The translations under genes and the position numbers were made by a program. From Mytilus galloprovincialis (taxonomy: Eukaryota; Mollusca; Bivalvia; Mytilida; Mytilidae), in NCBI RefSeq assembly GCF_965363235.1, contig NC_134847.1:52856439-52920438 (forward strand): a stretch of 64,000 nt of DNA. The letters are read 5' to 3'. Within the stretch, counting starts at the first letter, position 1, and each line of letters begins with the position of its first letter. The notes under the pieces are model-generated. The model did not search any database. It worked only from the letters and a program-made list of their open reading frames with translations, and had not been told where the DNA came from. Below, piece after piece: positions 1-64,000 of this stretch.

Positions 1-864
1 CTTCTTTGAAGTTTTTTCCTCCACTAATTCACATTTATTCAAATACCATATTGATGTAGATTTGATTGGAAGACTCCATGATCGTCAGGCTATAATCGAA
101 TTTAAGGTACTGTTTATAATATGTTTATGATATGAAAAAACTGAATAAAAACTGAAACTCAATTCAAAGGGTTGTTACCTAATTAGAGGTTTAGAAAATG
201 TCACTATTTTTTAAAGGTTAACATTATATACAGTTAACATTTATATTGTAGTATAACTTTTATTCAATTTCAATGTTTTTATTGATATCAAACATTTACA
301 GGGTTTGTGGCAAGTGCAAACAGACAATAAACAACATAATAAAACAAAACAATATATAAAAATTAATAGTGATAGATTTACAATAATACAATATTCAATA
401 GTCATGTTGCAACGAGACTTCTAACCTCAGTTCTAATGACCTTTAAAAAAGAAGCCAACAATTCTAGCATGCTTAAAGGAAGCCGGGTTTGATATATTAA
501 ATATTTTTTGTTCATCAGGGAAATGCATGAAATGTTCATCATCCTAGTGTATATCATTATATAGATTTTTTCTGATATTTTTGTTTTCCTTGCAATTGAA
601 AATAAATCAAAATTTCTATTCGATGACTTTACAAATTGTATACAGTCATTGTTCTCGAGGACTTTTAGTTTAACGACCAATTTCTGTTTCAAAACCATGG
701 TCACTTCACAAAGTTTGCCTCAAGTGAAGGTTTTAAGTTTTTATACATAAAATGTTGCTTCATTCGTCAATTTTTACTATTTTACTTTTATATAAACTTA
801 TAATAGTCATTTATTAATTTGTTATTTCTGATTTTAAAAGGCTATCACTTGTCCATTAGTCATA
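1..864. other. Upstream or intronic DNA, no gene recognised
   Basis: Probably intron 1 of claudin-like gene 1, whose exon 1 is not visible in the window. A frame starting at base 2 is open for 42 codons on the plus strand, with protein-like composition (for example HIDVDLIGRLHDRQ) and a weak GTACTG donor after about base 111. It does not resemble exon 1 of the neighbouring family and could be chance. Confidence 0.3.
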
Positions 865-1172
865 ACGTCTGTGCTGACATGAATTATCATTGATATAGTC
901 ATACTTATAAATTATCTGTTTACAAACCTTTTGAGGTTTTGAAATACTATATACAATGTAGGCTTTTCTACCTCAGGAATATATTACATTAGCTGTATTT
1001 GGGAAAACCTGTAGGTGTTTTGGTCCTCAATGCTCTTCAACTTCTTACTTAATTGGAATTTTAAACTATTTTAGATTCGAGCTTCACTGACAAGTCTTTT
1101 GTTGACGAAACGCACTTTCTGACGTTAATGTAAAATTTTATCCTGGAATCTATGATGAGTGGATTTATATCT
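865..1172 (+). repeat. Family A repeat, copy 1
   Basis: Diverged copy of a unit of about 330 bp whose hallmark is TTTTGTAGACGAAACGCGCG preceded by GTCACTGATGAGTC. Other copies in this orientation begin near 1985, 3270 and 38680; reverse copies begin near 4868, 23105, 31165, 44205, 44526 and 45665. I remember this as one of the commonest dispersed repeats in mussel DNA. It lies upstream of exon 2 of gene 1. Confidence 0.75.
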
Positions 1173-1287
1173 GTAGTATTCTTATAATTGGCCGCTTTGT
1201 TTTTGAGTTTTGAGTTTTCTTTTAAAGACGCTTACTTTTTTAAATGAAGCACAAACGGGTTGTCTTATAAAACAATCAACCAGCATT

Positions 1288-1400
1288 GATAAGATATAGG
1301 AAGATGTGGTATGAGTGCCAATGAGACAATTCTCCATTCAAATAACAATTTATAAAAGTGAACCATTATAGGTCAAGGTACGGCCTTCAATGACTTTTTT
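1288..1400 (+). repeat. Family C repeat, 5' end fragment
   Basis: Starts with GATATAGGAAGATGTGGTAT, then GAGTGCCAATGAGACAA, and later TACGGCCTTCAA. Same family as copies at 2639, 7190, 27505, 30740 and 45385 and, reversed, at 29930, 54838 and 60690. It is a short-interspersed-type repeat with no coding potential. It ends just before the exon 2 acceptor of gene 1. Confidence 0.75.
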
Positions 1401-1428
1401 TATGTCTATTTTGTTAAATTCTTTTCAG

Positions 1429-1572
1429 ATTGGTTTATAATAGTTAGAGCCATGTGTATACTTGGACTCGTTGCTATCGTAACATCTACATTTTGTGTTG
1501 GATTGAGGTTGATTAAGCATCCTGAAAACAAAATATTACGAATTGCAACTATCGTGGCTACTTTCTCTGCTG
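1429..1572 (+). CDS. Gene 1, exon 2 (144 nt)
   Basis: Acceptor TTCTTTTCAG precedes base 1429 and donor GTAAGT follows base 1572. Translation runs from DWFIIVRAMC to IVATFSA. Length and phases (1 in, 1 out) equal those of exon 2 in genes 2 and 3. Confidence 0.85.
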
Positions 1573-3970
1573 GTAAGTTTAAGCTTTGATTGGGCTAGAC
1601 TATATTTAATCGGAAATAACAGAAAAATAGGTAATGACTCTGTCAGAATAGTCAGCACTGTAATAGGGCCACTTTTGTTCAGAAAAATGACACAATCTTA
1701 GTACAATTGCATTATTATAGTTATTATTATAATTGTCAAAATATGTGATTTGAGCACATACGGATTGGTACTTGGTTGCTTACAACCTTGAGATATGAGA
1801 GATCACAAGCTAAAGTACCAAGGACATGACACATATTAATGGAATGACAATTTAATCAGATACAGTCAATAGCAATGTAGAACAAATGGGTCAGTGCTTC
1901 AATCAAACTTTGTTTCCACAGCATGACCACAATAGCCATTACACCTGTTGCCCTTTAAATATTAATTTACTTAGAAAGTTGTTACAATAGTATCAAATAA
2001 CTACCTCAGGAATATATTACCTAAGCTGTATTTGGCAAAACTTATAGGAATTTTGGTCTTCAATGCTCTTCAACTTCGTACTCTTTTTTGCCTTTTTAAC
2101 ATTTTTTAATTCGAGAGTCACTGATGAGTCTTTTGTAGACAAAACGCGCGTCTGGCATGAATATAAAATTTTAAACCTGGTATCTATGGTGAGTTAATTT
2201 ATACTTCATACGTATACAGAATAACAAGAAATATTCCATTGTTCAGTCTGCTTGCTCACACAATCTCAATGCTATGTTGTTGAAAACCATAATTTTGTAA
2301 AATAAAACAATTATCATCTTGATAAACATGCGTACAAGTTCGGACTATTTTAAGGCAAAATTTAAATATGATATGGAAAGAAACCACGAACTTGAAGACT
2401 AGATGCCTGCTACTATCAAAGATAAGGTATACAAACCAGATTGAAAAATAAGCTAACGTTACGAAGGGTGAAAGAAAATCTACGATAAACCCGAAAAATG
2501 ACGATAAACGAACACGTTAAAAGAACACTATATAGAATACTTGAGACAAAACGTGTTAACTAAATACAACAAAAACATGCGATGATATTTGAAGTGTTTA
2601 TTCTTTAATTTATCGTTCTGAATATTACTTTTACTGTTATAGATATAGGAAGATGGGGAATGAGTGCCAATGAGAAAACTCTTCATTCAAGTCCAAATTT
2701 CTATTGGTCATAATGGTGAAATATAATCCCTTTTGGGTGTAACCATGGCAACAATCTGCATTTCTTTTATAATAAATATTGCAAATAAAGGGGGTGAGCA
2801 TGTAAAAAAAGTCTCCAAAATTTGGTCCAAAGGGAAATTTCAATCAATTACAGTGATACCTTTCCTGAAACCATAGGTTTATATCTATCAAGTGGTCCAA
2901 AAAAAATATCATATGCATTTCTGCTCGTTTTTCCATAAAATTGAATTGAAAAGATCGAGCGAAAAATCTTTGTTGATAAACACTACAATAATTTATCGAC
3001 CTATGGGCGGTACGGATAGACTGTCAAACAGATAAATGGCCTATAAAACAATAAATCTAAATGTACATATAAACACTAAGAAGGCTATATTGTTCTTCAA
3101 TTGTCTAACAATCCATTTTATTGTTCAAAAACTTTCATATTTAAAAAATTCACCATGGCCATAATGCAAACTAAACTTCTAACTGTGTATTGCTACCTAA
3201 GATTCACCGGTGACGCTCAGATCAAAATAATAAAAAAAAAACAAGTACAAAGTTCCTGGTATATATGATGAGTTTATTTACAACCACTGGGTCAATGCCA
3301 CTGCAGGTGGAGATTTATTTCCACGAGGGTATCACCAGCCCAGTAGTAAGCACTTTTGTGTTGACTTGAGTTATCATTGATATGTTTATAATTATAAATT
3401 AACTGTTCACAAGATTTTGAAGTTTTGAAATACTAAGACTTTTCTACCCCAGGAATGGACTACCTTAGCTGTATTTGGCAAAACTTTTAAAAAATTTTGT
3501 TCCTCAATGCTCTTAAACATCGTACTTTATTTGGCCTTTTAACATTTTTTGATTCGAGCATCACTGATGAGTCTTTTGTAGACGAAACGCGCGTCTGGCG
3601 TATATGTAAAATATTATTCCTGATATCTATAATGAGTTTATGGGAAAGCATTGAGGACACAAAGTTTCAAAAGGATGTGCCAAAATCTGATAAAAATTTC
3701 GTCCAAATCCCACAAAAATCTAATATGATTTATTTCTCTCTTTCAGTGGTGTTTATTCTGATAGGCCTTGCTGTATATTCGAGGAATACAGATGAAATCA
3801 CAGCAGGAAAGTACTTCGATTATGGTTACTCATTTGGATTCTGCACAACAGGAATGTGTTTTGCTATTTTGGTCGACTTCATCTTGCTTGTTGACCTTTG
3901 TATGACAAAAAATAACATTCGAAGTCGAGTCGACGTCGAGAAGAAACAAGGACAAAAGGCAAACATTTAG
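1429..3970 (+). CDS. Claudin/PMP22-like four-helix membrane protein, gene 1 (exons 2-3; 5' exon outside)
   Basis: Exons 1429-1572 and 3747-3970, joined phase 1, give 122 codons; the start exon is missing because it lies upstream of base 1. Seen: exon 2 begins with the DWF triplet shared by all visible paralogues, followed by helix 2, a short basic loop (LIKHPENK) and the first half of helix 3. Exon 3 completes helix 3, has an extracellular loop ending in DYGYSF, helix 4 and a basic tail. Family knowledge: claudin/PMP22-type proteins have four helices with cytosolic ends and act in cell contacts or membrane organisation. The diagnostic first-loop motif would be on the missing exon, so the assignment rests on gene 2. 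Expected role, inferred: plasma membrane scaffold or junction protein. Introns hold family A and C repeats. Confidence 0.82.
1985..2205 (+). repeat. Family A repeat, copy 2 (in intron 2 of gene 1)
   Basis: Contains CTGATGAGTCTTTTGTAGAC and ACGCGCGTCTGGC followed by CTGGTATCTATGGTGAGTT. It starts inside the unit at the ACCTCAGGAATATATTACC segment. Confidence 0.75.
2637..2705 (+). repeat. Family C fragment
   Basis: GATATAGGAAGATGGGGAAT then GAGTGCCAATGAGA, the same start as the copy at 1288, truncated after about 65 bp. Confidence 0.6.
3270..3640 (+). repeat. Family A repeat, copy 3, nearly full unit
   Basis: Most complete plus-oriented copy. It includes the CACTGGGTCAATGCC segment, the CGAGGGTATCACCAGCCCAG segment and the hallmark ACGAAACGCGCGTCTGGCG. 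A reading frame open from 3497 runs out of this repeat, through intron sequence, into exon 3 of gene 1. Confidence 0.8.
3747..3970 (+). CDS. Gene 1, exon 3 (terminal)
   Basis: Acceptor TTTCTCTCTTTCAG precedes 3747; stop TAG at 3968-3970. Encodes VVFILIGLAV, the loop ending in DYGYSF, helix 4 and a basic tail rich in K, R and Q. The frame is open 5' of the acceptor as well, but the paralogues align only from here. Confidence 0.87.
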
Positions 3971-4121
3971 AAACCTTTAAAAAACCTTAAAAATCATTGT
4001 GAACTTGAAATTGCATTCTTTGAATGTAATTATCTATTAGTATTTACAGTTTCATATTTAGATGATTGACAATATGTTGGCAATTTCAATGCTCATATTG
4101 TTTTCAGTTTTGTTTCATGAA

Positions 4122-4127
4122 AATAAA
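4122..4127 (+). promoter_or_regulatory. Polyadenylation signal of gene 1
   Basis: AATAAA about 150 nt after the stop codon, the first canonical signal downstream. Confidence 0.6.
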
Positions 4128-4130
4128 ACA

Positions 4131-4867
4131 TCAATAGAAGTATAAAAAAAAACCGAATACTAGTAATCACGAATTTTCTGCTATACTTTCTTCATTGATA
4201 TTCTACTAATATAATTTACAAAATATAGAATTTTGAAAAGATCTCAATATTTGAATAGATGTTATAACGTTAAAATAACGTTGAAACAGTATGTTTATTT
4301 CTTGATATAAATTAAGTATGGTATCATTAGAACTATTTTGTATGAAAAAGAACGGACAAGTATTACAAGCGTACACGAATTTTTGCGTATCTCTTTTTCT
4401 TTCGTAAATTATGTCGCTATTCCGGTCTGCTTTACAGAAGGACAGGCTATGATAAATACTTAATTGGCATACGTTTAACGGAACTCTTTAAAGGTTTTAC
4501 ATTCAACTTGTGTAGTCGATGTTGCGAAATTGAAATATTTTTACCTACAGCACAATGAAGAAACATAAACATGCACTTTTGAAGCATCAACATTGGTATC
4601 GTTAATGATACACTAAGCTCTTTATTCAAGGTTTATGGTTTTTAATTATAATACTTGTTTCATAATTGAAAAAAGGATGTAGAAAAGAATATATTACGAT
4701 CATGACGTTAATGAATTCGAGAGGAATGCCATCAAATACATGTTTTTATGAAAAAACATAGATGTTTGTCATTATAAATCTAGTTTTACGACTCACAAAT
4801 TAAGAGCAAATGCCAGTAGAAACTAAATGCTATACCACACAGTATGCCTATAATAGTTATCAAAGGT
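4131..4867. other. Intergenic, nothing recognised
   Basis: AT-rich DNA without a credible exon. The minus-strand frame at 4447-4629 has no recognisable motif. Confidence 0.5.
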
Positions 4868-5010
4868 ATCAGGATTATAATTTAGTACGCCAGACGCGCG
4901 TTTCGTCTACATAAGACTCATCAGTGACGCTCATATCAAAATATTTATAAACCCAAACAAGTACAAAATTGAAGAGCATTGAAGATCCAAAATTCCAAAA
5001 ATTTCTGTAA
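4868..5010 (-). repeat. Family A repeat, copy 4 (reverse, partial)
   Basis: Reads ACGCCAGACGCGCGTTTCGT then CATCAGTGACGCTCA, the reverse of the hallmark, followed by the GAAGAGCATTGAAGATCC segment. Confidence 0.75.
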
Positions 5011-5755
5011 CTTGCAATTATGTATTACTAAATACAAAAATATGCTTTTGATAAGTCGTATCAAATGGTATATCATTATAATCAACCAAGCGTATTATAA
5101 ACAAGTCGAATGTATCATACTTCATAAACGAATGTCATTCATAAAACCTTTAACCTACAAAGGTTATTATTATCTGTTCACTATAGTGTATAAATATTCT
5201 ATTAAGTTCGTTTGCACTACTGTAATGTATAATATCTATGTAGGTACAATAAAAACTACATCTTACATGTTATAAATTGGAGAAAAATTGGAAATATGCA
5301 ATGTTTCGACGTGACTTCCTATTTTGTCTTAAGGTCTTAAGGAAACATTACACAACTTAACAGCCAGTAAAGCCAGAGTCACCTTTGTTTGTAATCCTCT
5401 ATATTGAAGGTCGAAAAGTCCCCCTTTTCTGGCGGGTTATTCAAAAGTGTGACACACATTTTTCAAGTTTTTAGGTTATTTCGAATAGACTGAATACTCC
5501 ATTTTCAAGGATTAAATCCCCAAAAACACATTGATGACTACAACAGTATCTCTATGAGCTAATAGAAAAAAACTTTCAGCCAATCAGAAGACGTGTTACA
5601 TTAAATTAAATCTTTGCACGATGTCGATTATCACTGCACAGAGATTGTTGTGAACATATCATATTTTTAGGCGCATTTCGAATATTGACCTACATGTTTA
5701 ATAGTTCTGATGTTTACAAATATTATTTTGTGATCTTTTTGTATACTCATCTTGA
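5011..5755. other. Intergenic, nothing recognised
   Basis: No exon, RNA gene or terminal repeat could be supported. The plus frame 4979-5275 begins inside a family A repeat and has low-complexity composition. Confidence 0.45.
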
Positions 5756-5757
5756 TG

Positions 5758-5940
5758 AGCACCTGATAACTCCCCTAGTTTTTGGCGGGGTTCGTGTTGC
5801 TTATTCTTTAGTTTTCTATTTTGTGTCATGTGTTCTATTGTTTGTCTGTTTGTCTTCTTTCATTTTTAGCCAGTCGTTATCAGTTTATTTTCGATTTATG
5901 AGTTTGACTGTCCCTTTGGTATCTTTCGTCCCTTTTTGAT
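5758..5940 (+). repeat. Family B repeat (3' tail of a reverse transcriptase element)
   Basis: Contains GGCGGGGTTCGTGTTGCTTA, repeated TTTGTCTG words and the ending CCCTTTGGTATCTTTCGTCC. Other copies: reverse at 8730-9092, 13075-13175 and 42640-42815; forward at 18310-18425, 24110-24420 and 52915-53075. The copies at 8730 and 24110 continue into reverse transcriptase-like coding sequence, so the family appears to be the 3' end of a retroelement. The 84-codon frame here is not a gene. Confidence 0.75.
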
Positions 5941-6662
5941 AAACTTTGTATTTTTGATTATTCCTGAAAGGAATGCGTTTGTTTATTTCCTATTGCTATA
6001 TTAATTTATTCTGAATAAAACGTGTTAGTATTTGTAATCTTATCCAGAATACCTCAGTAGGTCAAAATACGAATCAAGAATCTGACAATAATTTTTAATT
6101 ACAATCACCAGAAATAATTACCAATGTGGAACACCTTCAATATCGTTGTACATATATTTTACACATTATCTATTTGAATATAATTTATCCCGCAATAAGA
6201 GATATTGACCGAGTAGAAAGGCCAAGAAGACTAGGCAATCTTTATTTTGGGGTAAACAGCCTTAGTTTTGGGAAGAATTCAACATTGAATCACCAGTAGA
6301 AAAAGAACAAATCAATGATATGTCATGTCAAAACAAATGCGTAACTTGTCTTCTCTCACACCATATTTTTATGAAAGACGAATTATGATTTGTCCTGAAT
6401 TATGTAAGTGTAAAGTGAATGATTTAACTGCAATACGAAGTAATCTTGAATTACTTTGTGATAGGATAATTATCATCTATAAAGCGGATACAATGTCTTT
6501 CAAAAAGCTGTGATAAAAAATGTTTTCACAAAATTAAAGGAAAACAACGTAAAATAAATAAAGTTAAGCAAAACTGATGTCAGCAATAAAAGACCAGTTC
6601 CTTTGCTTATTGTGGGGTTTCAGCTGTGAACATTCGGTGTTTGTGTCATGGATGGATATCCA
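5941..6662. other. Intergenic, nothing recognised
   Basis: AT-rich flank of the element that starts at 6668. The frame at 6325-6513 shows no family signature. Confidence 0.45.
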
Positions 6663-6667
6663 ATATA

Positions 6668-6737
6668 CACGGTGGATATGTTTGTCCTGTGAGAGAACGT
6701 TCTGTGCTGGTGATTTGGTCCTGTCAGGTGCTGGTGG
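6668..6737 (+). repeat. Left terminal inverted repeat of element P
   Basis: Pairs with 8555-8624 in reverse orientation; starts with the heptamer CACGGTG. Confidence 0.8.
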
Positions 6738-7189
6738 GTCCTGATTCTGTGCTGGTGGGTTTGTTTAAATTGTATCAGAACGGCAATAAAACGACTGTTT
6801 TGTTGCTCAATTTTTCTCTGATGCGTCATAAGTACCATGCAAAGTATATTACAACAATAATATATTGCAAAAGTCGTGCAAGTTCGTTAAACGGAATTTT
6901 CCTGACGCTGTGCATATATTCAAGATCATTGATGCTGTACTGTCAATTAACTGTTGTCAGATTTCTTGAAATTGACATTGTTGTGAATCTGTTTACTGTT
7001 ATTATGAGAGAAAAAAATACCCCTATTTTTTTATTTTTTTTAAATTAACTGTTATCTTATTTATTGGCCTATTAATGGAACCCTTCTTGTCCCCTTTTTA
7101 AGATAAGAAAATATGTTTACGATTTTCGGGATTACGATCATTTTGCAAGATCACCAAAATACGTTGTAATTTATACAATACTTATATAA

Positions 7190-7310
7190 AGTAGATGATG
7201 TGGTATGTTTGTTGTCAATGGACAAATTTCCATAAGAAACCAAAGGAAGTATGTGTTAACAACCATACGTCATCGTACGACCTTCAACAATAACCAATAA
7301 AATAAAAATG
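7190..7310 (+). repeat. Family C/D repeat fragment inside element P
   Basis: GATGTGGTATGTTTGTTGTC then CAATGGACAA and later CATCGTACGACCTTCAACAA, a diverged member of the GATGTGGTATGA family. Confidence 0.5.
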
Positions 7311-7804
7311 TAAAAGGTTTTGCATAAAAATGGAGAGCAAAAATATAGAACAAAGGACTTTCTGAGCGTTTGAATCATATGTCTTTAGCAGCTTAAAACA
7401 CATTTGTTTGTGAACAATTAAGTGCTGACTACAAGAAAATGACAATAGTATTGCGGGTTTGTTTGTTTGGTTTTTTTTTTTTGGGGGGGGGGATGGGGGA
7501 TAAGTTAGAGCGAGGTTACAGTGAAAGTTTTAAGCTTCGAATAGTTTCCCGTAAGATTTAAAAGTTGTATTTTAAAAGAAAAATGTATCTTATAGCTATT
7601 AAGAATCACTTGCTGTATCTGTAAGATTTTCGCAACATAATTTTTTTGTCTGAACGGTTATCAGGTATTTTTTTCGAAAGTTCGAAAGAACACTAAAAAA
7701 AATTTCACTATTTTATGAAAGGGCAGACTAGAATATGTCAATTTCAAAAATTAAAATATCTCGTAGCTTCATACTACCAATTGAGTATACACTGTACACC
7801 ACTG

Positions 7805-7925
7805 TAACAATGAAGGAGGAAATGGGGAGGGTTGGTTGGGTGGAAGTGGGGAGGGGTATGCGGAGCGCTAACAAACATGTCTATGCGGCATGGGCTTTGA
7901 TCATTGTTGAAGCATCAATGTAAGG
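7805..7925 (-). repeat. Family D fragment inside element P
   Basis: GGGAGGGGTATGCGGAGCGC, then ATGCGGCATGGGCTTTGATC and ATTGTTGAAG, matching the 50040-50435 copy. The frame 7735-7923 over it is not a gene. Confidence 0.6.
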
Positions 7926-8177
7926 GGCATTTAATATCTTAATAAAACTATTTTTATTTTAGATACTATATATTGTTATCTGATATTTGACGACAGATGT
8001 TGCCCTTTTATGTAATTATGTAATACAAGTTACGATCATTTGAAAACACACATTAAACAGCCAAATGGATGCACAAGAGCTAAAATAGGAGTCATAGATC
8101 CTATTGACAACAATTATCTGCCCAATTTTATTGATTTTGTAACATTTGTTTCAAATATGACCAACTTCTTATCCGAA

Positions 8178-8245
8178 ATCACCAGCACCGTATCAGGACC
8201 CACCAGCACAATGACAGGACCCACCAGCACAGTATCAGGACATGA
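8178..8245 (+). repeat. CACCAGCAC minisatellite inside element P
   Basis: Three tandem units of about 21 bp of the form CACCAGCACNGTATCAGGAC. The same words occur in both terminal arms, so this looks like an internal copy of terminal sequence. Confidence 0.75.
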
Positions 8246-8554
8246 CTAAATTGAGAAAATGCTAAATTTTAATAAATTGCAATGTTTTTTCACAAAATAG
8301 TTTTGTCGTGTGGATTGCGGTGTAGAAAGCGGACACTATGAGCATTTTGTTTTTTTTTTTCAGTGCTAGATTTTGTGAAAATGAGCATTTTTGTGTTACG
8401 CTTACTGAAACAGTTTAGAGAGTCAACTTTTTAATGGTTTACATATGAACCCATAAGAAACAAAATTGAAAAATTTCAACTGTTTTCTTCCATTTCTTAT
8501 GAGTGAAAACGTCAAAAATCATAATTTTCGTCTTTGTTTACATTTTTTCATTGA

Positions 8555-8624
8555 TCACCAGCACCCGTCAGGACCGAATCACCAGCACAGAACGTTCTCT
8601 CGCAGGACAACCATACCCACCGTG
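8555..8624 (-). repeat. Right terminal inverted repeat of element P
   Basis: Inverse of 6668-6737; ends in CCACCGTG followed by the duplicated ATATA. Confidence 0.8.
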
Positions 8625-8729
8625 ATATAGGAAACGAGAAATCATTACTATCAACAGTGACAATTTGACATTCAAAGAAATGTGGCTTTTTAAACATTTG
8701 ATAATATTTAACACAAGCAAAAGAAACGA

Positions 8730-9092
8730 TGGTCGAACAATACCAGAGAAACCGCCAAACTCATCAACCGAGAAGAAAATGACAACGCTATAGTTTAAAA
8801 TGGTAAAGACAAACAGACAAATGAAGGTACACAAGAAACAACATAGAAAACTAAGGCTGACCAACGGGAACCCCACAATAACCTGGAGAGATCGCAAGTG
8901 CTCCCCCCGGAAGGTTAGCAGATTCTGCTCCTCATGTGGCACCTATCGCGTTGCTCATATTAATACAAACCAACTAAATAGTCTCATCCGGTAGGTGAAA
9001 TCCATAAAAAGGGAAGGGAATTGTAATTACGACGTAAGAAACATATCCGATATAATTTGTGAAACGGTTATTCTATAACGATTAACCACCAA
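8730..9092 (-). repeat. Family B repeat extending into reverse transcriptase 3' coding end
   Basis: On the minus strand the upstream part reads as YRITVSQIISDMFLT, which I remember as the C-terminal end of a bivalve reverse transcriptase family, followed by the family B non-coding tail. The short frames over it are repeat-derived. Confidence 0.6.
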
Positions 9093-9844
9093 AATTCTTT
9101 CTACATTCATCTACATGTATATGTCTTGACACTTATTTAATAAGAACTTTTCTAAACATTTGTTACAGTTGGAACACATTTTTAATACTTTGATGGCATT
9201 ATTTAGTTGAAATCGTCTTTGTGTAAAGCCTAAATATCTCAGTTTGCTAGATATAAGCCCATATGCAATGACGTCTATGTTTCTAATAAATATTATACTT
9301 TTATTTTTATTTATTTTACTTTCCTTATAATGAATCAACAATTTTTAAGGGATGGGTTCCAACAATAGGTTTTGATACGAAATGGTACTTAACCACAGCA
9401 TTTCATCAGTTATATTGGTTATATAGCTATCAAGTTTATAAATTTTCCTTCACATCCTTCTTGTTTGCTAAATATTATTAGCTATGAAGGTCATACTTAT
9501 TCTGTTGCTGTTCAGTAATGCGACTGTTCTTTGTGGGATAAACATTCAGTATTATTGTTATTTATAGTCTGTTGAATTGCTAGATTTTCTTTCGTTTTTT
9601 TTTATTATGTATACCCTATTTTTGTGCATCATAAGATGGTTATCTGTATAAAATCTGCTATGATAAACAAAAAAGTACGTAGCAAAAACAAATGTTAAGA
9701 ATGCAATGAATGACCATCTTGAACATTGGGCATGTAAATTACCCACAATGGACTTAACAGTATAGGTAAATTATGTACAAAGACAAATAAAAATATCACT
9801 ACGACACGTAACTAGGATGATAAACAAACGTTAGAACCTGGAAT
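9093..9844. other. Intergenic, nothing recognised
   Basis: AT-rich; the minus frames at 9111-9341 and 9558-9746 carry no recognisable motif. Confidence 0.45.
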
Positions 9845-10015
9845 CTATATTTCAAGACCATCATGTATTATTTGTGACGTATATATGGAATATTTCTCTA
9901 CAAGGTCTTGGTATCTTTAGATGAGCATTACAGATAAAGGATGAGACGTTCTCAAACATAACCCTGGTTCACCAACTTTCTGCTCAGACACATGTGACGT
10001 TTTGTAAATTATGAG
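9845..10015 (-). mobile_element. Reverse transcriptase remnant, C-terminal segment
   Basis: On the minus strand the sequence reads KRHMCLSRKLVNQGYV, close to KRHQCLRRNLMNQGYV in the longer remnant at 48640-50035. The nucleotide match continues through CAAGGTCTTG. It is a 5'-truncated, decayed fragment of a non-LTR or Penelope-like element. Confidence 0.6.
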
Positions 10016-12764
10016 TTGGCTGTGTACATTATGAAGCCATTCAATGAAATTCATAAAGTTGTATGTGTAGTTCAAGGCGCTTCAACTTGGTCTGATCATT
10101 GTTTTGTCCATTTGTGTCCCTGTATAGCTTTCATGTCTGGACTTTGTAATTCTTTACGACGTTTTGTTAACAACAAATGTGCAGTATGATCGAACAATAG
10201 TTTTGTTTTGCTTTGGTGCAACTGTATGAATATTAAGCTTGAATGACCTAAATGTATCAATACTAGTGATCGGGTAACTTCGAACAAATAAAATTCAACA
10301 AAGAAATCATTGAAAGGAATAAGAAAAATGACATGATATTTTCATACTTTACATAGCACATGATTAATAGAGACAAACAGGAACACTTAAAGTTTTGAAA
10401 CTATTCGGAATATGATTTGGTAAAAGTTGTAAACTGCAATAATCAGGTAGGTCAGTTGAACATTTTGACATTTGGAATGTTATATATTATCCATAATAAT
10501 AAATACACGGATTTTTCTTCAAGTATTGCGTCTCCGATTTCCAATTGTATCAATTTAATATCACTTTTTGTTCCAACAAAAGAATGTACTGACGTGTAAA
10601 GCTGTCCCTTTTATTTTTAATGGGTATTGCCAGAAAAGTTAAAAAGAGTACAATATAACAAATAGGAATCAATTCCTTCCGAAAAAAATAGTTAATAGAA
10701 CCTAGTTATGTATGTGTTTAAAATCTTGTTCAACTGTTTATTTATCTTAATCTCGAATTACCTTTAGATGAGTTCATAAATATTTCAAAATATCTGCCAT
10801 AAATACTTGACGAATGAATCTTTCTGTGACACTTTTTTTATAGAATAGATTTAGTAGATAAGCTCGTACGGTACTGTTAAATATAAATGTTGATAGTTCT
10901 TGAAATTTACGAAGCTTTTTGGAATTTTCTGTTTATTAACTTAAAAAAATATATTAAGAAACCAAGCGTTCATCTTCCTAAGGCAAAGATGTCCTTAGTT
11001 GCATTTGACTATTGTTTTTGATCCCTTTTATGTCAGCTATTTCTTCAGGTGTTCATATTTTTATACCTCCTTGGCTTTAATTTATAAGTTTTCATCCTCT
11101 AGGATGAAGGGAAAATCAAATAAAACGCTTTGGACGCATACTAATTATAACGTGTTCTCGTCATTTTCTATTTTGAATTACCATTTTTTGGCTTATTGGG
11201 CATGTAATAAAACGTAAGACTGGCTACCCGGTCATAATGAGTTTTAGCATAAGGTTCATTCATTGTAAAATCTCCATGCTTCATCATTTATCACTAGGGA
11301 GAAAATACATTTCTTTTTAGAAAAAAATAGACGGGGATTTTGTTATGAAATTGCGGAAATATTTCTTAGTGTTACAGACAACACGGTAAAATATTTACGT
11401 AACAGATAAATATACTAGTTTAAATTCTTTAAGTGAATAACTTAATAAGCATGCGCCCATCATAACAACCTTCTTCGATCTAATGTGCTCTGTGACGTTC
11501 ACAGTATAAAACATTTTGATTTTATAGTTTAATTTTCGTATTCATTCCGACATTTTTTTATATCTCACTAGATGCATACTAGGTAAGGTTTCTCCCTGTC
11601 GGTTTGTTTCTTTCAAAATCTTACTCTTTCCAGTTTATTATCGACATCGGTCATATCTATTTTTTTTTTATAGCTCCAGTTTGATAATTCCACTCCTTCT
11701 TAGCCTTACTATTAATGTGTTGTTTCTGATCCTGACAAACATAATTCAGTACTTTGTGCCTTGTGAATCACCTTTTTGACTAGCAAGGTTTTCGTAGAAT
11801 ATTTTATTGAAAGTTATCAATTCTCATTTGAGACACTATTATGATTTTGTTGTATGTGATCCCTACTTTCCCCCGCAACATTTGAATAGCCTGAGAGAAA
11901 CGGTGAATACGCCATTCATCATATATCTTTATGATTTTTCCAAAGTTTCACTCGTATTTTATTTAGAAACACAAGACATCTTTATTGGGATCAAACTGAT
12001 GGAAACGCATAGATTCCGAACGGAGCGATATCGAGGGCATAATCAGTGGACGCATCACCTATTATGCACGTGTTCTCGGTACGTGAATACAAATGAGATA
12101 AAATATTACGACTGGGAATTGAATCTGTAAAAATTATAGATTAGACAACAATGCTGTTATTTCTAAGTTAAATACAATTTAGATATCTAGAGAAGAAACG
12201 TACCTTCTAGTTTCCGTAGTATCCTTGATGTGAAATTTACTAAAATATAGGACATGCACACACTCGCTGGATTTCTTGTACATCATAAATCATTACATGA
12301 ACGTGAAAGGAAAGAAATTGACAAGATTATGATGTATACGACTACGAAAAACAATCGGCATATAGGGTTACAATCAGACTACCCATTGGAATATAGACTC
12401 TTTTCTAAATAATTGATTTGCAGTAATGATGATTTTTTTTTAAATGTTGTAAAGTAAGTTTTGCTATTCAGGACAAATATGTATACTTTGTTTTTCAGAA
12501 TAAATTTGACTCATAGAAGTTGAAATTTTATCCTCTGTATTTCCTTCTTATTATATTGCAATTTTACTGCTTGCATTATTTGCACTTGGCACAGAAATTT
12601 AACTGAATAATCGTACCTAACTGATATAAGGTCATGTGGAAACGAGTTTACTATTTTATTAAATGTATGAGTTGTATTTTATATTTGAAAAAAAAGGTTT
12701 TATGTTGTTCGATTATAGCTTTTTGACGTAAATATTCCTTCAGGATTGTCTTTTTCTACTAAAG
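10016..12764. other. Intergenic, upstream of claudin-like gene 2
   Basis: No exon or repeat family could be assigned with confidence. The 107-codon frame 11807-12130 is the longest but matches nothing I recognise and has no clear exon ends. TCTTTTTCTACTAAAG immediately before the gene 2 start codon resembles a splice acceptor, so a 5' untranslated exon may lie in this stretch. Confidence 0.4.
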
Positions 12765-12969
12765 ATGGCGGATGGATTTTGCGAAAGATTAGGACCGTCT
12801 CTTCTGATAATAAGCATAGCTTCCGTATGTTATATGATTGGAATTGCCACTCCTTACCTCATTAAGATTGAAAGTTTAACTTTTATCAGCAACAGCGGAT
12901 TATGGAAACGATGTTCGTCTTCCACTTATGGAAAAGAATGCTATAACACATCAACCTATGCAGAAAACG
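12765..12969 (+). CDS. Gene 2, exon 1
   Basis: Starts ATGGCGGATGG; donor GTACGT follows. The start is supported by alignment with the MAIEI start of gene 3, both placing helix 1 about ten residues in. Confidence 0.87.
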
Positions 12970-14880
12970 GTACGTTACTCTTATAACTGATACATAGTAA
13001 ATAATGAACATCATAATTAAAAGATTAGTAGTAGATATCAAAGGAATATACAATAAAATATTTCAAATAAACGGACAACACCATGCAAGAAAAACCCGAA
13101 AAACAGCACAAAGACAAACAGCGATCAACAAGCCACAACACAGAAATCTTAAGACAGCAACACGAACCCACTGATAGGATCTATTATAAAAACTAGACTG
13201 GGGTGATAATTTTTTTGTTTTTTATCACAATGCCGCGACTGGTGGTAATAAGATTGTTTTAATCTTTGATTCTTATTTACACTTAATTTGGTTGGTGTAC
13301 TTGGATTGTTCACTTTAAACGAAAACGAAAAATATAAACAACAGCATGTGAAGAATCATGAAACAGAATACAACAATGTAGACAAGTGTTGATTTTTCTG
13401 TTACTGTTCTTTAAAACTGTAATGGTAATATCCGCAAAATAAGATTAAAAATTGATTGCCAATGAGAAAACTATCCAACTTAATTTATTAATTAATTGAT
13501 TGATTGTTGAGCTATATCATGGCGGTCAGTGTTTATGATTGGCGGAAATTGGAGTGCCCGGAGGGATCCAAAAACCTTCGGTAAACTTACCTGCCAAGTG
13601 TCGGTTTGATACTCACAACCTTAGTTTTTACAGGATAATACTTTCCAACAAAGCTCCTACTATCCACAGACTTCCTAGACTAAATTGAGAAAGATAATAA
13701 AGTTGAATAAATTTCAGAAAAATTGCCATGGAATAAATCAAAAAAGCAAAAAGACTTTTTTATATTATACTTGTTCTTCCAGATTGGTTTCGAATTTGTC
13801 AAGTAATGTGTATCTTTGGGCTAGTTGCTATCTTAACATCGACAGCTTGTATTGCATTGAGATTATTAAAGCTGCGTGAACACAAGATATTGCAAATTGC
13901 TACAATCGTGGGTGTATTCTCAGCAGGTAAGTCTATATTTTGGAATCTGCAAACATTTCACAATGCTGGACCAACCTCTTTTAGTAATGTTTTTTTTAAC
14001 CTTTGTCTTAATACTTTTCTTTGAAGTGTTTTATGTATAAGAGTAATTTTAACATACATTTCTTGTCAATAATCCGCACAAAATTTAATCTAGTAGGTAT
14101 CTGTGATGAGTAAATAAAATTGAGAATGCAAATAGGGAATGTGTCAAAGAGACAACACACCGACCATAGAACAGACAATTGCCATTCCAAGTTTAAATAT
14201 GAAAATTAAACCATATCAGCCATTTCCTGCATTTTGAATTGGACTAATATAATACGTTTAACATATTCTTGTTGAAATACATTTAATATCAATATATAAT
14301 ATAGAAATATAATTTGCATAAGTAAAACGCATTTAATTTGTTTTTAGAGACAATATTTTAAACAATTATTTCCAAACAATAGAGACAAACTGCAGACAAC
14401 AGTACTTGATATATATTAACTAGACAAAATTACAATAAAACAAACTTATTTAAAAAAAAAAATGTTTGTCATTTACAAAAAAGGGGTAAAAAAAGTCAAT
14501 GTATAAATCTAATAATATATAAATATCCATTATTATCGTATCCGTTAACGTTAATAGATTAAAAAAAAAAAAAAGAAAAACCAATAAAAATGTAATTTCA
14601 AATTTGTGAAATTTTTCTATGTCTCTCTAACCATGTTAATACAATCAATATGTCTCTTTCAGTGGTGTTTATTCTCATAGGAGTTGTTTTATATGTGAGG
14701 AATGTGGATGACATCACATCAGGATTAGATTTCTACTATGGTTACTCACTTGCATTTTTCATAGGAGGAATGTGTCTAGCTGCTGTTGTCGAAATTGTCT
14801 TAATTTATGACCTCATAAAGACGAAAAATGACATTCGAAATCGTGTTAAAGACACAGCAAATAAGAATATGAGCTTCTAA
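12765..14880 (+). CDS. Claudin/PMP22-like four-helix membrane protein, gene 2 (complete, 188 residues)
   Basis: Exons 12765-12969, 13783-13926 and 14663-14880 join in phase 1 at both introns and end in TAA. Seen: helix 1 about residues 11-30; a first extracellular loop with GLWKRC then C eight residues later (46-59), the GLW-x2-C-x(8-10)-C signature of claudins; helix 2 about 75-97; helix 3 about 104-128; a second loop ending in YYGYS; helix 4 about 146-168; and a basic C-terminal tail (KTKNDIRNRVK). Known: this superfamily includes claudins, PMP22/EMP and calcium channel gamma subunits. Inferred: a plasma membrane contact or scaffold protein; invertebrate members are too diverged to name. 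No clear PDZ-binding C-terminus. Intron 1 holds a family B copy and intron 2 a family I copy. Confidence 0.88.
13075..13175 (-). repeat. Family B fragment in intron 1 of gene 2
   Basis: GACAAACAGCGATCAACAAG and the CACGAACCCACTGATAGG end match the reverse of the family B copy at 5758. Confidence 0.5.
13783..13926 (+). CDS. Gene 2, exon 2 (144 nt)
   Basis: Acceptor TTGTTCTTCCAG, donor GTAAGT. Encodes DWFRICQVMCIFGL onwards to IVGVFSA. Confidence 0.88.
14105..14190 (-). repeat. Family I fragment in intron 2 of gene 2
   Basis: GGGAATGTGTCAAAGAGACA and ACCATAGAACAGACAAT are the reverse of the copy at 21428-21570. Confidence 0.6.
14663..14880 (+). CDS. Gene 2, exon 3 (terminal)
   Basis: Acceptor GTCTCTTTCAG precedes; ends AGCTTCTAA. 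Encodes VVFILIGVVLYVRN, the second loop, helix 4 and the basic tail. The homologous start VVFILIG in genes 1 and 4 fixes the acceptor. Confidence 0.88.
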
Positions 14881-16690
14881 AATCTGCATGAACTTTAGTG
14901 TATTGACACCCGCAGTAACGTGGGCCTGTGACTAAATCAAAATACCTACGGCAAGTCCTCATTTTAGTTTTTTTTATTCGTTATCTGATAGTTTGTTTTG
15001 TTACATTTGAGGATGATCAAATTAGGTGATTGTATGTATGTATGTTTGTTTATTTCATTGTTTTGCAGTTATTTTTGGTTCTGAAATGTTAACTTTCTGG
15101 AAGTAAGAGTTTGCCAGGCTTTGGAACTGTGTAGGAAAATTTAATCTTTAACGGTACAGTTTGTTCAATGTCCTAATTTACATCATAACCTATGGCTGTG
15201 CTTCTATTAAACGATGAAGGTACATACCATTCATACATACACAATTAAAACGGAAACTACATGTGACATATACTCTTGATATCGGCATTAGACTCAATTC
15301 AAAACTTGTTAATAATTGAAAATATCAATTATCTGGAAAATAAAAGTGACTGGAATGTAGTTATGTTTAATCTACAACATTGTCGAATATTAGTTATATA
15401 TAAAGTTGAATTCATTAACCCTTCGTTTTCAAGTCATGCCGGCTAACAAATTACTGATATCAGAAAAAAGATAACATTTATTTGAACAGATATGAAAAGG
15501 TAATCTAATGAATTTGAAAACATAAATTAAAATGATGAAACAGTTCCAATCTGAAAGAGTTGCTTCTTTACCCATTATTAAAGTCTTCTCGTAAATCAGA
15601 ATTTATGGATTATGCCTTAAATGTATTTTTGTGTCTTTCCAAGAGTCTAAATTGTTCGTTTATTCAAATTTCATAAACATATTTGAAATAGAAAAATAGA
15701 TGTTTTAATGTCTTGTTGGATTATTGTTTCATTGACATGCAGTCGTATTTCTTTTTATTCATACGAAATTCTTATAAAGTTCGCAGACAAGGGTTCGGTT
15801 GCAGTAGGAACATATATTGTATTTTAACGTTTTCCTTTATTTAACTGAGTTATAGTTAAAAGTTATTATAGTTAACTGGTGTCACAAATAAAATTTAAAA
15901 TAAAGTTTGCATGCAAAAAACATAATTTTGTTCTTTTTTATAATGCAACCAACTTGGCTATCATTTTTGAGAACGTTCACAATATGTAAATCAGATTCAA
16001 ATCTAGTATTGAACCCTGGAATATTATTTGGTAATCTGTCCGTACTTTTGGATATATGAATGATCCTTCCTGTTACTCCATAATTGACAAAAACACCTTT
16101 GGCTCTCAGCAGCAAACATGAACTATGTACACGGTATATTTTGCCCTGTACGAAACAACATAATTTTGACCTCGTGAGATTGCTTTGTTTTTTTTTGCCT
16201 TGTATTTAAAATTTGTAAGTTAATATTAAACAGTCAACACGAAAAACGAAAACGAGACACGATTAAAACATGGGAAAGTTTCAAAACATAACATAGAAAA
16301 TCTTAGTATAAGCAACACAAACTGATGAGCTCGGATACACTGATGTTGCAAGTGGTAGGTCATATCCAATGTAAGTTTCAACGATGATGTCACAATGGAG
16401 TATAAGAGAATGGTATTGTGGTGACAAAATTGAACCATATCCGTGGTCAATGATGATACGATAGAGATTATCGTGAGATAACGATGTTTCTTTTGTTCGT
16501 ATATTCCCATTGTCGACGAAAGCGACTTCAGTGACTTCTCCGTAGGCGCTTATGAGTTGCTTTTAAAAGTTAGGGATGCACATGTGTTTGTATATATTAG
16601 TTTAAATTGCCACAGTTGAACCCCTTACATTTATTGTGTTATAACTAATGAATTTAAACAAGCTCAAATCGATACGATAGAGAAATACTT
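14881..16690. other. Intergenic, downstream of gene 2
   Basis: No confident gene. A minus-strand frame at 15882-16115 has a protein-like segment (AKGVFVNYGVTGRIIH) and shares a short motif, R-[FV]-[ED]-S-D-L-x-I-V-N, with the frame at 26511-26759; both may be remnants of the same element. A minus frame at 16226-16510 has no recognised motif. A GTAT run lies near 15033. Confidence 0.4.
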
Positions 16691-16694
16691 TGAA

Positions 16695-16765
16695 GACTTT
16701 AATATAGAAATAAGAAGATGTGTCATGATAGCAAATGAGACAGATCTAGTCTAAATTCAACAAAT
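16695..16765 (+). repeat. Possible family C fragment
   Basis: AAGAAGATGTGTCATGATAG then CAAATGAGACAG, a diverged version of the GATGTGGTATGA start. Confidence 0.4.
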
Positions 16766-16792
16766 AAAGATAGGCGGTAAAAAAATAAATTC

Positions 16793-16887
16793 GTTACATA
16801 GTTAGCTAGTGACCTAATATGATATATTCCATATGGAATTTACTGACCCCGTATATATCATATTAGGTCACTAAAACACTATGTAAC
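16793..16887. repeat. Fold-back palindrome, short form (family F)
   Basis: Begins GTTACATAGT and ends ACTATGTAAC. The arms meet at TTCCATATGGAA and share AGTGACCTAATAT with its inverse ATATTAGGTCACT. It is a shorter relative of the 140-bp palindrome at 53396-53535, lacking its central loop and with more arm mismatches. Confidence 0.8.
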
Positions 16888-18300
16888 TAATAATACAAGA
16901 CAAATAGATAATGAAATATTTCGGATGTACACCCTTAAAAAAATAAACATATATCTCACATTATACAATATGTGTATTTACATCTCAATCCGAATTGTCT
17001 ATGCTTAAATAAGATAGTTGACATCACGATAATATACTGAACATGCAATTTATAAGATGTAAAATAAACCTATACAAATGAACGATACTTGTTTATAAAA
17101 TGCAAGTGTTAATACACCATGTGCCTTGAAAGTACTTAATTTGAACCTTTATTTTATAGTTTTGAAACTTAAATACCCCAACACATAACATTGTTAGTAA
17201 TAAAAAATGTTTACAATCACTCGATAAAAAAGGACACACTCGAAAAAGCCCGGACTGCTCTCGAAAAAGCCCAGACATAAAGATATGGATTTCGTCTCAA
17301 AATAACGTTTTCATTGCAATAACAATAATTTTTGTAAAGTGTTTGTATATCTAAGGATATATAGATTCCATGTTTGCATTTCCGTCGACATTTGCATTGG
17401 TATGTGTATGAAAATGCCTTTATTCGATATTTTGTAACTAAAAGCAAAGTCAGAATGATAATATCTTTTTATTTCAAATGCTAACATACCATGTATAACC
17501 TTGTATATTAAGCTCAAGCTTCTAGATCACGTCTTGTTAGAAAAGTAGTCTGTTTGTTTACATAATTAATCATATTCACTCGAAAAAAAAGTGGTCACAC
17601 TCGAAAAACCACGATCCTAGCCGGACACTATACCGTGATAATGTAAAGTTGTGATATTGCATTCTTTTATATTTGTAAATTGTACATTTTATAAATATAT
17701 TATAGACTTAAAAGGTATATGACACATGTAAATTTGTAGACAAAAAAAATTTAATTGTATTGCTTAGTTATCTGTATGTACACATGATAAGTCATACATT
17801 AAATTATAGAAAAAACATAACTATAATTTAGGTTTTTGTCGAGAGGATTACATAATATGTATGAAAATATGCATGCATAAGATGTTAATTCTTTTACATG
17901 AGACTGTTATTAATAAGAACGTACAGCAAGTAAAGGGCATCATGTTATTAGTTTTAAGTGAAAGTTTTTAATGGAAATAGATAGTTAAATAGCAAGTGAC
18001 ATTTAGAAAGGTTTAAGAAAAAAACGGAGTCTACCTTTTTTATCATACGTTGTTATTATACAGGTCAATTTCCTTATTCACTGGCTAAAACTTGTAAATA
18101 TGAAATGTTGATGACAAACTTTAGACTGTTTTCAGTCCATATCTTATTTGTTTTGTTTTGATGGTCTTTAACATTGAGAGTTTGAGACTTTTAAACTACT
18201 AGTTCCGATCCTAAATTGTCCTGAAGCACATGTGTATTTTAATCTGTTTCAACCGTTTTGTTGTACTAAATATAATTCTATATATTATAGAGTACTAATA
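16888..18300. other. Intergenic, nothing coding recognised
   Basis: AT-rich. A word of the type ACTCGAAAAA occurs repeatedly around 17216-17270 and 17578-17610, separated by about 360 bp, suggesting two diverged copies of one short motif cluster. Minus frames at 17093-17517 overlap it and are not credible genes. Confidence 0.4.
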
Positions 18301-18309
18301 TTTGTGTAC

Positions 18310-18425
18310 TATTATTTGTCTGTTTGTCTGTTTGTCTGTTGGTTTTCTTGTTTCGTATTGGCGTTGTCAGTTTATTTGCATCTATGAGTTTGAATGTCCC
18401 TCTTAAATATTTTGCCCCTTTTCTA
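18310..18425 (+). repeat. Family B repeat fragment with TTTGTCTG microsatellite
   Basis: TTTGTCTG repeated three times, then GGCGTTGTCAGTTTATTTGC and ATGAGTTTGAATGTCCCTC, the family B tail. Confidence 0.65.
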
Positions 18426-19784
18426 TATACATGTATTATCAAAACGTTTACACAGATGGACACAAACATCATTAAAGTTAAATATTTGTACTTAGGTTAA
18501 AATTATGTCAAACAGTTCGACAGAAGTATGTGCGATAGCACTACACAGTAATAAAAAGTACACCCAATCTGAGTCCTGTTTGAGCACAGGCAATTGCTTA
18601 CAATTGAGGAAACTAGACATTTCAAAATTGAAAGTACCAAACGTATATACAACGTAACTCAAATGTTATTCGGAACATTCATTTTCCAATTACGTTTATA
18701 TGAAGGAGTCAGATACTGGACTGGTTATTATTATTGGGGTCTAATATTTGAAGGGATGAACACATATAACTTTCACATATTCTGAATCTGAAGGAAGTTT
18801 TATTCTAAAAATCAGAACTGATGTTTGTTAGGTTTCCTTTCATGATTTTATATTATAAATATATTAAATAGAAACAACATATATGTACTCAAAATTAGTG
18901 AACAACAGTTAAAGATAATCTATTTTGGTTGCTAAAGGAAATTGATATTATTGCGTCAAGAAGGTTTCTCAAGCTAATCAATGGTGAGTCAAAATGTTCG
19001 ATGTGATTTTCAAGTTCATTTTAAAAATTGGCAAACAGCAAACTGATGAAAATACCCAGATCAAATTAAACGTACTATTGACAACTTTTTTGGCGTTTCT
19101 ATCTACATTTGACCTATTTAAGGAATGAATGTATTTATCTTAATAACTCATTTTGAAAAAATTGACAATCGCTTCCGATTTTAATCTATTGTTCAGAACA
19201 GTGCATGTTTGAGAACAAACATTAGACACATGTTCATCAGTTATAGGCACAAATGCATAGGTCTATCGTATATTAGTTGCATTGTTTCATACTGGCAGAT
19301 TATTGGTACGCTGAATTATAGTACATGCCATAAATATATAAATCAGTCTTAGATATAGTTTTTCATTCACTAAAACAGACATGTAGTTAACAAACAGGAG
19401 GTCAAGGGATATGCAAGGTGTAGCTCATACATGTATCTACATGATCGTGATCAGATTTTTAGATGAGGCTATTATGAAAGTTTAAGTAACTTTTAATTAG
19501 AATATAAGAATTTGTAGCCCTCTGGCAAGCATGTAAAGTTCGAAAAACAAATAATAATATCTTACAAAATAATGAAATATCAAAGATGTTACATAAAAGT
19601 GACAAAACTGCATTGTTTTCAAACATTGATTTGTCAAATTCTGAGTATATGTAAAATACTAAAAACCATTTCCTAGAAGATAATTGCAGATCAGTCTGAA
19701 CAGTTGTTATGTGGACGTATCGCGCTTTTAAGTGCCACACTATTAGCCTTGTATCCTAGTCGGTTCAAAAAGAAAAATAACAAA
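18426..19784. other. Intergenic, nothing recognised
   Basis: Frames 18594-18785 (plus) and 19459-19740 (minus) show no family signature or credible splice sites. Confidence 0.4.
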
Positions 19785-20065
19785 AAGAACCGAACTCCCA
19801 ATGAAAATTCAAAACTGAAACTCCGTCGTCATATAGCAAAATCAAAAGTTCAAACACGTTAAACAACAGTCATATTCCAGACTTGATATAGACATTTTCT
19901 TATGGAGGAAATGGTGTATTGGACCTAGTTTTATAGCTAGCCGAACCTCTCACGTGTATGACAGTCGCATAAAAAGTTCATGACAACGATGTATGAACAA
20001 AAACAAACAGACATAACAGGTAAAAATATCAAAACTAAGGGTACAGCAGTCAACATTGAAATATT
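19785..20065 (+). repeat. Family E repeat
   Basis: Contains CATATTCCAGACTTGATATA, TTTATAGCTAGCCGAACCTC and GGTACAGCAGTCAACATTG. Related copies: 23640-23990, 45950-46134 continuing at 48444 (forward), 44960-45110 (forward), 28200-28390, 32310-32520 and 44775-44880 (reverse). Confidence 0.7.
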
Positions 20066-21427
20066 ATAAAACAGAGTAATACATAAAACTAACTATTGAA
20101 GAATATTTATTGATTTCTCTTTTCTTGTTTTGTTACCTACAAGAAACTATTTTGCTGAAATATCAACATTTTTTAACAATCTATATACGTTTTTTGCCGA
20201 TTGTGATATTCATTGTTTTTTCGTATTTTCTTAAATCCACTTACATGACTTTTTTTCTAACTATGACAACACCATGAAAAGAAATACAAATAAGGCGAAA
20301 CTATATTTTACAACTGAGGGTTCAATAACCAGTTGTATTCAAAAATCATTCTAACTTTAAACGTTGGCATACATTTTTAGTCATAAAGTATTGAACAAAA
20401 GCTTCTAGCATTTTCCATTAAATTTTTGTTTTTCTTTATTACTTTGGAAGCACATTTCTTAACACACAAGGATGCTCAAGCGAAAATTTGGCACATTTTA
20501 TAGGAACAAAGTGCTGAGAATAACATATTTAAAGAAAAAAAAATACATGTCAACTTATAAGATTTGAATTTGTTTAACTCTCAAGCGTTTTTCATTCGTC
20601 GGACATCAAATTAAAAGAATGCCTGTCTTTCAAATTTCTTACTGCACTAATACGGTTTCGTAAAAAAAAAAAAACGTTTTTCTAATTATCTGCCTTGTGA
20701 TGTGAAAAAATTGAGAATTGCTTTTATTTATATACACATAAAAAATCTTAGAGCAGAATATTGTGTAGCTATTGTTAACTATTACACCAGTACCCCCATT
20801 AAATTAAACTGCCTTCAAAAGATGCAATTTGCATTTAAGGTTGCAAGTATGCAAACTATTAATATAATGTTTGCTTGCGTTCAAGATATATACCAAAACA
20901 ATTTTATAAATTAGCCTTCCTAATTATGTCTAGAGTTGAAGGGGATAAAGAACGGTAAATAATCTTTGCCCATTGAACTTTGGTACATGTAATATGACGC
21001 TATGATTAACTACTCTCAACTTATTTGTCATATGTTTTGTAAAATGCACTATATAAATGAAATTTAGAAGTCATAATAGACTTTGTGCACAAAGCTGTAT
21101 TAAGGTAAGTAAACACTTGATGTTGTTTTGATTTTATTCATATATATAATTAAATATTAGTTACTTATCAATCGAATGTATGCAGTAATTTAAACATGTT
21201 GATACCATTGTTTATGTTTATTTGTGTTATAATTTATATAAAAAAGACATACCCTTTCATGCTAGGACATGATAATTGCATATCGTTAGAACAGTTTCCT
21301 TCCGGGGATAATTACATATAATCCGTTAAACTGACAATAGTGGAGCTTACCAATTATGTAATTGTTCTTTGACGCATAATCCGCATCTAATATGTCCATT
21401 ATCACTGAATTAGTTTACATTTTTGTT
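20066..21427. other. Intergenic, nothing recognised
   Basis: AT-rich, with an A run near 20661. The plus frame 20702-20914 has no recognisable features. Confidence 0.4.
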
Positions 21428-21570
21428 TAGCGCCCAGCTAAAGCACATCTCGGGGTGCGGGATTTACTCGCTGCATTACAGACCCGTTGGTGGCCTTTGG
21501 TTATTGTCTACTCTGTGGTCGGTTTGTTGTCTCTTTGACACATTCCCCATTTCCATTCTCAATTCTCATA
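21428..21570 (+). repeat. Family I repeat
   Basis: GC-richer block with CAGACCCGTTGGTGGCCTTT, CTACTCTGTGGTCGG and TTGACACATTCCCCATTTCC, repeated in reverse at 14105-14190. The 91-codon frame over it is repeat-derived. Confidence 0.65.
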
Positions 21571-23104
21571 AATGTAAGCTTATACAATCAAATTTGATAA
21601 ACCATCAAAATAAAATAAACAATAAAAATATCTATTTCTATTTTCAAAATTCTTACTCTTATTATGTCAGCCATCAACATTCAAACTCGAGTCTGTGATT
21701 AAATGACTGTTGTTGGTTGCTGTCTTTCATATTTGTTTTTAATAATTTGGTCTGGTCATAAATCAAGGAGTTTTTTCATCTGAATGTTATTCACATATTG
21801 TTCTTTTCGGGACTTTTATAAATGACTCTATGAAATGACATTAGTTAATGCATTTTAGTCTTAAACGGACATTTGTACCATAACATCATTTCTTAACAAT
21901 GTCTGATCCAGTCATGTGAATGTCTTTTTGTCAACTTTTTAATTTATTCAGTGGCGTAATAAGAAAATTTGGTACTTTTTGGTAGCTTTTCAGACATTTC
22001 GGTATGATAGTATGATAGTACAGAAATTACTGCAAAAAGGCTGAAAATTTACATAAAGACTGAAGGTGACTCAATGATTTATTTTCTTTAAAAGCTGTAC
22101 AAGTTACTAAAATGGTGTTTTCAAGTGTCAATTTAGAGATATTGTGAGGACTACAGCGACTAATACAAGCGTAAATCCACTTAACTTAGACTTGTGTGGA
22201 TAGTCCGCTTAGAAATAATGTCAATAAAGCATATACATTTTAATTTTAGTGCAATGAAATGTAGAATGAATTACTACAACTGTTAAATTCAAGGAAATAT
22301 TTTTACGACCCCTTTTTGTATGCAACCGGATGTGACGAGCTATGATTAGGTGGAAATAAAGCTGTATCACACCCTTACAGTAAAGCTGTTTATAAACCCT
22401 CATAATGTTTATGCGATACAAGTAAACCTATTGACTCTTTGAATCAACCTTTTTTGAAAGGATTCTTTTTTCTTTCTGTTGAGAGATTTTAAATTATTGT
22501 TTTATTAGTACTACAATTTGAGATTGTTTTATTATGAATTACTATATTTGCATTGTTTTATAGGTATGAACTCATATGGTCCTACATCATACCAATAGTG
22601 TGTGATTATATTTTGGCATTGTAGAAGTTCATGCTTTTAGTTGACTTTTATATACTAAATCTGTTGAATATGTTTTAAGTGTTAAATAAGTCTACGAGGA
22701 CCAGAATTATTGATTTATTGAAAATGGCTTTTGAACTGGTTTTAAGTAACTGTGAGTACTCTTAGGCCGGTAATGTCCTTATATTAGTTGTAGGTTGGTA
22801 ATTATTGTCAATCTGTTTGGTTATATTATTTTAACTGAAGTTTACAGCTGTTTTCATTAAGTGTTGTTACACAACTGCTCGAAGGTTAAAGCTATGATTG
22901 AGCGCCAATTAACATGTTTAGCACCGCTAAATTCTTCATATGCCAATCGAAAATGGGGAGCAAGTAATTCTTTGTGGTTGGTCGTTGTATGCATATTACT
23001 TTTATAACTGACTATATGGACGAAATGTACTTACAGTTGACCTTTATTTGCTTCATCCATGGCATTTGGATTTTGTTGGATAGTTATGTCTTTGAGAAAC
23101 ATAT
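21571..23104. other. Intergenic, nothing recognised
   Basis: AT-rich; ATGATAGT duplicated around 22004. No exon supported. Confidence 0.4.
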
Positions 23105-23405
23105 CAAAATAAACTCATCATAGATACGTGTACATGTACAAGGATTCAAATTTTATATTTGCGCAAGACGCGTTTTCTCTACAAAAGACTACTCAATGAC
23201 GTTCGAATAAAAGAATGTAAAGGCCATATAAGGAACAAAGTTTCAGAGCATTAAGGGAAAATAGATGCCTTAAAGTTTTGCCAAATACAGATAAGGTAAT
23301 CTATTCCTGAGGTAGAAAAGCCTTTAGTATTTCCAAAATTCGAAGTTTTGTAAACAGGTTATAACAATATCAATGATAATCAATGTCAAACAGCAGTGCT
23401 GTCTA
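23105..23405 (-). repeat. Family A repeat, copy 5 (reverse, diverged)
   Basis: GCAAGACGCGTTTTCTCTAC and the GGTAATCTATTCCTGAGGTA segment, nearly the whole unit but with many differences, so an old copy. Confidence 0.7.
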
Positions 23406-23639
23406 CTACCTAAAATTTAATCTATTTTACAAATATTAAATCTATCAAATTAATATCGATATAAAATTTTGCATAACAAATATTATTCGATTTTGCTGTT
23501 TGTGGATCTCTGTGATAAGAACAATTCGTTTAATGCAAACACCCTTACATAAACAGCAAAGATAAAATTAATATTGAAAAGATATATAAAAAGACACTCG
23601 TAGTATACAACTGTTCAAAAGTCACAAATCGATAGAGAG

Positions 23640-23990
23640 AAAATAAACTAAAACCGAGGGAAATACATCAACTATAAGAGGAAAATAACAAAACAACAGA
23701 AACACTGAAGTACAACAAAACAAACGACAATACAACATAGAAACGAGCTATTAAAAAACAACTATCATATTCCTGACTTGATACAGGAAATTTTAAAACA
23801 AATGGTGGGTTGAACATGATTTTGTGGCTAGCAAAACCTCGCACTTTTTGGCTATGTTAAATATGCCGCTACAATAACAACATTACATACAATACAAATA
23901 AATGCAAGAACACTCATGACAGAGAAATACATAAATAGATAATATAATATTACATTTCGATATAAAATTGAAAACATTACGGAAAAACAT
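23640..23990 (+). repeat. Family E repeat
   Basis: CATATTCCTGACTTGATACA, TTGTGGCTAGCAAAACCTCG and the surrounding AC-rich strand match 19785-20065. Confidence 0.65.
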
Positions 23991-24109
23991 TATTACAGAC
24001 ACACCCACTTTTCAAATAATAAGGTTTCTATATTGATGATTTTCTCTCACTAAATAATTCTAAGTTTGATGACTATGTCACTATAAAGGATACAACAGAT
24101 ACAGTTAAG

Positions 24110-24420
24110 TTTGCCTCATATCTTTAAGTTAACTTGCATCTTGAAAATGACTATAAGGGTCGGTTGCAATGAAAGCTTTACGACAAAAGAGATGATTTTA
24201 GTTTCACAATTGTGAACTTTCTTTTTCTATGTAGCAACATTTCATCAGCGGCTACATATTTGTCTCGCAGTTGATCCAATATTTAAGGACTGGTATTTCT
24301 TATCATGCTTCCCTGATAGATGGTTACTGCTCACAATAATTGAATTAAACAGCGTTACAAGTGGTTAAGTTGGAATAATTCATTTGAAAAAATTACGGAC
24401 GCCATCACGAGCAAATACAA
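24110..24420 (+). mobile_element. Reverse transcriptase remnant joined to family B
   Basis: Plus-strand reading gives YDKRDDFSFTIVNFLF, the conserved KRDDF-x(3)-IVNFP block that I remember from a bivalve reverse transcriptase family, and further on LRTPSRAN-like sequence from ACGGACGCCATCACGAGC. It is decayed. Orientation and order agree with the family B tail being the element's 3' end. Confidence 0.6.
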
Positions 24421-25013
24421 TCCTGTCCCCTTTTGCCCGAATACTACTACCGAATCAAAATTAAATTCAGGTTACATAGATTAGTTATATAAGATGTGTA
24501 TTCGATGCATTTGTTATTCGTCAGCTGCATTCTATGTAAACAGTTTGCAGGCCAAAATTAATTACGTAAACAAACAGTGTTGATAATTCAAAGTTACACC
24601 AAATCTTACTCAGACCATATGTGCATGGGATAGAACAACGTAGAGTTTAGAATGCGTTTGGTGCGTTTTTAAAAATAGAATTTTAGAAAATGTCTTCATC
24701 AATGATATATCACGTCAACACAGGAGCTGCAACTTGGTTGTAAAAATAGTCCACCAGCAGAAGTATCGACACAGTAGTTAAAAACCGTTTTACGAAGAAA
24801 CAGCTAATAATTTAAAAGTATTGTACAGAACATAGTACAAGAATAACTTTTGAATTGCTGATTTTTATTTGATATGTTTTGTGATGTTCCATTTAATTGA
24901 TTTACTGTGTTCAAAGTGGTTTATACATGTATAACTGTTACAATTACAAAAATCGTACAAAGTAAATTATATTTTTTATAACCGTAATCCTTATATTTTA
25001 GGAACTCTTCAAC
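24421..25013. other. Upstream region of the cysteine-rich peptide gene
   Basis: TTATATTTTAG just before base 25003 resembles an acceptor, so a 5' untranslated exon probably lies upstream and the promoter was not located. No other feature seen. Confidence 0.4.
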
Positions 25014-25059
25014 ATGAATAATACAGCCCTTCTTTTAGTTCTTATTGTTTTTGCAGTAG
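25014..25059 (+). CDS. Cysteine-rich gene, signal peptide exon
   Basis: ATGAATAATACAGCCC start; donor GTAAGA after GCAGTAG. Coding phase 1 at its end. The Met is the only one giving a signal peptide in frame with module 1. Confidence 0.75.
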
Positions 25060-28000
25060 GTAAGAACATATCTTTCTAAAAAAGATTCAATATGCTATAT
25101 ACCTTCGGTGCTTACTTAACTTGACCTTAAACAAACGGAAAACATCATTCCATTCGTTTTTAGCGGTATTACCAATATCACCATCTTTAAAATTAACATA
25201 CCATGATCATTGTTGTTTTTGATACATTCTTGTATGATTGAAATTTCGAACGTCTGTTTAATTATTTCATTTATAACTATGTTAGTAATTTGCATCCCTT
25301 ACTAGAAAAGCAAAGTTTCCTTAGATTTCATATGATTTATGAATTGTTTTTAATTTTCATTTGCATTCTTTTGTCATAAAAATTTAAAAACATGCGTGGA
25401 AATGGACCTTGTGGCAGTTACACTTGGTCAAATACATGTATTGGTATTTCTTTAGAAAGTTTATTTTTAAATAAAGTCTGGTGTTTTTGTCTCATTCGTT
25501 CGCTGACTGTCATCACAGTTTCTGCGTTCAAATGAACGTGAAAATAAGTTTGTAGAACTTTCTGAATATTTATTGGGCATGGATTTACACATTAGAACTG
25601 TAAAAAGATTGCATGTTCCGATAAATCCTTTGTAATTCTTTGTTATTGTTATGCAAATTGTACCTCGAATTAATTTTATTGCAAAAATTGTCCATATTCT
25701 AAATAATTAAGAGGGCACCACAGTTTGAACCAATTGAACAGTGGAATGCTACACTAACTAACTTCGTATAACTATTACAAATAAACATTTAGTTTCTTTT
25801 TATAGTATCTACAAATATCTTCTTGTGTTACGATTTTAATCAGAAATCAAATGAAAATATACTAAAAAAATAAATATGTAAACGTGTTAATTTTTGTTTT
25901 CGATTAGGTGTAAAAGAGTCTATTCAACAAGGGAAATGTACTGTCCAATTCTGTACAACCATCAAAAACAGCGCTGGTTGTAATGGATGTTGTGTTGGTC
26001 TGGGATGTACTGGTGGTGGAAAATGCAGTGTATTGAATGGAGTATCTGCCTGTCATTGTAATGGGTGTACTTGTAAGGCATTTTATTAAACTAATTAATA
26101 CATGACCAAACTAAAATTGACAATTCTCAGTCGGAAATTAAATTTTTCATTTCCATTTTGACATTTCTTTAACAATTCAATCAACAGTACTTTACCATTA
26201 TTAAATTCTGATGAATCGACGAAAACGAATAACAAAAGTAACATACAAAGACTAATGGAATCCCAGTAACTTTAAAAGTAGTGAGAACGAGTACATCAAC
26301 ATGATAAGATCTTTCTGCTATGCAGGCATTCCCGTCATACACATCCACACACATTTAAAATGTATGATACAGCCTGTACACTAAACGACAATATCACTAC
26401 TGTAGTTTCTAAGAATATAAAGTTGCGAAAATATGTCGCTAGAGAGATTTAATACATATGTATCATTATGGGTCGTTAAACTTGAGTGTGTCGATTGCAG
26501 TTCTTTTGCCTTATAACTCTATTGGAGTAGTTGTTTGTGTACCGCGCATTCCCTTGCTAAATAAGTCTGTAGACCATAAACGTATGTCAATTGTAAATGT
26601 TTTACGATTTTTTAAAAAATATTTGACTGCTTGGATATTGACAATTGGAAGGTCGGAATCAACACGTATGTCATCATTTTTATTGTGAAGTCGCCTCACT
26701 GTGTCAATATCGGTAATAAGATCAACATTTGAAGCAGATCTTGTAGTTCTTGTATTCACTGGAATTTACGAGACGAATTTAAGCACCTACAGAAATATCA
26801 AAATTGAGAAATAGGACATCCGAAATATATTTAAAAGTGAAACAAAATGTGTTTGCATGATGTTTTAGTATTCACTGTAATTTACGAGACGAATTAAAGC
26901 ACCCGAAGAAATATGGATAATTGAGAAATATGACATTCGAAATATATTTGAAAGTGAAACAAAAACAAATTTGCATGATGTTTTTTTCCTTCGGTACAAA
27001 GTCTACTTTATATGAGTCCAAAAACTGACATTAGTCAGCAGTGGTCCTACTTCATACTCATTAGAATATCGGCTGTCTGCTGAGATAACAAATCATGAAA
27101 CTAAAAATAAGTAATTTTGCTAATTTCTCTTCGATGTACTTGATGTTGACATTGGTGCGCTTCTTCACAAAGAATGAATTTTTATGACAAAAAAGGTTTT
27201 ATTCTTTTTTTGGTCGAAACAGATTTTTTTTATTACTGCAAAATCACTAAAAAGAATTTCCTAATTTGATCAAAACATAATGAGGTTATAATTTTAACAG
27301 CTATGGACAAATGATAGACATTATAAACACGGAATGAATAGTTACATTTAAATGATAAAAGATTTAATTACGAGCACTATGAGTTAGTTTTGTTTCCGAT
27401 TATTTAAAAGCGCGATAATTTAACTTTAAGAAGATTGATATATTAATTTATTAGAATGTCCCAATGGAGCCCAGTTAAACACCGTTTGTAACACAATAAC
27501 ACAGATATAAGAAGATGCGGTATGAGTGCCAATGAGACAAGTCTCCATCCAAGTCACAATTTCAAAAAAGTAAATCATTACTATGCTCACACCGAACAGC
27601 AAGATATACAAGGGCCCCAAAAGTAACAAGTGTAAAACCATTCAAACGGAAATACTAACGGTCTGATCTATATAAAAACGAGAAACGAGAAACAGTTATG
27701 AACCACATCAAGAAACGACAACTACTGAACATAATATTCCTGACTAAGGACAGGTGCAAATAATTGCAGCTGGTTTACATAGAAAGACACACTACAAAAT
27801 ATAAATTGAAATGGCTTATCTCAATCAAAAGACATATTGACACAAGCAAACATACACTGAACGAAAAAAAGTGATCTATGATACAATGTACTTACAAAAT
27901 CAATAAAATAAGGTATGAATAATCAAAGTAACAGTTTTAAACCTCTGCGAAATGGTGACATGTTAAATAATATCAGAAAAACTAAAAGCCCTTGAACAAA

Positions 28001-28174
28001 CGTGATTTTACTTTTATAGCAAAACCAGTACCTCATGAGACGTGTACAAGCACATTCTGTTCTAATGAAAAGCTCGATGATAACGGATGCAAAGGTTGTT
28101 GTCTTGGTATGTTAAATGGTTGTGCCCCCTCCGGTTCTTGCCAAAATTCACATTGTAAATGCAATGACTGTGCG
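25014..28174 (+). CDS. Secreted protein with two tandem ten-cysteine modules
   Basis: Exons 25014-25059, 25908-26072 and 28020-28174, plus a terminal exon near 29786, give about 125 residues. Seen: a hydrophobic signal peptide (residues 1 to about 16, MNNTALLLVLIVFAVG), then module 1 with cysteines spaced C-x4-C-x8-C-x2-CC-x4-C-x5-C-x8-C-x-C-x2-C, then module 2 with C-x4-C-x9-C-x2-CC-x6-C-x5-C-x4-C-x-C-x2-C. The exons enter modules in phase 1, and module 1 is a symmetric 1-1 exon. Known: mussel defensins, mytilins and myticins are small secreted cysteine-rich peptides, many ending in C-x-C-x2-C. The spacing here is not any of those I can recite, so I leave it unnamed. Inferred role: extracellular disulphide-stabilised defence or inhibitor peptide. 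The introns are rich in repeats. Confidence 0.78.
25908..26072 (+). CDS. Cysteine-rich gene, module 1 exon
   Basis: Acceptor TTTTTGTTTTCGATTAG; donor GTAAGG directly after CHCNGCT. 165 nt, phase 1 in and out. If the donor were ignored the frame would add CKAFY and stop, an alternative short form. Confidence 0.8.
26511..26759 (-). other. Coding-like minus-strand frame of unknown origin inside intron 2
   Basis: 82 codons, opening MNTRTTRSASNVDL and containing RVDSDLPIVN, similar to RFESDLHIVN at 15882-16115. No acceptor or donor stands out. Most likely a remnant of a mobile element rather than a gene of its own. Confidence 0.25.
26754..26985 (+). repeat. Tandem duplication, 116-bp unit, two copies
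   Basis: ATTCACTGGAATTTACGAGA at 26754 recurs as ATTCACTGTAATTTACGAGA at 26870. Both are followed by GAGAAATA, CGAAATATATTT and TTTGCATGATGTTTT at the same spacing, with few differences. Confidence 0.85.
27505..27790 (+). repeat. Family C repeat, long copy, in intron 2 of the cysteine-rich gene
   Basis: GATATAAGAAGATGCGGTAT, GAGTGCCAATGAGACAAG, CAAGGGCCCCAAAAGTAAC, AACCATTCAAACGG and the end segment CTGACTAAGGACAGGTGCAA. Best preserved copy in the window. The minus frame 27426-27641 is repeat-derived. Confidence 0.8.
28020..28174 (+). CDS. Cysteine-rich gene, module 2 exon
   Basis: Acceptor TTTTACTTTTATAG; donor GTAAGT after KCNDCA. Ten cysteines align one-to-one with module 1; the two regions between Cys 5 and 6 and between Cys 7 and 8 differ in length. 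It ends in phase 0, unlike module 1. Confidence 0.8.
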
Positions 28175-28199
28175 GTAAGTATTTTATAATTAGTAGTGG

Positions 28200-28390
28200 T
28201 GTGTCTACAATGCCTGTACCAAGTCAGGACATGAACATGATTTATACGATGCGACTGTCATACAAGTGAGAGAATTAGCTAGCTATAAAACCAGGTTTAA
28301 TCTACCATTTTCTAATAAGAAAATACCAATAACAAGTAAGGAATATGCCACTTGTTATCTTTTCGTTTGATGTATTTGTGCTTTTAACGA
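28200..28390 (-). repeat. Family E repeat (reverse, partial)
   Basis: GCTAGCTATAAAACCAGGTT, ACCATTTTCTAATAAGAAAA and GTTATCTTTTCGTTTGATGT match 32310-32520. The retroelement remnant that follows abuts it near 28388. Confidence 0.65.
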
Positions 28391-28861
28391 TTGATAATCT
28401 TTACGCTTTATCGGATCAATATCGACTAAAACACTTTGCGCATTCCCACTTAGACTTGTCGCAAGAAACATTGCTTTCTGATTATCCGTCCAACAATTTA
28501 ATTCGGATATCATTTCAAACTGAATTTTATAATCTTCCCAAGGAACAGAACCATCATAATTTGAGGGTGGGACAACTAGCTTTTCAATTTTCATACGCTT
28601 GGATGAATTCGATCCTTGATTCCCAAAAGGTTGGAACACGGATGGAATCGGCGATCTTCTCGGAGTCGGAGCACTTGAAATTTCTTCCTGAAGAGATTCA
28701 TACTCTTTGGTTAAACGCCGAATTTCTCTTTGGGTTTCAATCATTCTAGGCGTTGAAGATGATAACACAGTTGAACTAAATCCTATTCCCGTATCCATTG
28801 ATACTTTAGGTCCTGCACCTCCGAAATAGATTTCTTTATCAGAAAAACCACGTTTATCCAT
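28388..28861 (-). mobile_element. Ty3/Gypsy-type gag fragment (fossil)
   Basis: About 160 codons on the minus strand with the gag signature PSNYDGSVPWEDYKIQFE and ATSLSGNAQ, typical of Ty3/Gypsy gag proteins of invertebrates. The element is broken: only the start of gag remains, ending where family E sequence begins, and no protease, reverse transcriptase or integrase follows. It lies antisense in the last intron of the cysteine-rich peptide gene. The open frame suggests moderate age, but only one LTR-like end is present, so it cannot be dated. Confidence 0.75.
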
Positions 28862-28869
28862 TTTATAAC

Positions 28870-29590
28870 AATTTAATTACAGTTACTTTATTTACACACA
28901 AGAAATATTTAATCCTCTCACACAGAATTATCGGACTATTACTATTAATCCCTGAATATAATTAATCCATGTTAATAATATCCACACCGCTGCCACTAAA
29001 AAATGTAACGTGATCGAGGGGAGGTCAACACCGACACAGACGGACGGACATAGCCATCTATGGCACGACAATATATCCTGTGGTAAATTTCCAGTAACTA
29101 AATAATACGGTATTTATATATACAAGTTTATTAACAAATGTACATTACTTCAGACACATTGACAAAGTTAGCTACAAAGTTTAAACATATAAACTTTAAA
29201 TACAAGTCCTCCAGAATCTAACTGATTCAAGACTTCAAGGAATACACATCCTTTCAGTATCACAGCTGATACACAATCTCCCAGTCTCTTGACCAACTGA
29301 CCTTATCATAGAGTTTAATTACTTCATCTCTAGACAAACAAATAGGCATAACTAATTTTATTATCCTACACACCAGGACATCGTTTCTGGTCTTAATCAC
29401 ATCTGACAGTTCAACTTTAACTGCAGATAATAAACTAGCAACTTGTCAAATTAGCCTTGCGTCATTAATTTCTCAGTACACAAAATAAACAGTTATAAAG
29501 CCAAACTAACTAGAGGTCAATATTTACAAAACATTAAAATATTACAATATATAACTGTGCATATTGAGGAATAACTGTTTTCACAATCGA
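28870..29590 (-). repeat. Leader and LTR-like end of the Ty3/Gypsy remnant (fossil)
   Basis: On the minus strand, a TGGCAGCGG primer-binding-like site (about 28995) follows an LTR-like block bounded by TGTAAC at 29004 in window orientation. A TATATAAATA box lies near 29115-29124. The outer edge, about 29590, is approximate. No partner LTR is in the window. Confidence 0.45.
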
Positions 29591-29785
29591 GGACCAATAA
29601 TGTCCAATAAGGTATATTTTTTTTATTTTTTTTTAATTATATTTGGGACAAATTGATTACATTTGTTGTTTATTGGATTTGTAAATAGTGATGTTTAAAC
29701 ACTTATTTTAGCATACAAAGTTTATTTAAGATTTTCTTTATTGGAAAAGTTAGGTATTTAAAAAAAATGTATAATGTCATTTTAG

Positions 29786-29797
29786 AGAAAACCATGA
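29786..29797 (+). CDS. Putative terminal exon of the cysteine-rich gene
   Basis: Acceptor TGTCATTTTAG precedes base 29786. In the phase left by module 2 it adds RKP then TGA, and AATAAA follows at 29841. An acceptor two bases further on would change the phase and give a longer, strongly basic tail starting KTMTRTRTRKRK. Which is used cannot be decided by reading. Confidence 0.4.
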   Translation, partial: RKP

Positions 29798-29840
29798 CCA
29801 GGACCAGGACCAGGAAAAGAAAATGGGAAAGGAAAGAGAA

Positions 29841-29846
29841 AATAAA
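29841..29846 (+). promoter_or_regulatory. Candidate polyadenylation signal, cysteine-rich gene
   Basis: AATAAA 44 nt after the putative TGA. Confidence 0.45.
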
Positions 29847-29929
29847 GAGTTCAATATTCGTTAAAACTTATAGACATCCAGATTTCAAAACAGGTTCTCA
29901 ACGAATGGTTTACTTTAATTTATAAATTA

Positions 29930-29992
29930 TTATTTGGATGGAGAGTTATATCATTGTCACTCACACCACATCTTCCTATATCTATGATTATG
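29930..29992 (-). repeat. Family C fragment (reverse)
   Basis: TCATTGTCACTCACACCACA then TCTTCCTATATCTATG, inverse of the family C start. Confidence 0.65.
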
Positions 29993-31164
29993 TTACAGTG
30001 AATATGTATAATTAAGGAATTTATATAATCCCTGATATTTGTTTAGGGAAAAGTGAGTATATATAATCACCAAAATTTTCAGGAATCCTGCGTAATCAAT
30101 AGAAAATTTCAAGGAGCATATATAATATGTAACTTATCCTATAGAATTATATTCAAATATCGTAATAAACATAAATGCACAATACTCTAGTGCAAATCAT
30201 TTATTTTCACAAACTACCATGATTGAAAATTTGGATGACATCAACTATTGCACATTAACAATCACCCGTTTTCATGCTCTGCCTTAAATTTCATTTTGCA
30301 ACAGCATCCACAAATAACACTTATCCTTCACATATTGAATCTGATTTAAGAAGGTGCTAAAAGTGAGTAATTCACCTTAAATTGGTTTTTGTTTAGGACT
30401 ATGTGGAAAATTTGTTCGTAGCCAGGCAATATCCTTTTTATGAACCATGACCATTATATTTTTGGGTCCCCCTCTATGCGATTTACCTGCAAAGTCTGTA
30501 TCAAAACATTGCTGTTAATGTTTTGTCCTCCAAAATTGGGTTCAATCTGTCAAACATGTGTTTTGGTTTTTTTCTGTACGTTTACAAAAAAATGTAGCTG
30601 CATGTGTTTGCTAACTTTAAAATGTGTAATTGGAAAAAATAAAAATAAATTATTGAATAACCTTCATTGCCATTTTGTTTTTACAGCAGAATACTTCTCA
30701 TTACATTCAAAACTTGAATGTGCTTTTGGCATAATTAAAAAAGGATATGTGGTATGATTGCCAATGAGACAATTTTCAAAAACAGTTCAAATAAAGTATT
30801 TGTTACCAATAAGACAACCATAATAACCAACAATAAGAAAACATATACAGTTTTGTCGGTTATAAAATGCGCCTTGTCATGAAACATGTAACCCAATTTC
30901 ATTGAAGAAATTAAAAACCTATTCTATGAAAAAACAATTCAAGAAAAACAGACACCAACCAACGACATTCACTACACTAAATGCTTCTAATGTGGTACAT
31001 ACAGAATGAGGCGCAGAATGACACTGTAAATAAAGAAACAGTATAAATCACTGATTACAAGTAAAAGTTATATTATGACTATCATTGAAAATGTTGATAT
31101 TATTATTCATTATTTTTAATTCTAGAAATTTTTATGAGTTAATATGGTCGAATAATTACAAAGG
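29993..31164. other. Intergenic
   Basis: Family C fragment at 30740-30835 (GATATGTGGTATGATTGCCA, then ATGAGACAATTTTC). The plus frame 30440-30757 covers a cysteine-containing stretch and runs into that repeat; no signal peptide or splice evidence supports it as a gene. Confidence 0.45.
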
Positions 31165-31325
31165 GTACCAGGCTTATGATTTGATACTCCAGACGCGCGT
31201 TTCTTCTACATCAGTGACGCTCAGATCAAAATAATTAGAAGGCGAAACAAATGTAAAGTTGAAGAGCATTTAGGACCCAAAATAATCAAACAATGTGCTA
31301 AATACGGCAGAGGGAAAAGTTTATC
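31165..31325 (-). repeat. Family A repeat, copy 6 (reverse, partial)
   Basis: ACTCCAGACGCGCGTTTCTT, CATCAGTGACGCTCAGATCA and GAAGAGCATTTAGGACCC. Confidence 0.7.
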
Positions 31326-32309
31326 GAATAATTTATACTTTTGCGAACATTAAATCAAAATAAAATATCACATATTTGATAGATAAACACGTTTAAAAAA
31401 ATACAGTTACGTAAGATTTGATTAATGAAAATGGACTGAAAACAAATGTTTTCTAAAATTTTAAAAGAAAGATTTTTATTTATCATATTCGATTTATATT
31501 AAAAAAAAATGATCTTAGCATTATTGATAATCCCTGCAAATGTCGTTCTTTTATCTTTTGCCTCTCATTTTGTAGTATATAAAGATTGTCAATAATTGGT
31601 ATGAACCTTTTAAGCTGATATCTATACTTCTATCTAAAAACCTTTTTCATGTGTCTTATGTCGTCATAAAAATGAGACGAGTTTATAGGCGTACCTTATT
31701 CAGCATACATGCCTTCGCTTAGGCTGTTACTTGTCAAATTTTCAAACCTATCGTAGATGCAAACCGATGAAAGCCACAGAAATAACGCACTCTGTGATTA
31801 TCATAATACAAGTATCATAATACCAAACACCAGAGCTGTAGTACCAAAAGGAATTATACAAGAGTAAAACACATTCTCAAATGTGAATTTTTTTCTGCAT
31901 TATTAACGGATTTCATTTTGGTTAATTTGTAAATGGTACTTTGACCGGCAATAAATCAGTCTGTGCATGCAGTGAATACTTGGTTAGTTTATTATTTATT
32001 CATATTCTTGCGTTATCAGTATGTAATAAGGAGTACTGTTAAAGAACTTTTTTTCGTTTAATAGTTACATCAATCAGATGTCAAAGTAAAAGCAAACAGT
32101 ATCTGAAAGAAGAAACATTGTTTTGCTTTTTATGTTCACGCTACCTTATTGCAATTTGCCAATTCTTGATATTGCTAACATATGAAAACACATTGAAGAT
32201 AAATAAATAAGATATATCAAATAGACAACAAACTTGATGAGTTTAAGAAATAAACAAATTACCACTGAATAATAAAAACAAAAATCTACAACACACTACA
32301 CACGAACCT
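31326..32309. other. Intergenic, nothing recognised
   Basis: AT-rich between a family A and a family E repeat; no exon supported. Confidence 0.4.
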
Positions 32310-32520
32310 GACCAGGAATCAGATGCAACTATCTTACTCTTAGTGAGAGGTTTTGCTAGATATAAAACTAGGTTTAATCCAACGTTTTCTACATAAGAAA
32401 ATGCATGTACCAAGCCAGTTACATGACAGTTGTAATCAATTCGTTTGATGTGTTTGAGCTTTTGATATTGACATTTGATTAGGGACTTTTTCTTTTTGAC
32501 TTTCCGCGGAGTTCAGTTTT
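32310..32520 (-). repeat. Family E repeat (reverse)
   Basis: GCTAGATATAAAACTAGGTT, TCTACATAAGAAAATGCATG, TCAATTCGTTTGATGTGTTT and CGCGGAGTTCAGTTTTT. Confidence 0.7.
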
Positions 32521-32723
32521 TTTATGATTTTACTATTTTTTTAAATATCAAGTGCAAAGTAAGAGTGTGCATTATCTGTTCCACTAGTTTTTTCTCTTGA
32601 ATGTTTCTTGTGAAAATGCAACAAATAAGTGCTGATATAGGTTCATACAATATACATTGAATATGATATAGTATTTTTAAAATAATTTAAAAAAAACGAA
32701 ATAAAACAAAATTGATATCAACA

Positions 32724-32729
32724 TTTATT
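32724..32729 (-). promoter_or_regulatory. Polyadenylation signal of claudin-like gene 3
   Basis: AATAAA on the minus strand, 35 nt past the stop codon. Confidence 0.6.
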
Positions 32730-32763
32730 TATATGTTTTATATTTTAAAAAGTTCAATTGAAA

Positions 32764-32957
32764 TCAATTACTTTGGACCTTTGGAAGACTTGTTCCCATA
32801 AACAAATCCACGATCATGATGATTCCAGCAACAACAGCAATACACATCGCAGTTAGAGTTAATCCATATGAAAAATCATAGTCTGGGGTATATCCTGTTA
32901 CAGATACATCGTCGCGATTGGCTGCATAGAGTGAATTAGCAACAAGAATAAAGAATG
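32764..32957 (-). CDS. Gene 3, exon 3 (terminal)
   Basis: Acceptor CTACATTTCAG on the minus strand. Encodes FFILVANSLYAAN, the second loop, helix 4 and the tail. It has no start codon in frame near its 5' end, so only paralogue alignment reveals it. Confidence 0.85.
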
Positions 32958-35900
32958 CTGAAATGTAGCAAGAATAAGAAAAAAGTGTTACAATAGTTTA
33001 ACTGATAACTAACTTAAGTTAAGATTTTTTTTGAATAGTCTTGAATACATCACTTACATGAGAAAAAAAATATGTAACGCTGTTCAATTGATGCAAATTA
33101 CTAAAAGTCTTTTAATGAAGCTTCTGTAAAACAGATGTTGTTCGAATATCACTATTAAAACAGGAGCTGTGTAATGCATCCCAGATCGATAACTGATGTT
33201 TGTACCACATGAACATCCATAAAGATGATCATGATTTAAGTTGACTTCAAAATTGTCCATATTTTATCACGAACATAAATATTACGCGGAGCCTCTGACT
33301 TATGCCCCGTTCACACGTACATTTAATTCGAATTGAATTTGAATCGAATGCGAATCGAATTCGCAAATCGCGTTCACACACTAACCTTTTTTTAATTCGA
33401 ATTGATTCGAATTGGCTTATTCGAATTATCTAATTCGCATTAGAAATACGCTTTTGTGAATACGAATTAAAAGTTAACGTCGTTTGGACAGTAAAGCGAA
33501 TTTTAAGTGCATTGTAATTCGAATTAAAATTGACGTTACTAGGACGTAAAACGTTTGAATGCGAATTAATTCGTATTAGTTAATGCGAATCGAATTCAAA
33601 TTACGTGTGAAATCAGCATTAGATTATGATTATGAGAGATCAGTAAATAAATGTTTAAGTTTGCATTCATTTTATCTTATGCCTATGTTACACATTCACG
33701 GATTGTAGACCGCATTAACTACGGATACTATCCGGCATCATTCGTGGCAATCTGTATTAGTCCGTAGATATCCATATTGTTTTCGTAGTCATACGTAGTA
33801 CAACGTAGTAGTACTTGTATATCCTTAACAATTTTTGAACATGCGCAAAATTTGACCCCGGATCAAATGACCGTAGTAACTCCTTACTAAACCGTATAAG
33901 ACCGTACTAATTCGTTATAGTCCGTATCGAAACCGTATTAATCCGTACTTATTCGTACGGCTAGTTTCGGAGAACTACGTACTATTACGGTTACACCCCG
34001 TTTTCAGTTGGAAAGCAAGTCCTGGGAAACGTCCGTTGTCGTCAAGCTTTATCAGCAACAAAAGCAGAGGGAATTAATTAGATGGCGCTACAGTCGTCCG
34101 TTACGTCAAAAAGTCCGCCCAATCAATCGGCTAAAAGATTGACGTTTAAAGTATTTTCTTCAAATTGTCATGCTTTTATTATAATAAGATTTTAAAATTT
34201 GTAGGTTTTGTGACCAATATAATTTCTTTACGACATACAAACATTACAAAAATAGCTTGTTATTGCTATTCCTTTATCCTGTCCGTTCTAAAAAAAAAAT
34301 TACACATTGGAAAAGTGAAACAACAAACAAAGATCTTCTTTATTGCGTTTGAAACTATATGTCTTGGAAAATTCTGACAAATCTGACAAATAATTGATAG
34401 CCTATGGATGGACAAAAGCACAAAAAAATAGCAATAGAAAATGCATTGCAAAGAAAATTCTATAGGAAAAAACATATGAAAAAAGGAAATGAAGGTCAGT
34501 TAGTTATATTTATATTTTATAAAATAAAATCTTGCTTATATTATTATCTCTTTACTAAGTAAGCTACAATAATAAGAGCAAAAACTAGCTTATCAACCCA
34601 AACAAGAAGTTAATTCATAGAGATGTGTTCTTACAAAATTGAATTTATTCAAATGGCAAATTCTTGTCAAATTTAATCATCATTGATCGTTATTAAAGTA
34701 AAATGCACAAGATTTGTCCCACCAATTTCATTTTATTTCTGAGATTAATATCCAATTATTTAGGTAAAATATATATCCAATACTTTGTTTAAATAAATAT
34801 GTAAAGCAGCTGATACAGCAACCTGAAGAGAAGAAGCCCCATTTTTTCCAAAAAAGGTTACTTTCATTATCTATAAAATAGCCTGAGAAATAAGACAAAG
34901 GGCTACTGTGCAAGCTAATCTAATAGTTTAATTTTACAATAATAATGATTCTGAAATTCAAAATCGTGTCACTTTCAATTATAATTTAAAGTATAATGTT
35001 TTTTTACAGAATTTCTGTCAATAATTTTGGTATAAAACTTATCGCTTTTCTGTAGGATAGTTTCTAGGCATTATTTTACTGTTCGACTAAGAAACATAGG
35101 CTTGAGTTTAAAGGCTCTCTTAATTTGAAGAAAGTTATTGTGACCCTTGGTCCCACTTTATAAAATATAAAATATAAATGATCAGTACTATTTATTATAT
35201 CAATTTTCAGAAAGATTATTCAAATATGATAAAATATGTTTTATTTCATTAAATATTATCAGAAGTGTTTAAAAAAATTCTACTAGGAATAATCCAATAT
35301 ACAATTATAAAAATTACAAAGTATATTTCATCAGCCAGATCTAGTTTATTTCAATATAGATAGGGTTTTTAGGTTTACATGTAGATCTAGGTGCCATTAT
35401 CCACATTTCTGAATTGTTTTTTTTTTACTAATATTTTGTCTTTTAATTTTTACATTTAGTCCTTCTCTGAAAAATAGGGAAGTATCTCTCCTTTATATTA
35501 TTATAACATAGTTGTAAATCGAGTTTCGTTTATTTTCTTTCTAATTTTTGTAAAGATATTACCACTTGCACAAATCGGCATAAAAACCACCGCTTCGTAT
35601 TGAAAATAACTTGACGTTTGCGAATCCAACATTATATTGCCGAGATATCCATATCGAGTGTTTGTCTTAATGAGATGCTTTATCAAATTTAAATTCAGCC
35701 CATCATTTTTAGTTTCCTCGTAAATATTTAGATTTTTCAAACAGGAGACTTGACAATTTTCACTCAAACCCCAAGTTTAAAGATAAAATAAAGAATAAAG
35801 GACTTTGATTTGATGTGTAAGTTTTGACGAGAAAAAAACTATGTTTATTCAAAATTAGTTGGGTCAATAAGTTTTAATTACGACAATAGTATTTAGTGAG

Positions 35901-37720
35901 TAAAAATGAGGTTTGTCTCGTCCGTTTTTTTACTGAATTTTCACGGTCACGTGACTCTATTGTTGCTGATAAACTTGGGGTCAAACCGTGACCTGCTTTC
36001 CAACTGTTTTGGTAAGGACACAATACAATTTGTTACGAATGTGCTACGTAACGGGATGTTTTTATTACGTTGTAATACGGATAGCTAGGTATCAGCCAGG
36101 GTTCTTAGAGTCTATTACGGTTTACTACGTTACAACACGACAAAATACGGAATACTGTGGATTCTTTTATTTTCGTTGGTACCAATTTTCGTGGAATTCG
36201 GAAACCTCGAATTTTCTTGGATATTTGATTTCAAGGTTCAAAGTTCGGAAACAACTTTATAGAAATTTGATTTTCGTTGATCATTAAAATTCGTTGTTCA
36301 CCTGTACCCATGAAACCCAAAAATATTGGTCCAAACTAATAATAATGAAACCACATTATTGTGTCTGTAACGACGACAGACTAATATAAGGCTAGCTTCT
36401 CCAACATGAAGAACTGCTGCTTGCAAATAATTGACTGGAATTGGATATTGATATGACACAAAATGATAAGGTAGGTCGAGATACTTGATGACAGACGTAG
36501 AGGTGACAGGAGGGCGAGTAGATGGTGGTCTAGGGACTGAATTCCCTATCCATGGCCAGTTTGAGCCCCTCATGACTCAATTGTGTGCGGAAAATTCAGC
36601 TACATTTAAGAACTTTGAAAGGTTAATCCTACATATGCTTCAAGAACTGCTCCATGTTATTGGTCCAATGATTACGAATAACACTACATAGTACAGACAG
36701 ACAGATACATGATTATGACACGTGTCGTTGTGTACTAAACCGTTTCGTTTCCGTATTTTACAGTGTCTTACCGTAAGAACCCGTATCACTCATGTCGCCA
36801 AAATGAACCCCGCCCTTCATTATCCGTGGATGTAACGTCAAAACCCGTAGTCATACCGTTGTGCATCCGTATAAGATCCGTATAAAACTACGGAAACTCT
36901 ATTTCCTTGATCATCCGTGAGATTTACTCCGTAGCGGATCCGGCGAGGTGATCCGTGAATGTGTGACCTAGGCATTAAACCTGGTTAAAACCGACAATAT
37001 TTTTTTTCCATTATTACTGATATTACATTTTAAAAAATCACTGTATACCCACCAGCAGCGAATGTTGTTCCAATAGCAGCAAAGAATACTGGCTTCATCT
37101 CTCGGAGAAGGAACAACTTCAATCCAGTCAAAACAGCTGCAGCCAGAAGGGAAATTAATCCGAAGATACTCATAACTCTACATGCTCTAAACCAATCTAT
37201 ATATAGAAGAAAAATAACAACGTTAATCTTAGATGCTAGAATATGGAATAACAAAGGTTGCATCAAAATTTGAGGGTGCAGATTGCATATAAAAAATAAT
37301 CGGCTTTACGATAACGACATTTCCGGCGTATATGGTTTACCAGTTGATAAAAATTGATATATAAGTATTTACATTATAACATTTTACTATTAGCCGACCG
37401 TGCAAGGACTGTATAGCCAGTCAAAGTTGTTAAAACCCTCCATGTATATATTTTACTATAACAGTCGTGCATTGTATTATTTAGTAATTAATTATTCATA
37501 CTATACCTTTATCTTCCACGGTTTCTGATATATCCGCACATGATTTAACACCAAGGGTAGTGGTACAAATTTTCCATAATCCAGCATGCGCACTGACTTT
37601 AATCACCGAAGCATCAACCGTGATATAGTTTGGTGTGGCAAATCCAATAAGATCAAAGAGAAATGCTACTAGGATCAGTATAAAGCTGATCAACAAAATC
37701 TTGGATATTTCTATAGCCAT
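32764..37720 (-). CDS. Claudin/PMP22-like four-helix membrane protein, gene 3 (complete, 183 residues)
   Basis: Exons on the minus strand: 37720-37507, 37196-37053 and 32957-32764, phase 1 at both introns, stop TGA. Seen: helix 1 about residues 7-26; the loop motif GLWKIC with a second C eight residues on; exon 2 starting DWFRACRVM; helices 2 and 3; a second loop with DYDFSYG; helix 4; and a short tail (MGTSLPKVQSN) lacking the basic run of genes 1 and 2. I chose the Met of MAIEI over an upstream in-frame Met because it aligns with gene 2. Donors GTATAG and GTGGGT are less usual than those of gene 2. Intron 2 is 4.1 kb and holds two Harbinger-type elements. Role by family: plasma membrane contact or scaffold protein. 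Confidence 0.87.
33303..33618. mobile_element. Harbinger-type MITE rich in TTCGAATT sites
   Basis: Termini TGCCCCGTTCACACGTA and its inverse TACGTGTGAAATCAGCA, flanked by TTA on both sides (33300-33302 and 33619-33621). The 316-bp interior is filled with ATTCGAAT, GAATCGAAT and AATTCGAATT palindromes. The TTA duplication fits PIF/Harbinger. Confidence 0.7.
33680..36974 (+). mobile_element. PIF/Harbinger transposon with truncated transposase
   Basis: Inverted termini TGCCTATGTTACACATTCAC and (reversed) TGCCTAGGTCACACATTCAC match at 22 of the first 24 bases, with TTA duplicated outside (33677-33679, 36975-36977). Both subterminal regions carry many CCGTA, TACGG and TCCGTA words. Near the right end a plus frame encodes FEPLMTQLC, FKNFERL and ELLHVIGPMI, matching the N-terminal pattern of Harbinger transposases (L-x2-EL, FxNFxR, ELLxxVxPxI). 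The DDE core is missing, so the copy is not autonomous. It is inserted in intron 2 of gene 3. Confidence 0.8.
36485..36691 (+). pseudogene. Harbinger transposase N-terminal remnant
   Basis: 68 codons. The segment GQFEPLMTQLCAENSATFKN followed by an ELL-x-VIGP block resembles transposase N-termini of mollusc Harbinger elements, then ends at ITNNTT. The opposite-strand frame at 36298-36573 is its shadow. Confidence 0.6.
37053..37196 (-). CDS. Gene 3, exon 2 (144 nt)
   Basis: Acceptor TTTTCTTCTATATATAG, donor GTGGGT on the minus strand. Encodes DWFRACRVMSIFGL to TTFAA. Confidence 0.87.
37507..37720 (-). CDS. Gene 3, exon 1
   Basis: Encodes MAIEISKILL to SETVEDK plus one base. An acceptor-like AATTTTTCAG lies about 20 nt upstream of the ATG, suggesting a separate 5' untranslated exon. 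Confidence 0.86.
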
Positions 37721-37738
37721 CTTTATCCGAAATAACAA

Positions 37739-38679
37739 GTCTGAAAAATTAATAAAATAAAATACGAATTTGTACTTTCAGAAATTAAAGATGAACATTT
37801 CAACGATATGACTTCATAGACAATGATAAGAAATTAAGACATGTTTAACTTGTTTTGGACTGGGCTTAAATAAGCACCTGGTTACAATATACATGAGAAA
37901 GTGAATAAGTTTTAAATTACATGTAGTAGAAATTGTTTGATTGCGAATGACACAACTTTCCAACAGAGCCAGTACGACATGGATTTTAAGCGATTATGCA
38001 TGGCAGAGCAAATGTACAAAACCAACAAGTTATTATTACGTTTACGTTGATACACTGTCCTAAAATAGATCAGAATTGTGCATGGATATTGTGAACGTAT
38101 TTATGAAATAAATGATGAAACCTAAAATTGATACAATATTTTGAGGTGTTTGATCTTTCCGTCGAAAAGACAATAAAAAAGACAAACTCTGAATATAAAA
38201 TCATTTGTATATGTAACTGTATTTGTTTTACATCCCTTGTTTATTGTAGAAATGAATTACCAATTGGATACAGCTATAGAATATTAGTTAAAACATGAAC
38301 TAAACTTTGTCGAGCTTCGCTGAGCGATTTGAGGCATGATGAATGATGTTCGATCAAGCACATGGTTTGTGAGCATTTCCCGAATCGTTATTAAAAAAAC
38401 GTTTTAGTTTTCCATGCCTAAGTATCTTCTGCTTTCTGTATTTCTGTAAGACCGAAAACCACGCTATGACCAATAGTATTAAAAATGGCATTAAATACCA
38501 ATCGATCTATTAACCAATATAACTTGTATGGGTCAAATTGACATAGTAAAAGATTGTGAATGTATGATTACAACTGCAGAAATTCAATGAAGTATCTTTA
38601 TCATATTCCTCGCAAGATTTTTGAAATATGTTTAACATATTTTGTCATGCATAAGGAAACATGGTTAGTATAAATAGTG
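37739..38679. other. Upstream region of gene 3
   Basis: Presumed to hold the 5' untranslated exon and promoter; neither can be placed. No repeat family assigned. Confidence 0.35.
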
Positions 38680-38805
38680 CTCTTCACTTTATTTGGCCTT
38701 TTTAACTTTTTTGGATTCGAGCGTCACTGATGAGTCTTTTGTAGACGAAACGCGCGTCTGGCGTATATACAAAATTAAGTCCTGGTTTCTATGATGAGTT
38801 TATTC
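38680..38805 (+). repeat. Family A repeat, copy 7
   Basis: CACTGATGAGTCTTTTGTAG and ACGAAACGCGCGTCTGGCGT, close to the family hallmark, so a younger copy; ends TTTCTATGATGAGTTTATTC. Confidence 0.8.
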
Positions 38806-39478
38806 ACATTTATTTTGGGGCCGTAAAGACTCTTGTGTTAATAATCAATCAAACCAAGGTTGTTTATGTGTTGAAACATGATTACGATGTTGTTGCGAGG
38901 TCATTGTGTTTCTTTCATATTTAGTAAAGTGATATCAATTCGCTAATTCACAGTTTAAATACGAAATCAATGTTTTGTTATTTTTTTTAATAAGTATAGA
39001 AATTATTCACACAAAATTGCGTTGGTCTTATCACGAAATGAAATTATATATCCTTTAATGATGTTGTCGTATAACTCTCTTTAAAGATAAAATTACATGT
39101 ACACAGGTTGATATAACTGAATAAGAAAACATGTCTTCAATGCTAACAATTTTCACTACAATGAGCTTGCTTTCGTGAAATATGTTTTCATACGATATTT
39201 ATTGCTGGCTATCATGTTTTGACGTGCATTATGTGAGTGATATTAATAACTGCATTACGTTGAAAAGAGAATAACAGCACCTTTATTCCTATTCTAATTT
39301 GTAATAAAGATAATAAATCGTAATAGAGCTTAAAAAATGTTTAAAATCAAAATATGATAAAATTCAGTGAAAGGAAAATAAAATGTTTGGTAACTAATTG
39401 GCACATAATGTTTAGAAGTGCATATATTCAAGCAATATAAATAAAAATTAAAAACCAATTGTTCAGAGAACCATTGAT
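38806..39478. other. Intergenic, nothing recognised
   Basis: AT-rich, no exon supported. Confidence 0.4.
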
Positions 39479-40649
39479 GGTCTTTCCACCAGTTAAGACC
39501 TTTTTTATGTGAATATGTATATAAATATTAAAATTTGGTTTTAAATGTCAATTTTAGCGTCAAATGACAGCTTATTGAACACTTATTCCAAAAATATATG
39601 GTTTCTATACAAAAAGATATAAATAAGGGAGATCATTTTTTACTTCCGGTTTAAAATATGTTACTTCCGGTAATTTTTTATTGTTTACTTGACACTGATT
39701 CCAAAAATATATGGTTCTATATACTTTTTCATTAATTAAGTACAAAATATAGCCTCTTCCGGTTTACACAAGGTCACTTCCGGTTGTCTTTTTCTAGATC
39801 ACATTGCTTGCAATCTAATTTAAGTCCCATGTCTTGATCATGTATACATATGAGGTAAAAGCAAAGGTCAAAATCTAGAACGTTACATTTACCTATGACC
39901 TTTAGCTCAATTTCGAGGTCATCAACCAAGGACCTCAAATCATAAGACTCTAGGCCTCTACTATATATTGTTAATGAGTTGTATTACCTTACAACTAATA
40001 TTAGATATAAAAGGGGGCAAAACTGGCATCAAATGTCTACGTACTCTTTCGACTAAAATTTACATGTTACGACATGTCGCAACTAACAATTTAGTAAAAA
40101 TAATTTGGCGATAAGTTAAAAGGCTTTTGAAAATAAGTGAAAATAAGCCAAAATCTAAATTTATAATATGACCTTGACCTTTGACCTTGACCTTATTTTC
40201 ATTTTTTTGGACAAAGGATCTCAAATCAATAGACCCTAGGTCTCTATCACTTATGGTTTACCAGTTAGAAATGGATATTCTTATATCAAACATAAAAGGG
40301 GGGATAACTCTCATATGGAATCTTTATACGGCTTCAGTCAAAATAAAACAGAACATCATGAGGATATAACGAGCATTTTGGAAAAATAAATTTGTCGGTT
40401 TCTTATACGGTTGCAAAGCCTTATAGATAACAAGAAAAAGAGTGTTCGGGGAGATAACTCTTATTTGGGAAAGTATTCGGTTAAGCAGAGTTGGTTACAA
40501 AAGCGTATAAACTGTTCGATATCATATTCCAAAAATCTAAGCAACATCTTGCGAAACAAAAAAACAGCGAAGGAAAAAAATTAGGCGGAAGAAAAAAAAA
40601 ATAATCAGAAGAAATCCAATAGGTCTTTCCACGGAAAAGTGGAAAGACC
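39479..40649. mobile_element. Hairpin-ended repeat element (element H), possibly Helitron or Helentron-like
   Basis: Left end GGTCTTTCCACCAGTTAAGACC and right end GGTCTTTCCAC-GGAAAA-GTGGAAAGACC: each end can fold on itself, and the outer 11 bp are inverted copies. The right hairpin overlaps CTAA, which would fit a Helitron CTRR end, but the left flank does not fit well and no helicase is present. Inside are four TTCCGGT words (39652-39784), two copies of CCAAAAATATATGGTT and an imperfect duplication (39930 and 40205) with CTAGG-CTCTA words. No clear target duplication. Confidence 0.55.
40170..40194 (-). promoter_or_regulatory. Four tandem nuclear receptor half-site-like words in element H
   Basis: TGACCT occurs at 40170, 40176, 40183 and 40189, giving spacings of 0, 1 and 0. 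The central pair is a DR1 arrangement on the minus strand (AGGTCA-A-AGGTCA). Function unproven. Confidence 0.4.
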
Positions 40650-40650
40650 T
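40620..40650. repeat. Perfect hairpin at the right end of element H
   Basis: Stem AGGTCTTTCCAC pairs perfectly with GTGGAAAGACCT across a 6-nt loop. Confidence 0.85.
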
Positions 40651-42639
40651 AATTATAAAGATTTTTATTTGATTACATCACAATTACGTCATGATATGTA
40701 CTGTTTTCACAAAAACGAACAGAAGTTTCCAGTAATTGAAGAATATGTATGATAACTTTATAATTTGCAGTAATGTTTTGGCCAAATAAGAGCTTTATTG
40801 CCCCTACTTCTTTCATGAATGATCTTAGCGCATTATCGTCTTGTCATAACATACGAATTATTGATTGATTGTTTTTTTCTTGTGTTTGAACTCCACTTTG
40901 AGCATCGCATTTAGGGTATTTCGTGGCGGCCAATATTTTTTTATAGAGGAAGGCAGAGTGCCCGGAGAAAACCACCGACCATCGATAGGAATGTCATACA
41001 AATGAAAACTCTCTCTCTCAATGAAGCTGGAAAATGTTCCGTTACGTATACGTCTTTAGTTTGGATAAATAGAGGTTTTTTTCGGATGTTGTTGTTTCAT
41101 TATTTTGTTCTATTGTATTATTCGCTCATTTGTGGATTTCACCAAGTCAACATGGCGGCTCACTCCTTGGTTACTATCAACTCTGGATTTGTCAGTAAAT
41201 AGTAGGCAAAGAAAATAAAATGTTGGGTTTAGAATTATGAGAATTGAACACATGGTATCTATTTGATATTTAAGAAATAACCCAAGTGAGACTTACATTT
41301 ATTTGCAATTTGTAGCTTTTATCTCACAGCGGTAAATTAGAACAGCAATACATACAACAATAGTACCTTCGCTTCAATTTTTAAATTACCGAATTTTCTC
41401 CTATTAGAATCGAAACAATACATGGAAGCCATATATTTGTTGGACAATAACACCGTGAAATGTGAATTTTATCTTGAGGGTTGTCAAATAAATCTATAGC
41501 TTCCATGAATTATTTTCTGAATTTATGTTTAGCTAGTTAATATATTTAATACAAGTTCGTTCAGTAATGCATCATGTACCACAACATTGCCCTTTTTGTT
41601 TAATTATTCGATCAACAACTGATTGCTGTAAAGATAAATGACATACAATACACTTAAACACCTTGCAGTACCTGTATATAAATTGAAAGTTTGCATTTTA
41701 CTGTAGATAAAATAACCAAAAGTATCGAATTGACGGTGTTTAAAACCCGTCATAGTCCTAAGAGAATCAGTAGTTCCAATGAGATAGTACAAGCGGTATA
41801 CTATTTAAAGCCAAAGAAGCCGTCCATTTTTCTTTTCGAAATTCATAACCTAGTGTTAGCTGTTTGTATAACAACACGAAAAAACGACCATGTGCATACA
41901 AAACATTATAAAAGGATGAAACGCGACTTTTTAAAATAGTATTAAAAAGTTTAAATGTGTACTTATCAGCACAATGATATGTAATGCAAACACAAAAAAC
42001 TGATAGATATATACATAATGCATTCAGAACTGATAAATGAATACATTCGAGAGGAATAATGACCTACATGAATATTAAAAGTAATGGTTACTAACAAGTC
42101 TGTTCTACGTTTAAATACTTGGAAAAGAAATTACAATACAAAATTTAAATCCTGGTTACTATGAATCATAGTATGATCGGTTTATTTACAAAGGTAATAT
42201 AAGTCTTTTACATTTTCTATGCTCTTCAACATGTTCAACTTTACAACCTTCAAATGACGATGGGTGCCAGTGGTTATGTTTGTAATCTTTCTATACGACT
42301 ACTAGCAAGCCTTGTCACAATAATTATAGAGCGACTGTACAATGCATTCATCCGCGTAGTCTATTGAAAAAATAATTGGCATTAAATCCATGATGGCTAA
42401 ATCAAATCTATCGTATGGTATGATAATGATGCGTGTTTATACCTGCTTTTATGACAATAGCTATTTAGGCGGGATCTGGAGTATCACGTGATTAATAATA
42501 CAAGATTTTTGTCAAATCATGTATTTATTTAATATGCCTTGGATGAAGATTCCAGTGCAAGTTTTAGATATAGTTTGTAACATTGGTAATAAAGAATTAT
42601 CGGATAGATCAAATCGAGATAATTAAACTATTGAATTGT
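40651..42639. other. Intergenic
   Basis: Frames 41002-41202, 41604-41792 and 41691-41939 have no recognisable features. A short family A edge (TCCTGGTTACTATGAATCAT) lies near 42145. Confidence 0.4.
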
Positions 42640-42815
42640 AAAAGAGGGACGAAAGATACCAAAGGGACAGTCAAACTCATAAATCTAAAACAAACTGACA
42701 ACGCCATGGCTAAAAATGAAAAAAGACACACAGAAAAACAATAGTACACATGACACAACATAGAAAACTAAAGAATAAACAACACGAACCCCACGTAAAG
42801 GTCGAGACTTGCCAT
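42640..42815 (-). repeat. Family B repeat (reverse)
   Basis: GGGACGAAAGATACCAAAGG, GACAGTCAAACTCATAAATC and AACAACACGAACCCCACGTA, the clean inverse of 5758-5940. Confidence 0.75.
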
Positions 42816-44204
42816 GAACTTTAAAGTTGATAATTTATCTATCAAAATTAAATAAATCCCAAATTCAAGTAACTATCATAAAGTAAGAATCTGTTTCTCT
42901 AATACTTTTTGATAAAAGAAAATCACTTTGAAAACCTTTCACATTCCACAATGTTAAAATATTTTGAATCATTCATTGGGCTGATAAAGGTTATGACCAG
43001 TAAACTTATCCTTTCATCTTCTGAAATCATCTGCAACTACACGTTGATTCAATTTATTTCGGCTATTGTTCCATAAAGGGTTAAGTTGACACAGAATTTA
43101 AATCTTAGAACACTAACTTCAAGTTAAAACTTGAGCGACTTATTAAACAAAATTCATCGGTTGGGAACAACCAACCCCAATCGGGTGAAACGTCGAGTTA
43201 CGTACTACCTAAGTTATTATATTAGAAGTCTTTGATTTTATAGGAAATCTCAGATTGGGGTTACTCAACAAGTATGTATGGTAACATTCTGTAAATATTT
43301 CTTTTAAAACAAAGCAATTGTCTAAAGCTAAACTTACTTATTTACATATTGCAGGTGTCTAACGCTTTTTTTGTTTAAGAAGTTGAAAATCCACTAGGAT
43401 TGATAGACCTAGACTAGTGGGATTTATCAGTTACATTTCAACCCGGATTTGTAACCAAGATTTGATTTTTTTCAATGGATGTATGAATTTTGAACACCGT
43501 TACACTACTGTTGCCTTAATTGTAGAGATACATCTTACATTCTGCTGATACAAATTGATCTAGACGAAATAAGCATGTAGCATACAAGAAAAAATATCGA
43601 AGAAAAAAAATGTAACAATTGAAATTACCAAGATAAAGCAAAATGAATATGAATCAACCGATTAAAATTATGCGAAATGCTATTCATCATCTTTTGCTAT
43701 TTTGGTTCGATCAAAATATTACGTAGTAATGAGCACTTGAAAGACATTTATTTTTATTACACACTCGCCACTTTACAATAAAATTGCTAAATGGTGCTAA
43801 AAAGTTAATAAAATCGATTTATTAGAATTAATCCGAAATAGAAGAACTGCATTATATATCGTTTCTATTTTTAATTTATTTAGCTATACTCACTGTTATC
43901 AATAGTTATATTCCTATATCTGGATAAATTGAATTGATGTGCTTTATGTCGGCTAGTTATATACTTATCTTTTTTCAATTTGAAATGTTTAGCTTAAATA
44001 GCAGACGGTCATGTTACCTTAATTATTCATTTTTTAGCATAATAAGACAGAATGAGTTATAACATGACTTGTACATTTGAAAGGTATATTTTTGATATCA
44101 CGTGGTGAAACTAATATTGATAATCGCAGTTTAAATTTTATGTTTATTGTATTTTTTAGCGGAAGAAATCAAATAATTTACACAATCATTTTCAGTTTCT
44201 CCTA
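42816..44204. other. Intergenic, nothing recognised
   Basis: AT-rich; includes GGTTGGGAACAACCAACCCC, a short imperfect palindrome near 43159. No exon supported. Confidence 0.4.
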
Positions 44205-44525
44205 AACTCGAAAGCCTAGACGCGCATTTCGCCTACATAGAAATCATCAGTGACGCTCATATCAAAATATTTTAAAAGCCAAACAAGTATAAAATTGAAG
44301 AGAATTGAGGATCCGAAATTCCTAAAAGTTGTGCAAAATACAGCTAAGGTAATCCTTAGTTTTTCGAAAATTCAAAGTTTTGTAAACAGGAAATTTATAC
44401 AGAATGACCACATTATTGATATTCATATCAACACCGAAGTGTAGACTACTGGGCTAGTGATACCCTCGGGAATGAAACGTCCAATAGCAGTGGCATCGAC
44501 CCAGGGGTGTAAATAGTTGTCAAAG
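44205..44525 (-). repeat. Family A repeat, tandem unit 1
   Basis: Full unit in reverse orientation, head-to-tail with the next. Contains CATCAGTGACGCTCATATCA, GTAGACTACTGGGCTAGTGA and CAGTGGCATCGACCCAGGGG. Confidence 0.8.
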
Positions 44526-44765
44526 GTACCAGGATTATAATTTAGTACGCGAGACGCTCGTTTCGTCTACATAAGACTCATCAGTGACGCTCATATCAAA
44601 ATATTTATAAAGCCAAACAAGTTCAAAGTTGAAGAGCATTGAGGATCCAAAATTCCAAAAAGATGTGCCAAATACGGCTAAGGTAATCTATGGCTGGGAT
44701 AAGAAAATCCTTAGTTTTTCAAAAAAATCAAAGTTTTGTAAACAGGAAATTTATAAAAATGACCA
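44526..44765 (-). repeat. Family A repeat, tandem unit 2
   Basis: Begins GTACCAGGATTATAATTTAG and repeats the hallmark 331 bp after unit 1, showing that the family can be arranged as a tandem satellite; ends early at GACCACATTTAAAATA. Confidence 0.8.
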
Positions 44766-44774
44766 CATTTAAAA

Positions 44775-45110
44775 TACTGCATGTACCAAGTCATGAATAT
44801 AACATGTGTTATCCAATCGTTTGATTTTGCTTTTTGATTACGGACTTTCCGTTTTAAATTTTCCTCGGAGTTCGGTATTTAAGTTATTTACTTATTTCCC
44901 ATCAGAATTTGATTATTTAAAAATTCAAAGCGAGTTGACCACAAAAATGTTTTTATTTTAAAAAGGAACATCACAAAAATACTGAATTCCGAGAAAAAGA
45001 TTCAAATATGGAAAATCTCTAATCAAATGGCAAAATCAAACATATCAAACAAATGGACAACAACTGTCATATTCCTAACTTGGTAAAGGCATTTTTCTTA
45101 GAGAGAAAAT
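44775..45110. repeat. Head-to-head pair of family E fragments
   Basis: A reverse fragment (GTACCAAGTCATGAATATAA to CCTCGGAGTTCGGTA) faces a forward one (TACTGAATTCCGAG to CATATTCCTAACTTGGTAAA) across about 100 bp, forming an inverted repeat with arms near 105 bp. Confidence 0.65.
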
Positions 45111-45384
45111 GTTATTGTAGTTGACGAAATAACTTGGCAGCTTTACCATTTGGTTAATTGTTTTCTAATTTCTGTATTCCGTCCAACTTTGAAATTCCTG
45201 GTTTTTTTTCATAACCGTATGCAAATCTCATTAGAAAAACTAGTAGATGTTGATCATCAACTTCCTATCCGTTCGTAGCTATTGAATTTAAATCAAGTTT
45301 CAAAGGGGACTTTTTTTCCAGTATCTTTTCTTCTATATAGTATGACTGTCTTCTTTTAGCTATGTGGCGTCATTTAAAAATAAA

Positions 45385-45480
45385 AAGATGCGGTATTATG
45401 TCCATTGAAACAAATATATTGAATTATAGCCTTCACCAATGAATACAATTCATTCCGTATAGTAAGCTATACAAGGCCCC
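45385..45480 (+). repeat. Family C fragment, diverged
   Basis: AAAAAGATGCGGTATTATGT and later AAGCTATACAAGGCCCCGAG. Confidence 0.5.
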
Positions 45481-45664
45481 GAGATGAATAATATAAAACA
45501 TTTAAATAAAGAAAAATAGTATCCTAATGTATAGAAAAGTAATATACGGAAAATAAATATAACAGACATGAGCTAAAGACAACCACTGTACTAAAAAAAT
45601 ATATATAACAAAAATGTCGCAATCCGAAGGGAATTCAAAACCTAGAACACAACAAACCAATAGA

Positions 45665-45950
45665 TATTAGTTATCAAAAGTACCAGGATTATAATTGTAT
45701 ACGCCAGTCTACATAAGACTCATCAGTGGTGCTCAGATCAAAATAGTTAAAAAGCCAATTAATACAAAGTTGAAGAGTATTGAGGATCCAAAATTCCAAA
45801 AAGTTGTGCCAAATACGGCTAAGGTAATCTACTCCTGGGGTAAGAAAATTCTTAGTATTTCGAAAAATTCAACGTTTTATAAACAGAAAATCTATAAAAA
45901 TGACCATATAATTGATATTCATGTCAACACCGAAGTGCTGACTACTAGAT
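45665..45950 (-). repeat. Family A repeat, copy 10 (reverse)
   Basis: GTACCAGGATTATAATTGTA, CATCAGTGGTGCTCAGATCA, GGTAATCTACTCCTGGGGTA and GTCAACACCGAAGTGCTGAC. The hallmark itself is partly deleted. Confidence 0.75.
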
Positions 45951-46134
45951 AACAACTGTCATATTCTGCCTTGGTACAGACAATTTCTTGTGGCGGATTA
46001 ATGCTGGTTTTAATTTATAGCTAGCGTAACCTCTCATTTGTATGAAATTTGCATAAAATTCCAATAAATTTACAACGATTAGTGAACATATTAGGTAAAA
46101 ATGTCAAAAATATGGGTATATCAGTCAACAATGT
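45951..46134 (+). repeat. Family E repeat, left part, interrupted by element G
   Basis: CAACTGTCATATTCTGCCTT, TTATAGCTAGCGTAACCTCT and ATATCAGTCAACAATGT. It resumes at 48444 after the insertion. Confidence 0.7.
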
Positions 46135-48443
46135 TACGGGTGTCTTTCGGTTTAACGAGCAAAATGATCGTGAAAGAATATCTAACGGTGGTTAAGTATT
46201 GCGAGACGATCGTGAAAGCTCTGGTACCGGATCGTGAAAGACATTTAATTGAGAAGACATATGAAAGGCCAGTAAATAATCTTACTTGATTAATTACACA
46301 GACAAATTTACAACAAAATAAAATTGTCTGTCAAAATGGTTCAACATTATGATCAGTATGTGAGAAAATCCAGTTTTAAAAGTACATAGTTTTTACAAAA
46401 CAACAAAAGGCAGACTGCTTCTCGACATTTCAATGACATAAAAATGTAAACAAACATGATTTTTTTCACAAATTCAAATAAAATAAACTACTTTTCTCCG
46501 AATAAGGGCATTCTTTTTGAATGAATCAAATGGTTCTTATAGTTATTTTGTATAAACATAGTCTGAAACGTTGTAAAAATAGAAATATGTACAAAATTTA
46601 TTTTTCGGATCGTGAAAGATCACGTTCCGCTTTTTGAAAATCGTGAAAAGGATCGTGAAAGATCTTGTGCTACTAAGACGTTCATATTAATCTTCAATTA
46701 TATGATGATTAATATGTTTTATTGGTATTGAGAAATACGACATTGGCCAAGATCCTTAATAAATTTGAGCATTTTAAAGTATTAATATTTTCAGAAAATG
46801 AAATGAAAAAGAAATAACAAATACGACAATAAAAAAATGTACCCCTTGCAAGCATAGTACAGCATCCAGCTTACGTTTATATAATTTTGTAGTGTAACAT
46901 TTTCTGTGAAATAGGTCCGAGCAGAACATTTTCATTGATTCCCGAAATTTTTTTTCGTGAAAAACTAATATCACAAGAACACATTTCACTTTTTTTTCAA
47001 ATTTTAATATTGGAACAAAACTCATGGAGCTGTGATTTTTGTTCCGGAACTTATTTTACATGAAGTTAACAAATTAGTTCCGGAACAAATTTTATAGTGC
47101 TGGAACAAATTTTCTGTGATATAAGTTCCGATGGAACATATTTCCTATGAAATTTGTTCTGACGGAACAAATGTCACGCCGGAACAAATTTTTTGTTACA
47201 CATATACTTTCGACCTTATGTTCCGAATTAATTGTCCAAACATTACTTTTACATTTGTCAGTTTCAAAGGTACTGTAAGGATCGGAACACCTATATTTGG
47301 TTTACGGGATGTTTGTAGAGATCTGTATGCATGGTTCATCTAACCTTGACCTCTTTTTATTAGCTAATGACAATTTTAAACGTATTTGACACTTCTAGTA
47401 AAACCCTTAATAGTACAGATCCAACAAATATACTAACATAAGTAAAGCAGAAGAGACATTTCAGCATTTGCGCCCTGGTATTCTTTAGTCTGTAGTATAT
47501 AATTATCATATTGGAAATCAATCCACATCTGCTACGTTGTATATAAAGATACATAGAACTTAAAAAAGTACTGTTGCACAAAATGTTGGTTATCGTTAAA
47601 TTGCTCATGAAAGATTATGTTTTTGCTATAAGCTTTTGGTTGATGGTTAACATTTTGGTTAAAACGTTGCATACCAATATTATTGGCTAAATAGTGGCGG
47701 TCTGTCCGAATTGTACTAGACCGATTCTCAGAGCTGAATTTTTCACACTGATTTAGACACGTTTTTAGCTGTGTTTCTTTACTTCCGAGGTAAAGTGTTG
47801 AATTAAAAAAAAAATATGATAGCTATAATATTTCATTCTTATCAAAAGAGTTACAGGCTTGAACCAGTTGTAGGTATATCAAGTGGTAAAAGAAATATTA
47901 CAAGTATTAAGTCTGGTCACGCATTATCTTTCACGATCAACATTATTCGTTGCTTGATCTTTCACGATCAAGTTTGATGAAAATGCAACAAAATTCAAAG
48001 GTTTTCATAAACAAATTAACTGTTTAAAGGCAAGAGCATACTTTAATTTTACTGTACTATCAGATACTCCAAAGATTAAATTTCAAATATATCAGGATAT
48101 ATTGAAATATGACCATTATACTAGGTACACATAGCGTGTTTTTTTTTTTAATTAATTCTATAGACATACATTACGCTTTTGTGTTTTTTCATAAAGTACT
48201 GCATATTTTCTTTATCTTATTGCACAGTAATGTTGACGAAGTTAAACCATTTTGACAGACATGTTTTTTTGTTTGGAATTTTCCCGCGTTTTGAGCGATT
48301 TTTTCACAGATTCTGAACTAGAATTTACATTAAATATCTTTCACGATCCGGTACCAGAGCTTTCACGATCGTCTCGCAATACTTGACCACCGTTAGATAA
48401 TCTTTCACGATCATTTCTCTCGTTAAACCGAATGACACTCGTG
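46135..48443. mobile_element. Non-autonomous DNA transposon with 5-bp duplication (element G)
   Basis: Termini TACGGGTGTCTTTCGGTTTA (left) and, reversed, CACGAGTGTCATTCGGTTTA (right). Inverted arms extend over about 120 bp including TATTGCGAGACGATCGTGAA and CTCTGGTACCGGATCGTGAA. AATGT flanks both ends (46130-46134, 48444-48448), and the family E repeat reads across the joint once the insert is ignored, which fixes the boundaries. GATCGTGAAAGAT words recur subterminally at 46610-46660 and 47925-47970. No transposase. CAC-type end and 5-bp duplication recall Transib, but this is a guess. Confidence 0.78.
46915..47195 (+). repeat. GTTCCGGAACAAATTTT minisatellite in element G
   Basis: About six to eight diverged units, clearest at 47041, 47076, 47100 and 47180; several carry the palindrome GTTCCGGAAC. 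Confidence 0.7.
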
Positions 48444-48600
48444 AATGTGTTATAATGTAATCACTATTAAAGCAATTAAATATGTCAACAAAGAAGACAG
48501 GAATACATAGAAATTACCATAGCGCAATACCACTTGGTACAATAACACACGCCAGTACAATGACGAGATGTATCAATACCGAGCCTTAGCCAACGAAATT
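48444..48600 (+). repeat. Family E repeat, right part
   Basis: Continues as GTGTTATAATGTAATCACTA then AAGAAGACAGGAATACATAG after the duplicated AATGT. Confidence 0.55.
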
Positions 48601-48639
48601 TACCAAAAATAGAATAAGCAGTAAAAGTAATAACTATTC

Positions 48640-50035
48640 TTCAAAACCATCGCTTATTATTTGGTAAGTCGAAACTGAATATTCATCAACAAGGTCTTGT
48701 TATCTTCCAATAAAATTGTTTTAGAAAAACGAGCACATAAATTTTGACATACCCCTGGTTCATCAAATTCCTACGTAGACACTGGTGACGTTTTATAGTA
48801 ATGCACCTGCAGGCTATTTAATACCGAATGAGCTGGGGAATTAAAATAGTCTCGTTTCTCATAGTTTCTGGTACTAAGCTGACTGCTTATGTCAAATTCA
48901 AGGTATCAATAAGTCTAAGAATAAGTCAAAGGAAGCCGTATCTGTTGTTTCTTTAATTCTTGTTCCAGAGAATATGTTAATACAACCAATCAGAAAAGTT
49001 TAGATTGTTAATAGAAAGAACATCATCAATATATCTCAATGTGGAATTAAATGACCTGGTTTCTTTGATCATCTTGTTTTTGTCTAAACAAGTCTAAAGA
49101 ACCTGACTAAAAAAGTCTTCTTCCAAATTCAACATATACATGTATGTTGTCAGTAAGAAACTCCAGTATATCGATCACTTGTACCTTTGTGTAGATTGTT
49201 TTACTTTTTTGTTCACTATTAACAAAATATTCCGTGTAGTATCACAAAAGAATAACTTTATATAGCGTGTGCTACCCTTTTAATGTTGAAAAGCATCGTG
49301 GATTATTTCTTTAAGACGAATTGTCAAAAATAATTTCAGAGAAAGATCCAGATTGAAGATAATCCATTAGTTCTTTAGAGTTTTTTAGAACCCACTTATG
49401 ATTAATACCAATACGCGAGTAAACAGTTTCACAGAATTTCTGAAGATGCTATTTTACTGCGCATGAACGTCTGTCAATCTAAAGTACATTTTTGCGTTGA
49501 ACATGCAGATGAGCTGGCAATGAACCGTTGTGTGTACGGAATTTTGTGAAACTTCGGTATCCAATACAAACAATGTAAGAACTCCAATTTGCTGCTCAAT
49601 GTAATGCTCATTACAGCAATTGAGAACTTATGATTCGCCAAAATCTCATATATCCTTGTCAAGTGATATGTTTTTGTATATTGGATTACTCGAGTGCTCA
49701 TTTATTCCTTATTCTTTTACACGACACTCGTAATAGTCAGATTTGCATACAATGACAAAATAATTGAAGTTTCCTATGCAGGAACAACTACATGTTTATG
49801 GTAAAGAGAAAAAAGATATTTTTTAGCTTCTTCTTCCCTGGAAACGCACGTTGGTCGATCGTTCACACACTTTTTTAAATTATGAATGCGATATTTCATC
49901 AGAGACCTGAATGTTTTGGCCCACTTTGACAAAGTGTTCAGTTAAATTTCTTCTCAGATAGTCCATGCTTGAAATGTACAAGTACCCGGACACGTCCACT
50001 TGTATTGTTGTCCATCTGATGAGTTAAGCCTTTTT
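48640..50035 (-). mobile_element. Reverse transcriptase remnant of a non-LTR or Penelope-like element
   Basis: Minus-strand pieces in order: RPTCVSREEEAKKYLFSLYH with VVVPA, LYWIPKFHKIPYTQRFIASS (frame 49474-49701), then the catalytic-type STLRYIDDVLSINN (about 48990-49060) and KRHQCLRRNLMNQGYV (about 48790). This is the order of fingers, palm and C-terminal parts in a reverse transcriptase family common in bivalves. The reading frame is broken many times, so it is a dead copy. Family D follows immediately at 50040. Confidence 0.7.
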
Positions 50036-50039
50036 CAAC

Positions 50040-50435
50040 TGATTTTATAGTTCGTTCTTATGTTGTACTGTTATACAAATGTCCCAGGTTAGGGGGAGGG
50101 TTGGGATCCGCTAACATGTTTAACCCCGCCACATTATTTATGCATGTGCCTTTCCCAAGTCAGGAGCCTGTAAGTCAGTGGTTGTCGTTTGTTTTTGTGT
50201 TACATATTTGTTTTTCGTTCATTTTTTTAATACAAATAAGGCCGTTATTTTTCTCGTTTGAATTGTTTTACATTGTCATATCGGGGCCTTTTATAGCTGA
50301 CTATGCGGTATGGGCTTTGCTCATTGTTGAAAGCCGTACGGTGACCTATAGTTGTTAATGTCTGTGTCATTTTGGTCTCTTGTGGATAGTTGTCTCATTG
50401 GCAATCATGCCACATCTTCTTTTTTATATTGAACG
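50040..50435 (-). repeat. Family D repeat, nearly full
   Basis: Reading the window strand: TTCGTTCTTATGTTGTACTG, GGGGGAGGGTTGGGATCCGC, CATGTTTAACCCCGCCACAT, GGGGCCTTTTATAGCTGACT, ATGCGGTATGGGCTTTGCTC and CTCATTGGCAATCATGCCAC. Its end shares GATGTGGNATGATTGCCAAT (minus strand) with family C, so C and D are related. Frames 50101-50358 and 50390-50647 are repeat-derived. Confidence 0.8.
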
Positions 50436-50659
50436 TAGTCCTCAATGGAATCCATAATTATTTTGTAGTTATGATTAAAATTGATGTGTTTAGATTGACA
50501 AAACTTAGGACTATGAGACATCACATTTTTGAGATGTTCGTGTTGAATTATATTAAGGTCCCCAATGATAACATGGCCAGATGGCCTGTAAATCTACGGC
50601 GAAAGGGAAAGGTAAAAGACCCTAAATCACATGGGACGGATGGATAAACAGATAAAAAA

Positions 50660-50722
50660 AGTTGCGGGGTTAAATCTTGTTGGAATGCACCATTACTCCC
50701 CTAACCTTGGACAGTGATGCTA
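50660..50722 (+). repeat. Family D fragment
   Basis: GTTGCGGGGTTAAATCTTGT and CTCCCCTAACCTTGGACAGT, opposite in orientation to the 50040 copy. Confidence 0.55.
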
Positions 50723-52914
50723 CGGTTCTGCGTCTTCGACAAATCGTCGCTGGGCTTCCAAAATGTCGTATATGACTTTTTTGGCTAAAAATACTTTTTG
50801 ACACCAATGGTCTGGCCGGGAGGAAATCTTTGGTATTACAAAATAGCATGCAGTTAGACCAATCAAAATGTGTGAAATAAGACATATTACAAAATTGCCA
50901 ATGTCATTTGTTAGTAAAGTTTGCTTCCAAATTGTTGTAGAATGGCTTTGGGGAAAAAAATTGTACATTTCTTTATTTCTGTGAAAATAATTTAAGTTCT
51001 TGGATAATCCAGAAATGTCAAAGTTTTTATTTCACTGCTATTTACAAAAATGTTCAAGTTCACATACGACATTTTGAAAGCATGCATTTTGCCAAAATTT
51101 TCAAAGCCTGTTTTTGAGATATTTTTTTCTTGAAAAATTTGCAATTTACAACATTTTAGAAGCCCAGCGACGAAATGATTATTTCCTCAAAGTTTGATGT
51201 CTTCTCCCTCTTTCAACCGATTAATTATATTAATGATTGTTTAAAACATTATCAATAATTCATTTGAACTATCAATTTACTCGGTGTTTATGTAATGATA
51301 TGAAGTAGATGGTAATTTATGATCAGGCCCTGAAGGTCGCATGAAACACTATACTATAATGAATTAAACATTTACCATACAACGTAGTATGTTTAATATC
51401 TGTTTTAAAATGTTCATATTGTGTTGTACGCATTTGCATATGAACTAAACATTTCTTTCATTTCAATCAGAACTGCAAATTAGCAGCATTTTATGATCAA
51501 TGTCATACATATTTCAGTATGACAAAGAGCTTTGCCATAAAATATGATTTGCAAAAACATGTCTTTTAAAAAATCGGATATGTATTTTTTTTGTATGTCT
51601 AATGTTAAAACATGTCCGTGCACAATGGCTGTGTATTCCAATTTTGAAAATATAAAATATGTCTAAAAATTTTACTGAATAAGGTGTCCAGATAATATCA
51701 AGCTATATAAATTTATCAGTTAATCTAATATGCGTTTGAAAGTATTGAAGAATTGTACTTTTTGCAAATTAAGAGGCCATATAGCTTCTCTCTAGATCAT
51801 ATCAGACTGTTTACATAGGTTATATATTTTGATAACCTAATAGGAGTGGGTTCAATAAAACCCAATATGGCTGCTATTTCTAGCATCATGTTTGTGTAAT
51901 ATCTGAAATTAGGAGCAATTGCTTATAACAAGAACACATTTTAAGAAATTGACTGGAGTAATTACTAAATAAGATAAAGGATTTTTTTTTTATTTGTGTA
52001 ATTTTTTTTATTTGTGAAAATGTACTATGCACGGTTTTTGTTAATGACTATGACCTCAGAAATAGCACACATATCAACTTACCGACAAATGCATTGAAAG
52101 CAGTACCATTTCAACTGTTTTAAGGGCAGAACCTTATAGAGAAATGGTTGACGAAAACTATCTGTTAACATTAGAAAGAGCTTTCCATCTGAAGTTATTT
52201 GAAGTTTGTACAACCTACTATATTTCCTAAGTTTAACTTTTATTAAAATTCAGACACGCCTGTGTAATTGAATTATTGTAAACCTTTTCCTCTGATGCGA
52301 GTTTATTACAATCCTTGAGATAATAAATTGAAATACGATGAGTGAGTAAAGAATATCAAAATCGTTTGTTTTTTTAATTTATATTACACATTTGAATACC
52401 ATACTCGAAGTGATTTAAATCTCTGTAAGTTAATATTATTTAAATTATTACAATTTCAAACTAATTTCCGATATTAATTTAAGGACCAGTAAATTGACCC
52501 ATTGTAATTAAGAAAAAAATAGGTATATATTACTCTCAGTTCTTGTATTTAGACTTTTAATGATTGTCATTGTGATATCATGAAATATAGCCTTTATAAT
52601 ATTACAAAATTTAGAATCAATCTGGCTGTGTGTCTTATCATTAATTTTCAAAAAACTGCATTTTAGGAATACATTTTAAGAGTAGGAAAATTATAGAGCG
52701 AATGTTGACCGTGTCTTTTTAAATAAGGAACTATAGCGCGAGTATAGGCAAATTACATATAATTGTGTAATTATATAATTATATTGTGTTTAATCAATTG
52801 TTTTCATATTTCCTAAATTAAAAAAAAAAAGAATTGAATGTCAACTTATAGAAAGTGAATTTGAAAATTTGGAATTTAAAATGTATGTTTTTAAAATTCT
52901 GAGAACACATCCAG
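50723..52914. other. Intergenic, nothing coding recognised
   Basis: Minus frames 50670-50885 and 50720-50968 overlap in different frames and show no family motif. The rest is AT-rich without repeats I can assign. Confidence 0.4.
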
Positions 52915-53075
52915 TTTTTGGTGGGGTTCGTTTTGCTCAATCTATAGTTGTATATGTTGTGTTTTATTTACTAATGTTCGTCTATTGGTCTTTTTCGTTT
53001 ACCCATGACGTTGTCAGTTAAGTTTCCGCATATGAGATGGATGTCCCTCTGGTATCTTTTGCCCCTCTTAAAAAT
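52915..53075 (+). repeat. Family B repeat
   Basis: TTTGGTGGGGTTCGTTTTGC, CATGACGTTGTCAGTTAAGT and ATGTCCCTCTGGTATCTTTT. Confidence 0.7.
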
Positions 53076-53395
53076 ATTTTGGCAGTGAAGATTAGCTTTT
53101 ATTGACTATGAAAAAAAGCATTTAGTCAACATCTTCAAAGATTTATTTTTCTCTGTTGACAATTATCAAAAGGGCAATAATTCTAATAAGTATATGTTAA
53201 TCTCGTAAGAATTTTGATTTGTGACTTATGAAGATCTTGTGTTGGACCCTCGTAGATTTGTCTTATCTAGATATAAAAAAATATTTGAGTTAGTTGATAT
53301 ACATTTTAACGTAACTGCATTACAATCTAAAATCTAATCACTCTAACAAAATTCAGTATTACAAAAATAATTGATATTTAGAATAAATACTATTA

Positions 53396-53535
53396 GTTAC
53401 ATAGTGTGCTAGTGACCTAATACGGTATATATGGGGTCAGTAAATTCCATATGGGGTGAGAGCGAAGCTCGAATCCCCATATGGAATTTACTGACCCCAT
53501 ATTTACCGTATTACGTCACTAGCACACTATGTAAC
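53396..53535. repeat. Near-perfect 140-bp palindrome (family F)
   Basis: 61-bp arms starting GTTACATAGTGTGCTAGTGA and ending with its inverse, about two mismatches, around an 18-nt centre (TGAGAGCGAAGCTCGAAT) that itself can fold by GAGC/GCTC. A shorter relative lies at 16793-16887. Confidence 0.9.
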
Positions 53536-53759
53536 GAATTTATCTTACCGACTATCTTAACGTGTGAAATTAAGACTAGTGATTCTAAAAATGAGAAAGT
53601 CTACTAAGAAAATACTTCCATTGATCCTACAAAAACAGATGCCAACAATAACGACTTGTAAGGTTTAAATGTGTTTTATGAATTTTTTTCAATCTTAATC
53701 ATCAATTTCTTCGTCTGTTGGAACTTTTAAGATTTTTTCTCAGTACTGTTTTGTTTTTT

Positions 53760-53901
53760 ATAAAGGGACATAACACCTTTACTAACCGTGTATGAAATAA
53801 GCCCCGCCCCCTTCTTACCTAAAAAGGAATATAAAGGGACGTAACTCCACTACTAACCGTGTATGAGATAAGCCCCGCCTCCCTACTAACCTAATATCAA
53901 A
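53760..53901 (+). repeat. Tandem duplication, 71-bp unit, two copies
   Basis: ATAAAGGGAC, ACTAACCGTGTATGA and ATAAGCCCCGCC recur at 53760 and 53831. Confidence 0.8.
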
Positions 53902-54837
53902 TATACACGGTTTGCACGCGGACGCTTTTAACCAATCATATTCCTGGAAATGTATAGGAGGTAAGATAAAAATAATTACACCATAATTACTAACAATATT
54001 CTATATCAATATTTTTGTAATGGTAGGAATATACAAAACAAATAACACCATAACAAACTTGTCCCATTTGGATTTTTTTTTGGAAAGGTACCTGTGACGT
54101 CTATTTTTTTGACGTTAACAATTTCATGTGATGCTCACTTAACAATACTATCGTGGAGTACTCTGAGTGAAATTTGTCCGTTGTTATTCTGTGCATTAGA
54201 TGTTGTGATGTACTATTATATTATTTATCTACGTATTTCTCTATCCTCAGTGTTCTTTCGTTTATTTGTACACTATTCCTGTTACGTACTGTCGTAATTT
54301 TTAGTGGTATTTTCAACATTGCCTTACAGGCGGGAGGTTTTACTAGCAATAGGTTTAATCGAACATTTTTTCTTAAAATCTCCTGATCAAGTCATGAATA
54401 TGGCAGCTGATATCAAATACTTCGATTCTATATATGTTGGAGGTTGTTTGTTTAGTCTGTTAAGTGTTTCGTTTCTGTTCTTTCCTCTTATAGTTGATAT
54501 GCGTTTCCCTCGATTTTGATTTGTAACCCGGATATTGTTTTGCTTAATCTAAATACGATTATTGAACAACATTATAGTACTGTTGCCTTTATTTGGGGTA
54601 ATTGAACAAGGGGAAGTTAATAAAACTGACAAAATCAAACGCCAGATATTAGAAACGTATGTATAAGATTAAGTTAAAATGGTCCTTTCGTTTAAAAGGG
54701 GGAATTCAAAAGAATAAAAAGACAAATAGTCATTTTGTACTTACGAGAGTGTTGACAATGTCTTCATTTTTATGAAAAAAAATTAGATAGGCAAATAAGG
54801 GCTTAAAATAGTATAACGATGTTCCCATTGGATATAT
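53902..54837. other. Intergenic
   Basis: Three overlapping plus frames (54094-54519) are rich in leucine, phenylalanine and serine but show no family motif, and they are short and mutually overlapping; not supported as genes. Confidence 0.35.
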
Positions 54838-54905
54838 AATGTCATTTTGGTCTTTTGTGGACAGTTGTCTCATTGGCAATCATACCACATCTTGTTTTTA
54901 TATCA
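54838..54905 (-). repeat. Family C/D end fragment
   Basis: ATTTTGGTCTTTTGTGGACA and CTCATTGGCAATCATACCAC, then ATCTTGTTTTTATATCATAC, the shared end of families C and D. Confidence 0.7.
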
Positions 54906-55200
54906 TACGGAAACAATCAAAGGAAAAGCACGATATTCAGATGGATTGAGACCGTATGGTAGTTGTTTTCATGTATATATGCATCGTACCAGCCTAAGAA
55001 AGAAACTACATATGCACTGCTATTTTTTATAAGGTCAAAATATAGGGCTGTGAAGCATATTATAAACGTTTATATGCCCCAAACTTCTAAGAGTGTAAAC
55101 TTGCACGAAAATTCTGCAATAACCCTAGCTTGACTTTAGGTCTGCCACAGGTTTCAATTTGACCTCTATGCATATTCATATTTACTGGTAAAATTCCGAA
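54906..55200. other. Intergenic
   Basis: Nothing recognised. Confidence 0.35.
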
Positions 55201-57135
55201 AGTAAGTCTCTACGAGATGAATCAAATCACCAAAAAAATATTACTAAGTAATTATATTTTACTTGAATTAAGTATTCTTTTTTATTACTCATTACTAGGA
55301 ATTACTTACCAATTACTCACTATTACCAGCAATTACTTACATTTTACTAGATATGACAATAGTTACTTGAAACAAGTAATTGTTTTACTGAAAATGTGTG
55401 TGTATTAAAAAACTACCTAAATTAAAACAAATATTAATAATGATTTTACTCACTTGAGTAAATGAGTTACTTATATATTAGTCCTTATTTAAGTAAGAAC
55501 TTACCGTTTTTGTTGAAGGACATAACTAAGATTAAGTTATATATTAAAGAAATACAATTTTTTTTAAAATTTATACTTAAATGCTGTATGAAAGTTACTG
55601 GAATTACTTTTGATAACATGGATATAAAACTTGTAATTACTAAGTGGGTTAAGGCACTACATCATGTTGTTTTCTTGCACAAGGCTTATTATATATAATG
55701 ATAAATGCTTTCTATCAAATTCGACTCCATAATTTAACAATTTCAATAATATGTTGGTTTCAGTTTGAAAATTGCATGTTTAGATAACATTTTTTTCTAA
55801 ACAGGAGATTATTTTAACTAAGAAATATTTTTAATTATTGAATTTGCATAATTTCTTGTGCTTGATTTTTTTTTAATAAATTCCATGTTTATTCTGTATT
55901 TTAATGTTAAGTGTGGCACAACACTTTCTATTACAAAGTAATTAAAACATTTTCAATAGAATGTACTGTGCCGCGCACAAGACTATCTATACAAAATACA
56001 TTGTATGAAAAGTGTTATGCAATGCTTAAAAAATTATAATGCAGAATAAATATGGAATTTCAAGCGCAAGCGAAAGTTTGCAAATTACATAATTCAAAAT
56101 AATTCAATATTGATTAAAAATAGCCTGTTTTAGATAATTCTTTGAAATGCTTAAAAAAATGAATAGAATTACCTAGTATCAGAATTACTAGTCATTACTT
56201 AAACTCATTTTCATAACAAAAGATCTTCAAATTATCATTTTTTATTTTGAATATAATTTTTATAATGTAAACATGACTTAGTTTTACTAAAATAAATAAT
56301 TAACTATTTATTATAAATGTACTACATCGTATAATATTCCTGTATTTTTAATAAGTAGTTTTTGATTTGAGACTGAAAGAGTATTCGGCCAATCAGAATT
56401 AAGGTTGCATTTGACTTTGGTAAGCTATTTTTGAGAATTGGCTGGAACTCATTCAGATTTTATTTGGAACAAACGTTTTCTAAGTTTGTTAAAATACTTA
56501 CACGAGTTAAATGCATGAAAGGAAACGAGAACCTTACAAAAAGGACACTTTGTGGGTAATCATGTTTCTGGCTACTGTTTGTGTACTAATTCAATTAAAT
56601 GAAAATGTAACACAAAGAGTTGATGGAGAGGTAGCCCATGTTAACTTACAACAAACAAAAAGAGAAAGGGATTGTAACAAAGGATATAGTATATTAGAAT
56701 TCTTTACAAAGGTATGCTACTTTTTCGAATTTAATGCATTTATAATAAAACAATGTAGAATTTTTATTTTAATCTGTACATATATTATAAATATATATAA
56801 TTTATATGTAAAAGAATAACTCAAAACCTACAAATGAATTTACTGTTTCAAGTAATAGTATTTCCAGAAATTACTTGCATTAAGTAAAGAAATACTCAAT
56901 AAATATTAAAAGAATTACTTACTTTTATTAATACAAATACTTAATGTGTATTAAAAGAATAACTTTCTTTTATTAATACAAATACTTTTTTAAAATGTGT
57001 ATTAAAAGAATTACTTACTTTTGTTAAAAGAATTGTTTTACTTAAACATTTTTTACAACATTTTTACGTATATTTTTATTAAGCTTGAGTAAATTTAATA
57101 CTTGTTTTAAGTAAATTTAAGTAATTTATATTTTG
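55201..57135. repeat. AATTACTT-rich low-complexity region
   Basis: Words such as AATTACTTAC, AAGTAATT and ATTACTCA recur densely at 55235-55500, 56160-56220 and 56820-57130. From 56904 there are three units of about 48 bp, each starting ATTAAAAGAATNACTT. Probably a degenerate simple repeat or subterminal array of an unrecognised element. Confidence 0.55.
56511..56711 (+). CDS. Candidate orphan first exon, unidentified membrane protein
   Basis: 67 codons from ATGCATGAAAGG to a GTATGC donor after AAG (phase 0). Seen: a basic N-terminus (MHERKREPYKKD), a hydrophobic segment (TLWVIMFLATVCVLIQL, about residues 13-30), then a polar stretch with ENVT, a possible glycosylation site. This is the layout of a type II membrane protein anchor, as in many Golgi enzymes, but no family can be named. 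No following exon was found downstream. The frame stays open to 56819 beyond the donor. It could also be part of a mobile element, since it lies between AATTACTT arrays. Confidence 0.3.
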
Positions 57136-58726
57136 AGTGTGCATCCTTTCTGGGAACCAGTTAATAAACAAAACTAAACATCTATGAATATTATATATAA
57201 AAAGACGTGGTTTATTAAACAGCTGTATTTACACAGAGCAACGTGTAGTTTTGTTGTCGTATGAAATTCCATTATAATTTTTGCTTGTTGATTTTATTTC
57301 GGCATTTTCCCCGAAATGGGTAACGAAAATCTATGCAACAAGCGTGTCCTAAAAAAATAGATTTAATTTTCTTGACTTTTGCCCGAAATGTGAAAAGAAA
57401 TCATTAAAATTTATATTTTTTCATCAAACATAATAGCGTATCTATACAAATTATATTTTGCGTTAAATTTTCTTTTCATAAAAGATGCATTCTCTCTCCT
57501 TATACATAAATACTGAAAAACAATAAATATATGTCATTCCCTACGAATTTGTGTTGAATGATTAAATAAATGTGTTAGTATTGTGTAGGAAAATTGTAGT
57601 AAGGTCTGACCTAAGATAGCTTTGGTTTACAGACAGGTCATGAGTACATCCTTAAAAACATCTTATGACATATCTTAGGACATATTCTAGGATACTTTTA
57701 TTGACACGGCCCAATGTCTTTGCGGCGATTTAAAGTAGCACAAAAATGTCGACCTATACTATTGTTTTTTGTTATATCTTTCTTAGTATAGTCAGAATGC
57801 AAAAATGTTCATATTTATTCATATTAAGGGTTTAAATTTGATAATTATGGAGAATTATACAGGAAAAAATAATGTTCATGTAAAATAAATAGATAGAAAA
57901 AAGAAATTTAAAAAGTTTTTGGGTAAGCTTTTTTTTTCCTTGTTATAATTATACGACTTATATATGCCTTCCGTAATTTTATTTAATAGATATAATCATC
58001 TTGAACTTTAATTATACTTATGGTCAGTGAACCCGAAGATGGTACACTCGGTGAAATGACGAATTTGCCAATAAAATCGCCACTTTTACAAACATTAAAA
58101 AAAAAATGTTTATCTACAGTCAGACAAACAATCATTTTAATGACGCTTTAGTCATACATGTATGTATATGAATTTTACTGATATATGTTTAAGAAAAAGT
58201 ATTTTATTTTTGGTCAAAACTACTATTGATTGAATAATGCTAATCCTTCCGGAATATAATTATTTGTCAATAGATTATGTAGCCATTTTGTTTAAACGGT
58301 GAAAAAACTAAATTCATTAAGTTTAAAGAATTACGCCGATATAAAAAAAAAAACTGTTCTGATTGTAATTGTAGCAGCTAATAGTTTGTGCTAAGAATCT
58401 ACTTTGAAATCTTTTCACGTATACAAGAAATATATCCAAGGAGGTATTTCCTGCATGCAAATTGTGAATTTTAATGTATAGTAAATCTTAAGTAAGTCCT
58501 AGAAAAGAAAGCAGTCAGAATAAAATGTTTAATCCAACACATATATATATGTATTGTCAACTCTATGGAAATTGCAATATCGACGTTTCCATTTATAAAT
58601 GCTCACTGCAAGTTGGAAAATTGAAAATATTTAATGAGGCAACATCAAACATATCTACAAAAAGAATGTAAATGATACCTTCACTTTTAACGATATTTTC
58701 AAAACAATGAATTTTTTTTCAAGTAA
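57136..58726. other. Intergenic, nothing recognised
   Basis: Around 57600-57710 short words of the type TCTTAGGACATAT recur, possibly the end of a small transposon, but no partner was found. Confidence 0.35.
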
Positions 58727-58908
58727 ATGGGTTCCATAACCGTGCGCAACGTCGCTGTAAATGTAACATTTGTTTTAAAAACACGTATAGAGCGGATTTT
58801 GTTCTTATGTTGTACTGTATGGTTCCATTACCGTGCGCAACGTTACTGTAAATGTAACATTTGTTTTAATAACACGTATAGAGCGGACTTTGTTCTTATG
58901 TTGTACTG
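58727..58908 (+). repeat. Tandem duplication, 91-bp unit, at the start of a family D copy
   Basis: GGTTCCATAACCGTGCGCAA and GGTTCCATTACCGTGCGCAA begin units 91 bp apart; both continue through TGTAAATGTAACATTTGTTT and CTTATGTTGTACTGTA. About 95 percent alike. Confidence 0.85.
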
Positions 58909-59270
58909 TAATATTACTGCCACATGTTAGAGGGAAGGGTTGGCACCTACAAAGTAGTTTCACCCCGTCTTTTCCTGTATGTGCCTGTCCGAAATCAAAA
59001 GCCTATATTTTTTCTGGTTTTCGTTTGTTTTATATCATATTTGTTTTCGTTCATTGTTTTATACATTTACATCAAACAGGCAGATTACTTGTATGAATTG
59101 TATTATTTTGTCATTTATGGTTATTTTGTAGCTGGCTATGCGATTAGGTTTTTGCTCATTGTTGAAGGCCGTATAATGAGCTATAGTTGTTAATATTTCT
59201 GTCAGTTATCTTATATGGTCTATGACTGAGAGTTGTCTCAGTGGCAATGATAACGCTTTTTTTTGTATAA
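58909..59270 (-). repeat. Family D repeat
   Basis: GGAAGGGTTGGCACCTAC, GTTTCACCCCGTCTTTTCCT, GCTATGCGATTAGGTTTTTG, TCATTGTTGAAGGCCGTATA and GTTGTCTCAGTGGCAATG. The frames 58727-59193 over it are not genes. Confidence 0.75.
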
Positions 59271-60252
59271 ATACATAGTACTGCAACCAGAGTTCATTTT
59301 TTAAAACTTTAATGGTCCGGAAGAACACACACCTAAATTATATATCGATGGAAGAAGGACAACGTGTACAATAAGAAAAGTTGGGTCGTAAAAATCCAGA
59401 GTGGTCACAATTTTGTGAAATTGAGGTCAAAGGTCAGACCTAAAATTACCAATATTTCAAACACAAGAACAAAAAGGAGAAATATTCTGATATTATTCAA
59501 TAGAATGCTACAAAAACGAATCAATCATAAGCATATGCTATAAACGATGTTAAAACGACAAATTTGACTAATTATATGAAGAGCTGCCATTACAAAATGG
59601 CGTTGATTTGGAACCTTCTGATTTTTTTCCATTTAAGACATAGCAAAAGAAGAAGTGTCCTTGACCTTTTCACATCCATAAACTTTCATATTGTGTATAG
59701 TATTTCACTATAGTATATTACAGAATTATTTTCTAAAGTATAAAACACCAGTTTATCAAATTATTTCAATATTTTTTCTATCTTTGAAAAAAGCAAAATT
59801 CAAGCGCTGAAACAGTGTTTTTAATTTTGCATCTTAAAGGTTGTGTATTTTGTGAAAATTAGTATCTAGTTATAGATAAATACATATTATGTATTTGCAA
59901 AGTCTGGACAGAGCAGTAATAACACAAAATATACTATAGTCACCCGAGGCGAATGCGAGGTTTAAAAAAAAATTGAGTGTTAAAAAGGCATTTTGGTGCA
60001 TGAACATTTTTTTAGTAGGATAATCCTGGTAAAAAAGTTAACTCATTGATATTTTAAGGGAAGGATGAAAAATTATACAATGCAATGCCAATTTTCTAAT
60101 GTTGTAATTCAAATTCAGTCATGATCCTTATATAACTTTTAAAAGTGACACACAATAGCTCAAGTAGTCATAAAATAGGGACATGAATCAATCTCTTAGT
60201 CATCATATGCGGATTCAGTACGCGTATTAGCATTACAAGACACTTCCCTTTT

Positions 60253-60603
60253 TTATAAGAACAAGTTCGGCGCAGGACAGAGTTTGTTCAAAGCAAACAC
60301 AGTTTTTTTTAGTACAAATGCTATCTGGAGCGTAAATATCGTCATGATTTGGTCAAACTCGTCAGATATAGTCTTCCCTTTGCATAGGAAACACAAAAGA
60401 CATGTGAGTACAAAGTTTCGATCAATGTTCGTGACCCATATTCCCATATGCATATGCATGATGTATCTGCGCTGCCAGTCCCAAATGTAAAGGGCGAATG
60501 TTGCTACAGAAACGATTGATTTTGTAATAGCCATACATTTACGAATTTTTGTTATCTTTAGGGACAATATACGGTTCAGAAGCACCTTTGTCTTATTTTT
60601 CAT
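60253..60603 (-). CDS. Hypothetical frame inside the TTAA element
   Basis: 116 codons, M at 60603. Basic N-terminus (MKNKTKVLLNRILSLK), a hydrophobic stretch with IVSVATFALYIWDWQ, a cysteine-rich patch (LTCLLCFLCKGK) and a second hydrophobic stretch. Local base composition is less AT-biased than its surroundings. No domain recognised; may be part of a decayed transposon gene or captured sequence. No splice sites or neighbours support it as a host gene. Confidence 0.25.
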   Translation of the reverse strand: MKNKTKVLLNRILSLKITKIRKCMAITKSIVSVATFALYIWDWQRRYIMHMHMGIWVTNIDRNFVLTCLLCFLCKGKTISDEFDQIMTIFTLQIAFVLKKTVFALNKLCPAPNLFL

Positions 60604-60689
60604 CGATTAACTATCAAATGAACTTTTGAGCCTAGGCTCTGTTTTGAAGACCGGACCGTGACCAATAATAGTTTACTTTTATAAATTGT

Positions 60690-60752
60690 GACTTGGATGG
60701 TGTGTTGTATCATTGGCACTCATACCACATCTTCCTATATCTATTAATAAGC
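60690..60752 (-). repeat. Family C fragment (reverse) inside the TTAA element
   Basis: TTGTATCATTGGCACTCATA, CCACATCTTCCTATATCTAT. Confidence 0.7.
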
Positions 60753-61339
60753 TATGCGGGCATCATTTCACTAGAAATACCAAAACGAGGACATAGCTCA
60801 TAAGACCACTGGTGGCAGGATGAAGTAATTGTTCTTCTTTTAATGTATCCTTGATATTTTCTGACACACCTTGGTGTAATTCTGAAAATCTTAATATAGA
60901 CTTCAATTTTCCTGCAGCAGATATGGCATCCCCTAAATTGAGTTCAGAGCTAAACTCTATAATTCATATCCCTTGGCCCCACTGTGTCTGAATTGTAAGG
61001 TGTCACAATATCTAGTTAGTTTTTGAGTTTGGCAGTTTGGTAAACATCAGAGACAATCTTGGGTAAAATTGATCGGTATATATAGAGGATGTTCTACATG
61101 AGAAAGGCTTTTTCTTATGGAAAAACAAATCACATCACTAACAATCGTTATTAATGAACTGACAGCAAGTTCAAATTCTATTTTTTCAGTGACTGTTTTA
61201 CTTAATTGCACAGGTGTTGACTTCAATAAGTACTTGGTTATGCATGGATAAATGATTACTCACATTAATAAGCACAACGTAAAAGACTGTTAACACGTTA
61301 AGAGGACTCAGTTTTGCGTAGTTTTCTGTTTTTTAAAAG

Positions 61340-61917
61340 GTTTTTCTTTTACACAAAAACCCTGTTTTCATATCCAAACTACAAGGAAGAAACTGAGCGC
61401 GAGATCGTATAAAAGTGTCAGGTTGTGAGGTTACATGTCGATCAGTTTGATCACATATATGTATTTCTGTTGTTTCTAATTTAAAGTTCCCCAAGGGTGA
61501 CTGGGGAAACGAAATATGGTCACTTGGTCTTCCCCCGACCGGCAGTAAAACGAAGTTGGGCGTCCGTTTGGCTGTGCGGGTTGTATCAAGTTCGCAGTCA
61601 CGTCCGATCAGAATGGAGACGTTAAATCCGCTGCCTCGTGTAAAGGGAGTGTCACGTTCTTTGCACGTTAAAAACCTTTGCATCAACTCTTTAAGGGGTC
61701 CGTAGGTGGCATGTTGCAATGGAAAATTTCTGTCCCAATCCAATATCCCATCATTTTCAAGTGGCAGTCTAAATTTTCCCGATCATCATCCCGAATGGCC
61801 TCTATTATGACAAAACCTACCTATTGTTTTATTGTTAGCTTGTTCTCGTCCTGAACATGCATGAAATATTTGCCACTGGACTTTAAGCAACCAACAATAA
61901 ATCAATCAATTTAATTT
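61340..61917 (+). repeat. GC-richer retroposon-like repeat with AATC tail, inside the TTAA element
   Basis: Ends with ATGAAATATTTGCCACTGGA, then TTAAGCAACCAACAAT and AATCAATCAA, a tail I remember from many bivalve and other marine invertebrate repeats of the LINE/SINE type. Contains paired ACGTTAAA words at 61620 and 61665. The 136-codon minus frame 61333-61743 lies over it and is taken as repeat-derived. The left edge is approximate. Confidence 0.5.
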
Positions 61918-62298
61918 AAAGACGCACCGATTTTGCCTTATGGTGCAAGTCTCATAACATCACTGATGATTCGCCCACGGAAAGCAGAATATCAAGAGAA
62001 GTTGGTTTTAGCATTACCTTGTCACACACCAAATCTCTGCGAAACTTCAATAGTACTTTTCCCCCGACCACTTGCATGCATATTAATTGCTCTGAGGTTA
62101 AACATTGACATACAATGTATTTTCACACAATGTCAACTATAGTCATTATCCGGAAAAACATCTTATCCGAAGGATTTGGTTAACTTTTATATAAAGTCAA
62201 AATTTTATTAACAAAAATATAACTTATTTACAGAAAATACACGAAAGAACTACTATATATATTCAAATCACTCAAAAATAAATTAACTTCTACAAAAT

Positions 62299-62676
62299 CT
62301 ACATAATCCCATCGAAACTATCAAATTGATTGTGAATGAAAAAATAAATGGTGGAGCTGATTGACGGATAGGGAATTTCCGTAAATAAAAACGGTACAAA
62401 TGATGTTTTTATTTTTGAGTTTTTGACAAAATTGTTTGGAATTTGCCCAACAAAATTTGCATGCAGTATCGCAATAATATGTTGTGTCCTCTCAAATGTC
62501 AAATACTGTTTTTGAATCAAAGAAAAACGCGTTAAATTTCTATCTAAAAAACAGCCAACTTTAAGTTTGAAAGTTTTACTTGGAGATGGTATAATATTTA
62601 TGTCTTCATCATTCCGATGATCCTTGATGATATGTGCATAGAAAATATTTACGAAAATAGCGGGAAATTTAACCAA
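62299..62676 (-). CDS. Hypothetical frame inside the TTAA element
   Basis: 125 codons near the right end, M at 62676. Contains SKTFKLKVGCFLDRN and QHIIAILHANFVGQIP; no recognised domain. Position inside the transposon, just before the right terminal repeat, suggests it is the remains of the element's own gene. Confidence 0.25.
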   Translation of the reverse strand: MVKFPAIFVNIFYAHIIKDHRNDEDINIIPSPSKTFKLKVGCFLDRNLTRFSLIQKQYLTFERTQHIIAILHANFVGQIPNNFVKNSKIKTSFVPFLFTEIPYPSISSTIYFFIHNQFDSFDGIM

Positions 62677-62859
62677 AAATTATATTTTTGGATTTTAAGG
62701 TAACTACCCAAAACCGTAAATTGAGGGGTACCGCCATTAAAGGGATAACATATAAAAATGTGACCATAGAAACTTTTTACGACCCAACGGAAATTAAAAT
62801 ATAGATATTATTCTATCATTTAAAACAATTTGCAGCCGTGTGTTATTCCGGACCATTAA

Positions 62860-63637
62860 ACTCGTTAACTAAGCGTCTTTTTCGATGTCAGTTGCAGTAC
62901 TAACAGTCATTAAAAACAAATTACTCATCAACTATATATTAAGCAACAATTCAAAATAAACCCACTATATTTGCGAGTACCACTGAATGTATAATCCAAA
63001 TATTGTCAAGATATCATACTCAAAAATGTTTTTTTTATTGATGAATAATTCAATGTGTGTTCTTAAATATTAGTACATGCTGTATATAACTCAGTGCAGC
63101 ATCGCACATAACATGCATTCCATATAATTGATTTTTGAAAGATGTTTAATTTTCCATTTATTCTGGGAGATATGTCAGATTTGTATAATAATGAATTTTA
63201 GAGAACTCGTTATTTATAAATAGAATATGTAGAAATGTCATTTAAACAGGAAAAAATCATCATGATTTATAGATAAATAAATCAAATGGAAAAGTCATCT
63301 GCTGACTGAATCGTACAAGTTATAAGCTTTATATTGTGTATAATTAAGAAGTCTCATTAAGAGTCTGCTATGACAATAGATTATAAAAGCTTTAAATATG
63401 CATCTTATGTTTGTTGTTGTTTTTAAAGGGAAAAAAAATCATCGTTCTATTTCAATGCTGGAATAACAACATATTAATGTGACGAAACAGTGTCTTTTAA
63501 AGTCAGCCTTTAAAATAATTCTATGTCCGCATTTTCTTTTCTTATTACATTTATATTATTAATAACAGTTTCTTTCAAATAAATGATAGTTTGGCAGTAT
63601 AAATCTGATCATATTGCATTTAATAATTTGCCACTTG
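62860..63637. other. Intergenic, downstream of gene 4
   Basis: AT-rich, no exon or repeat family assigned. No canonical polyadenylation signal stood out close to the gene 4 stop codon. Confidence 0.4.
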
Positions 63638-63822
63638 TCAATCATCTATATGTAAGCCAGTATTATAATCAACAACCATGAAGACACCAGCAATTACAGC
63701 TGTCCACATTCCAACAATTGTTAAATCAAACGAATAGCCATAGTCGAAATATAATCCGAATGCACCAAAATGGTCATCAGAATTATGTGTGAAAACTATT
63801 GAAGCAATAAGAATAAATACCA
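63638..63822 (-). CDS. Claudin/PMP22-like membrane protein, gene 4 (exon 3 only)
   Basis: Acceptor CTTTTCCATTTCAG on the minus strand precedes base 63822, phase 1, and the frame ends GLHIDD then stop. Seen: VFILIASIVFTHNSDD (end of helix 3), a second loop ending in YFDYGYSFD, and helix 4 (TAVIAGVFMVVDY). It aligns end to end with exon 3 of genes 1-3. Closest to gene 1 in the loop (FDYGYSF) but like gene 3 it lacks the long basic tail. Exons 1 and 2 must lie beyond base 64000; the 178 bp after the exon are intron. Confidence 0.85.
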
Positions 63823-64000
63823 CTGAAATGGAAAAGAATATAAAGTTAAGTATGTCAGTTGTCTATCACATTTATAAAAAATTTACGAATTACATGTTGG
63901 CAATCTAGATAATGTCTAACGAAATATGTCACGCTCTTAACCCACAAAATCATCCATCAACGACATATTCACTTCATGACAAAACATCAATGGGTGACAG

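What the first reader, a model, noticed from the sequence alone, without database searches (positions are those of the whole stretch)
25014..29797. Unnamed secreted protein with two ten-cysteine modules
Signal peptide plus two exon-encoded modules sharing C-x4-C-x8/9-C-x2-CC-x4/6-C-x5-C-x4/8-C-x-C-x2-C. I cannot match this spacing to mussel defensin, mytilin or myticin patterns. It may be an undescribed defence or inhibitor peptide family in which two domains are joined in one chain.
Basis: partly seen in the sequence, partly recalled or inferred. Interest (0 to 1): 0.75.

Follow-up and report, generated by a model that had tools for sequence, protein, structure and literature searches.

The report
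Two-module defensin-like mussel peptide gene
A mussel gene appears to encode a secreted protein made of two linked ten-cysteine units that look like a distant branch of the defensins, and the same genome holds a larger family of single-unit relatives.

Summary
A signal-peptide exon (25014-25059) and two module exons (25908-26072, 28020-28174) carry exactly the stated ten-cysteine spacing, which is found nowhere else in the window and 0 times in 300 simulated windows. The modules belong to a real gene family: two single-module genes on C6 at 94.4 Mb and a 14-locus cluster on C6 at 80.97-81.23 Mb. In eight chosen modules all ten cysteines are invariant; module 1 evolves under purifying selection.

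The spacing differs from mussel defensin, mytilin and myticin, yet holds the defensin-fold (CS-alpha-beta) framework: C-x3-C, G-x-C, C-x-C-x2-C. AlphaFold gives module 1 a helix and hairpin (mean pLDDT 66), and 32 of 41 weak PDB matches, MGD-1 included, are CS-alpha-beta proteins. Module 2 did not fold confidently.

Best reading: a two-module, defensin-like secreted host-defence peptide of a ten-cysteine family that I found in no open paper searched. That one transcript joins both modules is inferred from the single signal exon and matching phases. Expression and activity are untested; subscription papers and mollusc transcripts were out of reach.

The parts
25002..25059 (+). Exon with the start codon (CDS 25014-25059): signal peptide MNNTALLLVLIVFAV plus one base; an acceptor-like AG just upstream suggests a further non-coding exon
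   Evidence: homologous 15-codon-plus-one-base signal exons precede 4 of the 6 module loci in the C6 stretches read
25908..26072 (+). Module exon 1 (phase 1 at both ends); ten-cysteine module at 25937-26068
   Evidence: purifying selection against its two nearest paralogues; CS-alpha-beta model
28020..28174 (+). Module exon 2 (enters in phase 1, leaves in phase 0); ten-cysteine module at 28043-28171
   Evidence: own fold not resolved
29786..29797 (+). Proposed last coding exon, residues R-K-P and stop
   Evidence: acceptor and frame read directly; use not shown
29841..29846 (+). AATAAA, possible polyadenylation signal of the last exon

Best explanation
The gene encodes a small secreted protein of two tandem defensin-fold (CS-alpha-beta) modules, each held by five disulfides. 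By analogy with MGD-1 I predict C3-C8 and C5-C9 (helix to second strand), C6-C10 and C2-C7, plus a fifth bond C1-C4 that the eight-cysteine mussel defensins lack. The second module arose by duplication of a phase-1 module exon, in a family whose other readable members carry one module. It most likely acts as a host-defence peptide in haemolymph or at a mucosal surface by binding microbial surface molecules; two linked heads of low net charge suggest bivalent binding rather than bulk membrane disruption. Shown: the modules, the family, cysteine invariance, purifying selection on module 1. Predicted with moderate support: the fold of module 1. Inferred: joined transcript, disulfide pairing, defence function, bivalent action.
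For: Exact module pair, 0 in 300 simulated windows. Paralogues in the same genome with all ten cysteines kept in eight chosen modules. dN/dS about 0.29 and 0.22 for module 1 against its nearest paralogues. Phase-1 acceptor before 16 of 16 module exons inspected, as in the two mussel defensin exons L014 and L015 (read by eye). One similar signal exon on the + strand of the window and none between the modules. Module 1 model: helix, strand, strand; 32 of 41 Foldseek rows are CS-alpha-beta proteins, MGD-1 at rank 12 with TM 0.56/0.66. Family profile against mussel defensins scores 19.5; 0 of 100 full and 1 of 100 cysteine-keeping column shuffles reach it. G-x-C before C7 in 7 of 8 modules. Tandem cluster with basic, arginine-rich members, as expected of defence peptides.
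Against: All Foldseek E-values are above 0.3, and the other four models of module 1 have pLDDT 41-55. Module 2 gave pLDDT 48 and no CS-alpha-beta fold. The defensin profile alignment has probability 20% and spans only 23 columns of the C-terminal half, without the C-x3-C part; myticin and mytilin profiles score no better than shuffles. Net charge of the window modules is only +3 and +1. The donor at 26072 lacks the usual G before GT. Several cluster modules have 11 cysteines, an odd number. No transcript, tissue or activity data.
Confidence: 0.5

Rival explanations
1. It is a knottin (inhibitor cystine knot) peptide like the mussel CRP-I peptides, some of which carry several arrays in one chain, and acts as an inhibitor or signalling peptide.
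For: Shares a C..C..CC..C..C core order, and multi-array CRP-I precursors exist (PMC10138031, passages).
Against: The printed CRP-I spacing C(X3-6)C(X1-7)CC(X3-4)C(X3-5)C is not met by either module. CRP-I arrays all lie in one final exon, here each module has its own exon. The model of module 1 is helix-strand-strand.
Confidence: 0.12
2. The fold is defensin-like but the role is not antimicrobial: for example a protease or channel inhibitor, or a cytokine-like signal.
For: Low net charge of both window modules; CS-alpha-beta proteins include channel toxins; no expression evidence.
Against: Strongly basic paralogues in a tandem cluster resemble defence gene families.
Confidence: 0.25
3. The two modules are not joined: module 1 and module 2 are separate transcripts, or module 2 is a dead exon left by a tandem duplication.
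For: Each module exon reads on to a nearby in-frame stop; the paralogous genes read end within the module exon; module 2 is the most divergent row of the tree and its dS is saturated.
Against: No second signal exon was found on the + strand of the window; module 2 keeps all ten cysteines, an acceptor in the right phase and a strong GTAAGT donor.
Confidence: 0.22

Closest known systems
Mussel (arthropod-type) defensins MGD-1 and MGD-2
   Same: C-x3-C, G-x-C and C-x-C-x2-C framework; C5-to-C7 distance of module 1 equal to the matching distance in MGD-1; phase-1 intron between signal and mature part (L014, L015); best profile score of the three mussel families tried; MGD-1 among the fold matches
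   Different: Ten cysteines instead of eight, CC in the helix, other spacing, two modules in one gene, lower charge, no Pfam Defensin_2 match
Mytilins and myticins
   Same: Secreted, cysteine-rich, mussel; myticin shares the C-x4-C start and the C-x8-C-x-C-x2-C end with module 1 (sequences)
   Different: Eight cysteines, other middle spacing, no profile signal above shuffles
CRP-I peptides of mussels (knottins)
   Same: Secreted cysteine-rich, some with several arrays per chain (PMC10138031, passages)
   Different: Six cysteines per array with other spacing; all arrays in one exon
Myticofensins (Liu 2022)
   Same: Recently named mussel CS-alpha-beta families (PMC10138031 and PMC12055553, passages)
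   Different: Cannot tell: the original paper was not read and no sequence was seen
Ten-cysteine reference array of CS-alpha-beta peptides
   Same: The array allows extra cysteines such as CXXCC (PMC5116183, passages)
   Different: It is a naming scheme, not a family; no named peptide with this array was seen there in the passages read

Membership tests
CS-alpha-beta superfamily (defensin fold) | Framework C..C-x3-C..C..C-x-C | tested here: met
   Both modules ('defensin' pattern rows)
CS-alpha-beta superfamily (defensin fold) | One helix packed on a two-stranded sheet | tested here: inconclusive
   Module 1 yes, pLDDT 66; module 2 no confident fold
CS-alpha-beta superfamily (defensin fold) | Disulfides C3-C8 and C5-C9 (module numbering) | not testable with these tools
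   No coordinates or chemistry at hand
Mussel/arthropod defensin (Pfam Defensin_2) | Match to the family profile | tested here: not met
   0 Pfam families for the protein, each module and the 8 members; the same profile finds 2 other loci in this genome
Mussel/arthropod defensin (Pfam Defensin_2) | Eight cysteines with MGD-type spacing | tested here: not met
   Ten cysteines with other spacing
Mytilin / myticin | Eight-cysteine array of the family | tested here: not met
   Spacing differs; profile scores within shuffles
CRP-I knottin | C(X3-6)C(X1-7)CC(X3-4)C(X3-5)C | tested here: not met
   By spacing, against the pattern printed in PMC10138031
Myticusin | Similarity to the printed 104-residue sequence | tested here: not met
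   By eye only: the cysteine layout printed in PMC5484132 differs
Myticofensin | Sequence or cysteine array of the family | not tested
   No sequence seen; original paper not read
Antimicrobial peptide (function) | Kills or inhibits microbes; expressed in immune tissue | not testable with these tools
   No expression or activity data

The most novel reading that the evidence does not exclude
A previously undescribed ten-cysteine branch of the defensin fold in mussels, with a tandem cluster of basic single-module genes and one derived gene in which a symmetrical module exon was duplicated to make a bivalent, nearly neutral two-headed defensin.
Probability: 0.4. Interest if true: 0.6.

Novelty: new variant of a known kind. 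Interest (0 to 1): 0.45.

Why it matters
Mussels rely on many small cysteine-rich peptides whose relationships are unclear. A family with a likely fifth disulfide, a genomic cluster with arginine-rich loops and a two-module gene would give a natural series for testing how defensins gain disulfides, charge and valency, and its exon phases show how modules can be added in frame.

Tried and rejected
Pfam and PDB sequence searches with the protein, its modules and the family profile gave no usable hit; the single phmmer row, a viral glycoprotein at E 0.14, I take as chance. Myticusin was considered because it has ten cysteines and set aside on its printed sequence. The hit at C7:13469806 (E 0.005) covers the C-terminal, arginine-rich part; its 400-base stretch holds no open frame of 25 or more codons with six cysteines, so it is not counted. 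The C4:34923909 hit (E 6) was not examined and is not counted. A tree of nine modules left module 2 unplaced (0 of 6 inner branches fully supported; module 2 branch 3.95). A first scan for signal exons missed the one of the 94417 gene; a similarity scan found it. Motif strings of the family were found in 0 papers. Profile scans of viral and prokaryote contigs could not be run, because the alignment lacks a conserved stretch.

Full report
The observation. The window is bases 52856439-52920438 of contig C10 in a 1.38-Gb genome. The gene reads: acceptor, signal exon 25014-25059, module exon 25908-26072, module exon 28020-28174, last coding exon 29786-29797, AATAAA at 29841.

A gene family, not an isolated curiosity. 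Searching the genome with the modules finds two single-module genes on C6 (94417222 and 94435660). It also finds a cluster on C6 between 80968500 and 81230045 with 14 module loci in the union. Of these 14, 2 have stop codons inside the match (81189019, 81229860) and 1 more (81166299, L024) has lost C6 and C10, a pair that would be bonded in a defensin-like module. No other copy on C10 was found. The counts are lower bounds by the tool's own statement. Three cluster members (L016-L018) have long arginine-rich insertions between C7 and C8; L016 has net charge +19, the window modules +3 and +1. The five cluster modules counted have 11 (4 of 5) or 12 (1 of 5) cysteines.

Evidence that it is real coding sequence. 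In an alignment of eight modules (both window modules, the two from 94.4 Mb and four chosen from the cluster; near-copies, the arginine-rich type and the damaged L024 left out) all ten cysteines are invariant; an arginine-rich member keeps them too. Module 1 against its two nearest paralogues gives dN/dS of about 0.29 and 0.22, and these two against each other 0.24 (Nei-Gojobori, about 40 codons each, dS high). For module 1 against module 2 dS is saturated, so selection on module 2 rests on its kept cysteines. An acceptor in phase 1 lies ahead of 16 of 16 module exons inspected (phase read by eye). In the C6 stretches read whole, 4 of 6 module loci have their own signal exon of 15 codons plus one base; the 2 without one are those with stop codons.

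One gene or two. One such signal exon was found on the + strand of the window and none between the modules. Module exon 1 begins and ends in phase 1 and module exon 2 begins in phase 1, so they join in frame. Against this, each module exon reads on to a nearby stop, and the paralogues read end within the module exon. The 26072 donor lacks the usual G before GTAAGG. I put the two-module reading at about 0.78, to be settled by RNA reads.

What the module is. [quoted passage not shown] The distance from C5 to C7 in module 1 is 11 positions, as between the matching cysteines of MGD-1; in module 2 it is 13. CXXCC is a variant foreseen in the published reference array for this superfamily (PMC5116183, passages). 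AlphaFold on module 1 alone gave helix, strand, strand (mean pLDDT 66; the other four models 41-55). Foldseek listed 41 PDB chains with E up to 10, the best at 0.34; 32 of 41 are CS-alpha-beta proteins (plant, fungal, nematode and mussel defensins, scorpion toxins and relatives; my grouping of Blo t 19, Art v 1 and brazzein here is recalled), the other 9 assorted. Module 2, with module 1 as its only aligned row, gave mean pLDDT 48 and only a C-terminal hairpin.

Profile comparison. The family profile against mussel defensins scored 19.5 (probability 20%, 23 columns of the C-terminal half, E 0.0011). 0 of 100 full column shuffles and 1 of 100 cysteine-keeping shuffles reached it; the reversed profile scored 12.4. 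Against myticin 18 of 100 full and 32 of 100 cysteine-keeping shuffles reached the score, against mytilin 66 and 75 of 100. The known mussel families score 10.6-15.0 against one another, so this family sits at least as close to mussel defensin as they sit to each other, though the profiles differ in length and depth. This is suggestive, not proof.

Mechanism. A secreted, disulfide-locked protein with two defensin-like heads. I propose recognition of microbial surface molecules by each head, with avidity from linkage. Oyster defensins bind lipid II (PMC10608444, passage), a plausible type of target but untested here. The low charge argues against simple membrane disruption. This step is inference throughout.

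Novelty. No Pfam family, no convincing PDB sequence and no paper match was found (topic searches). Papers were seen as passages only: PMC5484132, PMC7168163 (also its outline), PMC10138031, PMC5116183, PMC9656538, PMC6401078, PMC10608444, PMC11925980, PMC12055553, PMC12551460. The library misses most subscription journals; I did not read the original myticusin and myticofensin papers, and no mollusc transcript or protein collection could be searched, so 'undescribed' is provisional.

Noticed in passing
C6:80968500-81230045 (L016-L025, L031-L046): A tandem cluster of 14 related loci, some with arginine-rich loops of about 20-40 residues between C7 and C8 and an odd (eleventh) cysteine that could allow dimers; 2 of 14 have stop codons.
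   Followed up: partly
28358-28876, - strand: A 173-codon open frame inside the proposed last intron. It looked to me like a retroelement gag piece, but Pfam gave only sub-cut-off LapA and DivIC rows, so this is an impression.
   Followed up: partly
3491-3967 (+), 13737-14877 (+), 37033-37777 (-): Pieces of claudin/PMP22-like four-helix membrane protein genes, on both sides of the peptide gene; all Pfam rows are below the curated cut-off and 37033-37305 had none.
   Followed up: partly
C7:5462742-5462840 (L015): A second, divergent mussel defensin exon over the Pfam Defensin_2 cut-off, on another contig than the MGD-like exon on C4 (L014).
   Followed up: no
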